49,477 bases of DNA, taken from NCBI GenBank assembly GCA_026982555.1, contig JALSGT010000118.1, positions 1 to 49,477 of the forward strand, given 5' to 3'. Below, in pieces: positions 1 through 49,477 of this stretch. Origin of the DNA: Chromatiales bacterium (GTDB lineage Bacteria; Pseudomonadota; Gammaproteobacteria; SZUA-152). The notes under the pieces were generated by a model, which had not been told where the DNA came from, ran no database searches, and saw nothing but the letters and a program-made list of their open reading frames with translations. The translations under genes and the position numbers were made by a program. The stretch's first letter is position 1. Each line of letters opens with the position of its first letter.

Positions 1-312
1 AACAAACAACTTTATCGAAAATTGATGGAGTGTTAACGCCACACTGACGAAGGTCAATGCCCGGTGGTTTCAAGTTTTAGGGTGACTTCCTTCATACAAA
101 AATGACAGTTATTGTTCGAGCGACCCTAAGTCAAACGGGTTTTCTATTGATTGCACGTTGACAGTGAGCTTCCCCCCCAAGCACACCGCTTTTGTAAACT
201 TAATGGCTATGACTGTATGGGATCTTAAACCATTCCACTGTGTATTCACGCCCAATAGAACACAGAAAAAAGCCGAGTGCTCACCATTCAAACCTGTACA
301 TTTATTGTCCAT
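1..312. other. Non-coding region before the biotin operon
   Basis: I see no convincing gene here. One plus-strand frame is open from the left edge to a stop at 34-36, so a dozen codons of an upstream gene could end there, but nothing identifies it. The open frames on either strand between 100 and 400 have no recognisable motif and look like chance frames. The bioB frame is open back to about 240, but that extension reads as low-quality sequence and precedes the promoter proposed at 339-366. Confidence 0.5.
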
Positions 313-345
313 TTGTTCACTTTCTGCCACTCTCCTGGTTGACAG
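313..345 (+). promoter_or_regulatory. Possible BirA (biotin repressor) operator
   Basis: Two half-sites, TTGTTCACT (313-321) and GGTTGACAG (337-345), are separated by 15 bases. The proteobacterial BirA operator as I remember it is TTGTAAACC, 14-16 bases, GGTTTACAA. The left half matches 6 of 9 positions and the right half 7 of 9, with a correct spacer. The right half overlaps the -35 element of the promoter at 339-366, as expected for a repressor site in front of a biotin operon. The match is imperfect, so this stays a candidate. Confidence 0.4.
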
Positions 346-366
346 TTGATTGCCAGCAACTAAAAT
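339..366 (+). promoter_or_regulatory. Sigma70-type promoter of the biotin operon
   Basis: A perfect -35 box TTGACA (339-344) is followed after 16 bases by TAAAAT (361-366), five of six matches to the -10 consensus. Transcription would begin near 373, about 47 bases upstream of the bioB start at 420, where GGAG (411-414) serves as ribosome binding site. This placement argues against the longer bioB frame beginning near 240, because those codons would lie upstream of the transcript. Confidence 0.6.
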
Positions 367-419
367 GCCCCCTCGACTTATCTCAGCCACACAGTACGAC
401 CAACAACACCGGAGCCCCC

Positions 420-1439
420 ATGGATAACGCTACTTACCAACGCATTGATGACATCACTCACCGGGTGCTTGATGGCGATGAAGCCAGCGCCTCTGAAGGC
501 CAGTGGCTCATCAGTCTGCATCACGATTACCTGCCCTGGTTGATGGCGGGTGCCGACCGCATTCGCAAAACCCATCGCGGTGATGAAATCGAGGTCTGCG
601 CCATTTCCAATGTGCGCTCCGGCAATTGTTCGGAAAACTGCTCCTTTTGCTCCCAAAGCGGCCACCACAAAAATACCCTCGCACCTGTGTACGAATTCAT
701 CGACAGTAACGAACTGACCCGACAGGCGCAACGCGCCCGCGAATGGGGAGCCAGCGACTTCGGGGTGGTTTCCAAGGGCTGGGGCATGCGCTCTGACAAA
801 GAGCGCCAAAAACTGGGGGAGTATTTTTCGGCAATGGATAAAAACTCTGACATCGGTCGCTGTGCCAGCCTTGGTGTACTCACGGAAAGCACAGCCAGCG
901 AACTGAAAGATATGGGCCTGGAAAATTACCACCACAACCTGGAATCTGCCGAGAGCTTTTTTGACAATGTGTGTACTTCACACAGCTATCAGGAAAACAT
1001 CGACACTATTCGTCATGCCCGTGATGCCGGGCTTCGTGTTTGTGCGGGCGGTATTCTGGGTATGGGTGAAAGCCTCGACCAGCGCATCGAACTGGCCGTG
1101 CAATTGCGAGACCTCGATGTGGAATCCGTACCGCTGAATTTTCTCAGCCCGCAAGAAGGCACTCCCATGGCTGATCGCGAACCACTTTCGGCTTATGAAA
1201 TTTTGCAAAGCATTGCGGTGTTTCGTTACTTGTTGCCCAAAGCTGAAATTCGCATTGCCGGTGGTCGCCAGTTTCTCGGTGATATGCAGTCGATGATTTT
1301 TATGGCGGGTGCATCCGGTGTGATGATCGGTGATTACCTTACCACCAGCGGTCGCAGTGTGGATGATGACCTGAAAATGTTTGATGATTTGAAGTTACGT
1401 GTGCGTGGTGATACACAGCAACGTCGTGCAGCCAACTAA
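420..1439 (+). CDS. bioB: Biotin synthase (radical SAM)
   Basis: BioB inserts sulfur into dethiobiotin to form biotin, the last step of the pathway, using a radical-SAM [4Fe-4S] cluster and an auxiliary [2Fe-2S] cluster. From the ATG at 420 the protein is 339 residues, a normal BioB length. The cluster motif CxxxCxxC is present as CSENCSFC (C70, C74, C77). Further family blocks are visible: FGVVSKGWG, HNLESAESFF, CAGGILGMGES and IAGGRQFLGD. The frame is open upstream to 240, but I prefer 420: it follows GGAG by five bases, lies downstream of the promoter at 339-366, and begins where family similarity begins. It heads the operon bioB-bioF-bioH-bioC-bioD. The gap to bioF is 246 bases and holds a palindromic repeat. 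Confidence 0.97.
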   Translation: MDNATYQRIDDITHRVLDGDEASASEGQWLISLHHDYLPWLMAGADRIRKTHRGDEIEVCAISNVRSGNCSENCSFCSQSGHHKNTLAPVYEFIDSNELTRQAQRAREWGASDFGVVSKGWGMRSDKERQKLGEYFSAMDKNSDIGRCASLGVLTESTASELKDMGLENYHHNLESAESFFDNVCTSHSYQENIDTIRHARDAGLRVCAGGILGMGESLDQRIELAVQLRDLDVESVPLNFLSPQEGTPMADREPLSAYEILQSIAVFRYLLPKAEIRIAGGRQFLGDMQSMIFMAGASGVMIGDYLTTSGRSVDDDLKMFDDLKLRVRGDTQQRRAAN

Positions 1440-1534
1440 CCCGGCCTACACCCTGAAAACACCGTCATTCCGGTATATTTTTAGCTGGAATCCAGGAGAT
1501 TAAACCTAAACTCCCGGACAAGTAACGTGTTATA

Positions 1535-1610
1535 AACGCAGAGATCGCAAAGGCGCAAAGGACGCAAAGTGTTTCGTGTTTTTCTCTGCATCCTTTGCGA
1601 TCTTTGTGTT
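1535..1610. repeat. GCAAAG-type palindromic repeat, copy A
   Basis: An imperfect inverted repeat lies between bioB and bioF. The arms 1535-1553 and 1592-1610 match at 17 of 19 positions, and the interior is built from short direct units of the form GCAAAGG/GCGCAAAG. Related sequences occur at 42431-42517 and 47801-47857. It should fold into a long hairpin in the bio transcript. Similar intergenic repeats are, from memory, common in other proteobacterial genomes. Confidence 0.65.
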
Positions 1611-1685
1611 AAATACCCGGCAATTCTTAAAACAGCGTATTTTTGCACTTAACTCACATTAGATTCTTATGCTGACGCATTAAAA

Positions 1686-2875
<1,190 letters not shown>

Positions 2876-2879
<4 letters not shown>

Positions 2880-3640
2880 ATCTTTTCACACAAACACTCG
2901 GTAACGGGCCTGATGTTGTCTTGCTACATGGCTGGGGAATGAATGCAGATGTGTGGGAAGGTATTCTGCCCGCACTCACGAAACAATTTCGCGTCACCCT
3001 GCTCGACCTGCCGGGTCATGGACGCAGCCTGGACAGTCTTGCGGATTACAGTCTGCAAAATCTGGCCGCAAGCATTGAGCCTTTTGTTCCCCGAAATGCC
3101 ATGCTCGCCGGTTGGTCATTAGGCGGCATGATCGCCACACAACTGACATTGAATAACCCGGTTAACATTCGCAAGCTCGTGCTTGTTGCCAGTGCGCCGC
3201 AATTTGTGCGCGACGACACCTGGCCCGACGGCACTGACGCCGAAGTGCTGGACGGCTTTGCCCGTGATCTCAAACAAAACTATCAGCAAACCATTAAACG
3301 CTTTATCGCTATTCAGGCCATGGGCAGTGAACACGTCCGCGAGCAACAACACATCCTGCGCGAACGGATGTTTCGTCATGGCAACCCGCAACCTGCTGCA
3401 CTGGAAGCCGGGCTGGCGATTCTGCGCCACACAAACCTGCGTCCCGAACTGGCAAAAATCACCTGTCCCACATTATTGATTAGCGGAGAGCACGATGCAT
3501 TGTTTCGGCGCAGAGCCGCAGAAAAAACCCGGGATATGATGACTGATGCCCGTCTATCAGTTATTCCCGGCGCAGGACATGCGCCTTTTTTGTCACACCC
3601 GGATGAGTTTCTGCAAACACTCATCGCCTTTTTGTCCTGA
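2876..3640 (+). CDS. bioH: Pimeloyl-ACP methyl ester carboxylesterase
   Basis: BioH removes the methyl group from pimeloyl-ACP methyl ester, ending the chain-elongation phase started by BioC. The protein is 254 residues, an alpha/beta hydrolase of normal BioH length. The oxyanion motif LLHGWGMN is near the N-terminus. The triad reads as Ser81 in GWSLGG, Asp207 in SGEHDALF and His235 in GAGHAPF. The start codon overlaps the bioF stop. Its position between bioF and bioC in a complete bio operon makes BioH the best call over other alpha/beta hydrolases. Confidence 0.95.
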
Positions 3641-3658
3641 TTTTTTGCCGTACAACAA

Positions 3659-4582
3659 ATGATAACCAATACACCTTCACAAAACCCTTTACACAAACTG
3701 GAAAAGTCGCGTGTGCGTCAATCGTTTGATACTGCCGCTGAACATTACGATGATGTTGCGGTATTGCAACGTGAAATCGGTGAGCGCATTCTTGAGCGAC
3801 TGGAACTGGTCAGGCTTAAACCCGGCAGCATACTGGATGTAGGCGCAGGCACTGGCGTGTGCTCTCAGGCATTGGGGCGACGATATAAAAAATCACATAT
3901 CCTTTCGCTGGACCTTGCCCCCCGCATGTTGCAATACGCCCGACAACGTAACGGCTGGCTGCACAAACAACTCAATAAATGGACAACTAAAAACAGTTAT
4001 ATTTGTGCCGATGCTGAACATCTACCCATTGCTGACCACAGTATTGAGCTGATTTTTTCCAACGCCACCCTGCAATGGTGTGATGACCTTGAACATACCT
4101 TTGCTGAGTTTCGGCGAGTGCTCAAACCTGGCGGGCTGCTGATGTTTTCCACCTTTGGTCCGGATACACTGAAAGAATTACGCCAAAGCTGGCAGGTGGC
4201 GGACGCCGATGCCAGTGAGGCCGTGCATGTACATGACTTCGTCGATATGCACGACATTGGTGATGCCATGCTGCGCGCCAATCTGGCTGACCCGGTGATG
4301 GACGTGGAAAATTTTACCCTCACTTATCCTGATGTTTATCAACTGATGCGTGAACTCAAAACCCTGGGCGCACACAACATGGCCAACGAACGCCGCCACA
4401 CGCTAACCGGAAAAACACGTTTGAAAAATATGGCCGCTGCCTATGAAAAACTGCGCCGCCATGGCAGCCTTCCGGTGACCTACGAGGTGGTCTACGGACA
4501 CGCATGGGCACCGCTTGCCGGTAAAAACGAGGTTACTGTCAGCATGCCCGTTAATCCGATGAACCCTGGTATACGCCGCTAA
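3659..4582 (+). CDS. bioC: Malonyl-ACP O-methyltransferase
   Basis: BioC methylates the free carboxyl of malonyl-ACP with SAM, so that fatty acid synthase can extend it to pimeloyl-ACP methyl ester. The protein is 307 residues, slightly long for the family. The class I methyltransferase fold shows motif I as ILDVGAGTGVCSQ (about residues 59-71), an acidic motif II in LSLDLAPRML, and FSNATLQWCDD typical of BioC. The C-terminal part LMRELKTLGAHN is also BioC-like. The stop and the bioD start overlap as TAATG. No strong ribosome binding site precedes the ATG. Confidence 0.94.
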   Translation: MITNTPSQNPLHKLEKSRVRQSFDTAAEHYDDVAVLQREIGERILERLELVRLKPGSILDVGAGTGVCSQALGRRYKKSHILSLDLAPRMLQYARQRNGWLHKQLNKWTTKNSYICADAEHLPIADHSIELIFSNATLQWCDDLEHTFAEFRRVLKPGGLLMFSTFGPDTLKELRQSWQVADADASEAVHVHDFVDMHDIGDAMLRANLADPVMDVENFTLTYPDVYQLMRELKTLGAHNMANERRHTLTGKTRLKNMAAAYEKLRRHGSLPVTYEVVYGHAWAPLAGKNEVTVSMPVNPMNPGIRR

Positions 4583-5277
4583 TGGCTAAAGGGTTTTTTA
4601 TCACCGGCACCGACACCGATGTGGGGAAAACCACCATCGCACTGGGTCTGATGGCAGCATTGCAACAACAGGGCTTACGTGTTGTTGCAATGAAACCCGT
4701 ATCAGCAGGCTGCACAAAAACAGCAGCGGGTTTGCGCAACAGTGACGCTGTACAACTTATGCAACAGGCCAGCCTTGCGCTACCTTACGATGTCGTTAAC
4801 CCCTATGCTTTTGAGGCCGCTATTGCGCCGCATATCGCCGCGGCACAGAACAACATCGTCCTGCACATTGAGCCCCTTTGTCGTACTTACGAAAAAATGG
4901 CGGCGCAAGCCGATGTGGTGATTGTTGAAGGTGCCGGTGGCTGGCAAGTGCCGCTGAATGAAAATGAAACCATGGCTGATCTTGCAGCCGCGCTGAGATT
5001 GCCGGTCATCAATGTAGTGGGCTTACGTTTGGGTTGCCTGAATCATGCATTGCTCACCGCGGAGAGCATTGCTGCACACGGCCTGCAACACACAGCCTGG
5101 GTTGGCAACATGCCATGTGCAGACATGGTTTGCGTAACCGAAAACATCATGACTCTGAAACAGCGGCTGCCAGGCAACTGCCTCGGTATTGTGCCGTTTG
5201 ACAGCTCCCTGTCACACCCGCAACAAGCACTTTCCGGCAAAAATATCGCCCGTCATTTGGATATTTCTTTAATGTGA
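4582..5277 (+). CDS. bioD: Dethiobiotin synthetase
   Basis: BioD closes the ureido ring: 7,8-diaminopelargonate plus CO2 plus ATP gives dethiobiotin. The protein is 231 residues, the usual length. The P-loop GTDTDVGKTT begins near residue 8, followed by the substrate lysine region MKPVSAGC, then EGAGGWQVPLN and GLRLGCLNHALLT, all diagnostic. It is the last gene of the operon. bioA, the diaminopelargonate aminotransferase, is absent from this window and must lie elsewhere or be replaced. No clear terminator separates it from the convergent lipoprotein gene. Confidence 0.96.
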   Translation: MAKGFFITGTDTDVGKTTIALGLMAALQQQGLRVVAMKPVSAGCTKTAAGLRNSDAVQLMQQASLALPYDVVNPYAFEAAIAPHIAAAQNNIVLHIEPLCRTYEKMAAQADVVIVEGAGGWQVPLNENETMADLAAALRLPVINVVGLRLGCLNHALLTAESIAAHGLQHTAWVGNMPCADMVCVTENIMTLKQRLPGNCLGIVPFDSSLSHPQQALSGKNIARHLDISLM

Positions 5278-5333
5278 TTCAAGCGCTAAAAACACCTGCT
5301 TTTAAACATCACCGGGTATTGAAACCGTAAACA

Positions 5334-7457
5334 CTACAAAACTTCAAAGGTACCGTCGGTGTAGATAATTTTCGACAACCCATTATTCAAATGGACAATG
5401 GTTCCATACATTTGACCATTAAGCACAATGTGTCCGGGCGAAATTTTAAAATCATTCTCCATGGTCATACTGACACCATCCTGATTGGTGATGGTGACAC
5501 TGCCCGTTACGTTCGCCGTGGAGATGCTGCTCATACCGGTGTATCTGGTATTTATAACAATCTGTCGTAAACCGTAGTTGACAACAATGGTCGTGGCACC
5601 ATCCTCATAAAACCCGGCTCGACTACTGCTCATATTGACGGAGGCTTCTGGCAAACCGGCCAGTTGCAGTTTGAAAGACAGGCCCACGCTCCCCCTTGAC
5701 AGCGGACCCAGCGGTAAAAAGCCACTGGCAAGACCGCCATTAATACCGATGGTATTGCCCACGAGATGCGCATCCAGACGATTACCGGCGGTATCGCTGA
5801 TACTGCCATTCATCACCAGAGAATTGGACCTGACCCAGGCACCACCAAAATTACTGTCTACAGGCTCTGCCAGCGTAACAGCCAGACTTCCCGCAAAAGT
5901 CACCGGTGCCGCTATCGGTACACCCGTGGCATCCAGTTTCTGTGTCAATGCCATATCCAGATTGATGGAGCCGTACGAGATACGGGGAACAAGATCGGTG
6001 CTCAAATCACTTGGCATCCAGTTAACGGTATATGGCTCTGCGGTATTCAGCGTAATGGTGCCATTATTGATGTCAATGTCCGTCGCTACACTGCGCAAAC
6101 TGGCAGAAACAATACCCAGCGTGAAGCTGGATGCCGTTATCCCGTCAGCAGGTAATTGCACCGTCATATTAACCGTGACACCGTTAATCACTCCGTTGAT
6201 AACAGTAATAATACCTGCCGCATTGGTGATAGTACCGGCACTGAATTGTGGGTCATCCGGCGACCCTACGGTGAAATCACTCAGGTTGCCATAAACAAGG
6301 CCGTCCGAAAAACTCTGCCCGATGGCATCAAACGCGCCTGAAAAAGCCGGCCCCGTCAGGAACTTGTGGCTTGCATTCGCAGCCATGGCTGCCATACCCG
6401 CCTGTTGCATAAGCGCACTGCGTTCAGCTCGGCCCTCTTCCTTGATAACGAATCCCCAGGTACGCATATCACTTATAAAGGCTTTCACTCTGGCCAGCGC
6501 AGAGCTGCCGGTGATGGGACTGGGCTTCGGGTCAATAATGCTGCTGCCAGTCGCAGTGGCCTCATCGACGCTTATCTGTAACTTAGTGATTCTCCCTGAT
6601 GTTTCAACAGCGATGCCCTTTCGACGAAGAACGCTGCGCGTCCCGTCAATGATTTCCTGTAAAGAAATGATGCTGTCGTCCATGCCTTCGTCATCAGCGG
6701 TAATCGTGCCGCCAATGAATGAATTTGACAGAACAGCGAGTACACCATTAACATCCGGACTGCCAGCAGACGTATCCGCCAGGGTAGCAATCGCCGATGA
6801 GAAAGCGGCATAGATAATTTCCACCGCAGAGCCGCCCTTCACCATATCATCATCAGTGATATCCAGAAGCTCGGTTTTGAGAATATCGACGCCACCCAGC
6901 AAATTGGACACTTCAGAATTGGCGTTGTAGATCCCGGCCGCGTCCAACGAGGGTGCCTCCATGGCGCGACTGGCCGCCAGGTGGGTGTAAGGTGTGATGT
7001 TGACAGTGAGGCTGTCACCGGTAACGGCCTCGGCAACCAATGCAACCATCGTCAAACTACCGGGCTTGTACCATTCGCCAAAATCAATCGCATTATTGCT
7101 ATCCATGATGCCGTCTGCGCGCACTCCGCAACCTGCCGGCACATCACACTTCATCCGGGTATTGGCATCAGCACTGACAGTGACCCGAATAGGTCCGCCT
7201 TTATAATTTTTATCCACGGTGAGCCTGTAACCACCATCGATACCGGTAGTGGTACTGCCTACCCGGGCAATGGCTCTGCCGCTGGCATCCAGCTCTTCGG
7301 CGACCACGTTACCAAGATTGATAATGCCCTTTACTGCGCTGCCGCCAAGGATGACATTACTGATATCTGGCGAAGAAGCAGAGTTATCTTTCCCACAACC
7401 CGCCAGTATAACGATGGCAAGCACGACAAGCCCGCTGAATACTGTCCCTGTACGCAT
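5334..7457 (-). CDS. Large predicted lipoprotein, unknown function
   Basis: I do not recognise this 707-residue protein. It starts with a clear lipoprotein signal: a hydrophobic stretch ending in LAGC with Cys21 as the lipidation site. Residues of about 40-105 resemble a carboxypeptidase-regulatory-like or Ig-type fold (GGSAVKGIINLG, then GIDGGYRLTVD). The next 250 residues look helical and rich in small residues. The second half is rich in Gly, Asn, Thr and Val with regular alternation, suggesting beta structure of the kind found in cell-surface proteins. No catalytic motif is visible. It is convergent with bioD and stands alone, followed upstream by a long repeat-rich gap. An outer-membrane-anchored surface protein is the most I can infer. 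Confidence 0.75.
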   Translation of the reverse strand: MRTGTVFSGLVVLAIVILAGCGKDNSASSPDISNVILGGSAVKGIINLGNVVAEELDASGRAIARVGSTTTGIDGGYRLTVDKNYKGGPIRVTVSADANTRMKCDVPAGCGVRADGIMDSNNAIDFGEWYKPGSLTMVALVAEAVTGDSLTVNITPYTHLAASRAMEAPSLDAAGIYNANSEVSNLLGGVDILKTELLDITDDDMVKGGSAVEIIYAAFSSAIATLADTSAGSPDVNGVLAVLSNSFIGGTITADDEGMDDSIISLQEIIDGTRSVLRRKGIAVETSGRITKLQISVDEATATGSSIIDPKPSPITGSSALARVKAFISDMRTWGFVIKEEGRAERSALMQQAGMAAMAANASHKFLTGPAFSGAFDAIGQSFSDGLVYGNLSDFTVGSPDDPQFSAGTITNAAGIITVINGVINGVTVNMTVQLPADGITASSFTLGIVSASLRSVATDIDINNGTITLNTAEPYTVNWMPSDLSTDLVPRISYGSINLDMALTQKLDATGVPIAAPVTFAGSLAVTLAEPVDSNFGGAWVRSNSLVMNGSISDTAGNRLDAHLVGNTIGINGGLASGFLPLGPLSRGSVGLSFKLQLAGLPEASVNMSSSRAGFYEDGATTIVVNYGLRQIVINTRYTGMSSISTANVTGSVTITNQDGVSMTMENDFKISPGHIVLNGQMYGTIVHLNNGLSKIIYTDGTFEVL

Positions 7458-8165
7458 GATCTTTGCCTCTGATAAATATGCAAATTCCTCAAAATTTTCC
7501 CGGGAAAAAATATAAACAAGCGTAATCAGGTGCTGATTTATAGCGGGATATTGAATCTGGATTCCGCAGTTGACCGCTGAGGGGACGCATTAACATGTTG
7601 CTGAGCATCATGTTTTATGGATCTGGAAAATTCACCGGTCAGGTAAGTCACTGCAACCACACGCACAGTGCATTATGCGTCCGGCCGCTCTCGTACATTA
7701 TATGTACGATACGCAAAGCGCCTACTTTCAGTGGTGTTGGCCACAAAATGTAACACACTCTACACGCCGTTAGACTGTTCAACTACGTCGTCCAGCCTGA
7801 ATGGTTACATATCTTATCCGTAAATCAAAATCATAACTTGATATAAGCAGTCAGACACCCGCCTTACACCTTTTATCTGCATGGTTTATAAGTGTTCGGG
7901 TGTGCTTAAATCTGAATCAAAATAAGAAGATACCTGCCTATGAAACCGGGCAGGTATCGCAACATCTAGTTACCGCTAGGGTATAAACGTCAAATCAAAA
8001 GCGCCAGTCCAATCGGAACCATTGGGATACACACTGGTCGGACCCTGTCTTTCTGTGCCACGCACTTGGCCAGAAAATTTGCATGGGTTATGTTCAACCT
8101 GAGATTCAAATGACACGAACAAATGCAGTATTTGAAATCTTATTTCGGCTCCGCTTTCGATGAGA
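7458..8165. other. Repeat-rich non-coding stretch
   Basis: Apart from the doubtful short frame at 7976-8188, I see no gene between the lipoprotein start and the small exported protein at 8507. The stretch holds a copy of the TCAACTGCGGAAT motif on the minus strand (7561-7573), a hairpin CGTACAT-TAT-ATGTACG (7692-7708) and a degenerate member of a dispersed repeat (7735-7790). The MITE-like element begins at 8166. The pattern suggests a place where small mobile sequences and relics accumulate. Confidence 0.55.
7735..7790 (+). repeat. Dispersed repeat R, degenerate copy
   Basis: The order of words TTGGCCACAAAATG, AACACACTCTACA and GCCGTT, then TTCAACTACG, parallels the better preserved copies at 37777-37832 (minus) and 41212-41270 (plus). 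Those read (G)CCAGYCACAAxATTCAACG, then CACTCTACARGCC, then RTTCAAC. This copy has several substitutions and a short insertion. Confidence 0.4.
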
Positions 8166-8188
8166 GGTGTTAACACCATAGCCGTCAA
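7976..8188 (-). CDS. Short unrecognised reading frame abutting a MITE-like element
   Basis: This 70-residue frame has no family I recognise. Its first residues are encoded by the terminal inverted repeat of the element at 8166-8408, so the present start codon is supplied by the element. If it is a gene at all, it is probably the C-terminal remnant of something interrupted by the insertion. No ribosome binding site is evident. It may equally be a chance frame. Confidence 0.15.
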   Translation of the reverse strand: MTAMVLTPLIESGAEIRFQILHLFVSFESQVEHNPCKFSGQVRGTERQGPTSVYPNGSDWTGAFDLTFIP

Positions 8189-8408
8189 GCTAAAAAATAA
8201 GCCGATAAATACCAGGTTGAAGGCATCTTTGTTCCCGTTTGGTGGAACCGCTGCGCTTGTTCCACCCTACCCAACTAAGCGGTCAACTGCGGAATTTAGG
8301 CTCAACACAGGATAAAATCGTAGGGTGGAACAAGCGCAGCGGCTCCACCATGACCCCTATCAATAAATGAACAAGCCTGCTTAGCCTGACGGTTATGGTG
8401 CCAACACC
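8166..8408. mobile_element. MITE-like element with nested inverted repeats, copy 1
   Basis: A 243-bp element has outer terminal inverted repeats at 8166-8192 and 8382-8408 (23 of 27 positions match, starting GGTGTT). A second, inner inverted repeat is at 8241-8270 and 8320-8349 (29 of 30 match, GGTGGAACCGCTGCG and so on). It encodes no protein. The inner repeat and the right flank recur at 46031-46201. The centre carries the motif TCAACTGCGGAAT (8283-8295), also seen at 7561 and 37972. I could not find a clear target-site duplication. Confidence 0.65.
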
Positions 8409-8506
8409 CCCTGACCCATAATCAAATTCAAATCACACCTTATTTTCCCGTCCAATTGACCTATGCCCAAAATAAACACAACGCACACAAAAAACCGGAA
8501 CGAATC

Positions 8507-9016
8507 ATGAACAACAAATGGTGGTTCGCCTGTCTGGCTCTGCTATGCAGCAGCACGGCCATGGCCAAACCGGAACACAAGCCGGAACAGCAGACACAAC
8601 AACGCGACCAGCAGCAAACCATCAGCTACTGGAAACCCTACGTAGTCAGTTCTGAAAAAGACCCTGGTGCCGCCCGCGCCCAGCGCGTATTCGCCAACCT
8701 CCTGCGCACCTGGGATGACACCCGTGTCGAACCCAGTCTCTATGTGGTGAATTCCACTCGTGGCCCCTGGGCTGCCTCGCTGGCTGACGGCAACATTCTG
8801 CTCAGCCGCTCCGCCATCGACATCGAACAGCAACACCTGCAACAACACGCCCGGCATGCTGTACAATCCTTACGGCGACACCATCGCGCCCAACGCCTGG
8901 CCATGTCTGAAGATGCAGCAGACCAACGGGTACAAAACATTATCATCGAACTCACCCGTCGCCTGCACCTGCTGAACCCACCGAAAGAAGTTTCGCTTAG
9001 CGGATTAGTAGAGTAA
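8507..9016 (+). CDS. Small exported protein resembling the front of an M48 peptidase domain
   Basis: The frame is open from 8456, but the ATG at 8507 begins a clear Sec signal peptide (MNNKWW, hydrophobic core, cleavage near AMA-KP), giving 169 residues. After a Gln-rich linker, the segment RAQRVFANLL, VEPSLYVVNS, PWAASLADGNILLSRSAID resembles the region before the zinc motif of M48-type metallopeptidases. The expected HExxH is not there, and the rest is a charged helix of about 65 residues. No alternative frame restores the motif. It could be a pseudo-peptidase, a truncated gene or an unrelated periplasmic protein. It lies 100 bases downstream of the MITE-like element. Confidence 0.6.
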   Translation: MNNKWWFACLALLCSSTAMAKPEHKPEQQTQQRDQQQTISYWKPYVVSSEKDPGAARAQRVFANLLRTWDDTRVEPSLYVVNSTRGPWAASLADGNILLSRSAIDIEQQHLQQHARHAVQSLRRHHRAQRLAMSEDAADQRVQNIIIELTRRLHLLNPPKEVSLSGLVE

Positions 9017-9254
9017 CGAAACTCGCCTCAGGAAAAAAATGTTTCAATATGCATGGATTCCAGGATGAAACAACAGTTTCCGGGAGGATGATTTTGAGTC
9101 ATTCTATCCTTGTCTGCACGCACCCCGGTGCAAACAGCAATGGTCATATCACCCGGTCATACGCTGAAAGTTAAGTATTCTCCGAAAAGAGCCGTTCACA
9201 GCACCAGGGGACGTTAACCAATAATCCAATGACACCAAACAACACAGCATTCAT

Positions 9255-10004
9255 ATGATCCAGTCACTGGGAAAATTCATTTATTTCATCATCAATGGTG
9301 TGGAACTGGCCGTATTTACTCTCGTCATGAACGGGCTGAGCCACTTGCGCAAACTACGCGGCAGCCGTGTTTATTTCACGCTGTTTCGTTTCTGGTGCCG
9401 CAGTTTTGTGCGCGCACTGAGGGTGGATCTGCGCCTGCATCAAAAAAATGTCTCGGCCCTGCCTGAGCACTATATTCTGATTGCCAATCATCCTTCGGCA
9501 CTGGAAGATGTGGGTATTCCTGCACTGTTTCCTGTGCATTCCGTAGCCAAGGTGCAGGTGAAGGACTGGTGGCTGGTGGGGCGTATCACCGAGGCGGCAG
9601 GTAATCTGTACGTGGATCGCGATAACCCCGACTCACGCCGGGCGGTGATCGATACGATGATTGCAGCACTGGAGCACGGCAAAAATATCGCCCTGTATCC
9701 GGAAGGTGGCTGTACAGGACGACGCATCACCCGTGATTTCAAGCTGGGCGCCTTCGACGTATCTCTGCAAACCGGCGTGCCCATTGTGCCCGTGTTCATT
9801 CATTACGAATCCCAGGAAGATTTTGAATGGCAAGACCCGCACACCCTGGTGGATAAAATGTGGCACTTCATCCGCACCCAAAACCACCGGGCCAATTATT
9901 ATGTATTTGACGCTATCGACCCGGCAGATTTTGATGACAAAGTGGCCTATGCCGAACATGTACGCACACTGTATCTGCAATGGCAGGAAAAATATCTGGA
10001 ATAA
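9255..10004 (+). CDS. 1-acylglycerol-3-phosphate acyltransferase-like protein
   Basis: This is a PlsC/LPLAT-family acyltransferase of 249 residues. Such enzymes transfer an acyl chain to lysophosphatidate or related lysolipids at the inner membrane. The catalytic motif NHxxxxD is present as NHPSALED, the second block is YVDRDNPDSRRA, and the third is LYPEGGCTGR. The N-terminus has a hydrophobic stretch likely to hold it at the membrane. It precedes the YiiX/fadE/fadI/fadJ cluster by about 300 bases on the same strand. In this setting it probably acts in lipid turnover or remodelling, but the substrate cannot be read from sequence. It is shorter and less typical than housekeeping PlsC, so I give no symbol. 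Confidence 0.85.
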   Translation: MIQSLGKFIYFIINGVELAVFTLVMNGLSHLRKLRGSRVYFTLFRFWCRSFVRALRVDLRLHQKNVSALPEHYILIANHPSALEDVGIPALFPVHSVAKVQVKDWWLVGRITEAAGNLYVDRDNPDSRRAVIDTMIAALEHGKNIALYPEGGCTGRRITRDFKLGAFDVSLQTGVPIVPVFIHYESQEDFEWQDPHTLVDKMWHFIRTQNHRANYYVFDAIDPADFDDKVAYAEHVRTLYLQWQEKYLE

Positions 10005-10301
10005 AGACACACGCTCACAACGGTCCCCCATTCCTTTAACCTGAAATCCACCGTTGCCCGGCCAGCGGCATCGACTTATCAATACCAGACCGCCTCATTG
10101 CAACAATCCTCTGCGACTTCTTGCCGTACCCAGACGGCTCTCTGAAGAAAACGGCTTTTCAGCCGCCATTTTCACTGATAATTGCAACTTTGCAACTGCT
10201 TCCGGGTCTGGGCAATAATGCTTCTGCAAAAAGCATCACTACGCACTATGATTATCAGACATGGCAAACAATAAAAATCAACATGATCAGGTGGTTACAT
10301 C

Positions 10302-11234
10302 GTGATAAACCCATTTGGCTGGATTGGCAGCCAGATTGTTCGCTGGCTGACTGACGAACGTCCTCTGACGGGAACACCACAATGCAATTTTGACCGTCTC
10401 AGCTTTGAGATGCGTCCTTGTGATGTATTGCTGGTGGAGGGCCGGTCACGGGTCAGTGATGTCATCAAAACCATCACGCAAAGCCAGTGGACGCATGCGG
10501 CGCTGTACATTGGCCGTTTGCACGATATCGAGGATGAAACCACCCGGGAGCACGTCAGCTGGTTATACGATGGCGATCCCAATGATCAGTTAATTATCGA
10601 GCCCATGTTAGGCAAAGGTACCATTGTCAGCTCGCTCAACAGTTACGCACAGGATCATGTGCGTATTTGCCGCCCCACAGGATTGTCCCGTGGTGATGCC
10701 CGGCGGGTGGTGAACTTTGCTGCCAAGCACCTGGGCCGTGACTATGACGTGCGGCAGCTGCTGGATCTTGGCCGTTTTTTACTGCCCTACAGCTTTTTGC
10801 CACGGCGCTGGCGCTCCAGCCTGTTTGAGCACAACATCGGGCCATCCACCCGTACCGTATGTTCGACGATGATCGCCGCCGCTTTCAGCTCAGTGCAGTT
10901 TCCCATCATGCCCGTGGTACACCGTTCGGAAGACGGTAAAATCAAACTCTACAAGCGCAATACGCGGTTATATGTCCCCCGCGATTTTGATACATCCCCC
11001 TATTTCGAGATCATTAAATACCCGATACTGGGGCTGGATGATCTGGCCGTATATCGCCGTTTGCCATGGGATACCGAAGGCGTGATCTGTAATGATGAAA
11101 ATGAATGTTTTATTCCCGGGGTGGATGGTGCCGCGCCAGTCATGGTGACTGATTCGACTGGCAAGCCGGAACAACACGACATCTCTGAATCCGATCCACT
11201 TAAAAGCAAGCCGGCAACGCCGGGAGGACTGTAA
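10302..11234 (+). CDS. YiiX/YebB-like permuted NlpC/P60 cysteine hydrolase
   Basis: The 310-residue protein has the look of the permuted papain-like (YiiX/YaeF) family. Its lead motif is MRPCDVLLVEGRSRVSD. His65 in QWTHAALYIG and Cys187 in TRTVCSTM are the likely catalytic pair. Members are thought to be amidases or acyl-thioester hydrolases acting on peptidoglycan or lipidated substrates. The start is a GTG at 10302; the 297 bases before it hold no gene. The stop overlaps the fadE start as TAATG, so it is translationally coupled to fatty-acid oxidation, which favours a lipid-related role. This is inference from context. Confidence 0.75.
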   Translation: MINPFGWIGSQIVRWLTDERPLTGTPQCNFDRLSFEMRPCDVLLVEGRSRVSDVIKTITQSQWTHAALYIGRLHDIEDETTREHVSWLYDGDPNDQLIIEPMLGKGTIVSSLNSYAQDHVRICRPTGLSRGDARRVVNFAAKHLGRDYDVRQLLDLGRFLLPYSFLPRRWRSSLFEHNIGPSTRTVCSTMIAAAFSSVQFPIMPVVHRSEDGKIKLYKRNTRLYVPRDFDTSPYFEIIKYPILGLDDLAVYRRLPWDTEGVICNDENECFIPGVDGAAPVMVTDSTGKPEQHDISESDPLKSKPATPGGL

Positions 11235-13666
11235 TGTGTATTATCTGGAGTAGTTTGTTTGTCGCCGTAGTGTGGGCAGTGTTTTATTTGCGCCTGCCAT
11301 TGATTATCGGCACCGCAACAGTGGCCGCAGGATTACTGGCAGTCAGCATGTGGAGCGAAGCAAGCGGCCTGGTACAAACGCTGTACTGGGCTGTATTTCT
11401 GCTGATTGCTGTGCCACTGAATCTACCCGTTCTGCGCCGCGCCTTGATCAGTGATCGCGTATTGCTTATGTTCCGCAAGGTCATGCCGTCCATGTCGGAT
11501 ACCGAACGCGAGGCGCTGGAAGCAGGCAGCGTGTGGTGGGACGGCGAGCTGTTTTCCGGCAAGCCGGACTGGTCAAAATTACTGGAAACACCTGAGCCCA
11601 GACTCAGCCCGGAAGAACGCGCCTTTCTCGACGGCCCGACCGAAACGCTGTGCCAGATGATCGATGACTGGCATATCACCCAGGAAGACCGTGATCTGCC
11701 ACCCGATGTGTGGGCCTACATCAAGGACAATGGTTTTTTCAGCATGATCATCCCCAGGCAATACGGGGGGCTGGAATTTTCCGCGCTGGCGCATTCCTCG
11801 GTGGTGATGAAGATTTCCAGTCGTTCCATTACTGCCGCAGTGACAATAATGGTGCCCAACTCTCTGGGGCCAGCGGAGTTGCTGCTGCGCTATGGCACTG
11901 ATGAGCAAAAGGCACATTACCTGCCACGGCTGGCCACAGGCGAGGAGGTGCCTTGCTTTGCATTGACTTCACCTGAAGCCGGATCCGATGCTGCCGCAAT
12001 GACCGACAGCGGTGTCATTTGTAAAGGTGATTTCAACGGTGAAAAAGACATTCTTGGTATTCGACTGAACTGGGAGAAGCGTTACATCACGCTAGGCCCG
12101 GTGGCCACCGTATTGGGGCTGGCCTTCAAATTGTACGATCCTGCGCATTTGCTGGGTGATAAAGAAGAGCTGGGCATCACCTGCGCATTGATTCCCACAG
12201 ACACGCCAGGGGTGGAAATCGGCAGCCGTCATTTCCCATTGAACCAGGCTTTTATGAATGGGCCGAATCGTGGCAGAGATGTGTTTATTCCACTGGACTG
12301 GATTATTGGTGGTGAAAAATGTGCCGGACAGGGTTGGCGCATGCTGATGGAATGTCTTGCCGCAGGTCGTTCTATTTCATTGCCCGCATTATCGACCGGT
12401 GCAGGCAAGCTGATGTCGCGTGCGACGGGAGCCTATGCCCGCGTGCGCAAGCAGTTCAAAACACCCATTGGCCGTTTTGAAGGTGTGGAAGAAGCGCTGG
12501 CCCGTATTGCGGGCTTGACCTATATGATGGACGCGGCACGTACTCTGACAGCTGCGGCTGTGGATCTGGGTGAAAGTCCTTCAGTGGTTTCCGCTGTGGT
12601 CAAATATCATCTAACGGAAAATATGCGCACGGTGGTGAATGACGCCATGGATGTTCACGGTGGCAGTGGCATCTGCATGGGCCCGAAAAATCTGATCGGT
12701 CGTGTATACCAGTCCATTCCCATCGGCATTACTGTGGAAGGCGCAAACATTTTAACCCGCAGCCTGATTATTTTTGGCCAGGGTGCCATCCGCTGTCACC
12801 CGTATGTATTCCGTGAGATGCAGGCAGTGGCAAAAAATGATGAGGCAGAGTTTGACCGCGCTTTCAGCGGGCATCTGGGTTTCGCCATCAGCAATGCGGC
12901 CCGCAGTTTATGGTTAGGCTTGAGCGGCGCACGACTGACATCCTCGCCAGTGCGCGGCCCATCACGACGCTACTATCAACAACTGACCCGCATGAGTGCC
13001 GTCTTTGCCCTGGTATCAGATATTTCTCTGCTGGTGCTGGGCGGCAGCCTCAAGCGCCGGGAAAAACTATCAGGCCGTCTGGCTGACATGCTAAGTTATC
13101 TGTACCTGGCGTCTGCGGCACTGAAACGTTTTGAAGACCAGGATCGCCCTGTTGAGGATCTGCCACTGTTATGTTGGGCGTGCGAACACGCGCTTTATGA
13201 AATGCAGCACAGCCTTGATGGCCTGTTGAAAAATTTCCCCAATCGACCGATAGCATGGCTGCTGCGTCTTTTGGTGCTGCCCTTGGGCAAACCGTTTTCC
13301 GGACCCAGCGATCAGCTCGGCCATCAATGCGCAGATTTGTTATTGTCACCCTCGGACGCACGCGACCGGCTCACCCGTGGGCTATATGTCCCCACGGAAC
13401 CGGGTCAGGCACTGGCTAATCTTGAACGTGCCCTTGAGCTGCAAATCGCCTTGGTGCCACTGGAAAAGAAAGTACGTGTTGCGGTGAAAAATGGAGAACT
13501 GGTACCGGCACCGGAAGCTGAATTGTGGCAACAGGCATTCAATAAAAAAGTCATCAGTGATGAAGAATTTGCACAGTGGCAGGCCGCCGATGCAGCCCGG
13601 TTAGAGGCAATCTCGGTGGATGAATTTGATAAGGCGGCACTGGCCTGTCACGGCAAGCTGGCCTGA
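11234..13666 (+). CDS. fadE: Acyl-CoA dehydrogenase FadE
   Basis: FadE carries out the first step of beta-oxidation, acyl-CoA to trans-2-enoyl-CoA, with FAD. At 810 residues it matches the long FadE type (E. coli about 814), not the usual 380-residue family. Visible parts: N-terminal membrane segments (residues 1-60), the FadE lead-in RVLLMFRKVMPSMSDTERE, ALTSPEAGSDA, GMDVHGGSG-type block (MDVHGGSGICMG), and EGANILTRSLIIFGQGA with the probable catalytic Glu near 502. The remainder is the FadE-specific C-terminal domain. It overlaps the YiiX-like gene by one base and is followed by fadI after 88 bases. Confidence 0.95.
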   Translation: MCIIWSSLFVAVVWAVFYLRLPLIIGTATVAAGLLAVSMWSEASGLVQTLYWAVFLLIAVPLNLPVLRRALISDRVLLMFRKVMPSMSDTEREALEAGSVWWDGELFSGKPDWSKLLETPEPRLSPEERAFLDGPTETLCQMIDDWHITQEDRDLPPDVWAYIKDNGFFSMIIPRQYGGLEFSALAHSSVVMKISSRSITAAVTIMVPNSLGPAELLLRYGTDEQKAHYLPRLATGEEVPCFALTSPEAGSDAAAMTDSGVICKGDFNGEKDILGIRLNWEKRYITLGPVATVLGLAFKLYDPAHLLGDKEELGITCALIPTDTPGVEIGSRHFPLNQAFMNGPNRGRDVFIPLDWIIGGEKCAGQGWRMLMECLAAGRSISLPALSTGAGKLMSRATGAYARVRKQFKTPIGRFEGVEEALARIAGLTYMMDAARTLTAAAVDLGESPSVVSAVVKYHLTENMRTVVNDAMDVHGGSGICMGPKNLIGRVYQSIPIGITVEGANILTRSLIIFGQGAIRCHPYVFREMQAVAKNDEAEFDRAFSGHLGFAISNAARSLWLGLSGARLTSSPVRGPSRRYYQQLTRMSAVFALVSDISLLVLGGSLKRREKLSGRLADMLSYLYLASAALKRFEDQDRPVEDLPLLCWACEHALYEMQHSLDGLLKNFPNRPIAWLLRLLVLPLGKPFSGPSDQLGHQCADLLLSPSDARDRLTRGLYVPTEPGQALANLERALELQIALVPLEKKVRVAVKNGELVPAPEAELWQQAFNKKVISDEEFAQWQAADAARLEAISVDEFDKAALACHGKLA

Positions 13667-13754
13667 CCCATCGTCACCACACGGCATAATGTACACCCCT
13701 CCGTCTCTTCAATAGAAATAGAGAAAAGAGAAATCATAAAAAAGGGAGCAATTC

Positions 13755-15071
13755 ATGAGCGAAAAAAAACGACCCGGCCCGGTAAAAAAAATGATACGCC
13801 CTGTTTATGTGGTGGATGGCGCGCGTACTCCTTTTCTGAAAGCACGCGGCAAACCGGGAATGTTCAATGCCGCCAACCTGGCCATGGGTGCGGGTCGCCC
13901 GTTAATGGCACGGCAAGCCTTTGAGCCGGGTGATATCGATGAAGTAATTATGGGCTGTGTGATGCCGGGACCGGACGAGGCAAATATCGCCCGCCTGCTG
14001 GCACTGCGCCTGGGGTGCGACCAGCACACCCCGGCGTGGACCGTACAGCGCAACTGTGCCTCCGGCATGCAGGCACTGGATTGTGCGGCGCAAAGCATTG
14101 CTTACGGGCACGCCAACCTGGTATTGGCAGGCGGTGTAGAGTCCATGAGTCATGCCCCCGTATTGCTGGCGGAAAAAATGGTGGCGTGGCTGGCAGGCTG
14201 GGCGCGGGCGCGCACGACAGGTGCCAAACTACAGGCATTGCGACAATTACGCCCCGCCTATTTCAAGCCCATTATCGCCCTGCTGCGCGGCCTCAGTGAT
14301 CCGCTGGCGGGGCTTTCCATGGGGCAGACCGCAGAAATTCTCGCCCACCGCTTCGATATTTCACGGGAAAAAATGGATACTTACGCGGTGCGCTCGCACC
14401 AGCGTCTGACCGCAGCACAGGAAGCAGGTCATATGGGGGAAATTGAAACGCTGTACGATACCCATGGCCATTTTTATGATGCCGATGATGGCGTACGCGC
14501 AGATTCCTCGGTAGAAAAACTGGGCACCCTGAAACCAGTGTTCGACCGCCCCTTTGGCAAAGTAACGGCAGGTAACAGTGCGCAGGTGACCGACGGTGCA
14601 GCACTGTTATTACTGGCTTCCGAAAGTGCTGTCAATAAATGGGATCTGCCTGTGCTGGGACGCATTGTAGACAGTGAATGGGCAGGCCTGGACCCCGCAC
14701 AAATGGGGCTGGGCCCGGTGCATGCTATGACCCCCATTATGAAACGTCACAAATTCACGTTAGACGATATCGATTACTGGGAAATTAACGAAGCCTTTGC
14801 CACGCAGGTGCAAGCCTGTCTCGCCGCCTGGAATGAGCCAAAATACTGTCGGGAGGAATTGCACATACGGGGCGTCATGGGTGAACTGGACGAATCGACA
14901 CTCAATGTAGACGGTGGCGGCGTCAGCCTTGGTCACCCGGTGGGTGCCAGTGGTGCGCGTATCGTATTGCATTTATTACATGTACTGGAACGCAATAAAG
15001 CACAGCGCGGCATGGCCAGCTTGTGTATCGGCGGCGGACAGGGTGGTGCTATGCTGGTGGAGAGGGTTTGA
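13755..15071 (+). CDS. fadI: 3-ketoacyl-CoA thiolase (FadI type)
   Basis: This thiolase cleaves 3-ketoacyl-CoA with CoA to release acetyl-CoA, the last beta-oxidation step. It is 438 residues, matching the FadI class (about 436). Catalytic residues are visible: nucleophile Cys101 in NCASGMQAL, His394 in GHPVGASG and Cys424 in CIGGGQGG; EINEAFA is also present. The start ATG follows AAAGGGAGC with good spacing. It lies directly upstream of fadJ with a two-base gap, as expected for the alpha2beta2 trifunctional complex. Confidence 0.93.
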   Translation: MSEKKRPGPVKKMIRPVYVVDGARTPFLKARGKPGMFNAANLAMGAGRPLMARQAFEPGDIDEVIMGCVMPGPDEANIARLLALRLGCDQHTPAWTVQRNCASGMQALDCAAQSIAYGHANLVLAGGVESMSHAPVLLAEKMVAWLAGWARARTTGAKLQALRQLRPAYFKPIIALLRGLSDPLAGLSMGQTAEILAHRFDISREKMDTYAVRSHQRLTAAQEAGHMGEIETLYDTHGHFYDADDGVRADSSVEKLGTLKPVFDRPFGKVTAGNSAQVTDGAALLLLASESAVNKWDLPVLGRIVDSEWAGLDPAQMGLGPVHAMTPIMKRHKFTLDDIDYWEINEAFATQVQACLAAWNEPKYCREELHIRGVMGELDESTLNVDGGGVSLGHPVGASGARIVLHLLHVLERNKAQRGMASLCIGGGQGGAMLVERV

Positions 15072-15073
15072 TC

Positions 15074-17113
15074 ATGACACAAAAAAACTATAAACATTTC
15101 CAGTTAGAAACTGATGCTGACAACATCGCCTGGTTGAGTATCGACAAGGCGAATGCCAGTGCCAATACACTGAATCGCGAGCTGGTGGACGAGCTGGACA
15201 GCATACTGGATGAACTGGAAACCGAACGTCCCAGAGGATTGGTCATTCTTTCCGCCAAGAGCGGCAGTTTTATTGTCGGGGCAGACATTAATGAATTCAC
15301 TACCATTAAAAGTACCGAGCAGGCGCGTGAACTGATCCGTCGCGGCCAGAGCGTGATTAACCGCATCGAAGGTCTGCGCTTTACCACCGTGGCGCTGATC
15401 CACGGCCACTGTTTAGGCGGCGGACTGGAGCTGGTGCTGGGTTGTGATTACCGCATCGCGGAAGATGGAGTGAAAACCCGACTGGGACTGCCTGAAGTAC
15501 GTCTGGGTATTCACCCGGGATTTGGCGGTGCGGCACGTTTACCGCAATTGATTGGCGCACCGGCCGCCATGGATTTGATGTTATCCGGGAGAGCCATTAG
15601 TGCCCGTGCCGCAAAACGCCTCGGCATAGTGGATTTTGCCGTGCCGGACCGGCAACTGAAAGATGCTGCACGCAGCGTGGTACAAAAACCACCGCATAAA
15701 AAACCGCTGCCCTTCTGGAAGTCCGCCACCAACCATGGGCTGGTACGCCCATTGCTGGCAAAAATATTACGTAAAAAAGTCGCCGCCAAGGCACCCAAAA
15801 ACCATTACCCTGCACCTTATGCGCTTATCGATTTATGGGCCAGACACGGTGGCAACAAGCAAGCCATGTTACAGGGCGAAGAGTTATCGGTGGCAAAACT
15901 GGTATTGGGCGATACGGCACAAAACCTGATCCGGGTTTTTTTCCTGCAGGAAAAACTCAAATCCCTGAGCAAAAACCCTTTCCAGGCAACGCGGGTGCAT
16001 ATCATCGGCGGCGGCGTGATGGGGGGTGACATTGCAGCCTGGTGTGCGCTGCGAGGTATGCAGGTCACCGTGCAGGACCGGCAGGAAGCCACCCTGGCAA
16101 AAGTCATTCAGCGAGCGGCCAAACTGTATAAAAAGAAACTGAAAAAACCACGTCTGGTACAAGAAGTGCTGGATCGTCTGACACCGGATAAAAACGGGCT
16201 GGGTATCGCGCAGGCCGATGTGGTCATCGAAGCCATTTTTGAAAATGTTGAAGCCAAGCAAAACCTCTATCGGGAAATAGAGCCCCAAATGAAACCCGGT
16301 GCCTTGCTGGCTACCAATACCTCCAGCATTCCTCTGGACGTGCTCAGTGATTGTCTGTCCGACCCGGCACGCCTGGTGGGCATTCACTTTTTTAATCCCG
16401 TGGCCATGATGCAACTGGTGGAAATTGTCAGCGCCGACAATACCGACCCCGAAGTGATTGCCAAAGCCACTGCTTTTACCCGGCAGATTGACCGCCTGCC
16501 TCTGCCGGTCACTTCTACGCCGGGTTTTCTGGTCAACCGGGTATTAATGCCCTATTTACTGGAAGCAGTGGTGCTGGAATCCGAAGGCGTCAGCCCGCAA
16601 GTCATCGACAAAGCCGCGCTGGACTTTGGCATGCCCATGGGCCCCATTGCACTGGCCGATACCGTGGGGCTGGATATTTGTCTGGCAGTGGCAGAAACAC
16701 TGTCACAATCCATGAACGTAGACGTACCGGAGCGTCTGCGCAGTCTGGTGGAAAGCGGCAAACTGGGTAAAAAATCCGGACAGGGGTTTTATCGCTACCC
16801 CGCGAAGAAAAAAGGCAAACCGGAGATCGAAAAACCCGGCAAAGGTGATTATTTCCCCCCCGATATTCAGGACCGTCTGATGTTGCGCATGTTGAACGAA
16901 GCACAGGCATGCCTGCGTGAGGGTGTGGTCAGCGACAGGGATATGCTGGATGTCGGTATTATTTTTGGTACCGGTTTTGCGCCATTCCTCGGTGGACCCA
17001 TACATTATATTGAAAGTCAGAACACCGAAGCCCTGCTGGAAAAAATGCGGCATATGCACGAAAGCCACGGTGAGCGCTTTACACCCGATGCAAGTTGGAC
17101 GAGTGTTGGTTAG
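15074..17113 (+). CDS. fadJ: Enoyl-CoA hydratase / 3-hydroxyacyl-CoA dehydrogenase
   Basis: FadJ is the alpha subunit of the beta-oxidation complex: hydration of enoyl-CoA and NAD-dependent oxidation of the 3-hydroxy product. The frame is open from 15023, but I choose the ATG at 15074 (679 residues) because GGAGAGGG lies just upstream. The N-terminal crotonase domain shows VGADINEF, HGHCLGGGLELVLGCDYRIA and LPEVRLGIHPGFGG, containing both catalytic glutamates. The dehydrogenase domain shows the NAD fold IIGGGVMGGDIA, NTSSIP, and the catalytic His in GIHFFNPV. It pairs with fadI. Downstream the block is interrupted by an AT-rich islet. Confidence 0.95.
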   Translation: MTQKNYKHFQLETDADNIAWLSIDKANASANTLNRELVDELDSILDELETERPRGLVILSAKSGSFIVGADINEFTTIKSTEQARELIRRGQSVINRIEGLRFTTVALIHGHCLGGGLELVLGCDYRIAEDGVKTRLGLPEVRLGIHPGFGGAARLPQLIGAPAAMDLMLSGRAISARAAKRLGIVDFAVPDRQLKDAARSVVQKPPHKKPLPFWKSATNHGLVRPLLAKILRKKVAAKAPKNHYPAPYALIDLWARHGGNKQAMLQGEELSVAKLVLGDTAQNLIRVFFLQEKLKSLSKNPFQATRVHIIGGGVMGGDIAAWCALRGMQVTVQDRQEATLAKVIQRAAKLYKKKLKKPRLVQEVLDRLTPDKNGLGIAQADVVIEAIFENVEAKQNLYREIEPQMKPGALLATNTSSIPLDVLSDCLSDPARLVGIHFFNPVAMMQLVEIVSADNTDPEVIAKATAFTRQIDRLPLPVTSTPGFLVNRVLMPYLLEAVVLESEGVSPQVIDKAALDFGMPMGPIALADTVGLDICLAVAETLSQSMNVDVPERLRSLVESGKLGKKSGQGFYRYPAKKKGKPEIEKPGKGDYFPPDIQDRLMLRMLNEAQACLREGVVSDRDMLDVGIIFGTGFAPFLGGPIHYIESQNTEALLEKMRHMHESHGERFTPDASWTSVG

Positions 17114-17140
17114 TATTGCCCATTAATGAGGGGAAGCAAA

Positions 17141-17701
17141 ATGAGAGAAACAACCAATATGTATGGTGCCATTTATACGGGAATAAGAGAGTTGAATTTT
17201 TGTCGTACTGATTTCAATCCAAGTGTAGATTCTCTTGCATGGGAGCTTATGCTCTCAAAGCATTATGGTGGAACAATATTCTTGCCATCAAGTAATAGTA
17301 ATGGCTTTGAAGCACTTAAGTATTCAGCTTTGGATGTTGAAATTACAGATGATGGCGTGACTGTAGATGATTTATGGGAATGCACAAAAGAACATTATGG
17401 ACTAACAGCGGCGACAGGAATTATTGGGGCTGCCAGTATCCCTATTAAAAAAATAAAATTGGGTCATAAAGTCTATGGCTCAGCAAGTGAGTATACGAAT
17501 TTGACCAGTCACTATGGTCTCAAATTTTTTCCTAGAGTAAATTTACGGTCTGGATCAAGGTCTGCAAATGCCGCGAAAAGAGTGTTTGGAACGACTAGAG
17601 TTTTTGGAATTATAGGTCGATCACTTCCGTTTACGGCAGTTGGATTAGCCGTGTTTGATGTTATTAGTATTGGCCAGTGTGTGTATAAGAAAAATAACTA
17701 G
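17141..17701 (+). CDS. AT-rich islet protein, possibly STM2901-like
   Basis: This protein of 186 residues is not securely recognised. An ATG at 17126 is in frame, but 17141 follows GAGGGG (17129-17134) with six bases spacing. Composition is much richer in A+T than the flanking fad genes, with frequent ATA, TTA and AAT codons, suggesting recent acquisition. Two hydrophobic stretches are visible: GLTAATGIIGAASIPI around residues 85-100 and a C-terminal segment GIIGRSLPFTAVGLAVFDV. The GRxxPxxxxGxxxxDV ending and the partnership with a DUF1493-like gene remind me of the uncharacterised STM2901 family; this is from memory and unverified. A membrane-inserting or toxin-like role is only conceivable. 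Confidence 0.65.
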   Translation: MRETTNMYGAIYTGIRELNFCRTDFNPSVDSLAWELMLSKHYGGTIFLPSSNSNGFEALKYSALDVEITDDGVTVDDLWECTKEHYGLTAATGIIGAASIPIKKIKLGHKVYGSASEYTNLTSHYGLKFFPRVNLRSGSRSANAAKRVFGTTRVFGIIGRSLPFTAVGLAVFDVISIGQCVYKKNN

Positions 17702-17709
17702 GCATACAA

Positions 17710-17997
17710 ATGACTAATGACAAATTAAGACGTGAATCAGTTATAAAGGATGTCATTACAATTTTTATAAATGCAATAGATTTTCTTAGTGACGATGAAA
17801 AATTATCTGTCAATGAAAATACAGATATAATAAAAGATTTCAAAATGAACACAGATGATGCAACGCTTATGATAATGGATTTAGAAAAACACTTTTCAGT
17901 GAGTCCTGATTATGAGGAGTGGCGTCAAGTATCTTCAATTCGAGAAACGGCTGATTTAATAATTAGGCATCTAGATGAAAAAAGCCCTAACAAATAG
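17710..17997 (+). CDS. Acyl-carrier-protein-like protein without the serine (DUF1493-like)
   Basis: This 95-residue protein starts nine bases after the previous gene and shares its AT-rich composition. Its fold pattern follows acyl carrier proteins: helix, FKMNTDDATLMIMDLEKHF, then SSIRETADLIIRHL. At the position of the DSL phosphopantetheine motif it has NTD, so the modifiable serine is replaced by threonine. DUF1493 is a family of such serine-less carrier-like proteins, from memory often paired with STM2901-type genes. Function is unknown. It ends three bases before the perfect 33-bp inverted repeat at 18001-18083. Confidence 0.65.
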   Translation: MTNDKLRRESVIKDVITIFINAIDFLSDDEKLSVNENTDIIKDFKMNTDDATLMIMDLEKHFSVSPDYEEWRQVSSIRETADLIIRHLDEKSPNK

Positions 17998-18000
17998 CGC

Positions 18001-18083
18001 CAGTGGCTGCCCGAAGTGGCATTTTTTTGTGTATGTCACAAGCTCCATGTTACACAAAAAAATGCCACTTCGGGCAGCCACTG
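18001..18083. repeat. Perfect 33-bp inverted repeat, 17-base loop
   Basis: The arms 18001-18033 and 18051-18083 are exact reverse complements by my reading, starting CAGTGGCTGCCCGAAG and including a run of seven T (left) or A (right). The loop is 18034-18050. It begins three bases after the islet's second gene and ends 48 bases before the fadD start. Such perfect arms imply recent origin or selection. It could be a terminator-like structure for the islet, a MITE, or the recombination scar of the islet. The T-run lies inside the stem, which is unusual for an intrinsic terminator. Confidence 0.85.
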
Positions 18084-18131
18084 AGCAAGGTGATATCCGT
18101 CAACAGGAATTTTTTACAGGAAACTTTAACA

Positions 18132-19922
18132 ATGGCTAACAAAACTCTGGATGTTATTTCCATCGAAGACGCAGGCAACCTGCCCGGTCTTTTTCAGCAG
18201 CGTGTCAAGCGTACACCGGAAGCGGTAGCCTATCGCCACTTTGATGTCACGCAATCCCGCTGGGTGAATTTTACCTGGGCGGAATCAGCACAACAGATTG
18301 CAGCAATACAGGTGGCGCTGGAAAAGGAAGACCTGGAAGCAGGTGACCGCGTGGCTCTTATGTTGCGTAATTGTCCGCAATGGATCTTCTTTGAGCAGGC
18401 GGCACTGGCCATGGGGCTGGTGGTAGTACCGCTGTACACTGACGACCGCGCTGAAAATGTGTCCTATGTTTTGCAGGATGCGGGAGTCAAACTGCTATTG
18501 GTGGAGGGTGATGCAACACTGCTGAAACTGGCATCTATTCGTGCGCAATTACAAGGGTTGCTGCGCGTTGTTTCTGTACAAGCCTGTGAACCATCAGCCG
18601 ATTATTCACGATTGACCCCACTGGCAGACTGGCAGGTTTTCGACGAGACACCTGCAACGACAGCAACACCGGATATCGATGCGCTGGCAACACTGGTGTA
18701 TACCTCCGGCACCACCGGACGTCCAAAAGGTGTGATGCTCAGCCACCGGAACATTCTGTTTAACGCCGATGCCGCCGTACAACAATACTCGATTTATTGC
18801 GAAGACCTGCTGCTGTCATTTTTACCGCTATCCCACATGTTTGAACGCACCCTGGGTTGTTACATCCCGATGATGACAGGAAGTACTGTCGCCTTTGCAC
18901 GTTCAGTGCAGGATCTGGCGGAAGACCTGATCAGCCAGCAACCCACCATTCTGATTTCTGTCCCCCGCATTTACGAACGTGTTTACAACAAAATTCAGGC
19001 ACAGGTCGCGAATAAATCGCCCTTTGCACAATCACTGTTCCACAGCGCCGTGGAAACCGGCTGGCAACGCTTTCAAAATGGTGGCAGCGGCGGCGGTTTG
19101 CGCTGGCCGGTTTTAAACGCGCTGGTGGCAAAAAAAATCATGAACAAACTGGGAGGGCGTCTGCGGCTGGCGATTTGCGGTGGTGCGCCGTTGTCCGGAG
19201 AAGTGGCAAAAACATTTATTGGCCTGGGGCTGAATCTGATTCAGGGCTACGGTCTGACTGAAACCAGTCCCGTCATTAGCGGCAACCCGGAAAATGACAA
19301 CGATCCTGCCAGCGTGGGCATACCACTGCCGGGTATCGAAATCAAAGTGGGAACAAATGATGAACTGCTGACCCGCAGCCCGTCCGTGATGCAGGGTTAC
19401 TGGAATAACCCCGAGGCCACACAGGCAATGATTGATAAAGACGGCTGGCTGCATACCGGCGATAAAGTGCGCGTCGAAAATAATCACATTTATATTACCG
19501 GGCGACTCAAGGAAATTATCGTCCTGTCTAACGGTGAAAAGATACCGCCAGCCGATATGGAAATGGCCATAACCCTGGACCCCATGGTAGAGCAGGCGCT
19601 GGTCATTGGCGAAGGTAAACCTTATTTATCAGTCCTTGTCGTACTGGAGTCAGAAACCTGGAAAGCAGAGGCTGAGACACAAGGTTTTGATGTCAATGAC
19701 CCCTCTGTACTCAACAGTAAACCGGTGTGCAAATGGATACTGGAACGCATTGCCCCGCAGCTGAAAGACTTCCCGGGTTACGCCAAGGTGCGCGCAGTCA
19801 CCCTGCTCGATACACCCTGGAATATTGATGATGGCACCATGACACCCACAATGAAATTGCGGCGTACCATCATCATGGAAAAAAACAAACATGATATTGA
19901 AAAAATGTACAAAGGACATTAA
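18132..19922 (+). CDS. fadD: Long-chain acyl-CoA synthetase (AMP-forming)
   Basis: This ligase activates fatty acids to acyl-CoA via an acyl-AMP intermediate, feeding the neighbouring fadE-fadI-fadJ pathway. The frame is open from 18003 through the inverted repeat, but the true start is the ATG at 18132 (596 residues) after AGGAAA. Visible: P-loop-like YTSGTTGRPKG, GYGLTETSPV, WLHTGDK and GRLKEIIVLSNGEKIPP, plus the C-terminal lysine segment MTPTMKLRR. The sequence resembles the FAA1/FadD15 type (COG1022) more than E. coli FadD, so the symbol is by function. Confidence 0.88.
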   Translation: MANKTLDVISIEDAGNLPGLFQQRVKRTPEAVAYRHFDVTQSRWVNFTWAESAQQIAAIQVALEKEDLEAGDRVALMLRNCPQWIFFEQAALAMGLVVVPLYTDDRAENVSYVLQDAGVKLLLVEGDATLLKLASIRAQLQGLLRVVSVQACEPSADYSRLTPLADWQVFDETPATTATPDIDALATLVYTSGTTGRPKGVMLSHRNILFNADAAVQQYSIYCEDLLLSFLPLSHMFERTLGCYIPMMTGSTVAFARSVQDLAEDLISQQPTILISVPRIYERVYNKIQAQVANKSPFAQSLFHSAVETGWQRFQNGGSGGGLRWPVLNALVAKKIMNKLGGRLRLAICGGAPLSGEVAKTFIGLGLNLIQGYGLTETSPVISGNPENDNDPASVGIPLPGIEIKVGTNDELLTRSPSVMQGYWNNPEATQAMIDKDGWLHTGDKVRVENNHIYITGRLKEIIVLSNGEKIPPADMEMAITLDPMVEQALVIGEGKPYLSVLVVLESETWKAEAETQGFDVNDPSVLNSKPVCKWILERIAPQLKDFPGYAKVRAVTLLDTPWNIDDGTMTPTMKLRRTIIMEKNKHDIEKMYKGH

Positions 19923-19927
19923 GCCCG

Positions 19928-20350
19928 GTGAGCAACACAAAAAATGGGGCCGCGAGCAAAACGACACAAATATTACCCGCAACCATGCCAACGACCCGGG
20001 TGCTCGCCATGCCCGCCGACACCAATGCCGCAGGTGATATTTTCGGTGGCTGGATCATGTCACAAGTGGACATTGCCGCATCCATTGCAGCCCACCGGTA
20101 TGCGGGCACCCGTGCAGTTACCGTGGCAGTCAACTCGTTCCAGTTCAGGAAACCCGTTTATGTTGGAGACCTCATCAGCTGTTATGCCTCCGTCAAAAAA
20201 GTAGGCAACACCTCCATCACGGTATTTGTCGAAGTATACGCAGAACGTGACCGGCAGCAGGTCGAAGTGGTCAAAGTCACCGAAGCAACACTCACCTTTG
20301 TGGCTATTGATGAAAATGGTAAGCCGCAAGCGGTGCGGGCGCTGGATTAA
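19928..20350 (+). CDS. Acyl-CoA thioesterase, YciA-like hotdog protein
   Basis: The 140-residue protein is a single hotdog domain. The block MPADTNAAGDIFGGWIMSQVD carries the conserved asparagine-glycine-aspartate region of YciA/BFIT-type thioesterases, followed by AVNSFQFRKPVYVGDLI. These enzymes hydrolyse acyl-CoA to free acid and CoA. The start is a GTG at 19928 with AAAGGA about ten bases upstream, six bases after the acyl-CoA ligase stop. Its place after the ligase suggests it returns excess acyl-CoA to free CoA. The substrate range is not readable. Confidence 0.9.
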   Translation: MSNTKNGAASKTTQILPATMPTTRVLAMPADTNAAGDIFGGWIMSQVDIAASIAAHRYAGTRAVTVAVNSFQFRKPVYVGDLISCYASVKKVGNTSITVFVEVYAERDRQQVEVVKVTEATLTFVAIDENGKPQAVRALD

Positions 20351-20368
20351 ATAAACAGGTAACTCAAT

Positions 20369-21205
20369 ATGACAAAAGAAAATATAACTCCTGTCATTAA
20401 AAGCAGAAATGAACCCTTTGTTGATCGCGTTGCCACGCGGATATGCCAGGAGGCACCCTCCGCTCATAACCCCTATATCGCTGAATCCTGCCAATGCCAT
20501 GGTTATGACACGCTGGAACTTGCTGAAAAGCGCAGCTTTTCCGATGTTATTTTCCTCCTTCATGCCGGTGAACTCCCCTCTGCACAACAGTCCCGATTGT
20601 TTGAAACCTTACTGGTTGCATTGAGCAATCCCGGCCCGAGGCATCCGGCAACCCGGGCCGCCATGAATGCGGGAGTGGGAAAAACAAACCCGGCCCATAT
20701 TTTACCGATATCCCAATCGGTAATGAGTGGAGACCACCTCGGTGGCGGCGAAGTCATCGCCTCAATGACATTCCTGCGGAAAAATCGAAAAAACACCCCC
20801 GAACACGTCGCCCATGAACTGATCACTCAAAATGAACGACCGGAAACAGGAGACTGGCACATTGCCCCGGGGTTTGGGTCTCGCTTTGGTGATATTGATA
20901 TTATCCCTGGACGCATTGCGACATTACTGATGACACTTCCCGGAAAAGGCCCGGCGCTGGATTGGGCCAGTGAATTTGTAAAACCATTACACGAATACAA
21001 TATGAGCTGGCTAAGCACGGGACTTGCAGCGGCGGTTTTCCTCGACCTGGGTTTTCATCCACGGGCTGGCGCGGGGCTGTTTCAAATCACATCATCCCCG
21101 GGGCTTTTGGCTCACGGACTGGAACTTGCCAACAAACCGCGCACTGCACTACCATTCCCTGATGATGCCCACTATTTTTATGAACCTGAAAATAATGGGC
21201 GCTAA
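20369..21205 (+). CDS. Citrate-synthase-fold protein lacking usual catalytic residues
   Basis: The 278-residue protein follows the citrate synthase / citryl-CoA lyase pattern, from YDTLELAEKRSFSDVIFLL through PGFGSRFG to LLAHGLE. At 278 residues it is far shorter than the 370-430 of citrate synthase. In the family the sequence is PGFGHR, with the catalytic His; here the position is Ser171. The motif holding the catalytic Asp (NVDFYSG in E. coli) aligns with NMSWLSTG, putting Ser213 in its place. A His remains at 123 in DHLGGGEV, perhaps equivalent to the first catalytic His. It starts 18 bases after the thioesterase and ends the fatty-acid block. A lyase, a CoA-binding regulator or a dead paralogue are all possible. 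Confidence 0.75.
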   Translation: MTKENITPVIKSRNEPFVDRVATRICQEAPSAHNPYIAESCQCHGYDTLELAEKRSFSDVIFLLHAGELPSAQQSRLFETLLVALSNPGPRHPATRAAMNAGVGKTNPAHILPISQSVMSGDHLGGGEVIASMTFLRKNRKNTPEHVAHELITQNERPETGDWHIAPGFGSRFGDIDIIPGRIATLLMTLPGKGPALDWASEFVKPLHEYNMSWLSTGLAAAVFLDLGFHPRAGAGLFQITSSPGLLAHGLELANKPRTALPFPDDAHYFYEPENNGR

Positions 21206-21306
21206 ACATTATGGGGTGCCCGTTTTTAGGGTTAACCTCTAAATAGCAACATAACAATTTTCAATTGCACCTCCGAAACCAACTGATATCACAGAAAGTA
21301 AAATAT

Positions 21307-21744
21307 ATGTCTATACACACAACCCGTACTGTTATAAACCAGCGTCAATCCGGCGCTATCAGTAAAAGCTTTATTATCGGTCTGTTTATCATATCCGGCT
21401 TCGCTATTTTAGCCTGGACACTATTGCCTACGGCGTTCAGCACCGACCTGGATCGTGTTGGCCAGGGAAAGCCTGCTATCGTACTGATATACGATATGGA
21501 AAATGGGAGCAGCCTTGATTTGATGAAGGGGTATAATGCAATCCGTCAGGATTATGAACATTGGGTTGACTTCCTTGTGGCAGATGTCGCAAGCCCCAAA
21601 GGTGATGCTTTTATCCGCGCTCACAAAGCGACGCCGGGGAGCGCCATATATTATTCAGGCGACGGTGAAAAAATTATGGTGCTGTATGGCTCGCAGGATG
21701 AAAAGGTTCTCGTTGACTCAATAAAAAACACATTTGGATTGTAG
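21307..21744 (+). CDS. Membrane-anchored thioredoxin-like protein without CxxC
   Basis: The frame is open from a TTG at 21265, but the ATG at 21307 is the better start (145 residues). A single transmembrane helix (about residues 23-42, FIIGLFIISGFAILAW) anchors it with the remainder probably periplasmic. The rest (GKPAIVLIYDME, then DFLVADVASPKGDAFIRAHKATPG, YYSGDGEKIMVLYG) follows the beta-alpha order of a thioredoxin fold, but there is no CxxC. I do not recognise a named family. A structural or chaperone role is possible. It stands between the citrate-synthase-like gene and a DUF2306-like gene. Confidence 0.55.
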   Translation: MSIHTTRTVINQRQSGAISKSFIIGLFIISGFAILAWTLLPTAFSTDLDRVGQGKPAIVLIYDMENGSSLDLMKGYNAIRQDYEHWVDFLVADVASPKGDAFIRAHKATPGSAIYYSGDGEKIMVLYGSQDEKVLVDSIKNTFGL

Positions 21745-21801
21745 ATTACATTTCCAGGTACCGTAGCATGCGCTCCTCTTTTTACCCCTGAATTAGGCGC
21801 T

Positions 21802-22422
21802 GTGCTTCCACACACCAACATTACGCAACTTATTGGTACGGGACTCCTTTACTTTTTTGCTTTAAGCGTTGCTGGTTACGCCATTTTTGCCTATGGTTTC
21901 TTACCCCTGGGCGCACTTGTGCATCCAGAGCTAAAAGCATCTTTTCTCGCACACCCTTATGGCATTTACATTCACGCCTTTGCGTCAATCATCGCGCTGG
22001 TTATCGGCCCATTCCAGTTTTCTGCCAGCCGCAGGAAAAACCATCCTGGTTTTCATCGCTGGCTAGGCCGCATCTATTTGGCCATAGGCGTACTGGCAGG
22101 CGGCCTGGCGGGGTTGTACATGTCTCAGTATGCATTTGGCGGTTCCATCGCAAAACTTGGTTTTGCGATGCTTGCTGTACTATGGATATATACCGGTTTG
22201 CGGGCTTACCTTGCCATCCGCCAAGGCCATATTGAAGAGCACAGAAAATGGATGGTGCGTAATTTTTCTCTGACGTTTGCTGCGGTGACATTGCGCTTAT
22301 ATCTGCCATTTTCTGCTGTCGTGGGTATCGAGTTTGCGGCTGCATACCCTTTCATCACATGGCTGTGCTGGGTACCAAATTTGATATTTGCGGAATGGCG
22401 CTATAATGCCGCACATAAGTAA
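21802..22422 (+). CDS. DUF2306-like multi-spanning membrane protein
   Basis: The 206-residue protein has about six hydrophobic segments. Its motifs HRWLGRIYLAIG, EEHRKWMVRNFSLTFAAVTLR and CWVPNLIFAEW are characteristic, as I recall, of the DUF2306 family, whose conserved histidines suggest haem or metal binding. No function is established. The start is a GTG at 21802. It is followed by yaiI after 22 bases, so the two may be cotranscribed. Confidence 0.75.
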   Translation: MLPHTNITQLIGTGLLYFFALSVAGYAIFAYGFLPLGALVHPELKASFLAHPYGIYIHAFASIIALVIGPFQFSASRRKNHPGFHRWLGRIYLAIGVLAGGLAGLYMSQYAFGGSIAKLGFAMLAVLWIYTGLRAYLAIRQGHIEEHRKWMVRNFSLTFAAVTLRLYLPFSAVVGIEFAAAYPFITWLCWVPNLIFAEWRYNAAHK

Positions 22423-22444
22423 ATAACAAAAAGGATAACCGGGT

Positions 22445-22915
22445 ATGAAAATATGGGTCGATGCAGATGCCTGCCCTGTGGTAATCAAAGAAATTCTGTT
22501 CAAGGCAGCAAACCGTACCGGGGTAGAGACAACACTGGTGGCGAATCAATCGGTACGTATTCCACCATCACCACACATAAATATGTTGCAAGTGAAATCA
22601 GGTTTTGACGTGGCAGATGATGAAATTGTCAAACGGGTGAACACAGGCGACCTGGTGATTACTGCCGACATCCCACTGGCCGCAGAGGTCATTGAAAAAG
22701 GTGGGCTTGCACTGAATCCTCGCGGCGAGATGTACACAACCGATGATATTAAAGCCAAACTGAATATGCGTGATTTTATGGATACGATGCGGGCAAGTGG
22801 TGTCAACTCCGGTGGCCCGCCCCCATTGAGTCAAAATGACCGCCAGGCGTTTGCAAATCATCTAGACCGGTGGTTAACCCGGCAGGTGAAGCAGCAACAA
22901 AGTAAAACAGAATAA
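22445..22915 (+). CDS. yaiI: YaiI/YqxD family protein (UPF0178)
   Basis: The 156-residue protein begins [16 protein letters not shown], the hallmark of the YaiI/YqxD (DUF188) family, and continues with [13 protein letters not shown] and [23 protein letters not shown]. The fold is PIN-domain-like with conserved aspartates, so a nuclease-related role has been suggested but not shown. An AAGGATAACC ribosome binding site precedes the ATG. Length is normal for the family. Confidence 0.92.
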
Positions 22916-23048
22916 TTCCGGCTGGCCCCGCGATGTAACATAATGCAGAAGGGGCTTTAGGTGGGAATAGTTAAGCTTTTATGCCTTACATGACGCCACA
23001 CACTGCACAAAAAATGAATGCGCAACAGCGCCATTTTCTATACCGTTA

Positions 23049-23522
23049 TCATTGACACTCTTCAAGAGTCATTCGCTCTGTTATTAACACTTCTTTCCGG
23101 GTAGGAATAAATACAAACTGGTATGGGTTTGTAAGGGCGTCAGTGACAAGACAATTCTGCCCGGGCTGTATTAAATTGACATGTGCAACCACATGATTTT
23201 CGCTTACATCAACGGATGTCACTTTTATAGAATACCCACCTGTATTTCGCTGCCCCATATCAACCAGTAATACTTTGCCTGTTAAAAAATCAATGCTTTC
23301 GGGGGTGGCACTGGTGTAAACCAACAGCTCATTATCGTAATCCTTTTGGTTCACAATAACTTTGGATTGTTTTTGGGTATATGTACCGCCATTCGTATGC
23401 AATCCACTTTGCAGCTCTGAGAACATTGACTCAGGAAGTGGATCTTCAGCAACGGAGTCATCAGCACAGCTTGATATGGAAAGAGTCACTCCCAGCAACA
23501 ATGGCAAAAATATAATCTTCAT
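23049..23522 (-). CDS. PrcB-like lipoprotein
   Basis: The 157-residue protein has a lipoprotein signal ending ISSC (Cys19). The mature part contains FLTGKVLLVDMGQRNTGGYS and NHVVAHVNLIQPGQNC, then NPYQFVFIP, a pattern matching the PrcB C-terminal domain family. That domain was first described in a spirochaete protease complex and is common in small lipoproteins of unknown function. Gene neighbours give no further hint. It is convergent with yaiI, and the 130 bases between hold no strong terminator. Confidence 0.7.
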   Translation of the reverse strand: MKIIFLPLLLGVTLSISSCADDSVAEDPLPESMFSELQSGLHTNGGTYTQKQSKVIVNQKDYDNELLVYTSATPESIDFLTGKVLLVDMGQRNTGGYSIKVTSVDVSENHVVAHVNLIQPGQNCLVTDALTNPYQFVFIPTRKEVLITERMTLEECQ

Positions 23523-23619
23523 AACCGCTCCATTTTTGGTATGTCATTTATGTACAGGCAAGTAAGCACAATTTATTGATGCTCTGTACACAGCCCAGCA
23601 CCCATCCTGCCCAGTGGCG

Positions 23620-24438
23620 TCACAGGATGCTGAGTTTCCGGTGTTCCAACACCGGGAAATTTCGCCGCACCGATTGCTGATACGCCCGGTCCGTCTCCGC
23701 GATCACAAACCCGGAACCACTGGGAAGACGATCCATCACAGCACCCCAGGGATCAACGATCATGCTGTCACCGTAAGTTTCCCGGCCATTCACATGATAG
23801 CCACCCTGTGCGGCAGCTATCACATAACATAAGTTTTCTATCGCCCGGGCACGCACCAATACCTCCCAATGCGCTTTGCCGGTAATCGCCGTAAAGGCCG
23901 ATGGCAGGGCAATGATTTCCACACCTTCGTCCAGCATGCGACGAAAAATACCCGGGAACCGCAAGTCGTAACAGATTCCCAGCCCCAGGCGACCAAACGG
24001 AGTGTCGGCAACAATGATGCGTTCACCATGTTCTATGGTTTCTGATTCCACATAGTTTTCATCATTGTCCGGTAAACACACGTCAAATAAATGCACCTTA
24101 TCGTAACGGACAACACGCTGCCCCTGGTCGTTATATAACAGGCAGGCACTGCGCACTTTGTTGGGGCTGTCCGCAACCAGCGGAATAGTGCCGCCCACGA
24201 GCCATAGCCCGTGTTTTTTAGCCTGTTCCGCGAGAAAGTCTTGTATCGGACCCTGTCCATCAGTTTCACGCACATCAACTTTGTCGGTTTCCGTCATACC
24301 CATAATGGCAAAATTTTCGGGCAATACGATAAGCTCGGCACCGGCTCCGGCCGCCATGGTGATCAAACGCCCGGCTTCAATAAGGTTTGCATTCACATTG
24401 GGCCCGGAGGCCATTTGCACTGCTGCGATTTTTGCCAT
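23620..24438 (-). CDS. Carbon-nitrogen hydrolase (nitrilase family)
   Basis: This 272-residue hydrolase carries the complete nitrilase triad: Glu41 in VLPENFA, Lys114 in RYDKVHLFD and Cys156 in LGICYDLRFPG. These residues and its place next to yhdP fit the Nit1/omega-amidase-like group, some of which repair deaminated glutathione; the substrate here is not proven. The frame is open to 24468, but the ATG at 24438 follows AAGGAATC and begins MAKIAAVQM, the usual family start. It is the distal gene of the maf-rng-yhdP-nit order conserved in gammaproteobacteria. Confidence 0.88.
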   Translation of the reverse strand: MAKIAAVQMASGPNVNANLIEAGRLITMAAGAGAELIVLPENFAIMGMTETDKVDVRETDGQGPIQDFLAEQAKKHGLWLVGGTIPLVADSPNKVRSACLLYNDQGQRVVRYDKVHLFDVCLPDNDENYVESETIEHGERIIVADTPFGRLGLGICYDLRFPGIFRRMLDEGVEIIALPSAFTAITGKAHWEVLVRARAIENLCYVIAAAQGGYHVNGRETYGDSMIVDPWGAVMDRLPSGSGFVIAETDRAYQQSVRRNFPVLEHRKLSIL

Positions 24439-24544
24439 GTGATTCCTTGCTGTTGCTTTTTGTTTCAATTATTTTTCGGGAAATCATAACACTACAACGG
24501 GTTCCCCAACAGATTATCCATTCACTGACCAGGAGCCTGCGGGC

Positions 24545-27500
24545 TTAGGGGTCGTCTTCATCAGCACTATCGACAGTTTCCCCGGAGGATTTGAGTTTTT
24601 TAATCACCGGTTCATTCCAGTTGCCGGTAATCGTATACTGGTTTTTAGTCGCATCATCAATTTGTGGTTGAAACAGTTTTTGGAATGCCAGAATAGCCGC
24701 CCCAACCTGCGGGGTTGCCGCCAAAACACCCAGTAAGGGCAGGCTGTCTGCCACATGAGGGGTAACCGTCACTAATTGATCATAGTCCTGGTCTGCGAGG
24801 CCGGTACGCCCGGCAATTTCGACGCGGGCGGCCGGACCTTCCATGTACAGATTATTGGTATAAGCTTCACCGTCTTCGATGGTGAAGCTGCCCCGAATGC
24901 GGTCAAAACCAAACCCTTTTCTAAACACATCGGAAAAGTCCAGCAGTAAGCGTCTGGGCAACGTCTGGATACTGAGCATGCCAAACATTCGGCCTGCGCC
25001 AGGGTCAACATCCAGCAGATAACCTTCTTTGAGTGACAGGCTCATCCTGCCTTGAATCTCACTGGCATCCACATCGGCAAAAGAGCCGGGCCATTTCAGT
25101 TCGAGATCCACGCTTCCTTTGCCCTTGTTAATGCCGCCGACATAGCCCAGTGCTTTGAGTGTGTGTCCGATATTGCGGCTTTCAACATGCATTTGCACAT
25201 TGGAATACTGTTGTTTGCCGCGGACATACCAGCCGCCACGGGCCGTAATCGCGGTGGAGCGCGGTTTCAATACCAGTTGCTCGATACGCATACCATCGGC
25301 CACGCGGGCGGTTTCCAAACGCAACGAACCAAACTTACGATTTTTATAACGAAAATCAGCAATATGAAAATCCAGTGCGGGAAGATCCCTCGGGTCCATT
25401 ACGCCACTGCCTTCGCTCACTTCAGTGAGATAACAATAGTCCAGCTCTGCGCGGATAGGGTTGTCCTGCATCTTGTGTGGCAGCAGAATACGGCCTTTTA
25501 ATTCTTCGCTGTCGATGTCTGCCTGCAAGCCCTCTTTCACCGATGCCAGTTTGAATCGCACATTCTGTAGTTGTTGACCATAGACTTCCAGCTTACGTAC
25601 GGCAATATCCGCAGAATTGAACAATGACGGACCGGTATCATGAGTCGTTGTTGTCAGCTGTAAATTACGCCAGTCATCCAGTGACACCGTATCCATCCAC
25701 CCCGCCAGACGTAACCCGGGGGCTGAGGGCATTTCGGCAGCACCGCCATTGAGACGCACTTCACCCCGAAAACTGTTTTCAGCAACAGTATTGTCTGATG
25801 AAGCTGTGTCAGGTGATATATCACCTAATGCGAAAATACCATCCACAAAGCCTTCATAGTTGACACGCAGTACAGGCAGTTGTTTTGGTGGAAAATCCAC
25901 GCGCAACTCCAGACTGCCCGCCTCTTCTGTCCTTTTGTCAAAAGGCGGTGGCAGACGTGCTTCGACACCTTTAAGATTGCTGCGTGCCTGTAAAACAGCG
26001 ACATTCGTGGCATCAGAACCTTTTCCGCCAAGCGGAATATCAAAAGAAATATTCCAGCTTCCCTTTCCTGCCAATAATGCTTTGACGGAAGGCAAATAAC
26101 GTGCGGCTAAACCCGGTGCATCAAACATCCCTTGCGCACGAATGCGGACTTTAGGATTCAGCCTGGTTTCGTCTGTTGCGATATTGATTTGTGTCGCCTG
26201 CCCGAATAATTCAGCTTGTATGTTTTTGGCGCGTAAACCTGCCTGGAAAAACTCCAGCCGACCATTGATATCGCTTAACATCTGACCCAGCGGTGGAATC
26301 GACAGAGTGTTTTCTTCCATCGTCAGCCAGCCATTCACCTGTACAGGTTCTTTACCACCAATGGGTAATAACACATTCAAGCTCAGCAAACTGTTACCTT
26401 TGGCGGTCATGCCTTCCAGGTGTTGTGCAAAGGCGGTATAAAGCGGCGGACTGGCGACCAGATAATCCAGCTTTTCCTGGGTTTTTCCCTGCACCTCGCC
26501 TTCGATTTTCAACAGCATGGGCGTTGCCGTCATGTCGGCAATGCTCACTTTCGTTCGCTGAATATCATTGGAAAATATTTTGCCTTTTTGTGCTTCAACC
26601 AGCATGGACCGACCCAGAAAGCGTACGTTTGCTGTAATATCCGTAATCGGTGGCCAGTTTTCCGCGTAATTCAGGCTGGCATTTTTTGTGGTAAAACTCA
26701 CTTCAAATCGCCCATTCCCTTGATCAAAAGGGAATTCATCCAGGCGGCCATGAAAAAGTGCGCCACCCGAAACAATATGCGCACCAACAATGGCTTCATC
26801 CAGCCAGTCCACCGCATTCGGGGACATAATGCCTGTCGGTAAATATCGTGCCACCTGACTGCCGTCACCATCACGGGCATTAACCAGCAGAGACATGAAG
26901 GGTGATTTTTTTGCGGAGTCCTGCACGATATCCAGGATTGCGGAAGCGGTAATGTCTTCATTGCTGGCCTCCAGTCCGCGACCAATAACACGCCAGCTTT
27001 GCCCGTCCTGCTGCCAGGCAACATTGCCACGCAATTCATCCACCGTGAGCGGCCAACGAAACAAATCGGGGAAATCCAGTGTCACCGCCGCATGTTGTAA
27101 TGCGACCTGCCCTCCCCCGGAATCCAGCCATAATTCACCTTCAATTTTTTGCGCTTCGGGAATGGCTTTCCAGGCGCTCACTGAGGTATTTTGTAACCGG
27201 GCATAAGCGTGATAACGGGGGATGTCACCGGCCTGCCACACAACTTCGGCATCACGGATTTCGCCACGCGGCCTGATTGCGAGCAAGGGTTTCTGCACCT
27301 CTTCGCCACCGACGGAAAAGAGAGATAATAAGTGGGTAACATCTTCCAGTTGTAAAAAGCTGGCGTAAGCATTCAGTGCCACGCCAGCTTCTGCTGTTTT
27401 CATAAATCGCAATGAAACACGCGATGGCTGCCATTGACGGGATTGCCGTGCAAGCAGTAACTCATTGGCTTCAAGCTGCCAGCCCTTCTCTATTTTCCGC

Positions 27501-28459
27501 CAATCAAAATCAGCGGCAACCCGGTCAAGCAACAGTGTCTTTTGATTCGGTGCAGATTCTGCGGGTATCAATGCCACGCCGCCGGCATCCGCATTGCCTT
27601 TTATCTGTTGAAGCTGTCCATCTTTCCATCCAGCCCATATCTGAAAACTGGCACTTTTTGTGGTAACACCCACGCCTGCCAGCGACTGCGCTTCAAACAA
27701 TTCTGTCAAATGCACATGTTCACCGGCCAGATACAGTTGTGTGCGTCGTCCATCTGTCCGCAAAGGGTTGCCGTGCATATCAACCCGCAACACCAGTGAT
27801 TTGCCAAATTGGCGTGGCAAGTCAAGCGATGCATCCAACTGGTGCCGGTCATCATCATTACGCAAACGAATATTCACTGCGGAAAAATGCAGTTCCCGGC
27901 CTGCGCCCATTTCATCACGCCAAGTGATGTTGCTGTTTTCCAAACCGAGCTGCCCCTGGGAAAATAACCACGCCATCATGCGTTCCGTATCTTCCGGTTT
28001 TTGCCCCGCCTCACCATTTCCGGTGGATACCCCCTCCACAGAAAATTCACCCAGTTTACTGCGCGTCAACACCAGATCAACACCCACCAATGTGATGTGG
28101 GAAAATATTGGCTGCCACTGACGCACCGAATCAAGCAGATCAAAACCCAGGCGGATTTTTTCCAGTTGTAACACCGGATGTTCGCCCGTGGCATCCAGCA
28201 GCGCGGCATCACGCAGTACCAGTGACGGCCCCCAGCCATCCCATTCTGCATCCAGAGCGCGCACCAACACAGGCTGTTCAAGATAACTGCTGAGACGTTC
28301 GCTGATTTCGACGCTGTATTGATCCGCATACGGTAACAACAGGCGAGCAGCAGCAAACAATGTCGCCACCAATACCACAACAGCAGCAAACGCATACCAG
28401 GCACTCACCCAAACGAATCGATAAACCGCACGTCCCTTATTTGTCAAAGTGTTTGCCAA
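24545..28459 (-). CDS. yhdP: YhdP-like AsmA-family envelope protein
   Basis: This very long protein (1304 residues) has one N-terminal transmembrane helix (about residues 12-35) followed by a large region of repeated beta strands, as in AsmA-like proteins of the YhdP/TIGR02099 type. YhdP is thought to form a bridge that moves phospholipids between inner and outer membrane. Family blocks visible near the end include DFSDVFRKGFGFDRIRG and YNNLYMEGPA-type text, followed by TVTPHVADSLPLLG. E. coli YhdP is about 1266 residues, so the length fits. It sits between rng and the nitrilase gene, its usual place. Confidence 0.93.
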   Translation of the reverse strand: MANTLTNKGRAVYRFVWVSAWYAFAAVVVLVATLFAAARLLLPYADQYSVEISERLSSYLEQPVLVRALDAEWDGWGPSLVLRDAALLDATGEHPVLQLEKIRLGFDLLDSVRQWQPIFSHITLVGVDLVLTRSKLGEFSVEGVSTGNGEAGQKPEDTERMMAWLFSQGQLGLENSNITWRDEMGAGRELHFSAVNIRLRNDDDRHQLDASLDLPRQFGKSLVLRVDMHGNPLRTDGRRTQLYLAGEHVHLTELFEAQSLAGVGVTTKSASFQIWAGWKDGQLQQIKGNADAGGVALIPAESAPNQKTLLLDRVAADFDWRKIEKGWQLEANELLLARQSRQWQPSRVSLRFMKTAEAGVALNAYASFLQLEDVTHLLSLFSVGGEEVQKPLLAIRPRGEIRDAEVVWQAGDIPRYHAYARLQNTSVSAWKAIPEAQKIEGELWLDSGGGQVALQHAAVTLDFPDLFRWPLTVDELRGNVAWQQDGQSWRVIGRGLEASNEDITASAILDIVQDSAKKSPFMSLLVNARDGDGSQVARYLPTGIMSPNAVDWLDEAIVGAHIVSGGALFHGRLDEFPFDQGNGRFEVSFTTKNASLNYAENWPPITDITANVRFLGRSMLVEAQKGKIFSNDIQRTKVSIADMTATPMLLKIEGEVQGKTQEKLDYLVASPPLYTAFAQHLEGMTAKGNSLLSLNVLLPIGGKEPVQVNGWLTMEENTLSIPPLGQMLSDINGRLEFFQAGLRAKNIQAELFGQATQINIATDETRLNPKVRIRAQGMFDAPGLAARYLPSVKALLAGKGSWNISFDIPLGGKGSDATNVAVLQARSNLKGVEARLPPPFDKRTEEAGSLELRVDFPPKQLPVLRVNYEGFVDGIFALGDISPDTASSDNTVAENSFRGEVRLNGGAAEMPSAPGLRLAGWMDTVSLDDWRNLQLTTTTHDTGPSLFNSADIAVRKLEVYGQQLQNVRFKLASVKEGLQADIDSEELKGRILLPHKMQDNPIRAELDYCYLTEVSEGSGVMDPRDLPALDFHIADFRYKNRKFGSLRLETARVADGMRIEQLVLKPRSTAITARGGWYVRGKQQYSNVQMHVESRNIGHTLKALGYVGGINKGKGSVDLELKWPGSFADVDASEIQGRMSLSLKEGYLLDVDPGAGRMFGMLSIQTLPRRLLLDFSDVFRKGFGFDRIRGSFTIEDGEAYTNNLYMEGPAARVEIAGRTGLADQDYDQLVTVTPHVADSLPLLGVLAATPQVGAAILAFQKLFQPQIDDATKNQYTITGNWNEPVIKKLKSSGETVDSADEDDP

Positions 28460-28505
28460 AACGCTCAGTCCATAACACAGGTAGGCAAATATTGGCGGAG
28501 AGGAA

Positions 28506-29993
28506 TCACATTAACACCACATCAAACTGTTCCTGGGTGTAGAGGCTTTCCACCTGAAAACGGATTGGCCGACCAATAAATTCTTCCAGCTCCGCCACAC
28601 CTGCTGATTCTTCATCTAACATTAAATCGACAACCTCTTGTGAAGCCAACACCAAAAATTGTTCGGTTTCATACTGGCGTGATTCGCGAATCAATTCACG
28701 AAATACTTCGTAACATACGGTTTCTGCCGTGCGCACCGAACCTCGGCCTTCACAACAAGGGCAGGGCTCGCACAACACATGCTCAAGACTTTCCCGTGTC
28801 CGCTTGCGTGTCATTTCCACCAACCCCAAGCCGGATACTTCACAAATATGGCTCTTGGCTTTATCTCGCTCCAGGTTTTTTTCCAGTGCCCGCATCACCT
28901 GTTCACGATGGCTGGCATCTGTCATATCAATAAAATCAAGAATGATAATGCCACCCAGGTTGCGTAGCCGCAGTTGCCGGGCAATGGCCAGTGTCGCTTC
29001 CAGATTGGTTTTAAAAATGGTTTCTTCGAGATTGCGGTGACCGACAAAAGCGCCGGTATTCACATCGATAGTGGTTAGCGCCTCGGTTTGATCCACAATG
29101 AGATACCCGCCTGACTTTAATTGTACTTTACGACTCAAGGCTTTTTGTATTTCATCTTCGATACCGTAAAGATCAAAAATCGGACGTTCGCCTGGATAGT
29201 ATTCAATACGATCTGCCATGGCCGGAATAAATTTACTGGCAAATTTTTTCGCTCGCTCATAGTTTTCACGCGAATCGATACGCACTTTTTCAACATCAAT
29301 ATCCACCTGATCACGCATGGTACGCATGACCAGCGATAAATCACCGTGTACCAATGTACCCGGGCTACAGGTTTTTTCACGCTCCTGAATTTCTTCCCAC
29401 AGTTTATGCAAAAATTCCACATCGGCGCGCAATTCCTGCTCACTGACACCATCCGCCACGGTGCGCACGATGTAACCTCCCGTGCCCAGCTCTTCAGACA
29501 GGGTCATCAGCAAATCACGCAGACGTTGTCGTTCGGCCTCATCTTCAATTTTTTGCGAAACACCAATATGATCTTCGCCCGGCATGTACACCAAAAAGCG
29601 CGCAGCAACAGAAAGATGTGTCGTCAATCGTGCGCCTTTGCTGCCCAGAGGGTCTTTCACCACCTGCACCAGCAACTCCTGACCCTGATGTAAAAGATCA
29701 ACAATGTTATCAGTAGATTTGCCGTTTTCCGTATTGCCGTTACCCGAACCATTGCCGTTTTTTGTGCGGCCAATAATGTCAGAGGCATGCAAAAATGCCG
29801 TGCGTTCACGACCAATATCAATAAAGGCCGCCTGCATACCCGGCAATACCCGCACCACTTTGCCACGATAAATGTTGCCAACCAGGCCGCGACGGCTGGT
29901 GCGTTCAATAAACAACTCCTGTAGCACGCCGTTTTCCACCATCGCCACCCGGGTTTCGCGGGGGGTCACATTAATCAGAATTTCTTCATTCAT
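28506..29993 (-). CDS. rng: Ribonuclease G
   Basis: RNase G is a single-strand endoribonuclease that matures the 5' end of 16S rRNA and degrades some mRNAs. The 495-residue protein has an N-terminal S1-like region (GNIYRGKVVRVLPGMQAAFIDIG) interrupted by a Gly/Asn-rich insertion near residues 75-92. The catalytic DNase-like domain holds VDQTEALTTIDVNTGAFVG and GGIIILDFIDM with the metal-binding aspartates. The zinc-link motif is CEPCPCCEGRG. It lacks the long C-terminal scaffold of RNase E. It starts nine bases downstream of maf, suggesting coupling. Confidence 0.95.
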   Translation of the reverse strand: MNEEILINVTPRETRVAMVENGVLQELFIERTSRRGLVGNIYRGKVVRVLPGMQAAFIDIGRERTAFLHASDIIGRTKNGNGSGNGNTENGKSTDNIVDLLHQGQELLVQVVKDPLGSKGARLTTHLSVAARFLVYMPGEDHIGVSQKIEDEAERQRLRDLLMTLSEELGTGGYIVRTVADGVSEQELRADVEFLHKLWEEIQEREKTCSPGTLVHGDLSLVMRTMRDQVDIDVEKVRIDSRENYERAKKFASKFIPAMADRIEYYPGERPIFDLYGIEDEIQKALSRKVQLKSGGYLIVDQTEALTTIDVNTGAFVGHRNLEETIFKTNLEATLAIARQLRLRNLGGIIILDFIDMTDASHREQVMRALEKNLERDKAKSHICEVSGLGLVEMTRKRTRESLEHVLCEPCPCCEGRGSVRTAETVCYEVFRELIRESRQYETEQFLVLASQEVVDLMLDEESAGVAELEEFIGRPIRFQVESLYTQEQFDVVLM

Positions 29994-30001
29994 GGTGTTG
30001 T

Positions 30002-30622
30002 TTATTGATCCTTGTCATTTTTGCGTAACACTTTGATGCCAAACCGGTACAAGAGTTCGCTGGTTTCAAATAGCGGTAATCCCATCACCCCCGAATAACT
30101 GCCTTCAAGATGCTCGATAAATACCGCACCCAAACCCTGAATGCCATAGGCACCGGCCTTGTCTGCCGGTTCACCTGTGTGCCAGTAAGCCAGACATTCC
30201 TGTTCATCAATGCGCCGAAAACGTACCCGGCTCTGACTGACGCATGTCTCGACCCTATCTTGCCCGAGATTGTCCTTCCCCACCACGGCTACGGCTGACA
30301 AAACCTGATGTGTACGCCCCGACAACTGCTTCAGCATGGCCAATGCAGCGGCCTCGTTTGCAGGTTTACCCAAAATGCAATCATCCACCACGACAGCCGT
30401 ATCCGCCCCCAGCACAGGACATTGCCGATGTGTATCGGGCACCAGCAGTCCTGCCCGTGCTTTTTGCAGGGCTAGCCGTCGCACATAATTTTCAGGAGAT
30501 TCATCGTCGAGGAGATGCTCCTTCACTGATTGTGAAACAACATCAACCCTTAAACCAATTTGTGTCAGCAACTCACGACGACGAGGGGAAGCAGAAGCAA
30601 GATATAAATCGGGCAGGCACAT
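30002..30622 (-). CDS. maf: Maf-like nucleoside triphosphate pyrophosphatase (YhdE type)
   Basis: Maf proteins hydrolyse non-canonical or modified nucleoside triphosphates to the monophosphate, with roles linked to septum formation. The 206-residue protein starts [19 protein letters not shown], the family signature, then [24 protein letters not shown] and [12 protein letters not shown]. The length is normal. It is followed by rng after eight bases. mreB, mreC and mreD, which often precede maf, are not here; instead rlmH lies upstream. Confidence 0.93.
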
Positions 30623-30686
30623 GAGTCGTTATTTATATTACCCGGTGGGTGATTGGGTGTGACGTATCACAAATCACCCACGCTTT

Positions 30687-31154
30687 TTAGCGATGATAAG
30701 GATGGTTCTGTAAAATACTCCAGGCGCGATAGAGCTGCTCGGCCACCACAACCCGCACCAGCGGATGGGGCAAAGTGAGACTGGAAAGCGACCAGCGCTG
30801 CCCGGCCTGTGCGACACATTCTTTCGCCAGCCCTTCCGGCCCGCCAACTAACAGTGCGACATCACGACCATCGTGCAGCCAGTTATCCAGCTCATTCGAT
30901 AAATTTTCGGTACTCCAGGCCCGACCAGTGACTTCCAGGGTAACGATGTGCGCACCTCTGGGCACTGCGGACAACATTTTTTCACCTTCCTGCCGGGTAA
31001 TACGGGCAATGTCTGCGCCTTTGCCCCGTTTGCCTGCGGGAATTTCCACTAACTGTAACGCGCAATCCGCAGGCAGTCTTCGTGCGTATTCCTGATAACC
31101 CTGCTCCACCCAGGAGGGCATTTTATTACCAACAGCAATCAGCACAATTCGCAT
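30687..31154 (-). CDS. rlmH: 23S rRNA pseudouridine-1915 N3-methyltransferase
   Basis: RlmH is a SPOUT-class methyltransferase that methylates pseudouridine 1915 in helix 69 of 23S rRNA on the 70S ribosome. The protein is 155 residues, as in E. coli. Signature blocks are [18 protein letters not shown], the SAM loop LLVGGPEGL, and the C-terminal [21 protein letters not shown]. It follows rsfS by 25 bases, an arrangement conserved in many bacteria. Confidence 0.96.
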
Positions 31155-31179
31155 GAGTCAGACAATCATAAAACAGCTA

Positions 31180-31533
31180 TTAGCCGTTAGATGATTCAGG
31201 CTGGCTCACAGGCTCCGTGTCCCATAATTTTTCCAACTGATAAAAATCACGGATTTCCGCCTGCAAAACATGCACGACCACGTCGCCCAAATCCACCAGC
31301 ACCCATTCACCCGTATCTTCACCCTCGATACCCATGGGTGTTTCACCACTCTGTTTGGCTTTGACAATCACATTATCTGCCAATGATTTCACATGCCGGG
31401 CCGATGTGCCGGTGGCAATTACCATCACATCCGTGACACTGGTTTTTTCGCGCACATCCAGCACTCGTACATCCACCGCTTTCAAATCATCCAGTGCATC
31501 AAAAGCGAGTTGAGTTAATTCGTCTACCTTCAT
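31180..31533 (-). CDS. rsfS: Ribosomal silencing factor
   Basis: RsfS binds ribosomal protein L14 and blocks joining of the subunits in poor conditions. The frame is open to 31650, but the ATG at 31533 gives a normal 117 residues, follows AGGACAAACAA, and overlaps the nadD stop as ATGA. Family blocks visible are [50 protein letters not shown] and [10 protein letters not shown]. Confidence 0.94.
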
Positions 31534-32249
31534 TTGTTTGTCCTGAGAGTTCTGTTTCTGTTTTTGCCAGGTTTGGCTTTTACCTTTGTTTCTGCCGGAT
31601 TGTTTGTCGCCGCAAACCCATACAAGCTGTGCATGCGAATCAGATTCCACACGGTATCGGGCAATAAATAACGCGGACTCTCGCCCGCGGCTACCAGAGC
31701 ACGAATCCGCGTTGCAGAAATTTCCAGCGATGTCACCGCCTGCAAAATGATTCTGCCTGACGGACTGGCGACAAGTTCAGCACTGTCTGTTACCTGTCGT
31801 TCACGCCACAATGCCTGTAATTTCGGGCTTGCCGCATCCATGTCCAGCTGCCAGCCGGGACGGTGGGTCACCACAATGTGCGCCAGTTCTGGAATGTCCT
31901 GCCAACGATGCCACTCGTCTAACTGCAAAAAGGCATCTGCCCCCAGCACCAGACACAACGGTTTATCGCCAGACTCAGCGCGCAGCGAAACCAGGGTGTC
32001 CACCATAAAAGACTCCCCCTCGCGCAGCATTTCACGATTGTCTATCTGTAAATCCGGTTCGTCACCCACAGCAGCGCGCAGCATGGTCAAACGTTGTCCG
32101 GGGTTGGCCACAGGTTGTGCCCGGTGCGGTGGCTGGAAAGCAGGAATCATACGCATTTCATCCAGTCCCAATGCCTGCTTCACATCCAGCGCCGGACGCA
32201 GGTGGCCGAAATGCACGGGATCGAAGGTACCGCCGAAGATACCGATCAT
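31530..32249 (-). CDS. nadD: Nicotinate-nucleotide adenylyltransferase
   Basis: NadD adenylates nicotinate mononucleotide in NAD synthesis. The 239-residue protein begins [20 protein letters not shown], containing the nucleotidyltransferase GxFxPxHxGH motif, and ends the core with [26 protein letters not shown], the ISSTxIR-type motif. After the normal domain end there is a basic tail of some 25 residues rich in Lys, Arg and Asn, which I cannot explain. It overlaps rsfS by four bases. Confidence 0.95.
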
Positions 32250-32310
32250 GAACGGTACCGGATTGCGGAAGGAAAATCGCTAAACGTCAAGATGACACAT
32301 TCTGATTTGG

Positions 32311-33567
32311 TTAACCTCTGGTGTGCCCATCGCCCAACACAATATATTTTTGCGACGTGAGCCCTTCGAGCCCCACCGGCCCGCGCACATGAATCTTGTC
32401 GGTACTGATGCCAATTTCGGCACCCAGCCCATATTCAAACCCATCGGCAAAACGTGTGGAAGCATTAACCATCACCGATGAAGAGTCCACCTCGGCAAGA
32501 AAACGCCGCGCGCGGGTGTAATTTTCAGTAACGATGGATTCGGTATGCCCGGAACTGTGTTGGTGTATGTGTGCGATGGCGCCATCCAGACCACCCACCA
32601 CACGAATGGATAACACTGGTGCGAGATATTCCTCGTCCCAGTCTTCGTCGCTCGCGGCATTGATGCCGGATAAAATATCCCGGGTGTGTACGCAACCGCG
32701 CAGTTCAACATTTTCCTTTGCATATTCGGTGGCCAGACGCGGCAGTACGTCAGCCGCCACCGAGGCATCCACCAGCAATGTTTCCATCGCATTACACACG
32801 CCATAACGATGACATTTGGCATTGAACGCAATCGCCACAGCTTTGTCGAGATCGGCTTCGCCATCGATGTATACATGACACACACCGTGCAAGTGTTTGA
32901 TCACTGGCACTCTGGCTTCGGCACTGATGCGCTCGATGAGTCCCTTGCCACCCCGCGGCACGATGACATCCACGAACTGTGGCATGGTGATCAACTCACC
33001 TACCGCCGCACGATCCGTGGTTGCAATCACCTGTACAGCATCCTGTGGCAGCCCGGCCTTTTCCAGCCCGGCGTGAATCACCGTGGCAATGGCCTGATTG
33101 GAATGTCTGGCCTCGGAGCCGCCGCGCAAAATCGCGGCATTACCAGACTTCAGACACAATGCCGCCGCATCCGCTGTGACATTGGGACGCGACTCGTAAA
33201 TGATACCGATGACACCCAATGGCACACGCATCTTGCCCACCTGAATCCCGGAAGGGCGGTAATTGAGATCGCTGATTTCACCCACGGGGTCTGGCAAGGC
33301 GGTAATCTGGCGCAAGCCCTCTGCCATACCCGCAATGCGTTCGGCATTGAGTTCCAGCCGGTCCAGCAGCGCAGCATCGAGCCCATCCTGTTTACCCTGT
33401 TCCAGATCCCGTGCATTTTCAGCAATGAGTACCGTCTGCGCAGCCATAATCGCATCGGCAATATGCCGTAACGCGGCATTCTTTGCCCCCGTGTCAGCAC
33501 GCGCCATGGCACGCGAAGCGTTACGGGCCTTTTCACCCAGCCCGGTCATGTATTGCTTAATATCCAT
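32311..33567 (-). CDS. proA: Gamma-glutamyl phosphate reductase
   Basis: ProA reduces gamma-glutamyl phosphate with NADPH to glutamate semialdehyde in proline synthesis. I take the start as the ATG at 33567 (418 residues, the typical length); the frame is open to 33597 with alternative ATGs. The aldehyde dehydrogenase fold shows [23 protein letters not shown], the catalytic Cys in [12 protein letters not shown], and [12 protein letters not shown] at the end. Its place between holA and nadD is common in this class. Confidence 0.96.
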
Positions 33568-33601
33568 CGTTTCAATTCTCATACCCGTAAATTGCACCCC
33601 A

Positions 33602-34621
33602 TCAACCAGCCGCCCGAAACAACCGCACCCCGGCCATTAACAAGGTTAATTGTAACAACTCATCCCAGGCATTGCCTGATGTTGCACCTTTTATTACACG
33701 ATCCAGCCGTGCAGCACGACGCATCATCTGTTGCCAGCGTACGCGATTATGGCGTTGCAGCCCGATCTTCACCGGCCCTTTACGCTTGCCCCAGACACGA
33801 GCCAGCACGCCATCCATGCTCTTGCCACCCTCAATTTGAGCGGCCATATCGGCAAGGTTGCGCAGTTCGCGGGTCAACGCCCACAGCACCAATATGGGCT
33901 CCACACCTTCACCACGCAAGCCATCCAGCATGCGCATCAATCGTGGCGTATCCCCCATCAAAGCAGCATCCACCAGCCCGAAAACGTCAAAACGGGCACT
34001 ATCGGCCACCGCCACATCCACCTGTTCGGCAGACAGCGGACCCGTGCCGTTAAGCAACACCAGTTTGTTCACCTCCTGTGCTGCTGCCAGCAAATTACCT
34101 TCCACCCGTTCAGCGATAATACGCACCGCATCCTGCTCCGGTTGTATGCCACGGGAACGCAGGCGCTGATCCAGCCAGCGCGGCATCTCCGCTGCGTCCA
34201 CTGGCCACACCTGTAATGTCGCCCCCACCTTGTCCAGGGCTTTGTACCATTTCGCTGATTGCGAGCGTTTGTCCACCTTGCCACTACTGATCAGCAACAC
34301 AGTGTCCTCCGGCGGGCGCTCCGCATATTCCACCAGTGCCGCACCACCCTCCTTACCCGGTTTGCCCGAAGGCAGACGTAAATCAATCACCCGCTTTTCA
34401 GCAAACAGCGACAGGGCATTGCTGGCCATCAGCAGTTCGTTCCAGTCGAAACCTTTTTCGACGTGCATGACTTCCCGCTCGGTAAAGCCCTGCTCGCGAG
34501 CATAACGACGCACTGCATCAGCGGCCTCGCCCAGTTGCAGAGGCTCGTCACCACTGAAAAAATAAATAGGCAGCAGGGTGTTTTTTAACTGAGCTTCGAG
34601 TTTGTCCGGGAAAATTTTCAT
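33602..34621 (-). CDS. holA: DNA polymerase III subunit delta
   Basis: HolA is the delta subunit of the clamp loader and opens the beta clamp. The 339-residue protein matches the E. coli length (343). The N-terminal [18 protein letters not shown] is typical of HolA, as is the central [18 protein letters not shown]. It overlaps lptE by four bases (ATGA), the usual linkage of these two genes. Confidence 0.94.
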
Positions 34622-35118
34622 TTTGGCTCCGACACTGGCATCTGTCTTTCAGCCTTCTGTAAACGACGCAGAATCTGTAATACAGCATCACGGCGCATTT
34701 CTGTTTTTAGTAATGTCTCTTCACTGGCGGTACCCAGCACGGCATTGGCATCAAAACGCAGATCGCGGGACTCGGTGACTGTCTGCTCCGCCAGCCACAC
34801 CGCGTCGTTTTCATCCTGCATGGAAAAACGTACCGTATAGCTCAGGCCATATTCCTGTGCGCGACCGGATGAATCCACTGACAGCACCCGCTTACCGTAG
34901 CGCTCTGATTTCAATTGCAATACCAGCGGTGCGGTCTCGCTGAGGCGGATGTTTTCATTTTTCAACGCACGCCGCAGCTCAGGCAGGATATCGGTCGCCG
35001 CATGGGCATCACGCAGAGCCATTTCAGCCAGTTCCGGGGGCAACTGCACTGAACCACGCAGGTGGAAACCGCAGGCCATGAGCGATACCAGTAGTATGAG
35101 TGCCAGTAAATAACGCAT
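34618..35118 (-). CDS. lptE: LPS-assembly lipoprotein LptE
   Basis: LptE plugs the LptD barrel in the outer membrane and helps insert lipopolysaccharide. The 166-residue protein has a lipoprotein signal ending SLMAC (Cys16) and then GFHLRGS, the conserved start of mature LptE. Length is normal. leuS, which often precedes lptE, is absent; lptE is the first gene of this minus-strand run, so the promoter must lie between 35119 and about 35250. Confidence 0.92.
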   Translation of the reverse strand: MRYLLALILLVSLMACGFHLRGSVQLPPELAEMALRDAHAATDILPELRRALKNENIRLSETAPLVLQLKSERYGKRVLSVDSSGRAQEYGLSYTVRFSMQDENDAVWLAEQTVTESRDLRFDANAVLGTASEETLLKTEMRRDAVLQILRRLQKAERQMPVSEPK

Positions 35119-35472
35119 CTGCGGATTGTACGTGGTTCAGGCCACGGAAGGGAGGGTGGCAGAATGCCGGGGGGATCATTTTTTCAGTGTTTACTGAAAA
35201 AAACAGGGACAAAAAAGAAAAGCGGATAAATGTCAACGGCTTTATTGGCTTCATATGCGCTTACCTAAGAAGCATATCGATTGGCGTACCATTAACAACC
35301 CCAGGCGGCACGAACACCACTCGTCATTTTCCAGTGCCACGATAACGTATACCCCACTCTTGTCGCTGCGCATTTTCTCTACAAACGTGATACTTGTACC
35401 TGCATTAGTGGCGCTTTGTGATTGAATATATGGGTATTTAATTTGTCCAACGTGGCCGTGAATTGTAGGTAA
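35119..35472. other. Non-coding region upstream of lptE
   Basis: I see no gene here. A palindrome TTTTTTCAGT / ACTGAAAAAA (35179-35188 and 35193-35202, four-base loop) could act as a weak bidirectional terminator separating lptE from the decayed region to its right. The lptE promoter should be here, but no convincing -35/-10 pair stood out on the minus strand. Confidence 0.4.
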
Positions 35473-35724
35473 TCAGGAAAATATTTGCGTTTCTCCCGAC
35501 AGGCGACTGAATATTTCATGGGTAAAATAATCAAAAAAAGCCTGTTGTGCGAAATCGTCACCGGCTTTACCCGAAACCACCTGGCTCAGGTCAAGGGGTT
35601 CCTTTGATGAGCAAAACTGATTCAACAGCACCAGGCCGGAAACCCAGCCTTGCGCAGTCTTGTGTAACAAGTCGGTCATTGTCAGCTTGGCGGGTTTGAT
35701 TGACACAATGAGCGCCTGAAAAAG
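35473..35724 (-). pseudogene. Fragment of a MalT/LuxR-type ATP-dependent regulator
   Basis: The frame is open from 35811, but only about the last 85 residues look genuine. LTMTDLLHKTAQGWVSGLVLL and then FAQQAFFDYFTHEIFSRLSG resemble the end of the nucleotide-binding domain of large MalT-type regulators, where the text reads, from memory, as a TEGWxAGLxLAAL block followed by FxxDYLxxEVLxxLP. Such proteins are about 900 residues with a C-terminal LuxR helix-turn-helix; neither the P-loop half nor the DNA-binding domain is present. I read it as a relic left by deletion, of 0.25 kb, between lptE and ppa. Confidence 0.45.
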
Positions 35725-35796
35725 CTGGAACGGGTGTACCCGAAAATACCAGTATGTTGCGTGCGCGTAAAAGGATACTGAAGTTCTGCAAGGAGT

Positions 35797-35831
35797 CGCG
35801 TGTACGGGCAACGGTGTTGCCCGTACACGCG
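35797..35831. repeat. Perfect 16-bp hairpin downstream of ppa
   Basis: Arms 35797-35812 and 35816-35831 are exact reverse complements (CGCGTGTACGGGCAAC and its complement) around a three-base loop GGT. On the minus strand it lies about 85 bases beyond the ppa stop. No T-run follows, so it is not a standard intrinsic terminator, although such a strong stem could protect the 3' end of the ppa transcript. Confidence 0.6.
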
Positions 35832-35915
35832 ATTATGGCATTGCCGCCCACAAACATCGATTGTCGCGGCTGCCGAAAATAACGCAGGCGATCTTCTACA
35901 GGCGTTTTCTCACAC

Positions 35916-36464
35916 TCAGAAAGCGGGTTTTTCCGGTGCAGCGTTATAGCGTTCCACCGAGGCCATAATTTCCGCTTTGGCTTCATCCGGACCCACCCAG
36001 TCATCGATTTTCACCCACTTGCCATCTTCAAGATCTTTGTAATGCTCGAAGAAATGGGCAATTTGTTTCAATAACAGTGGGGGCATATCATCCAGCGTCT
36101 TTACACTGCGGTATTGCACAGCAAGTTTATCCACAGGTACAGCAAGAACTTTAGCATCAATACCAGATTCATCAGTCATTTGCAGCATACCAATCGGACG
36201 GCAACGAATCACCGAACCACTGATCAATGGCGTTGGTGTAACCACTAACACGTCGGTTGCATCACCGTCTTCAGACAGCGTCTGCGGGACGTAGCCATAG
36301 TTGCAGGGATAAAACATGGCGGTATTCATGAAACGATCCACAAACATGGCACCCGTTTCTTTATCCACTTCGTATTTTACCGGATCACTGTGTGAGGGGA
36401 TCTCAATGATGACGTTGATGTCGTCAGGGACACTCGCTCCCGAATTCACTCGCTCAAGATTCAT
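35916..36464 (-). CDS. ppa: Inorganic pyrophosphatase (family I)
   Basis: Ppa hydrolyses pyrophosphate to two phosphates in the cytoplasm. The 182-residue protein is a normal family I enzyme: [28 protein letters not shown] and the metal-binding signature [11 protein letters not shown] with its three aspartates, then [10 protein letters not shown] ribosome binding site AAGGAGC precedes the start on the minus strand. It lies about 1.7 kb from a pyrophosphate-type phosphofructokinase gene, which would compete for the same substrate. Confidence 0.96.
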
Positions 36465-36554
36465 TGTTTTTGCTCCTTGTAGTTACTATAAAATCATTAG
36501 TCACGGCTGCCTGGGCTACCCTGTCCCCCGGTAACAAGCGTTGTACCGCATCTG

Positions 36555-36590
36555 GAAAAAACGCACGAGGGGCCGACATGTCGGCCCCTC
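36555..36590 (-). terminator. Intrinsic terminator of the Sel1-repeat gene
   Basis: A perfect 24-bp palindrome (36567-36590, GAGGGGCCGACA and complement) is followed on the minus strand, after five bases, by six T (complement of 36556-36561). It lies 160 bases beyond the stop of the minus-strand gene at 36751. It separates that gene from ppa. Confidence 0.65.
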
Positions 36591-36750
36591 AAAAAAACGG
36601 ATGCACAACCCGGCGTCGCGCGTATTGCAGCTGATTGTACCGTAATTAGGATGGACGAGAAACCAGGGTATTCCTGAGGGGTGTAACCACTTTCGCTCTG
36701 TTCTGTGACATCAATAAACTGATTAATCTATACCCAAAGCACAGGGGGCG

Positions 36751-37506
36751 TTAACAAAAAGCACAGTTGCGCGCACGGTATGTTGCTTTGACATGCCCCT
36801 GCTCAGCGGCAGCTTTGTACCATTTTTGTGCTGTTTTTTTATTTTTCTTAACGCCTCGCCCCTTGTTATACAACTCACCCAGATTATATTGCGCATCGGC
36901 ATGACCTAGCTCAGCCGCTTTACTAAACCATTCTGCTGCCTGCTTGTAATCGCGATCAACACCCTTGCCTTTGAGAAAATTAAACCCCGTATCAAAGGCA
37001 GCCTGCGCATTCGAGGGGCGGTTACTTTCATCCTCGTTGGAAAATCCGGACAAAACCTGTTTGGCCATTTTATGGCCTTGGCCCGCAGCCAGATTAAGCC
37101 ATTTCAGAGCTGTTTCCTGATTTTCATCAAGCCCTGACTCACCGGTTTGATACAACGTCCCCAATAAATATTGAGAAGGCGCATAGCCTTTTTGAGCAGC
37201 CCTTCTAATGTATTCAACAGCAACCTCAGGGTCGGTCTCTGCCACATCATCACTCAAATAAATTTTACCCAGGCGATGCAAAGCCAGGTAATAATCCTGG
37301 TCTGCGGATTTTTTCAACCAAAATAATGCCAGTTTCTTATTTTCTTCAACCCCCTGGCCTTGCAGATACATCAACCCCAGCGTGTACTGGGCTCGCGGGG
37401 ATTCCTCATACTTGACCTCTTCGAAAACATCGTCGGTCAAATCATGATCTGCTATGACGAAAAACGGGAGTAATGCTACCAACACGCCCAATAATATCTT
37501 TTTCAT
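36751..37506 (-). CDS. Exported Sel1/TPR-repeat protein
   Basis: The frame is open to 37587, but the start is likely the ATG at 37506 (or 37509), giving about 251 residues with a signal peptide MKKILLGVLVALLPFFVIA. The mature part consists of Sel1-like repeats: AQYTLGLMYLQGQGV, APSQYLLGTLYQTGE, AFDTGFNFLKGKGVDRDYKQAAEWFSKAAE and AQYNLGELYNKGRGV, KKNKKTAQKWYKAAAEQGH. Such solenoids mediate protein contacts, often in the periplasm. The C-terminus NCAFC carries two cysteines that could form a disulfide. The partner is unknown. A terminator lies downstream at 36555-36590. Confidence 0.85.
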   Translation of the reverse strand: MKKILLGVLVALLPFFVIADHDLTDDVFEEVKYEESPRAQYTLGLMYLQGQGVEENKKLALFWLKKSADQDYYLALHRLGKIYLSDDVAETDPEVAVEYIRRAAQKGYAPSQYLLGTLYQTGESGLDENQETALKWLNLAAGQGHKMAKQVLSGFSNEDESNRPSNAQAAFDTGFNFLKGKGVDRDYKQAAEWFSKAAELGHADAQYNLGELYNKGRGVKKNKKTAQKWYKAAAEQGHVKATYRARNCAFC

Positions 37507-37776
37507 CATTAACTGAAACCCTGTCATGTAAAATCTCGTATGTTCAAGGGGTACTATTGCAGTACCTGACATACATAAAACAAGCACCGTCTGCTTTCGG
37601 TCCTACAAAAAAACATGCCCACATCAGGTTGTCGGAAAAAACAACTGAAACTTTAGGGCATACCCTTAATGACGCAAGGCAGTACTATCGGCCTGGTGGT
37701 CAAAATGACTGTACCTTTTAGCCATCAGACCTCTCTTTTACTTTAGTTGGTGCTCTCCGCCAACATGTTACCCTAA

Positions 37777-37832
37777 ATTCCGCCGTTGAACGGCCTGTAG
37801 AGTGCGTTGAATGTTGTGGCTGGCAAGGCGCG
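37777..37832 (-). repeat. Dispersed repeat R, minus-strand copy
   Basis: Read on the minus strand the segment runs GCCAGCCACAACATTCAACG, then CACTCTACAGGCCGTTCAAC, then GGCGGAATTTAGG. The plus-strand segment at 41212-41270 repeats it with a handful of changes, and 7735-7790 is a degenerate copy. The end of the repeat resembles the separate TCAACTGCGGAAT motifs at 7561, 8283 and 37972. Confidence 0.6.
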
Positions 37833-37966
37833 AGAAGAGTAATAGCCCGCTATTGCGATGATGCTCAAGGCAGCCAGGCGCAAAAGGCAACGTGCTATAC
37901 AGGTCGTAGCGACTCACCCAACAAACTATTATCAATATATGTAAATACATCCTCGAAGCAGTCAAC

Positions 37967-37989
37967 TGCGGAATCCAGGGTTACCAACA
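37967..37989 (+). repeat. Isolated TCAACTGCGGAAT motif
   Basis: The 13-base word TCAACTGCGGAAT (37972-37984) with flanks AGCA and CCAGGG recurs on the minus strand at 7561-7573 and inside the MITE-like element at 8283-8295, in each case with AG following two bases later. It probably marks one end of a mobile or decayed repeat. Confidence 0.45.
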
Positions 37990-38167
37990 AATCACATACC
38001 ACAAAAATCAGATAAAACAGCGCTTGTTTTTCACGCTGGTGAATATACGTTTCTACATGGTTTAAAACCTGCCACATTCACCACCAACATCAGTGACTGA
38101 TGATACTCGGGTTTGTTGAACAACAGGAAGACTTATTGCGCAAACCCCACCACGAAACATACCCAAA

Positions 38168-39433
38168 CTACTTAACCTTAAAAGGTTTATCCAACTTCTT
38201 TTTCACAGCAGCATTTTTCAATGTCACATACTGGGGCAAACCATTTTTGAAGGGCGGGTAATCCTCCCCTTGAATCAGGGGCTGCAAATAATGACGACAG
38301 CGCGGGGTAATATGGAAGCCGTCTTTGCTGATGTAGTTACGCGGCATCATCTTCTCTACGTTAGCCACCCGTGTCAACCTGGCTTCACTGATTTTCCACT
38401 TGTACGGCTTACTGGAAATACGTTTTATAGCCGGCATTACTGCATTTTTACCCTCCAGTGCCATTTCGACGGCGGCCTTGCCTACCGCATAAGCCTGCTC
38501 AACATCGGTTTTGGATGCAATGTGTCGTGCTGCACGTTGCAGATAGTCGGCAACAGCCCAGTGATATTTGTAACCATGCCTGGCCTGAATCATCTGCGCC
38601 ACCACCGGGGCAACTCCACCCAACTGGCTATGACCAAAAACATCACGCGCACCAGACTCAGCAAGGAAGGTACCATTTTTATAACGCACCCCTTCGGAAA
38701 CGACAATGGCACAGTAGCCACACTCATCGACCACCTGTTTTACCCGCGCCATGAATTTGCGTTCATTAAAAGCCACTTCCGGGAACAGAATGATCTGCGG
38801 TGCATCACCGATATTTTCTGCGGCAAGACCACCGGCGGCGGCAATCCAACCGGCATGACGCCCCATAACCTCCATCACAAATATTTTGGTTGAGGTTTTA
38901 GCCATGGAGGCCACATCAAAAGCGGCTTCACGAATGGAGACAGCCACATATTTGGCCACTGAACCAAAGCCGGGGCAGTTATCCGTGATGGGCAGATCAT
39001 TATCGACGGTCTTGGGTATATGAATCGCCTGAATGGGATAACCCAAAGATTTGGAGATTTGTGAGACCTTTAAACACGTATCCGCAGAGTCACCCCCCCC
39101 GTTGTAAAAAAAATAACCAATATTATGCGCAGCAAATACTTCAATCAGACGTTCATATTCAGCACGATTATCATCCAGGCTCTTAAGCTTGTATCGACAG
39201 GAGCCAAACGCACCGGATGGTGTGTGGCGAAGTGCGGCAATAGCACGCGCGGAGTCCTTGCTGGTATCGATCAGGTCTTCAGTCAAGGCACCAATGATGC
39301 CATTGCGGCCAGCATAAACCTTACCGATTTTGTCTTTATGCGTACGTGCGGTTTCAATCACAGCACACGCGCTTGCATTAATTACGGCTGTCACACCACC
39401 TGATTGCGCATAAAAGGCATTTTTCTTTGTCAT
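38168..39433 (-). CDS. pfp: Pyrophosphate-dependent 6-phosphofructokinase
   Basis: PFP interconverts fructose 6-phosphate and fructose 1,6-bisphosphate using pyrophosphate instead of ATP, and works in both directions. The frame is open to 39526, but the ATG at 39433 follows GGGAG and begins MTKKNAFYAQSGG, giving 421 residues. The motif PKTVDNDLP, with the lysine typical of pyrophosphate users, and GGGDS in the phosphoryl-donor loop (D in the second key position) favour pyrophosphate over ATP. The substrate motif MEVMGRHAGWIAA is intact. It is divergent from adk across 454 bases and lies near ppa. Confidence 0.9.
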   Translation of the reverse strand: MTKKNAFYAQSGGVTAVINASACAVIETARTHKDKIGKVYAGRNGIIGALTEDLIDTSKDSARAIAALRHTPSGAFGSCRYKLKSLDDNRAEYERLIEVFAAHNIGYFFYNGGGDSADTCLKVSQISKSLGYPIQAIHIPKTVDNDLPITDNCPGFGSVAKYVAVSIREAAFDVASMAKTSTKIFVMEVMGRHAGWIAAAGGLAAENIGDAPQIILFPEVAFNERKFMARVKQVVDECGYCAIVVSEGVRYKNGTFLAESGARDVFGHSQLGGVAPVVAQMIQARHGYKYHWAVADYLQRAARHIASKTDVEQAYAVGKAAVEMALEGKNAVMPAIKRISSKPYKWKISEARLTRVANVEKMMPRNYISKDGFHITPRCRHYLQPLIQGEDYPPFKNGLPQYVTLKNAAVKKKLDKPFKVK

Positions 39434-39887
39434 GTCATTTATCTCCCAAAGTGCATTAACCCTCTCACCAACACGTACAATAACGACCCGGATATTGTCA
39501 TGAAGCAAATCCAGCATACCCGCCACATTTGTTTTCAGACTACAAATACAGTATCAAAATCATCATCTCTCATTTTCATATACTGCGCACAGCACACCGG
39601 TGAAGACTCACCATCTTTGCTTACCTTGAAAAATACACCGATAACATGCCCCATTAACAGTAAAATTCATTGCACAAACTATTGACTTACCCAATAGCTT
39701 AAGAGTAGGTTTAGCGCGAACATGAATGAATGTACTATTGCTGTTCGTATTCTGTCGCATTTTGATAACCAGCAGCAAAAGATGGTTTGCTGTCATTTTG
39801 CTTAACATGCCGTCTGTACATAAACGTGCATTGAAGTAACTATTAACGAACACAGCCAGCTTAATACAATGAAGGGAGGCTGCCGAG
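39434..39887. other. Divergent intergenic region pfp / adk
   Basis: No gene is apparent. Promoters for pfp (minus) and adk (plus) must be here, but I could not place either firmly. The strong Shine-Dalgarno of adk (AAGGGAGG, 39872-39879) lies at its right end. The region is locally AT-rich. Confidence 0.5.
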
Positions 39888-41039
39888 TTGAGGATCGTAC
39901 TGATCGGCGCACCTGGGTCCGGCAAGGGCACACAAGCAAAAAAATTAGTTGCCAAATACGGGATTCCGCAGATTTCCACGGGCGATCTGTTACGTGCCGC
40001 CGTCGCTGCACAAACACCGCTTGGATTACAGGCCAAAGCCGCAATGGATGCAGGCCAGCTGGTATCTGATCCAATTGTACTGGGCATGATGGAAGAGCGA
40101 TTAAACGATAAAGATACACGAAAAGGCTTCATTCTTGACGGGTTCCCACGAAACTTACCTCAGGCAGCGGCGCTCGATACCATTTTGAATCGCATGGGTC
40201 GTCCGTTACAATCCGCCATCCTGATTAACGTGGACTTTGACCTGTTGATACAGCGCATCACAGGACGACGCACCTGTAGATCCTGCGGACAGATGTACAA
40301 CATTTATACATCTCCGCCCAAAATGGACGGTCACTGTGATTTATGCGGTGGCGCACTGCACCATCGTGCAGACGATAATGAAGATACCATCAGCAACCGT
40401 TTGCGTGTATTTGAAACACAAACCGAGCCCATGGTCAGGCATTATCAAATACAGGGAAAATTGACGGTCATAGATGGCAGCGATGATATCAATAAAATCT
40501 TCATCCGTTTATGTAAAGCAATAGAGCAATCAACATTAAGCAACCTGGAAATAGCAAGACCTAAAAAAACACTCAGAGACCCACCTCCAAAGGTGGAAAC
40601 TTTTGAAAAAACAACTAAATTAGAGCAAAAAGCTAAAGAACTTTTGGACATAACCGAAACAAACCCAGAAGTACCACCATTACAATCAAACAGCGGTGCC
40701 ATTAAGGAGGCAACAACCATGGCGGTGAAAAAGAAAGCTCGCAAGAGTGCGGCCAAAAAGAAGGTCGTTAAAAAGAAAACCACGGCTAAGAAGAAGGCCG
40801 TGAGAAAAAAATCAGCTAAGAAAAAGGCCGTGAAGAAAAAGTCGGCCAAGAAAAAGGCGGTAAAGAAAAAAGTCGTCAAAAAGAAGGGTAGAAAGAAAAA
40901 ATCAGTCAAGAAAAAGGCGGTAAAGAAGAAAGCAGCAAAGAAAAAAGTAACCCGGAAAAAGAAAACGACCAAAAAAAAGGCCGCTAAGAAAAAAACAGCC
41001 AAAAAGAAGGCCAGGAAGAAAAAAGCAAAGGCCAAATGA
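39888..41039 (+). CDS. adk: Adenylate kinase with histone-H1-like C-terminal extension
   Basis: Adk interconverts AMP plus ATP with two ADP. The start is a TTG at 39888, eight bases after AAGGGAGG; no in-frame ATG fits. Residues 1 to about 215 form a complete enzyme: P-loop GAPGSGKGT (7-15), STGDLLR, GFILDGFPRN and a LID with four cysteines (C130, C133, C150, C153), the zinc type found in many Gram-positive enzymes but not in E. coli. The frame then continues through a linker of about 60 residues into a tail of XXKKK pentads (about 278-383), making 383 residues against a usual 215. A Shine-Dalgarno and ATG lie at the tail start, so the tail may also be made alone. A terminator follows at 41118. 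Confidence 0.93.
   Translation: MRIVLIGAPGSGKGTQAKKLVAKYGIPQISTGDLLRAAVAAQTPLGLQAKAAMDAGQLVSDPIVLGMMEERLNDKDTRKGFILDGFPRNLPQAAALDTILNRMGRPLQSAILINVDFDLLIQRITGRRTCRSCGQMYNIYTSPPKMDGHCDLCGGALHHRADDNEDTISNRLRVFETQTEPMVRHYQIQGKLTVIDGSDDINKIFIRLCKAIEQSTLSNLEIARPKKTLRDPPPKVETFEKTTKLEQKAKELLDITETNPEVPPLQSNSGAIKEATTMAVKKKARKSAAKKKVVKKKTTAKKKAVRKKSAKKKAVKKKSAKKKAVKKKVVKKKGRKKKSVKKKAVKKKAAKKKVTRKKKTTKKKAAKKKTAKKKARKKKAKAK
40704..40721 (+). promoter_or_regulatory. Internal ribosome binding site within adk
   Basis: AAGGAGG (40704-40710), a perfect anti-16S match, lies eight bases before an ATG at 40719-40721. That ATG is in frame with adk (codon 278) and exactly precedes the Lys-rich tail. A site this good at the domain boundary is unlikely by chance and suggests independent initiation. 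Confidence 0.65.
40719..41039 (+). CDS. Histone-H1-like Lys-rich protein nested in adk
   Basis: Starting at the internal ATG this gives 106 residues, of which I count 59 lysines and 5 arginines, arranged as about 17 units of two small residues plus KKK (AVKKK, SAKKK, TTKKK, AAKKK). Such composition is typical of bacterial H1-like proteins (Hc1/Hc2, BpH1, AlgP tails), which bind DNA without sequence preference and compact the nucleoid. It shares frame and stop with adk, so it is either a nested gene, the remains of a separate gene now fused to adk, or both. There is no other domain. The reverse strand reads as a Phe-rich frame, which is an artefact of AAG/AAA codons. Confidence 0.55.
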   Translation: MAVKKKARKSAAKKKVVKKKTTAKKKAVRKKSAKKKAVKKKSAKKKAVKKKVVKKKGRKKKSVKKKAVKKKAAKKKVTRKKKTTKKKAAKKKTAKKKARKKKAKAK

Positions 41040-41068
41040 GCGCCGTTAGTCGGCTGATGGTCATTTAG

Positions 41069-42319
<1,251 letters not shown>

Positions 42320-42430
42320 ACCTGAATTAATCAGTGAAACACGCTCAACAATAACGTGCGGTGCATTTTGCCGGGCGACCCTGTTGCATATTTGGACCTC
42401 AACACAACCTACCGGACTATAAAAATTTAA

Positions 42431-42517
42431 CGCAAAAGCGCGAGAATGCAGAGAATGCAGAGAATGCAGAGAATGCAAAAGTACAGTGTATCCTTTGCAC
42501 TCTCCGCGCCGGGTTTT
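42431..42517. repeat. GCAAAG-type repeat copy B with 9-bp tandem units
   Basis: Four exact tandem copies of GAGAATGCA (42442-42477) are flanked by CGCAAAAGCGC on the left and by a reverse-oriented segment TCCTTTGCACTCTCCGCG on the right, forming an imperfect hairpin like those at 1535-1610 and 47801-47857. It lies between the convergent hemB and helicase genes and could serve as a shared terminator-like structure. The exact tandem units suggest recent slippage. Confidence 0.65.
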
Positions 42518-42532
42518 CATTAAATGGAAAAC

Positions 42533-44386
42533 TTAGTCTTTTGTGACACTTTTTTTCCGGGTGCTTTTTTTGGTTTTATCTTTGTTTTTTGGTTTGGCTT
42601 TTAGCTTGCTGCGCTTTTCTGATTTTTTATCCGCTGCCACAGGTTTGCCGTCTGCGCCTACCCGGGAAATTTTTAATGCCTGCCCTGCCACCCGGGTTTT
42701 AATCAAATCCTGAAAGACTTCTTTGGGCATACCTTCGGGCAGGTCCACATAGCTAAAGTCGTCATGGATTTTGATGTGGCCGATATGTTTGCCATCAAGC
42801 CCGGCTTCATTGGCAATGGCTCCAACGATATTGCCCGGTTGCACGTCATGGCTGTGACCAACTTCAATACGGAAACGTTCCAGGCCTTCAGCAGGGGGCA
42901 TTTCTTTTTTCGGTGTACGCTCTTTACGCGGGCGAATTTTAGCTTCACCACCGTCCCTATTGTTATCGCGTTTACCATCACGTTTGTTGCCGCGTTTGTC
43001 TCCACGCTTATTGAATGCAGGACGGTCATCCTTGTCCCAGCTGTCGCGGGACTGACGTTGCGGTTTGTTTTGCAGCAATAAGGGTGTGTCACCTTGCAGC
43101 AAATGCGCCAGTGCGGCGGCAATTTCCAGTGCGGGCACGTTGTGCTCTTGCTGATATTGTTCGATGAGCTGATAAAAAATGCCCATTTCTTCCGTCGCCA
43201 GAGTATCGGTAATACGTTGTTTGAATTTGTCGATACGTTTGTCATTGATGATTTCTGTGGATGGCAATTCCATACGTTCGATTTTTTTCCGGGTGGCCTG
43301 CTCAATGGAATACAACAGGCGTTTTTCACGCGGGGCAACAAACAGAATGGCATCTCCCTGACGACCGGCACGACCGGTACGACCAATGCGATGCACATAA
43401 GCTTCGGTGTCGTAGGGGATATCGTAATTGACAACGTGGCTGATACGCTCCACGTCCAGCCCGCGGGCAGCAACATCGGTGGCAACAAGAATATCCAGTT
43501 TACCTTTTTTCAGATTATTAATACTGCGTTCACGCAGGTTTTGCTGAATATCACCATTGATAGCGGCAGCGGCATAACCACGGGCAGACAGTTTTTCAGC
43601 CAGTTCCACGGTGGCCGTTTTGGTGCGCACAAAGACTATCATTGCATCGAAGGGTTCGGCTTCGCAGATTCGCGTCAATGCATCGAGTTTGTGCATACCG
43701 CTCACCGGCCAAAAGCGCTGCCGAATAGTGTCAACCGTTGCCGCCTTGGCTTTGATGGTAATTTGTGCCGGGTTACGCAAATGGCGCGTAGCAATGCGCC
43801 GGATTTGCGTTGGCATGGTGGCGGAGAACAAAGCAATTTGTCGCTCTTCCGGCGTCTGTTCCAGTATCCATTCCACGTCATCAACAAAACCCATGCGCAG
43901 CATTTCGTCGGCTTCGTCCAGCACCATGGCGCTGAGCTGGTCCAGTTTGAGCGTGCCGCGACGCATGTGATCCATCACCCGGCCCGGCGTGCCAACCACC
44001 ACATGTACGCCACGTTGCAGGGCACGAATCTGGCCACGGTAATCCTGACCACCATAAACCGGTAAGACGTGAAAACCTTTCAGGTGCTTGGCATATTTCT
44101 GAAAAGCTTCAGCCACCTGAATAGCCAGTTCGCGCGTCGGTGCCAGCACCAGCACCTGCGGATTTTTTTGTTTAAGATCAAGGTTAGAGAGCAGAGGTAA
44201 AGCAAACGCAGCCGTTTTACCAGTGCCGGTTTGTGCCTGACCCAGTACATCCCTGCCCTCCAGCAACAAGGGAATGGTTTCTGCCTGAATGGGCGAGGGA
44301 CTTTCGTAGCCCACTTCGTCCAAAGCCTTAAGAATGGGTTTGCTCAGCGCCAGTTGATCGAACGCGGTTACCGTGTCGGTAGTCAT
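42533..44386 (-). CDS. deaD: DEAD-box RNA helicase, DeaD/CsdA type
   Basis: This ATP-dependent RNA helicase acts in ribosome assembly and mRNA decay, often in cold. The frame is open to 44440; I prefer the ATG at 44386 (617 residues), where MTTDTVTAFDQLALS begins the Q-motif region. Motifs in order: AQTGTGKTAA, PTRELA, DEADEMLRMGF, SATMP, ATDVAARGLD and HRIGRTGRAGR. After a helical region and a basic Arg/Asp/Gly-rich linker comes a DbpA-like RNA-binding domain (RFRIEVGHSHDVQPGNIVGA, FSYVDLP). A Lys-rich tail ends the protein. The gene is convergent with hemB. Confidence 0.93.
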   Translation of the reverse strand: MTTDTVTAFDQLALSKPILKALDEVGYESPSPIQAETIPLLLEGRDVLGQAQTGTGKTAAFALPLLSNLDLKQKNPQVLVLAPTRELAIQVAEAFQKYAKHLKGFHVLPVYGGQDYRGQIRALQRGVHVVVGTPGRVMDHMRRGTLKLDQLSAMVLDEADEMLRMGFVDDVEWILEQTPEERQIALFSATMPTQIRRIATRHLRNPAQITIKAKAATVDTIRQRFWPVSGMHKLDALTRICEAEPFDAMIVFVRTKTATVELAEKLSARGYAAAAINGDIQQNLRERSINNLKKGKLDILVATDVAARGLDVERISHVVNYDIPYDTEAYVHRIGRTGRAGRQGDAILFVAPREKRLLYSIEQATRKKIERMELPSTEIINDKRIDKFKQRITDTLATEEMGIFYQLIEQYQQEHNVPALEIAAALAHLLQGDTPLLLQNKPQRQSRDSWDKDDRPAFNKRGDKRGNKRDGKRDNNRDGGEAKIRPRKERTPKKEMPPAEGLERFRIEVGHSHDVQPGNIVGAIANEAGLDGKHIGHIKIHDDFSYVDLPEGMPKEVFQDLIKTRVAGQALKISRVGADGKPVAADKKSEKRSKLKAKPKNKDKTKKSTRKKSVTKD

Positions 44387-44599
44387 ATGTTTTGCCTGTA
44401 CTTGGATGATTGAACGCGAGGAAAGCTCGCTTTTCATCAAAAAAGTAAGAGCCGGAATTCGCGGGAAAGCCTGTCGCCTCTACCCACAGATACGACTGGG
44501 CGGAACCGGAAAGGGCGCGTAGTGTACAGGCTTACGCTTCGTCGCGCACACTTTTTGTGCATAAATCATGCGCTGGCAGTAAATCAGAGGGGAAATAAC

Positions 44600-45487
44600 T
44601 CAGTCTGCGCTGACTTGTGCATCACGATGTTTATCAACTTCGATCTGGCGCGCATAAGCAGCCTCTTCGCGACGCAACTGTTCTCTGACATCGGCCTCAC
44701 TTTGCAGTAAAAAAACAATGGGTGCGCGCTGGAAGATCAGTCGCTCATCCATGCGCAAACGCATAATACGCAAGCCGTTTTTATCAGCCATAGTTTTAAC
44801 GCGGGAAATGTTATCAATGTAGCCAATCTGGTAATAAATCCTCCCGTTGGGCTTAAGGTGCTGCCGGACTTGCGCAAAAAAACGTTCGTGTATTTCCCAC
44901 CAGAATTGCGTGTACGGGTTGGAGGGATAGTCAATGTTAAACAGAATGACATCAAAGCGCTCACTGGCTTTGATGGGGGCAAACAGATCGCCAGGCGGAC
45001 GTACATCAATTTTGTCTTGCAAGCCGAAGCGCTGGACATTGACCCTGGCGGTTTCCACTGCCTTGGCAGAGATATCGGTAGCGACGATATGATCACTGAT
45101 TTCAGCCGCAAAAATCGACTGCACACCGGAACCAGTGCCTATGTCGAGCACACTTTCGCCCGGTTTGATTTCCCAGTGCGATAAAAGATATACGCTCTGT
45201 ATGGAGGGACGGGGCACACCTTCAGGTACCAGAAAAGCATGGTCATTGACCATCAGCGTACCGTATTCGGGGTTTTCCGGCGTCGGTTCAAAATACGTCA
45301 GCGCATAGGGGGTTTCGGTGGGCGGTGCCTTGAGCCCGCTTTTGACCTTTGAGGTACCTGCTTGCTGTTCAGGCTGTTGTATAGATGGCTGATTTTTTTG
45401 CGGCGGAGGCTCACAGCCATTGATCAACAGTGCGATAACCACTGAGCCGGGCAACAGCACTTTACGAAAGGTAGTATCAAAAAACAT
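44600..45487 (-). CDS. SAM-methyltransferase domain behind a lipoprotein-like signal
   Basis: The 295-residue protein has a hydrophobic N-terminal stretch ending LLINGC (Cys25), like a lipoprotein signal, then a Pro/Gln-rich linker to about residue 60. The rest is a class I methyltransferase: motif I VLDIGTGSGVQSIFAA, ATDISAKAVETARVNVQRFG, and ILFNIDYP where N6-methyltransferases such as PrmC have NPPY. The last 50 residues are a charged helix. A methyltransferase outside the cytoplasm would lack SAM, so either the signal is a membrane anchor with the domain inside, or the enzyme has changed role. I do not know the target. It is followed downstream by deaD and preceded by yggX. Confidence 0.75.
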   Translation of the reverse strand: MFFDTTFRKVLLPGSVVIALLINGCEPPPQKNQPSIQQPEQQAGTSKVKSGLKAPPTETPYALTYFEPTPENPEYGTLMVNDHAFLVPEGVPRPSIQSVYLLSHWEIKPGESVLDIGTGSGVQSIFAAEISDHIVATDISAKAVETARVNVQRFGLQDKIDVRPPGDLFAPIKASERFDVILFNIDYPSNPYTQFWWEIHERFFAQVRQHLKPNGRIYYQIGYIDNISRVKTMADKNGLRIMRLRMDERLIFQRAPIVFLLQSEADVREQLRREEAAYARQIEVDKHRDAQVSAD

Positions 45488-45514
45488 CGTAAACTCCTTA
45501 CCGGGTTCGACATA

Positions 45515-45541
45515 AAAAACGCGCTGAACCGCGCGCTTTTT
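45515..45541 (-). terminator. Intrinsic terminator after yggX
   Basis: On the minus strand GCGCG (with an extra C) pairs with GCGCG across the loop GGTTCA, followed by TTTTTT (complement of 45514-45519); a T-run also flanks the other side, so it may work in both directions. It begins 16 bases beyond the yggX stop and precedes the methyltransferase gene. Confidence 0.6.
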
Positions 45542-45556
45542 AACACCAGAAAACGT

Positions 45557-45841
45557 TTATTTTTTCGCGCCTGGCGGCTGAAATCCGTCCGGCAGACTGC
45601 CCATTTCACCCTCGTTAAAGAAAAAACCTTGCATATGCTTTTCGATAATTTCGACACTGGCCGGGTCTGCGGTGGACAAACCATTTTCATTGATGATCAA
45701 GGTCAGGCGCTCCAACCACTGAGTCCAGCCCTCTTTCGAGACATTTTCAAAAATGCGTTGCCCCAGCTCACCGGGGTGCGGCACGGTATCAAGTCCTTCA
45801 CTCTGCTGATTTGTGACCACACACTGCACCATTCTTGCCAT
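45557..45841 (-). CDS. yggX: Fe(II)-trafficking / oxidative damage protection protein
   Basis: YggX is a small cytoplasmic protein thought to protect iron-sulfur clusters and handle iron. The frame is open to 45889, but the ATG at 45841 after GAGGGGAAC gives the usual length (94 residues). The start ARMVQCVV carries the conserved Cys, followed by PHPGELGQRIFENVSKEGWTQW and the C-terminal FNEGEMGSLPDGFQPPGAKK-like ending. mutY, a frequent neighbour, is not here. Confidence 0.94.
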   Translation of the reverse strand: MARMVQCVVTNQQSEGLDTVPHPGELGQRIFENVSKEGWTQWLERLTLIINENGLSTADPASVEIIEKHMQGFFFNEGEMGSLPDGFQPPGAKK

Positions 45842-46030
45842 GATTGTTCCCCTCGCTCTGCATTTTTTGCCGTCAATTAAAAGTGGCACTGATTAATTCA
45901 GGATTATACCCGAGCAACATGCCGGGTTGTTATTTTTGTCGGCAAAACACGCAGTACACGTCACGTTATTCGCAATCCCCTCTGATGGACCATATCGTAC
46001 AATTCGATAGGGGGCCCTTTTTTCCAGTTT
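45842..46030. other. Non-coding region between yggX and the second MITE-like copy
   Basis: No gene is visible. The yggX promoter must lie here on the minus strand. Together with the element at 46031-46201, this makes a stretch of 417 bases without coding sequence between yggX and tatC. Confidence 0.5.
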
Positions 46031-46201
46031 GGTGGAACCGCTGCGCTTGTTCCAAGCTACCCGGACTGTAGAAGATAGTGTTGAGGCATTCATCACTTTT
46101 TTGTTCCGCTCTATTTAACACAGAGCAAAGTCGTAGGGTGGAACAAGCGCAGCGGTTCCACCATGACCTTATCAATAATAAACAAGCGTGCTTAGCCTGA
46201 C
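46031..46201. mobile_element. MITE-like element, copy 2
   Basis: An inverted repeat (46031-46060 and 46133-46162; GGTGGAACCGCTGCG and so on) matches the inner repeat of the element at 8166-8408. The right flank (46163-46201, ATGACC, TATCAATAA, AACAAGC, TGCTTAGCCTGAC) is also shared. The 72-base centre differs from copy 1, and the outer terminal repeats are not recognisable here, so this copy is truncated or rearranged. It lies just beyond the tatC stop on the minus strand and could form the 3' hairpin of that transcript. Confidence 0.65.
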
Positions 46202-46258
46202 AGCGATGAGGAGGGTAAGATCCAGCGCCAAATGGAAAAGTTCTCCGTAGCCCCCCTC

Positions 46259-47335
46259 CTATTTATTATTTTCGGGCTTGTTTTTCCCATCCCCCGGCTT
46301 CTCGGGCGTACCCGCTTCGGCATTTTCTTCCGCTTCCAGCCGGTCCAGCTCAGCATCCAGTTCAGCCTCGGTTGGCGGTTCATATTCGCCATGACCGGAG
46401 TCATTGGCATCATCATAATCTGTATTGTCACCATAACCGGTATCGCCCGCTCTGGTTTCCGCTTGGTTCAGTGGATCGGCGGCAGGTTCGACATGATTTC
46501 CTGCTGTAGCTGCCGTCGGGGTTGCGGTGGCTGCGGCCTCCTTCGCGGTCGGCGGGGACACTGGAGCGACATCTCCCGCGATACTGTTTTCCTCTTCGTC
46601 CGGTTTGGCGTAAAAACGTGAAAAAATCAGACCCAGCTCAAACAGAATCCACATCGGAATTGCTAACAATGTTTGTGAAATCACGTCCGGCGGCGTCAGT
46701 AGCATGGCAAACACAAAGGCACCGACGATGACGTACGGACGTTTGGCAGCAAGTTTCTCAGCCGTACTGATACCACTCCACACCACCAGAATGGTGGCAA
46801 TAGGCACTTCAAACGCCAGACCAAAAGCAAAAAACATTTTGATGGCAAAATCGAGGTAATAAGTGATATCCGGCGTTACCGCCACACCTTCCGGAGCAAT
46901 GCCGGTGAGAAAACCAAACACTAGCGGAAATACGACGTAATAGGCAAAGGCCATGCCGGCATAAAACAAAATGGTGCTGGACAATAACAGGGGGTAAACC
47001 AGTTTCTTTTCGTGCTGATACAGCCCGGGTGCCATAAACCCCCATGCCTGATAAAGAATAAAAGGCACAGCAATAAAGATTGCCATCACCAACGCCAGTT
47101 TAAAGGGCGTTAAAAAAGGTGATACCACTTGCGTGGCAATCATGCTGGTGCCTTCCACCATGTGCCGCAATAACGGCTCCGCAAGATACGTGTACAGATC
47201 ATTGGCAAAGGCAAACAGAGCGAGAAACAATACAATAACAACCAATACAATGCGCATCAGACGGTCACGCAACTCCAGCAGATGTTGCACTAATGGCTGT
47301 TCATTAGGTGGGGGGTATTGCTTTGGGTCAGTCAT
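46259..47335 (-). CDS. tatC: Sec-independent translocase TatC with long acidic tail
   Basis: TatC is the six-helix receptor for twin-arginine signal peptides. The start is the ATG at 47335 (358 residues), overlapping tatB by eight bases; the frame is open to 47374. Family blocks: QHLLELRDRLMR, FLTPFKLALVMAIFIAVPFILYQ, FAFGLAFEVPIA and AMLLTPPDVISQTLLAIPMW. About 100 residues follow the last helix, rich in Ala, Pro, Asp, Glu and Asn, ending in Lys/Glu/Asn; E. coli TatC is 258 residues. The tail is cytoplasmic and probably disordered. Confidence 0.95.
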   Translation of the reverse strand: MTDPKQYPPPNEQPLVQHLLELRDRLMRIVLVVIVLFLALFAFANDLYTYLAEPLLRHMVEGTSMIATQVVSPFLTPFKLALVMAIFIAVPFILYQAWGFMAPGLYQHEKKLVYPLLLSSTILFYAGMAFAYYVVFPLVFGFLTGIAPEGVAVTPDITYYLDFAIKMFFAFGLAFEVPIATILVVWSGISTAEKLAAKRPYVIVGAFVFAMLLTPPDVISQTLLAIPMWILFELGLIFSRFYAKPDEEENSIAGDVAPVSPPTAKEAAATATPTAATAGNHVEPAADPLNQAETRAGDTGYGDNTDYDDANDSGHGEYEPPTEAELDAELDRLEAEENAEAGTPEKPGDGKNKPENNK

Positions 47336-47762
47336 GTTTGTTATTTGGGGAACGGTCTGCGGCAGTGTTGTCATTATCGGCTGTCGGCACGTCGTTATTG
47401 ATCGCCTTCACCGTAGGTTCCTGCTTCTGCTCTGGTAATGTTTCTGATGGTTCACTTGCCGATAAAGATTGTTTTGAGGGCACTGCCCGTGGCACTGGTT
47501 TGCGGTCGTCCGGTTCTGCGGGGGTTTGTTCCAGAATGTCATGCAAAGACTGAATTTTGGTTTGCTCTTCCAGCAGACGTTTCAATTCATCGGCCTTGTT
47601 CACTTCCAGATTGATGTCGGCCTGCACCGAACTCACAAAACGCCGTGCGCTACCAATCCACTGCCCTACGGTTCTCGCGACACCGGGCAGGCGTTCGGGA
47701 CCGATGACCACCAAAGCGACCACACCAATCAGTGCCATTTCCATGAAGCCTATATCAAACAT
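47328..47762 (-). CDS. tatB: Sec-independent translocase TatB
   Basis: TatB forms the receptor complex with TatC. From the ATG at 47762 the protein is 144 residues. MFDIGFMEMALIGVVALVVIGPERLPG is one N-terminal helix with the FDIGF and GPERLP motifs of TatB, followed by an amphipathic helix and an acidic, Pro-rich tail. tatA lies upstream across a gap of about 200 bases that holds a palindromic repeat; tatC overlaps its end. Confidence 0.93.
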   Translation of the reverse strand: MFDIGFMEMALIGVVALVVIGPERLPGVARTVGQWIGSARRFVSSVQADINLEVNKADELKRLLEEQTKIQSLHDILEQTPAEPDDRKPVPRAVPSKQSLSASEPSETLPEQKQEPTVKAINNDVPTADNDNTAADRSPNNKHD

Positions 47763-47800
47763 GACGACATTGTCCGCGACACAAAAACACCATCCAGCGC

Positions 47801-47857
47801 GAAGGCGCAAGGAATGCAAAGTTTTTTATGGACTCTCTCTGCGTTCTTTGCGCCTTC
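47801..47857. repeat. GCAAAG-type palindromic repeat, copy C
   Basis: Arms 47801-47821 and 47837-47857 form an inverted repeat with three mismatches in 21 positions, built from the same GCGCAAGG/GCAAAG words as copies A (1535-1610) and B (42431-42517). It sits in the gap between tatA and tatB and would form a strong hairpin inside the operon mRNA. Confidence 0.65.
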
Positions 47858-47964
47858 ACATCTTTGCGTTAGATCACAAGCATTCATATCATCAGGCGCT
47901 CGTTATGAATGACACACCGGCAGAGATTCGCCGAACCTCCGCAACCTGACATTCACTATTCAAG

Positions 47965-48198
47965 TCAGGCCTTGTCCTTTTCTTTTTCTTTGCGGGTGAC
48001 TTCACCTTCGATAACATCACCTGCATCCTGATTTAATTGTGTCGGCTCATCGGGTTTCTTTTCTTCCTCATTCATTGCTGATTTGAAGCCTTTGATGGCC
48101 GAACCCAGGTCACCGCCCACATTACGCAAACGTTTAGCGCCAAACAACAGCAACACAATCACCAGAATAATGACTAACTGCCAGATACTGATACCCAT
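47965..48198 (-). CDS. tatA: Sec-independent translocase TatA
   Basis: TatA oligomers form the transient pore or membrane thinning of the Tat pathway. The 77-residue protein starts [24 protein letters not shown], with the [21 protein letters not shown] amphipathic hinge diagnostic of TatA, then a charged tail. It follows hinT and precedes tatB across about 200 bases containing a palindromic repeat. Confidence 0.95.
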
Positions 48199-48265
48199 TT
48201 TTTTCTCCGTTTTACCCAGGTGACGCTTTATTTTTCAAGCAGTAAACAATGCGCCAAAATTAATA

Positions 48266-48604
48266 TTAACCAAATCCAGGAAGTCGCCCGCCACCCAGAA
48301 TATGAATGTGTAAATGAAAAATTTCCTGTCCGCCACCCGGGCCGGTATTGATAATTGTCCGAAAACCATCATCCAGTCCATGCTCTTTCGCCAGTTTTGG
48401 CAACAACCGCATCATGCGCGCCAGCAGCGCATCATGCGCAGCATCCACCTCGTCCAGGCTGGTAATATGTATACGCGGCACCATTAACAAATGTACGTCG
48501 GCTTTTGGATAGAGATCCTTGAACACAACGATTTGTTCATCTTCATACACGGTATCAGAAGGAAGCTCTCCTGCTGCAATTTTACAAAACAGACAATCAC
48601 TCAT
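48266..48604 (-). CDS. hinT: HIT-family purine nucleoside phosphoramidase
   Basis: HinT hydrolyses nucleoside phosphoramidates and adenylated by-products. From the ATG at 48604 the protein is 112 residues, overlapping the hisE end by eight bases; the frame is open to 48649. The start [19 protein letters not shown] and the catalytic HLHIHILGG (histidine triad) are clear. It is placed between hisE and tatA, a common arrangement in beta- and gammaproteobacteria. Confidence 0.94.
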
Positions 48605-48941
48605 TCTTGTTTCCCCTGGCGACTTTTTCATCCAGGCCAGACAAACCAAAACGCCGTGAAAGCTCGTCCAGCACTTGCTGTGGGTTCAGTCCCTGTTGGG
48701 CCAGTAGCACCAAGGTATGAAACCACAAATCGGCAACTTCATACACAATCTTGTCTGCGTCGCCATCCTTGGCGGCCATCACTGTTTCTGTGGCTTCTTC
48801 ACCGACTTTTTTCAGGATGGCATCAAGTCCCTTGCTGTAGAGGCCGGCCACGTAAGAACTGTCCGGCTCTGCGCCTTTGCGCGCCTCCAGTACGTCTGCC
48901 AATTGTTGCAGTACGTGTTGTGTTGATGCATTACTCATCAT
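48597..48941 (-). CDS. hisE: Phosphoribosyl-ATP pyrophosphatase
   Basis: HisE splits pyrophosphate from phosphoribosyl-ATP in histidine synthesis. The protein is about 114 residues; starts at 48938, 48941 and 48950 are all possible, and 48941 lies five bases after GGTGG. The MazG-like helical fold shows [32 protein letters not shown] and [19 protein letters not shown], with the acidic metal-binding residues. It lies between hisI and hinT. Confidence 0.94.
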
Positions 48942-49004
48942 TTTTTCCACCCATTTTCCACTGTGTCCCTCACAGCCATAAAGTCAAGGATTAATATTTC
49001 CTCG

Positions 49005-49082
49005 TCCCCATGCTCCCGCGTGGGGGCCATATCGTGCCAACGTTTTATTCCCGTATGGGTTCCCACGCGGAGCATGGGAACC
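49005..49082. repeat. CCCATGCTCC palindromic repeat between hisE and hisI
   Basis: A left arm reading TCCCCATGCTCCCGCGTGGG (49005-49024, continuing GG) and a right arm TTCCCACGCGGAGCATGGGA (49060-49079, continuing ACC) are imperfect reverse complements around about 33 bases. From memory, sequences of the type CCCATGCTCCGCGTGGGAAC are scattered intergenically in many genomes. It is unrelated to the GCAAAG and MITE-like families here. Confidence 0.6.
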
Positions 49083-49103
49083 AGAATGATATTTGTTTGT
49101 CCA

Positions 49104-49477
49104 TCACTTGCTGTAAAAAGACGCCGGATCTTTCAGTATTTCATCCGTTTCAACCCACTGGCCATCCTGATACTGCCGGTAGAAACAACGTTCACGCCCT
49201 GTATGGCAGGCAATGCCACCCAGTTGCTCCACCGATAACAACAGCACATCCGCATCACAGTCAAGGCGCAGGTCTTTCAGTTTCTGCACATGGCCGGATT
49301 CTTCACCCTTGCGCCATAGTTTCTGGCGTGAGCGCGACCAGTAAATGGCGCGGCCTTCGTTGACCGTCAACTGCAAGGATTCGCGGTTCATCCAGGCCAT
49401 CATCAAAACTTTACCGCTTTGTGCATCCTGCGCAATGGCCGGCACCAGGCCATTGGCATCCCATTTGATATCATCCA
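49104..49477 (-). CDS. hisI: Phosphoribosyl-AMP cyclohydrolase (5' end outside window)
   Basis: HisI opens the purine ring of phosphoribosyl-AMP in histidine synthesis. The frame runs past the right edge: codons up to 49477 read [16 protein letters not shown], the normal N-terminal region, so only about 10 residues are missing. Other blocks are [31 protein letters not shown], the metal-binding [10 protein letters not shown] and [13 protein letters not shown], with its three cysteines. It heads the hisI-hisE-hinT-tatABC run. Confidence 0.94.

Follow-up and report, generated by a model that had tools for sequence, protein, structure and literature searches.

A lysine-tailed adenylate kinase gene with a conserved in-frame internal start and a candidate FliA-type promoter probably encodes a second, histone H1-like protein

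One locus in the window (the whole stretch of 49,477 nucleotides that was analysed) probably encodes two proteins in a single reading frame: an adenylate kinase (Adk) fused to a lysine-rich tail, and the same tail as a free histone H1-like protein. The fusion, the conserved internal start and the conserved bipartite element in the linker are visible in the DNA itself. In its fullest form, which we advance tentatively and rate slightly under an even chance, the proposal is that the reading frame of an enzyme gene contains, in the same frame, a complete second gene (FliA-type promoter, leader, ribosome binding site and H1-like product). Its codons would double as the polyanion anchor of an Adk and, under a flagellar-type and perhaps dedicated sigma factor (FliA2), as a free nucleoid protein, which would independently parallel the way sigma-28 controls an H1-like protein in Chlamydia. 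Each of the ingredients has precedents (in-frame internal starts, FliA promoters inside genes, proteins with Lys tails); what appears to be new is their combination. The bipartite element in the linker is a new observation of the present analysis. The earlier note on this DNA had described one frame at 39888-41039, a tail with 59 Lys in 106 residues, and AAGGAGG and ATG in that frame; these coordinates and counts were correct (Table 1).

Table 1. Features of the locus and its neighbours in the window.
Feature	Position	Strand	Basis or remark
Fusion ORF	39888 (TTG) to 41039 (TGA)	+	383 codons/383 aa, single open frame, read from the sequence
Fusion ribosome binding site AAGGGAGG	39872..39879	+	sequence; anti-SD energy -11.3 kcal/mol; TTG start 39888
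Adenylate kinase domain, 214 residues, Cys4 lid	39888..40529	+	Pfam/NCBIfam, invariant residues, solved relatives, pLDDT
Linker, 63 residues	40530..40718	+	two DNA-level conserved elements inside
Bipartite element TAAAGA-N14-CCGAAA, FliA/sigma-28-type promoter candidate	40634..40659	+	19/19 family loci, fixed spacing, matrix
Internal ribosome binding site AAGGAGG	40704..40710	+	conservation, codon tests, anti-SD energy
Nested in-frame ORF, 106 residues, 59 Lys	40719..41039	+	candidate free H1-like protein, also the fusion tail
Intrinsic terminator-like hairpin, 3' of stop	41118..41145	+	consensus match only
pfp (presumed)	38168..39526	-	divergent neighbour, conserved in family
hemB (presumed)	41300..42319	+	downstream neighbour, conserved in family

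Residues 1-214 of the fusion matched solved adenylate kinases over their full length as a complete Adk, and scored above the cut-offs of Pfam ADK (181.6 bits vs 26.8) and NCBIfam NF001380 (286.2 bits vs 251). In an alignment of 17 sequences, the P-loop residues G7, G10, G12, K13, G14 and T15 were invariant, as were R36, R88, R123, R160 and R171; the P-loop and conserved Arg residues have a catalytic role in adenylate kinases. Among the four lid cysteines, C130 and C150 were invariant in the same alignment and C133 and C153 nearly so. By profile score and by these P-loop and Arg residues, the domain was assigned as a putative adenylate kinase. The predicted structure gave the kinase mostly pLDDT values of about 90 or more, and most residues after 222 fell below 50. 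The linker is predicted to be mostly disordered and was poorly conserved at the protein level. The tail contains 5 Arg and 18 KKK triplets in addition to its Lys content, and is called histone H1-like by composition only, the Pfam HC2 model (histone H1-like nucleoprotein) giving the fusion 10.6 bits, below its cut-off of 40. The NF010381 (PRK13808) score of 178.9 bits was likewise below cut-off (426). The hairpin downstream of the stop codon has 12 pairs, 8 of them G-C, and a T-rich tail. Rfam and tRNA scans across the window returned no match.

Among 369 class-level genomes searched, 122 had an Adk of this type with an E-value of at most 1e-72, and tail status was read at all 122 loci. A basic tail was present in 85 of the 122 by a K+R rule, which let in three short Arg-rich ends (L195, L207, L213) and left out the Ala/Pro/Lys tail of L219; for Lys the count was about 82. 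Collapsing identical proteins reduced 121 tailed rows to 114 distinct ones, 19 in the window's family (f1) and 95 outside it; L031 and L032 duplicate L007 and L008, and each was counted once. Tail presence took 8 changes on a quick tree that comprised 213 distinct kinase domains. The 19 family rows formed one clade (support 97), nested in a group of 117 rows of which 107 were tailed (support 93, midpoint root). Since the family clade sits within a mostly tailed group, the tailed Adk is probably older than the family. The earlier note knew of no described example of such a locus; Lys-tailed Adk is widespread in Gammaproteobacteria by this survey, and the fusion is therefore old and not what is new here.

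The family sample comprised 24 genomes, the window's included, and a tailed Adk was found in 19 of them, from five genera. The five without a complete tailed Adk were 80-93% complete, one being in 1070 contigs, and one of them (G001) carried a fragment of a tailed Adk. An adk frame without a long tail was also present in all 23 other family genomes, so the tailed gene is identified on these counts as an accessory (second) Adk. Because of this second frame, it is doubtful that the tailed gene controls the housekeeping energy balance. In the family, pfp lies divergently upstream in 18 of the 19 loci and hemB downstream in 18 of the 19, the one missing case being a contig end for each gene. We take ORF 38168..39526 of the window to be this pfp, encoding a phosphofructokinase that is presumably PPi-dependent, and ORF 41300..42319 to be hemB. 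Tailed loci outside the family with 1 kb upstream had pfp or ppa there in 38 of 41 distinct cases, compared with 15 of 63 untailed loci, a set that includes other phyla. The genes pfp and ppa give the locus surroundings of phosphate-energy metabolism. In the window, ppa, a Sel1-repeat gene, pfp, adk and hemB are grouped together at 35916-42319.

Other copies of the tail were sought in the window's genome and the 24 family genomes, and only adk loci were returned by a search that was insensitive to other repeat patterns, matching in 6 of 24 genomes though 19 have the tail. Lys-rich stretches were found beside 2 of 100 untailed adk loci. In one (L029), a separate 45-residue Lys-rich ORF (MAATKKALAKK...) lies downstream of a tailless Adk of another type; in the other (L058), the stretch is a 412-codon frame at the locus edge. 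The earlier note had held that separate adk and histone genes in close relatives would count against it: none were seen in the 19 family loci, and stand-alone Lys-rich genes may still exist elsewhere in these genomes, given the insensitivity of the search.

At the start of the tail, 9 nt separate AAGGAG from the in-frame ATG at 40719. The window contains 465 in-frame ATGs at codon 31 or later of six-frame ORFs of at least 100 codons; two of these were preceded by an SD-like match of at least 5 nt at a distance of 4-10 nt, and 40719 was the sole 6-nt case. AAGGAG (17 loci) or AAGGAA (2 loci), followed after 9 nt by an in-frame ATG at the tail start, was found in all 19 tailed loci of the family. 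The linker ahead of this site varied in length (40-74 residues), and linker sequences also differed. An automatic linker scan missed L008 and L016, in which the Lys-rich boundary had been set too early, and the sites were present on reading. The residue after the internal Met was Ala or Thr in 19/19. The frame was unbroken through the internal site in 19 family genomes, the window's included (L010 leaves its contig within the tail), which excludes the sequencing error raised as an objection in the earlier note. At the homologous place, AAGGA(G)-ATG occurred in none of the 95 distinct tailed Adks outside the family; one of them, L040, has a degenerate AAGGGGG ahead of an ATG there. In 15 of the 95, an SD-like string of at least 4 nt precedes an ATG, GTG or TTG elsewhere in the linker, with ATG in three (L049, L117, L217). 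The internal start thus seems, from this distribution, to be newer than the fusion and specific to the window's family.

Codon usage at the site points to constraint on the DNA. At the site, Lys was encoded by AAG in 19/19 loci, compared with 39 of 140 Lys codons (28%) linker-wide, and Glu by GAG in 17/19, compared with 17 of 141 (12%). On a tree of the kinase DNA, the site Lys codon changed 0 times and the Glu codon once; of 34 control two-fold codons with an invariant residue, none had 0 changes and two had 1. Under a two-state model fitted to the controls, the probability of AAG in all 19 was 0.0007-0.002, and the joint probability of AAG in all and GAG in at least 17 was 1.3e-5 to 8.2e-5, for tests that rest on 19 loci, several of them closely related. 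Mean anti-SD energy across the 19 loci was -10.5 kcal/mol at the internal site and -10.4 kcal/mol at the primary start, compared with a mean of -3.5 and a lowest value of -8.0 kcal/mol for 103 other in-frame ATGs of the kinase; the sister loci L009 and L011 had the weaker AAGGAA (-5.6 kcal/mol). Around the internal ATG, the RNA folded more weakly than in nearly all kinase windows in 9 of the 19 loci and ordinary in the other 10, the window's included. These comparisons indicate that selection acts on the DNA of the internal site, and that both SD and start are conserved at the nucleotide level, as a nested in-frame gene would require. The internal start is very probably in use. The earlier claim of two products from one locus is accordingly well supported, the internal ribosome binding site and ATG being conserved as DNA throughout the family's tailed loci.

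The linker carries a further conserved element. The pattern [T/C][A/C]AAGA-N14-[C/T]CGA[A/G] was found with fixed spacing in 19/19 family linkers, 82-106 nt before the internal ATG; in the window its boxes are TAAAGA (40634-40639) and CCGAAA (40654-40659). The element was found by inspecting the alignment, to which the pattern was fitted, and a third-position control is the fairer measure: five third-codon bases within it were identical in 18 or 19 of the 19 loci, compared with 2 of 187 kinase third positions that reached 18/19. Three of the five sit where residues vary and two where Glu is found throughout; the codon before the element's GAA is Thr, Pro, Ala, Val or Ser, always xxC. Scored as boxes, T(A/C)AAG was present in 18/19 loci and CCGA at N15 in 17/19, the exceptions being CCAAG in L009 and TCGA in L013 and L014. 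Outside the family, T(A/C)AAG-N14-16-CCGA was found in 1 of 95 distinct tailed Adks (L039), near the kinase end. A search for a sigma-70 promoter found none in the linker. A reading of the element as GAACTT, a sigma-E-like sequence, was dropped, GAACTT being present in L001-L003 only. In the window's genus (linkers of L001-L008; window about 40590-40640), the codon-invariant stretch continues upstream of the TAAAGA box and is longer than a promoter core needs; it is perhaps an activator site or UP element.

The layout of the element, a TAAAG/TCAAG box and a CCGA box at N15, appears to be that of a sigma-28 promoter, the Escherichia coli tsr promoter being the nearest in likeness. Four family loci (L016, L018, L019, L020) carry the same boxes as tsr, TAAAG-N15-CCGAAAAT, which is FliA-dependent by ChIP-seq and RNA data, with expression of 630, vs 9 without fliA (PMC4183435). 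A FliA matrix was built from 23 E. coli sites, tsr among them. By this matrix, the element was the best position of the frame's plus strand in 15 of 19 loci and one of the best five in every locus. The window's copy scored 9.2 bits, 24th of 98,900 positions, vs a leave-one-out median of 15.8 for the E. coli sites, and that of L009 scored poorly (3.7). Genome-wide, the exact element was not enriched, with 36 matches in 24 genomes (14 in adk linkers) vs 33 for the reversed pattern. The conserved element suggests that the nested gene probably has its own candidate promoter in the linker, and we lean towards regarding it as active. Elsewhere in the window, a FliA-like TAAAG-N15-CCGACAAC at 37628-37655 (minus strand) had the window's second-best FliA matrix score; the listed GTG start (37587) of a Sel1-repeat gene, 36751-37587, follows it after about 40 nt.

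A FliA-type sigma factor appears to be encoded in the family, as a sigma-28 promoter would require: a FliA/WhiG model matched in 24/24 family genomes, and in 23/24 over its cut-off, the window's own included. Two FliA-type genes were found in 21 of 24 family genomes, compared with 1 of 33 other sampled genomes. The flagellar copy lies, in four loci that were read (L234 incomplete), beside genes we take to be flhG and cheY or cheZ. In L296 and L301 the second copy, FliA2, adjoins what are presumably recR, PilZ-like and Sel1-type genes. Only the flagellar copy was found in the window's genome (73% complete). A second FliA is also present in G056, which has an untailed Adk. As the family is one clade, the association of FliA2 with the tailed gene counts as a single coincidence. 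Promoter sites recognised among 30 family flagellin loci had a CGATA core with N16 or N15, and the CCGAAA core was found at none of these sites; the element of the linker, with CCGAAA or a close variant, departs here from the CCGATA of flagellin promoters in the same organisms. Of the 30 flagellin loci, seven had TAAAG-N16-CCGATAAG, and L238 and L244 had the TAAAG-N16 layout with TCGATA or ACGATA. L245 had a TAAAT-N15-CCGATAGG string, L249 a TCAAG-N15-CCGATAAG string (placed by its coordinates about 180 nt upstream of a different flagellin in the array), and L248 and L263 weak TCAAA strings; the other 17 had no match to the patterns used. Whether the sigma factor for the nested gene is of FliA type, perhaps FliA2, is in our estimate an even matter.

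All steps of the model from transcription onward are inferred. Transcription from upstream of 39888 would yield the first product, an accessory adenylate kinase that starts at the upstream TTG/ATG and ends in a disordered poly-Lys tail, together with some free tail through the internal ribosome binding site. The second product, starting at that site and the ATG at the beginning of the tail, would be a free H1-like basic protein of 106 residues here and 48-147 in the family. A FliA-type polymerase, possibly with FliA2, would start in the linker and give the free tail alone; its transcript would run to the terminator at 41118, the hairpin there ending both the fusion and the nested transcripts. 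Since an element of FliA-promoter type is conserved in the linker, the free tail is probably transcribed on its own, and this would uncouple its level from that of adk, the opposite of the coupling put forward in the earlier note. The free tail would most likely bind polyanions (DNA or polyphosphate, as AlgP does) and organise them, a binding and function to which we give about equal odds either way. On the fusion, the tail would hold the kinase at the polyanion, near sites where AMP and PPi arise, as the neighbouring pfp and, in some relatives, ppa suggest.

Several other readings of the site have to be weighed. A chance SD and ATG, or an assembly artefact, is barely credible: SD-like strings do arise randomly, as the 15 of 95 tailed Adks with one in the linker illustrate, but 19 unbroken frames with homologous sites refute chance or artefact, and only one of the window's 465 in-frame ATGs has a six-nucleotide SD. 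With a folded domain on one side of it and a disordered tail on the other, the SD-like sequence could slow ribosomes without any separate product; such slowing requires neither an ATG at fixed distance in 19/19 loci nor an upstream element, and is improbable. Equally improbable is that a once separate histone gene was joined to adk when a stop codon was lost, and that the start signals are its fossils. The tail does open with M-A/T-A/V-K, as free proteins do, and L029 has its separate small Lys-rich ORF after another adk type; against this, the clade that encloses the family consists mostly of tailed Adks that lack the site, and the signals persist although synonymous change has almost reached saturation (none of 34 control columns is unchanged).

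More weight attaches to a purely translational isoform, in which the internal ribosome binding site is used on adk mRNA and the bipartite element, instead of being a promoter, is a site for another protein or RNA. The evidence for the internal ribosome binding site stands alone, no enrichment of the exact element was found elsewhere, and its core differs from that of the family's flagellin promoters. Yet two conserved blocks at a fixed distance from each other, with a variable spacer, 82-106 nt before a start, have the look of a promoter, and the layout equals that of FliA-dependent tsr; we consider the isoform-only reading unlikely, and retain the internal promoter as the working proposal. 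As to the target of the tail, it is quite possible, somewhat short of even, that polyphosphate or RNA is bound instead of the nucleoid and that "histone" is a misnomer. The neighbours pfp and ppa are phosphate-energy genes, and the H1-like Lys repeat protein AlgP is associated with polyphosphate granules; AlgP tail peptides bind DNA too (PMC9239181), and the present evidence does not separate the polyanions.

The closest likeness is to other Lys-tailed gammaproteobacterial Adks, perhaps those of NF010381/PRK13808, in which an Adk is followed by a long Lys-rich tail. NF010381 positions 138-314 align weakly (24 bits) with a stretch including the window's tail; the fusion is far below cut-off, and in 14 control genomes the profile matched in 11, none over cut-off. 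The 95 distinct Lys-tailed Adks outside the family differ from the window's locus in lacking AAGGA(G)-ATG at the homologous place. Shorter C-terminal proteins made from in-frame internal starts are known as the IF2 isoforms and CheA-short. Cas11b, inside cas8b, is produced in the same way (PMC11899642). The second product proposed here differs from these in being basic and disordered, with a conserved promoter-like element ahead of it. AlgP of Pseudomonas aeruginosa carries a long, disordered tail of Lys repeats that resembles the C-terminus of H1, and the DNA binding of its tail peptides and its association with polyphosphate granules come from the same source; it is no Adk, its repeats are KPAA and its N-terminal domain is helical, and the portion of the paper at hand describes no nested start (PMC9239181). 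In Chlamydia, sigma-28 binds and drives the H1-like gene hctB, as proposed for the nested gene; hctB/Hc2 is not described as nested in an enzyme gene in the available text (PMC12282069), and the window's tail shares no sequence membership with Hc2, given its HC2 score. Intragenic FliA promoters are documented in E. coli, e.g., inside flhC for motAB-cheAW, where a promoter in a coding region drives another product, as would be the case here; the promoter in flhC drives a downstream gene (PMC4183435), whereas here the product would be the 3' part of the same frame. Among titles and abstract openings of the open-access literature, we found no description of a Lys-tailed Adk fusion or nested gene, nor of this combination in one frame with an H1-like product.

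If the model holds, the disordered tail of an enzyme would serve a second time, as an H1-like protein in its own right, and the signals for translating it, and probably for transcribing it, would be maintained within a linker that codes for protein. The second product would escape any annotation that lists a single start for each frame. The locus would offer a clean system for the origin of nested in-frame genes, with the tailed Adk seemingly older than the signals, which were added in one family. It would also raise a second, independent link between sigma-28 and an H1-like protein, and allow a test of whether a poly-Lys tail positions Adk at nucleic acid or polyphosphate.

Two further Lys-rich ends were observed. 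In L033 (3001-4197), the Lys tail turns into GEEKGQEESSQEK repeats near its end, which fits a frameshift in the Lys repeat, either an assembly error or real. In the window, the ORF at 42533-44440 (minus strand), which we take to encode a DEAD-box helicase, likewise ends Lys-rich.
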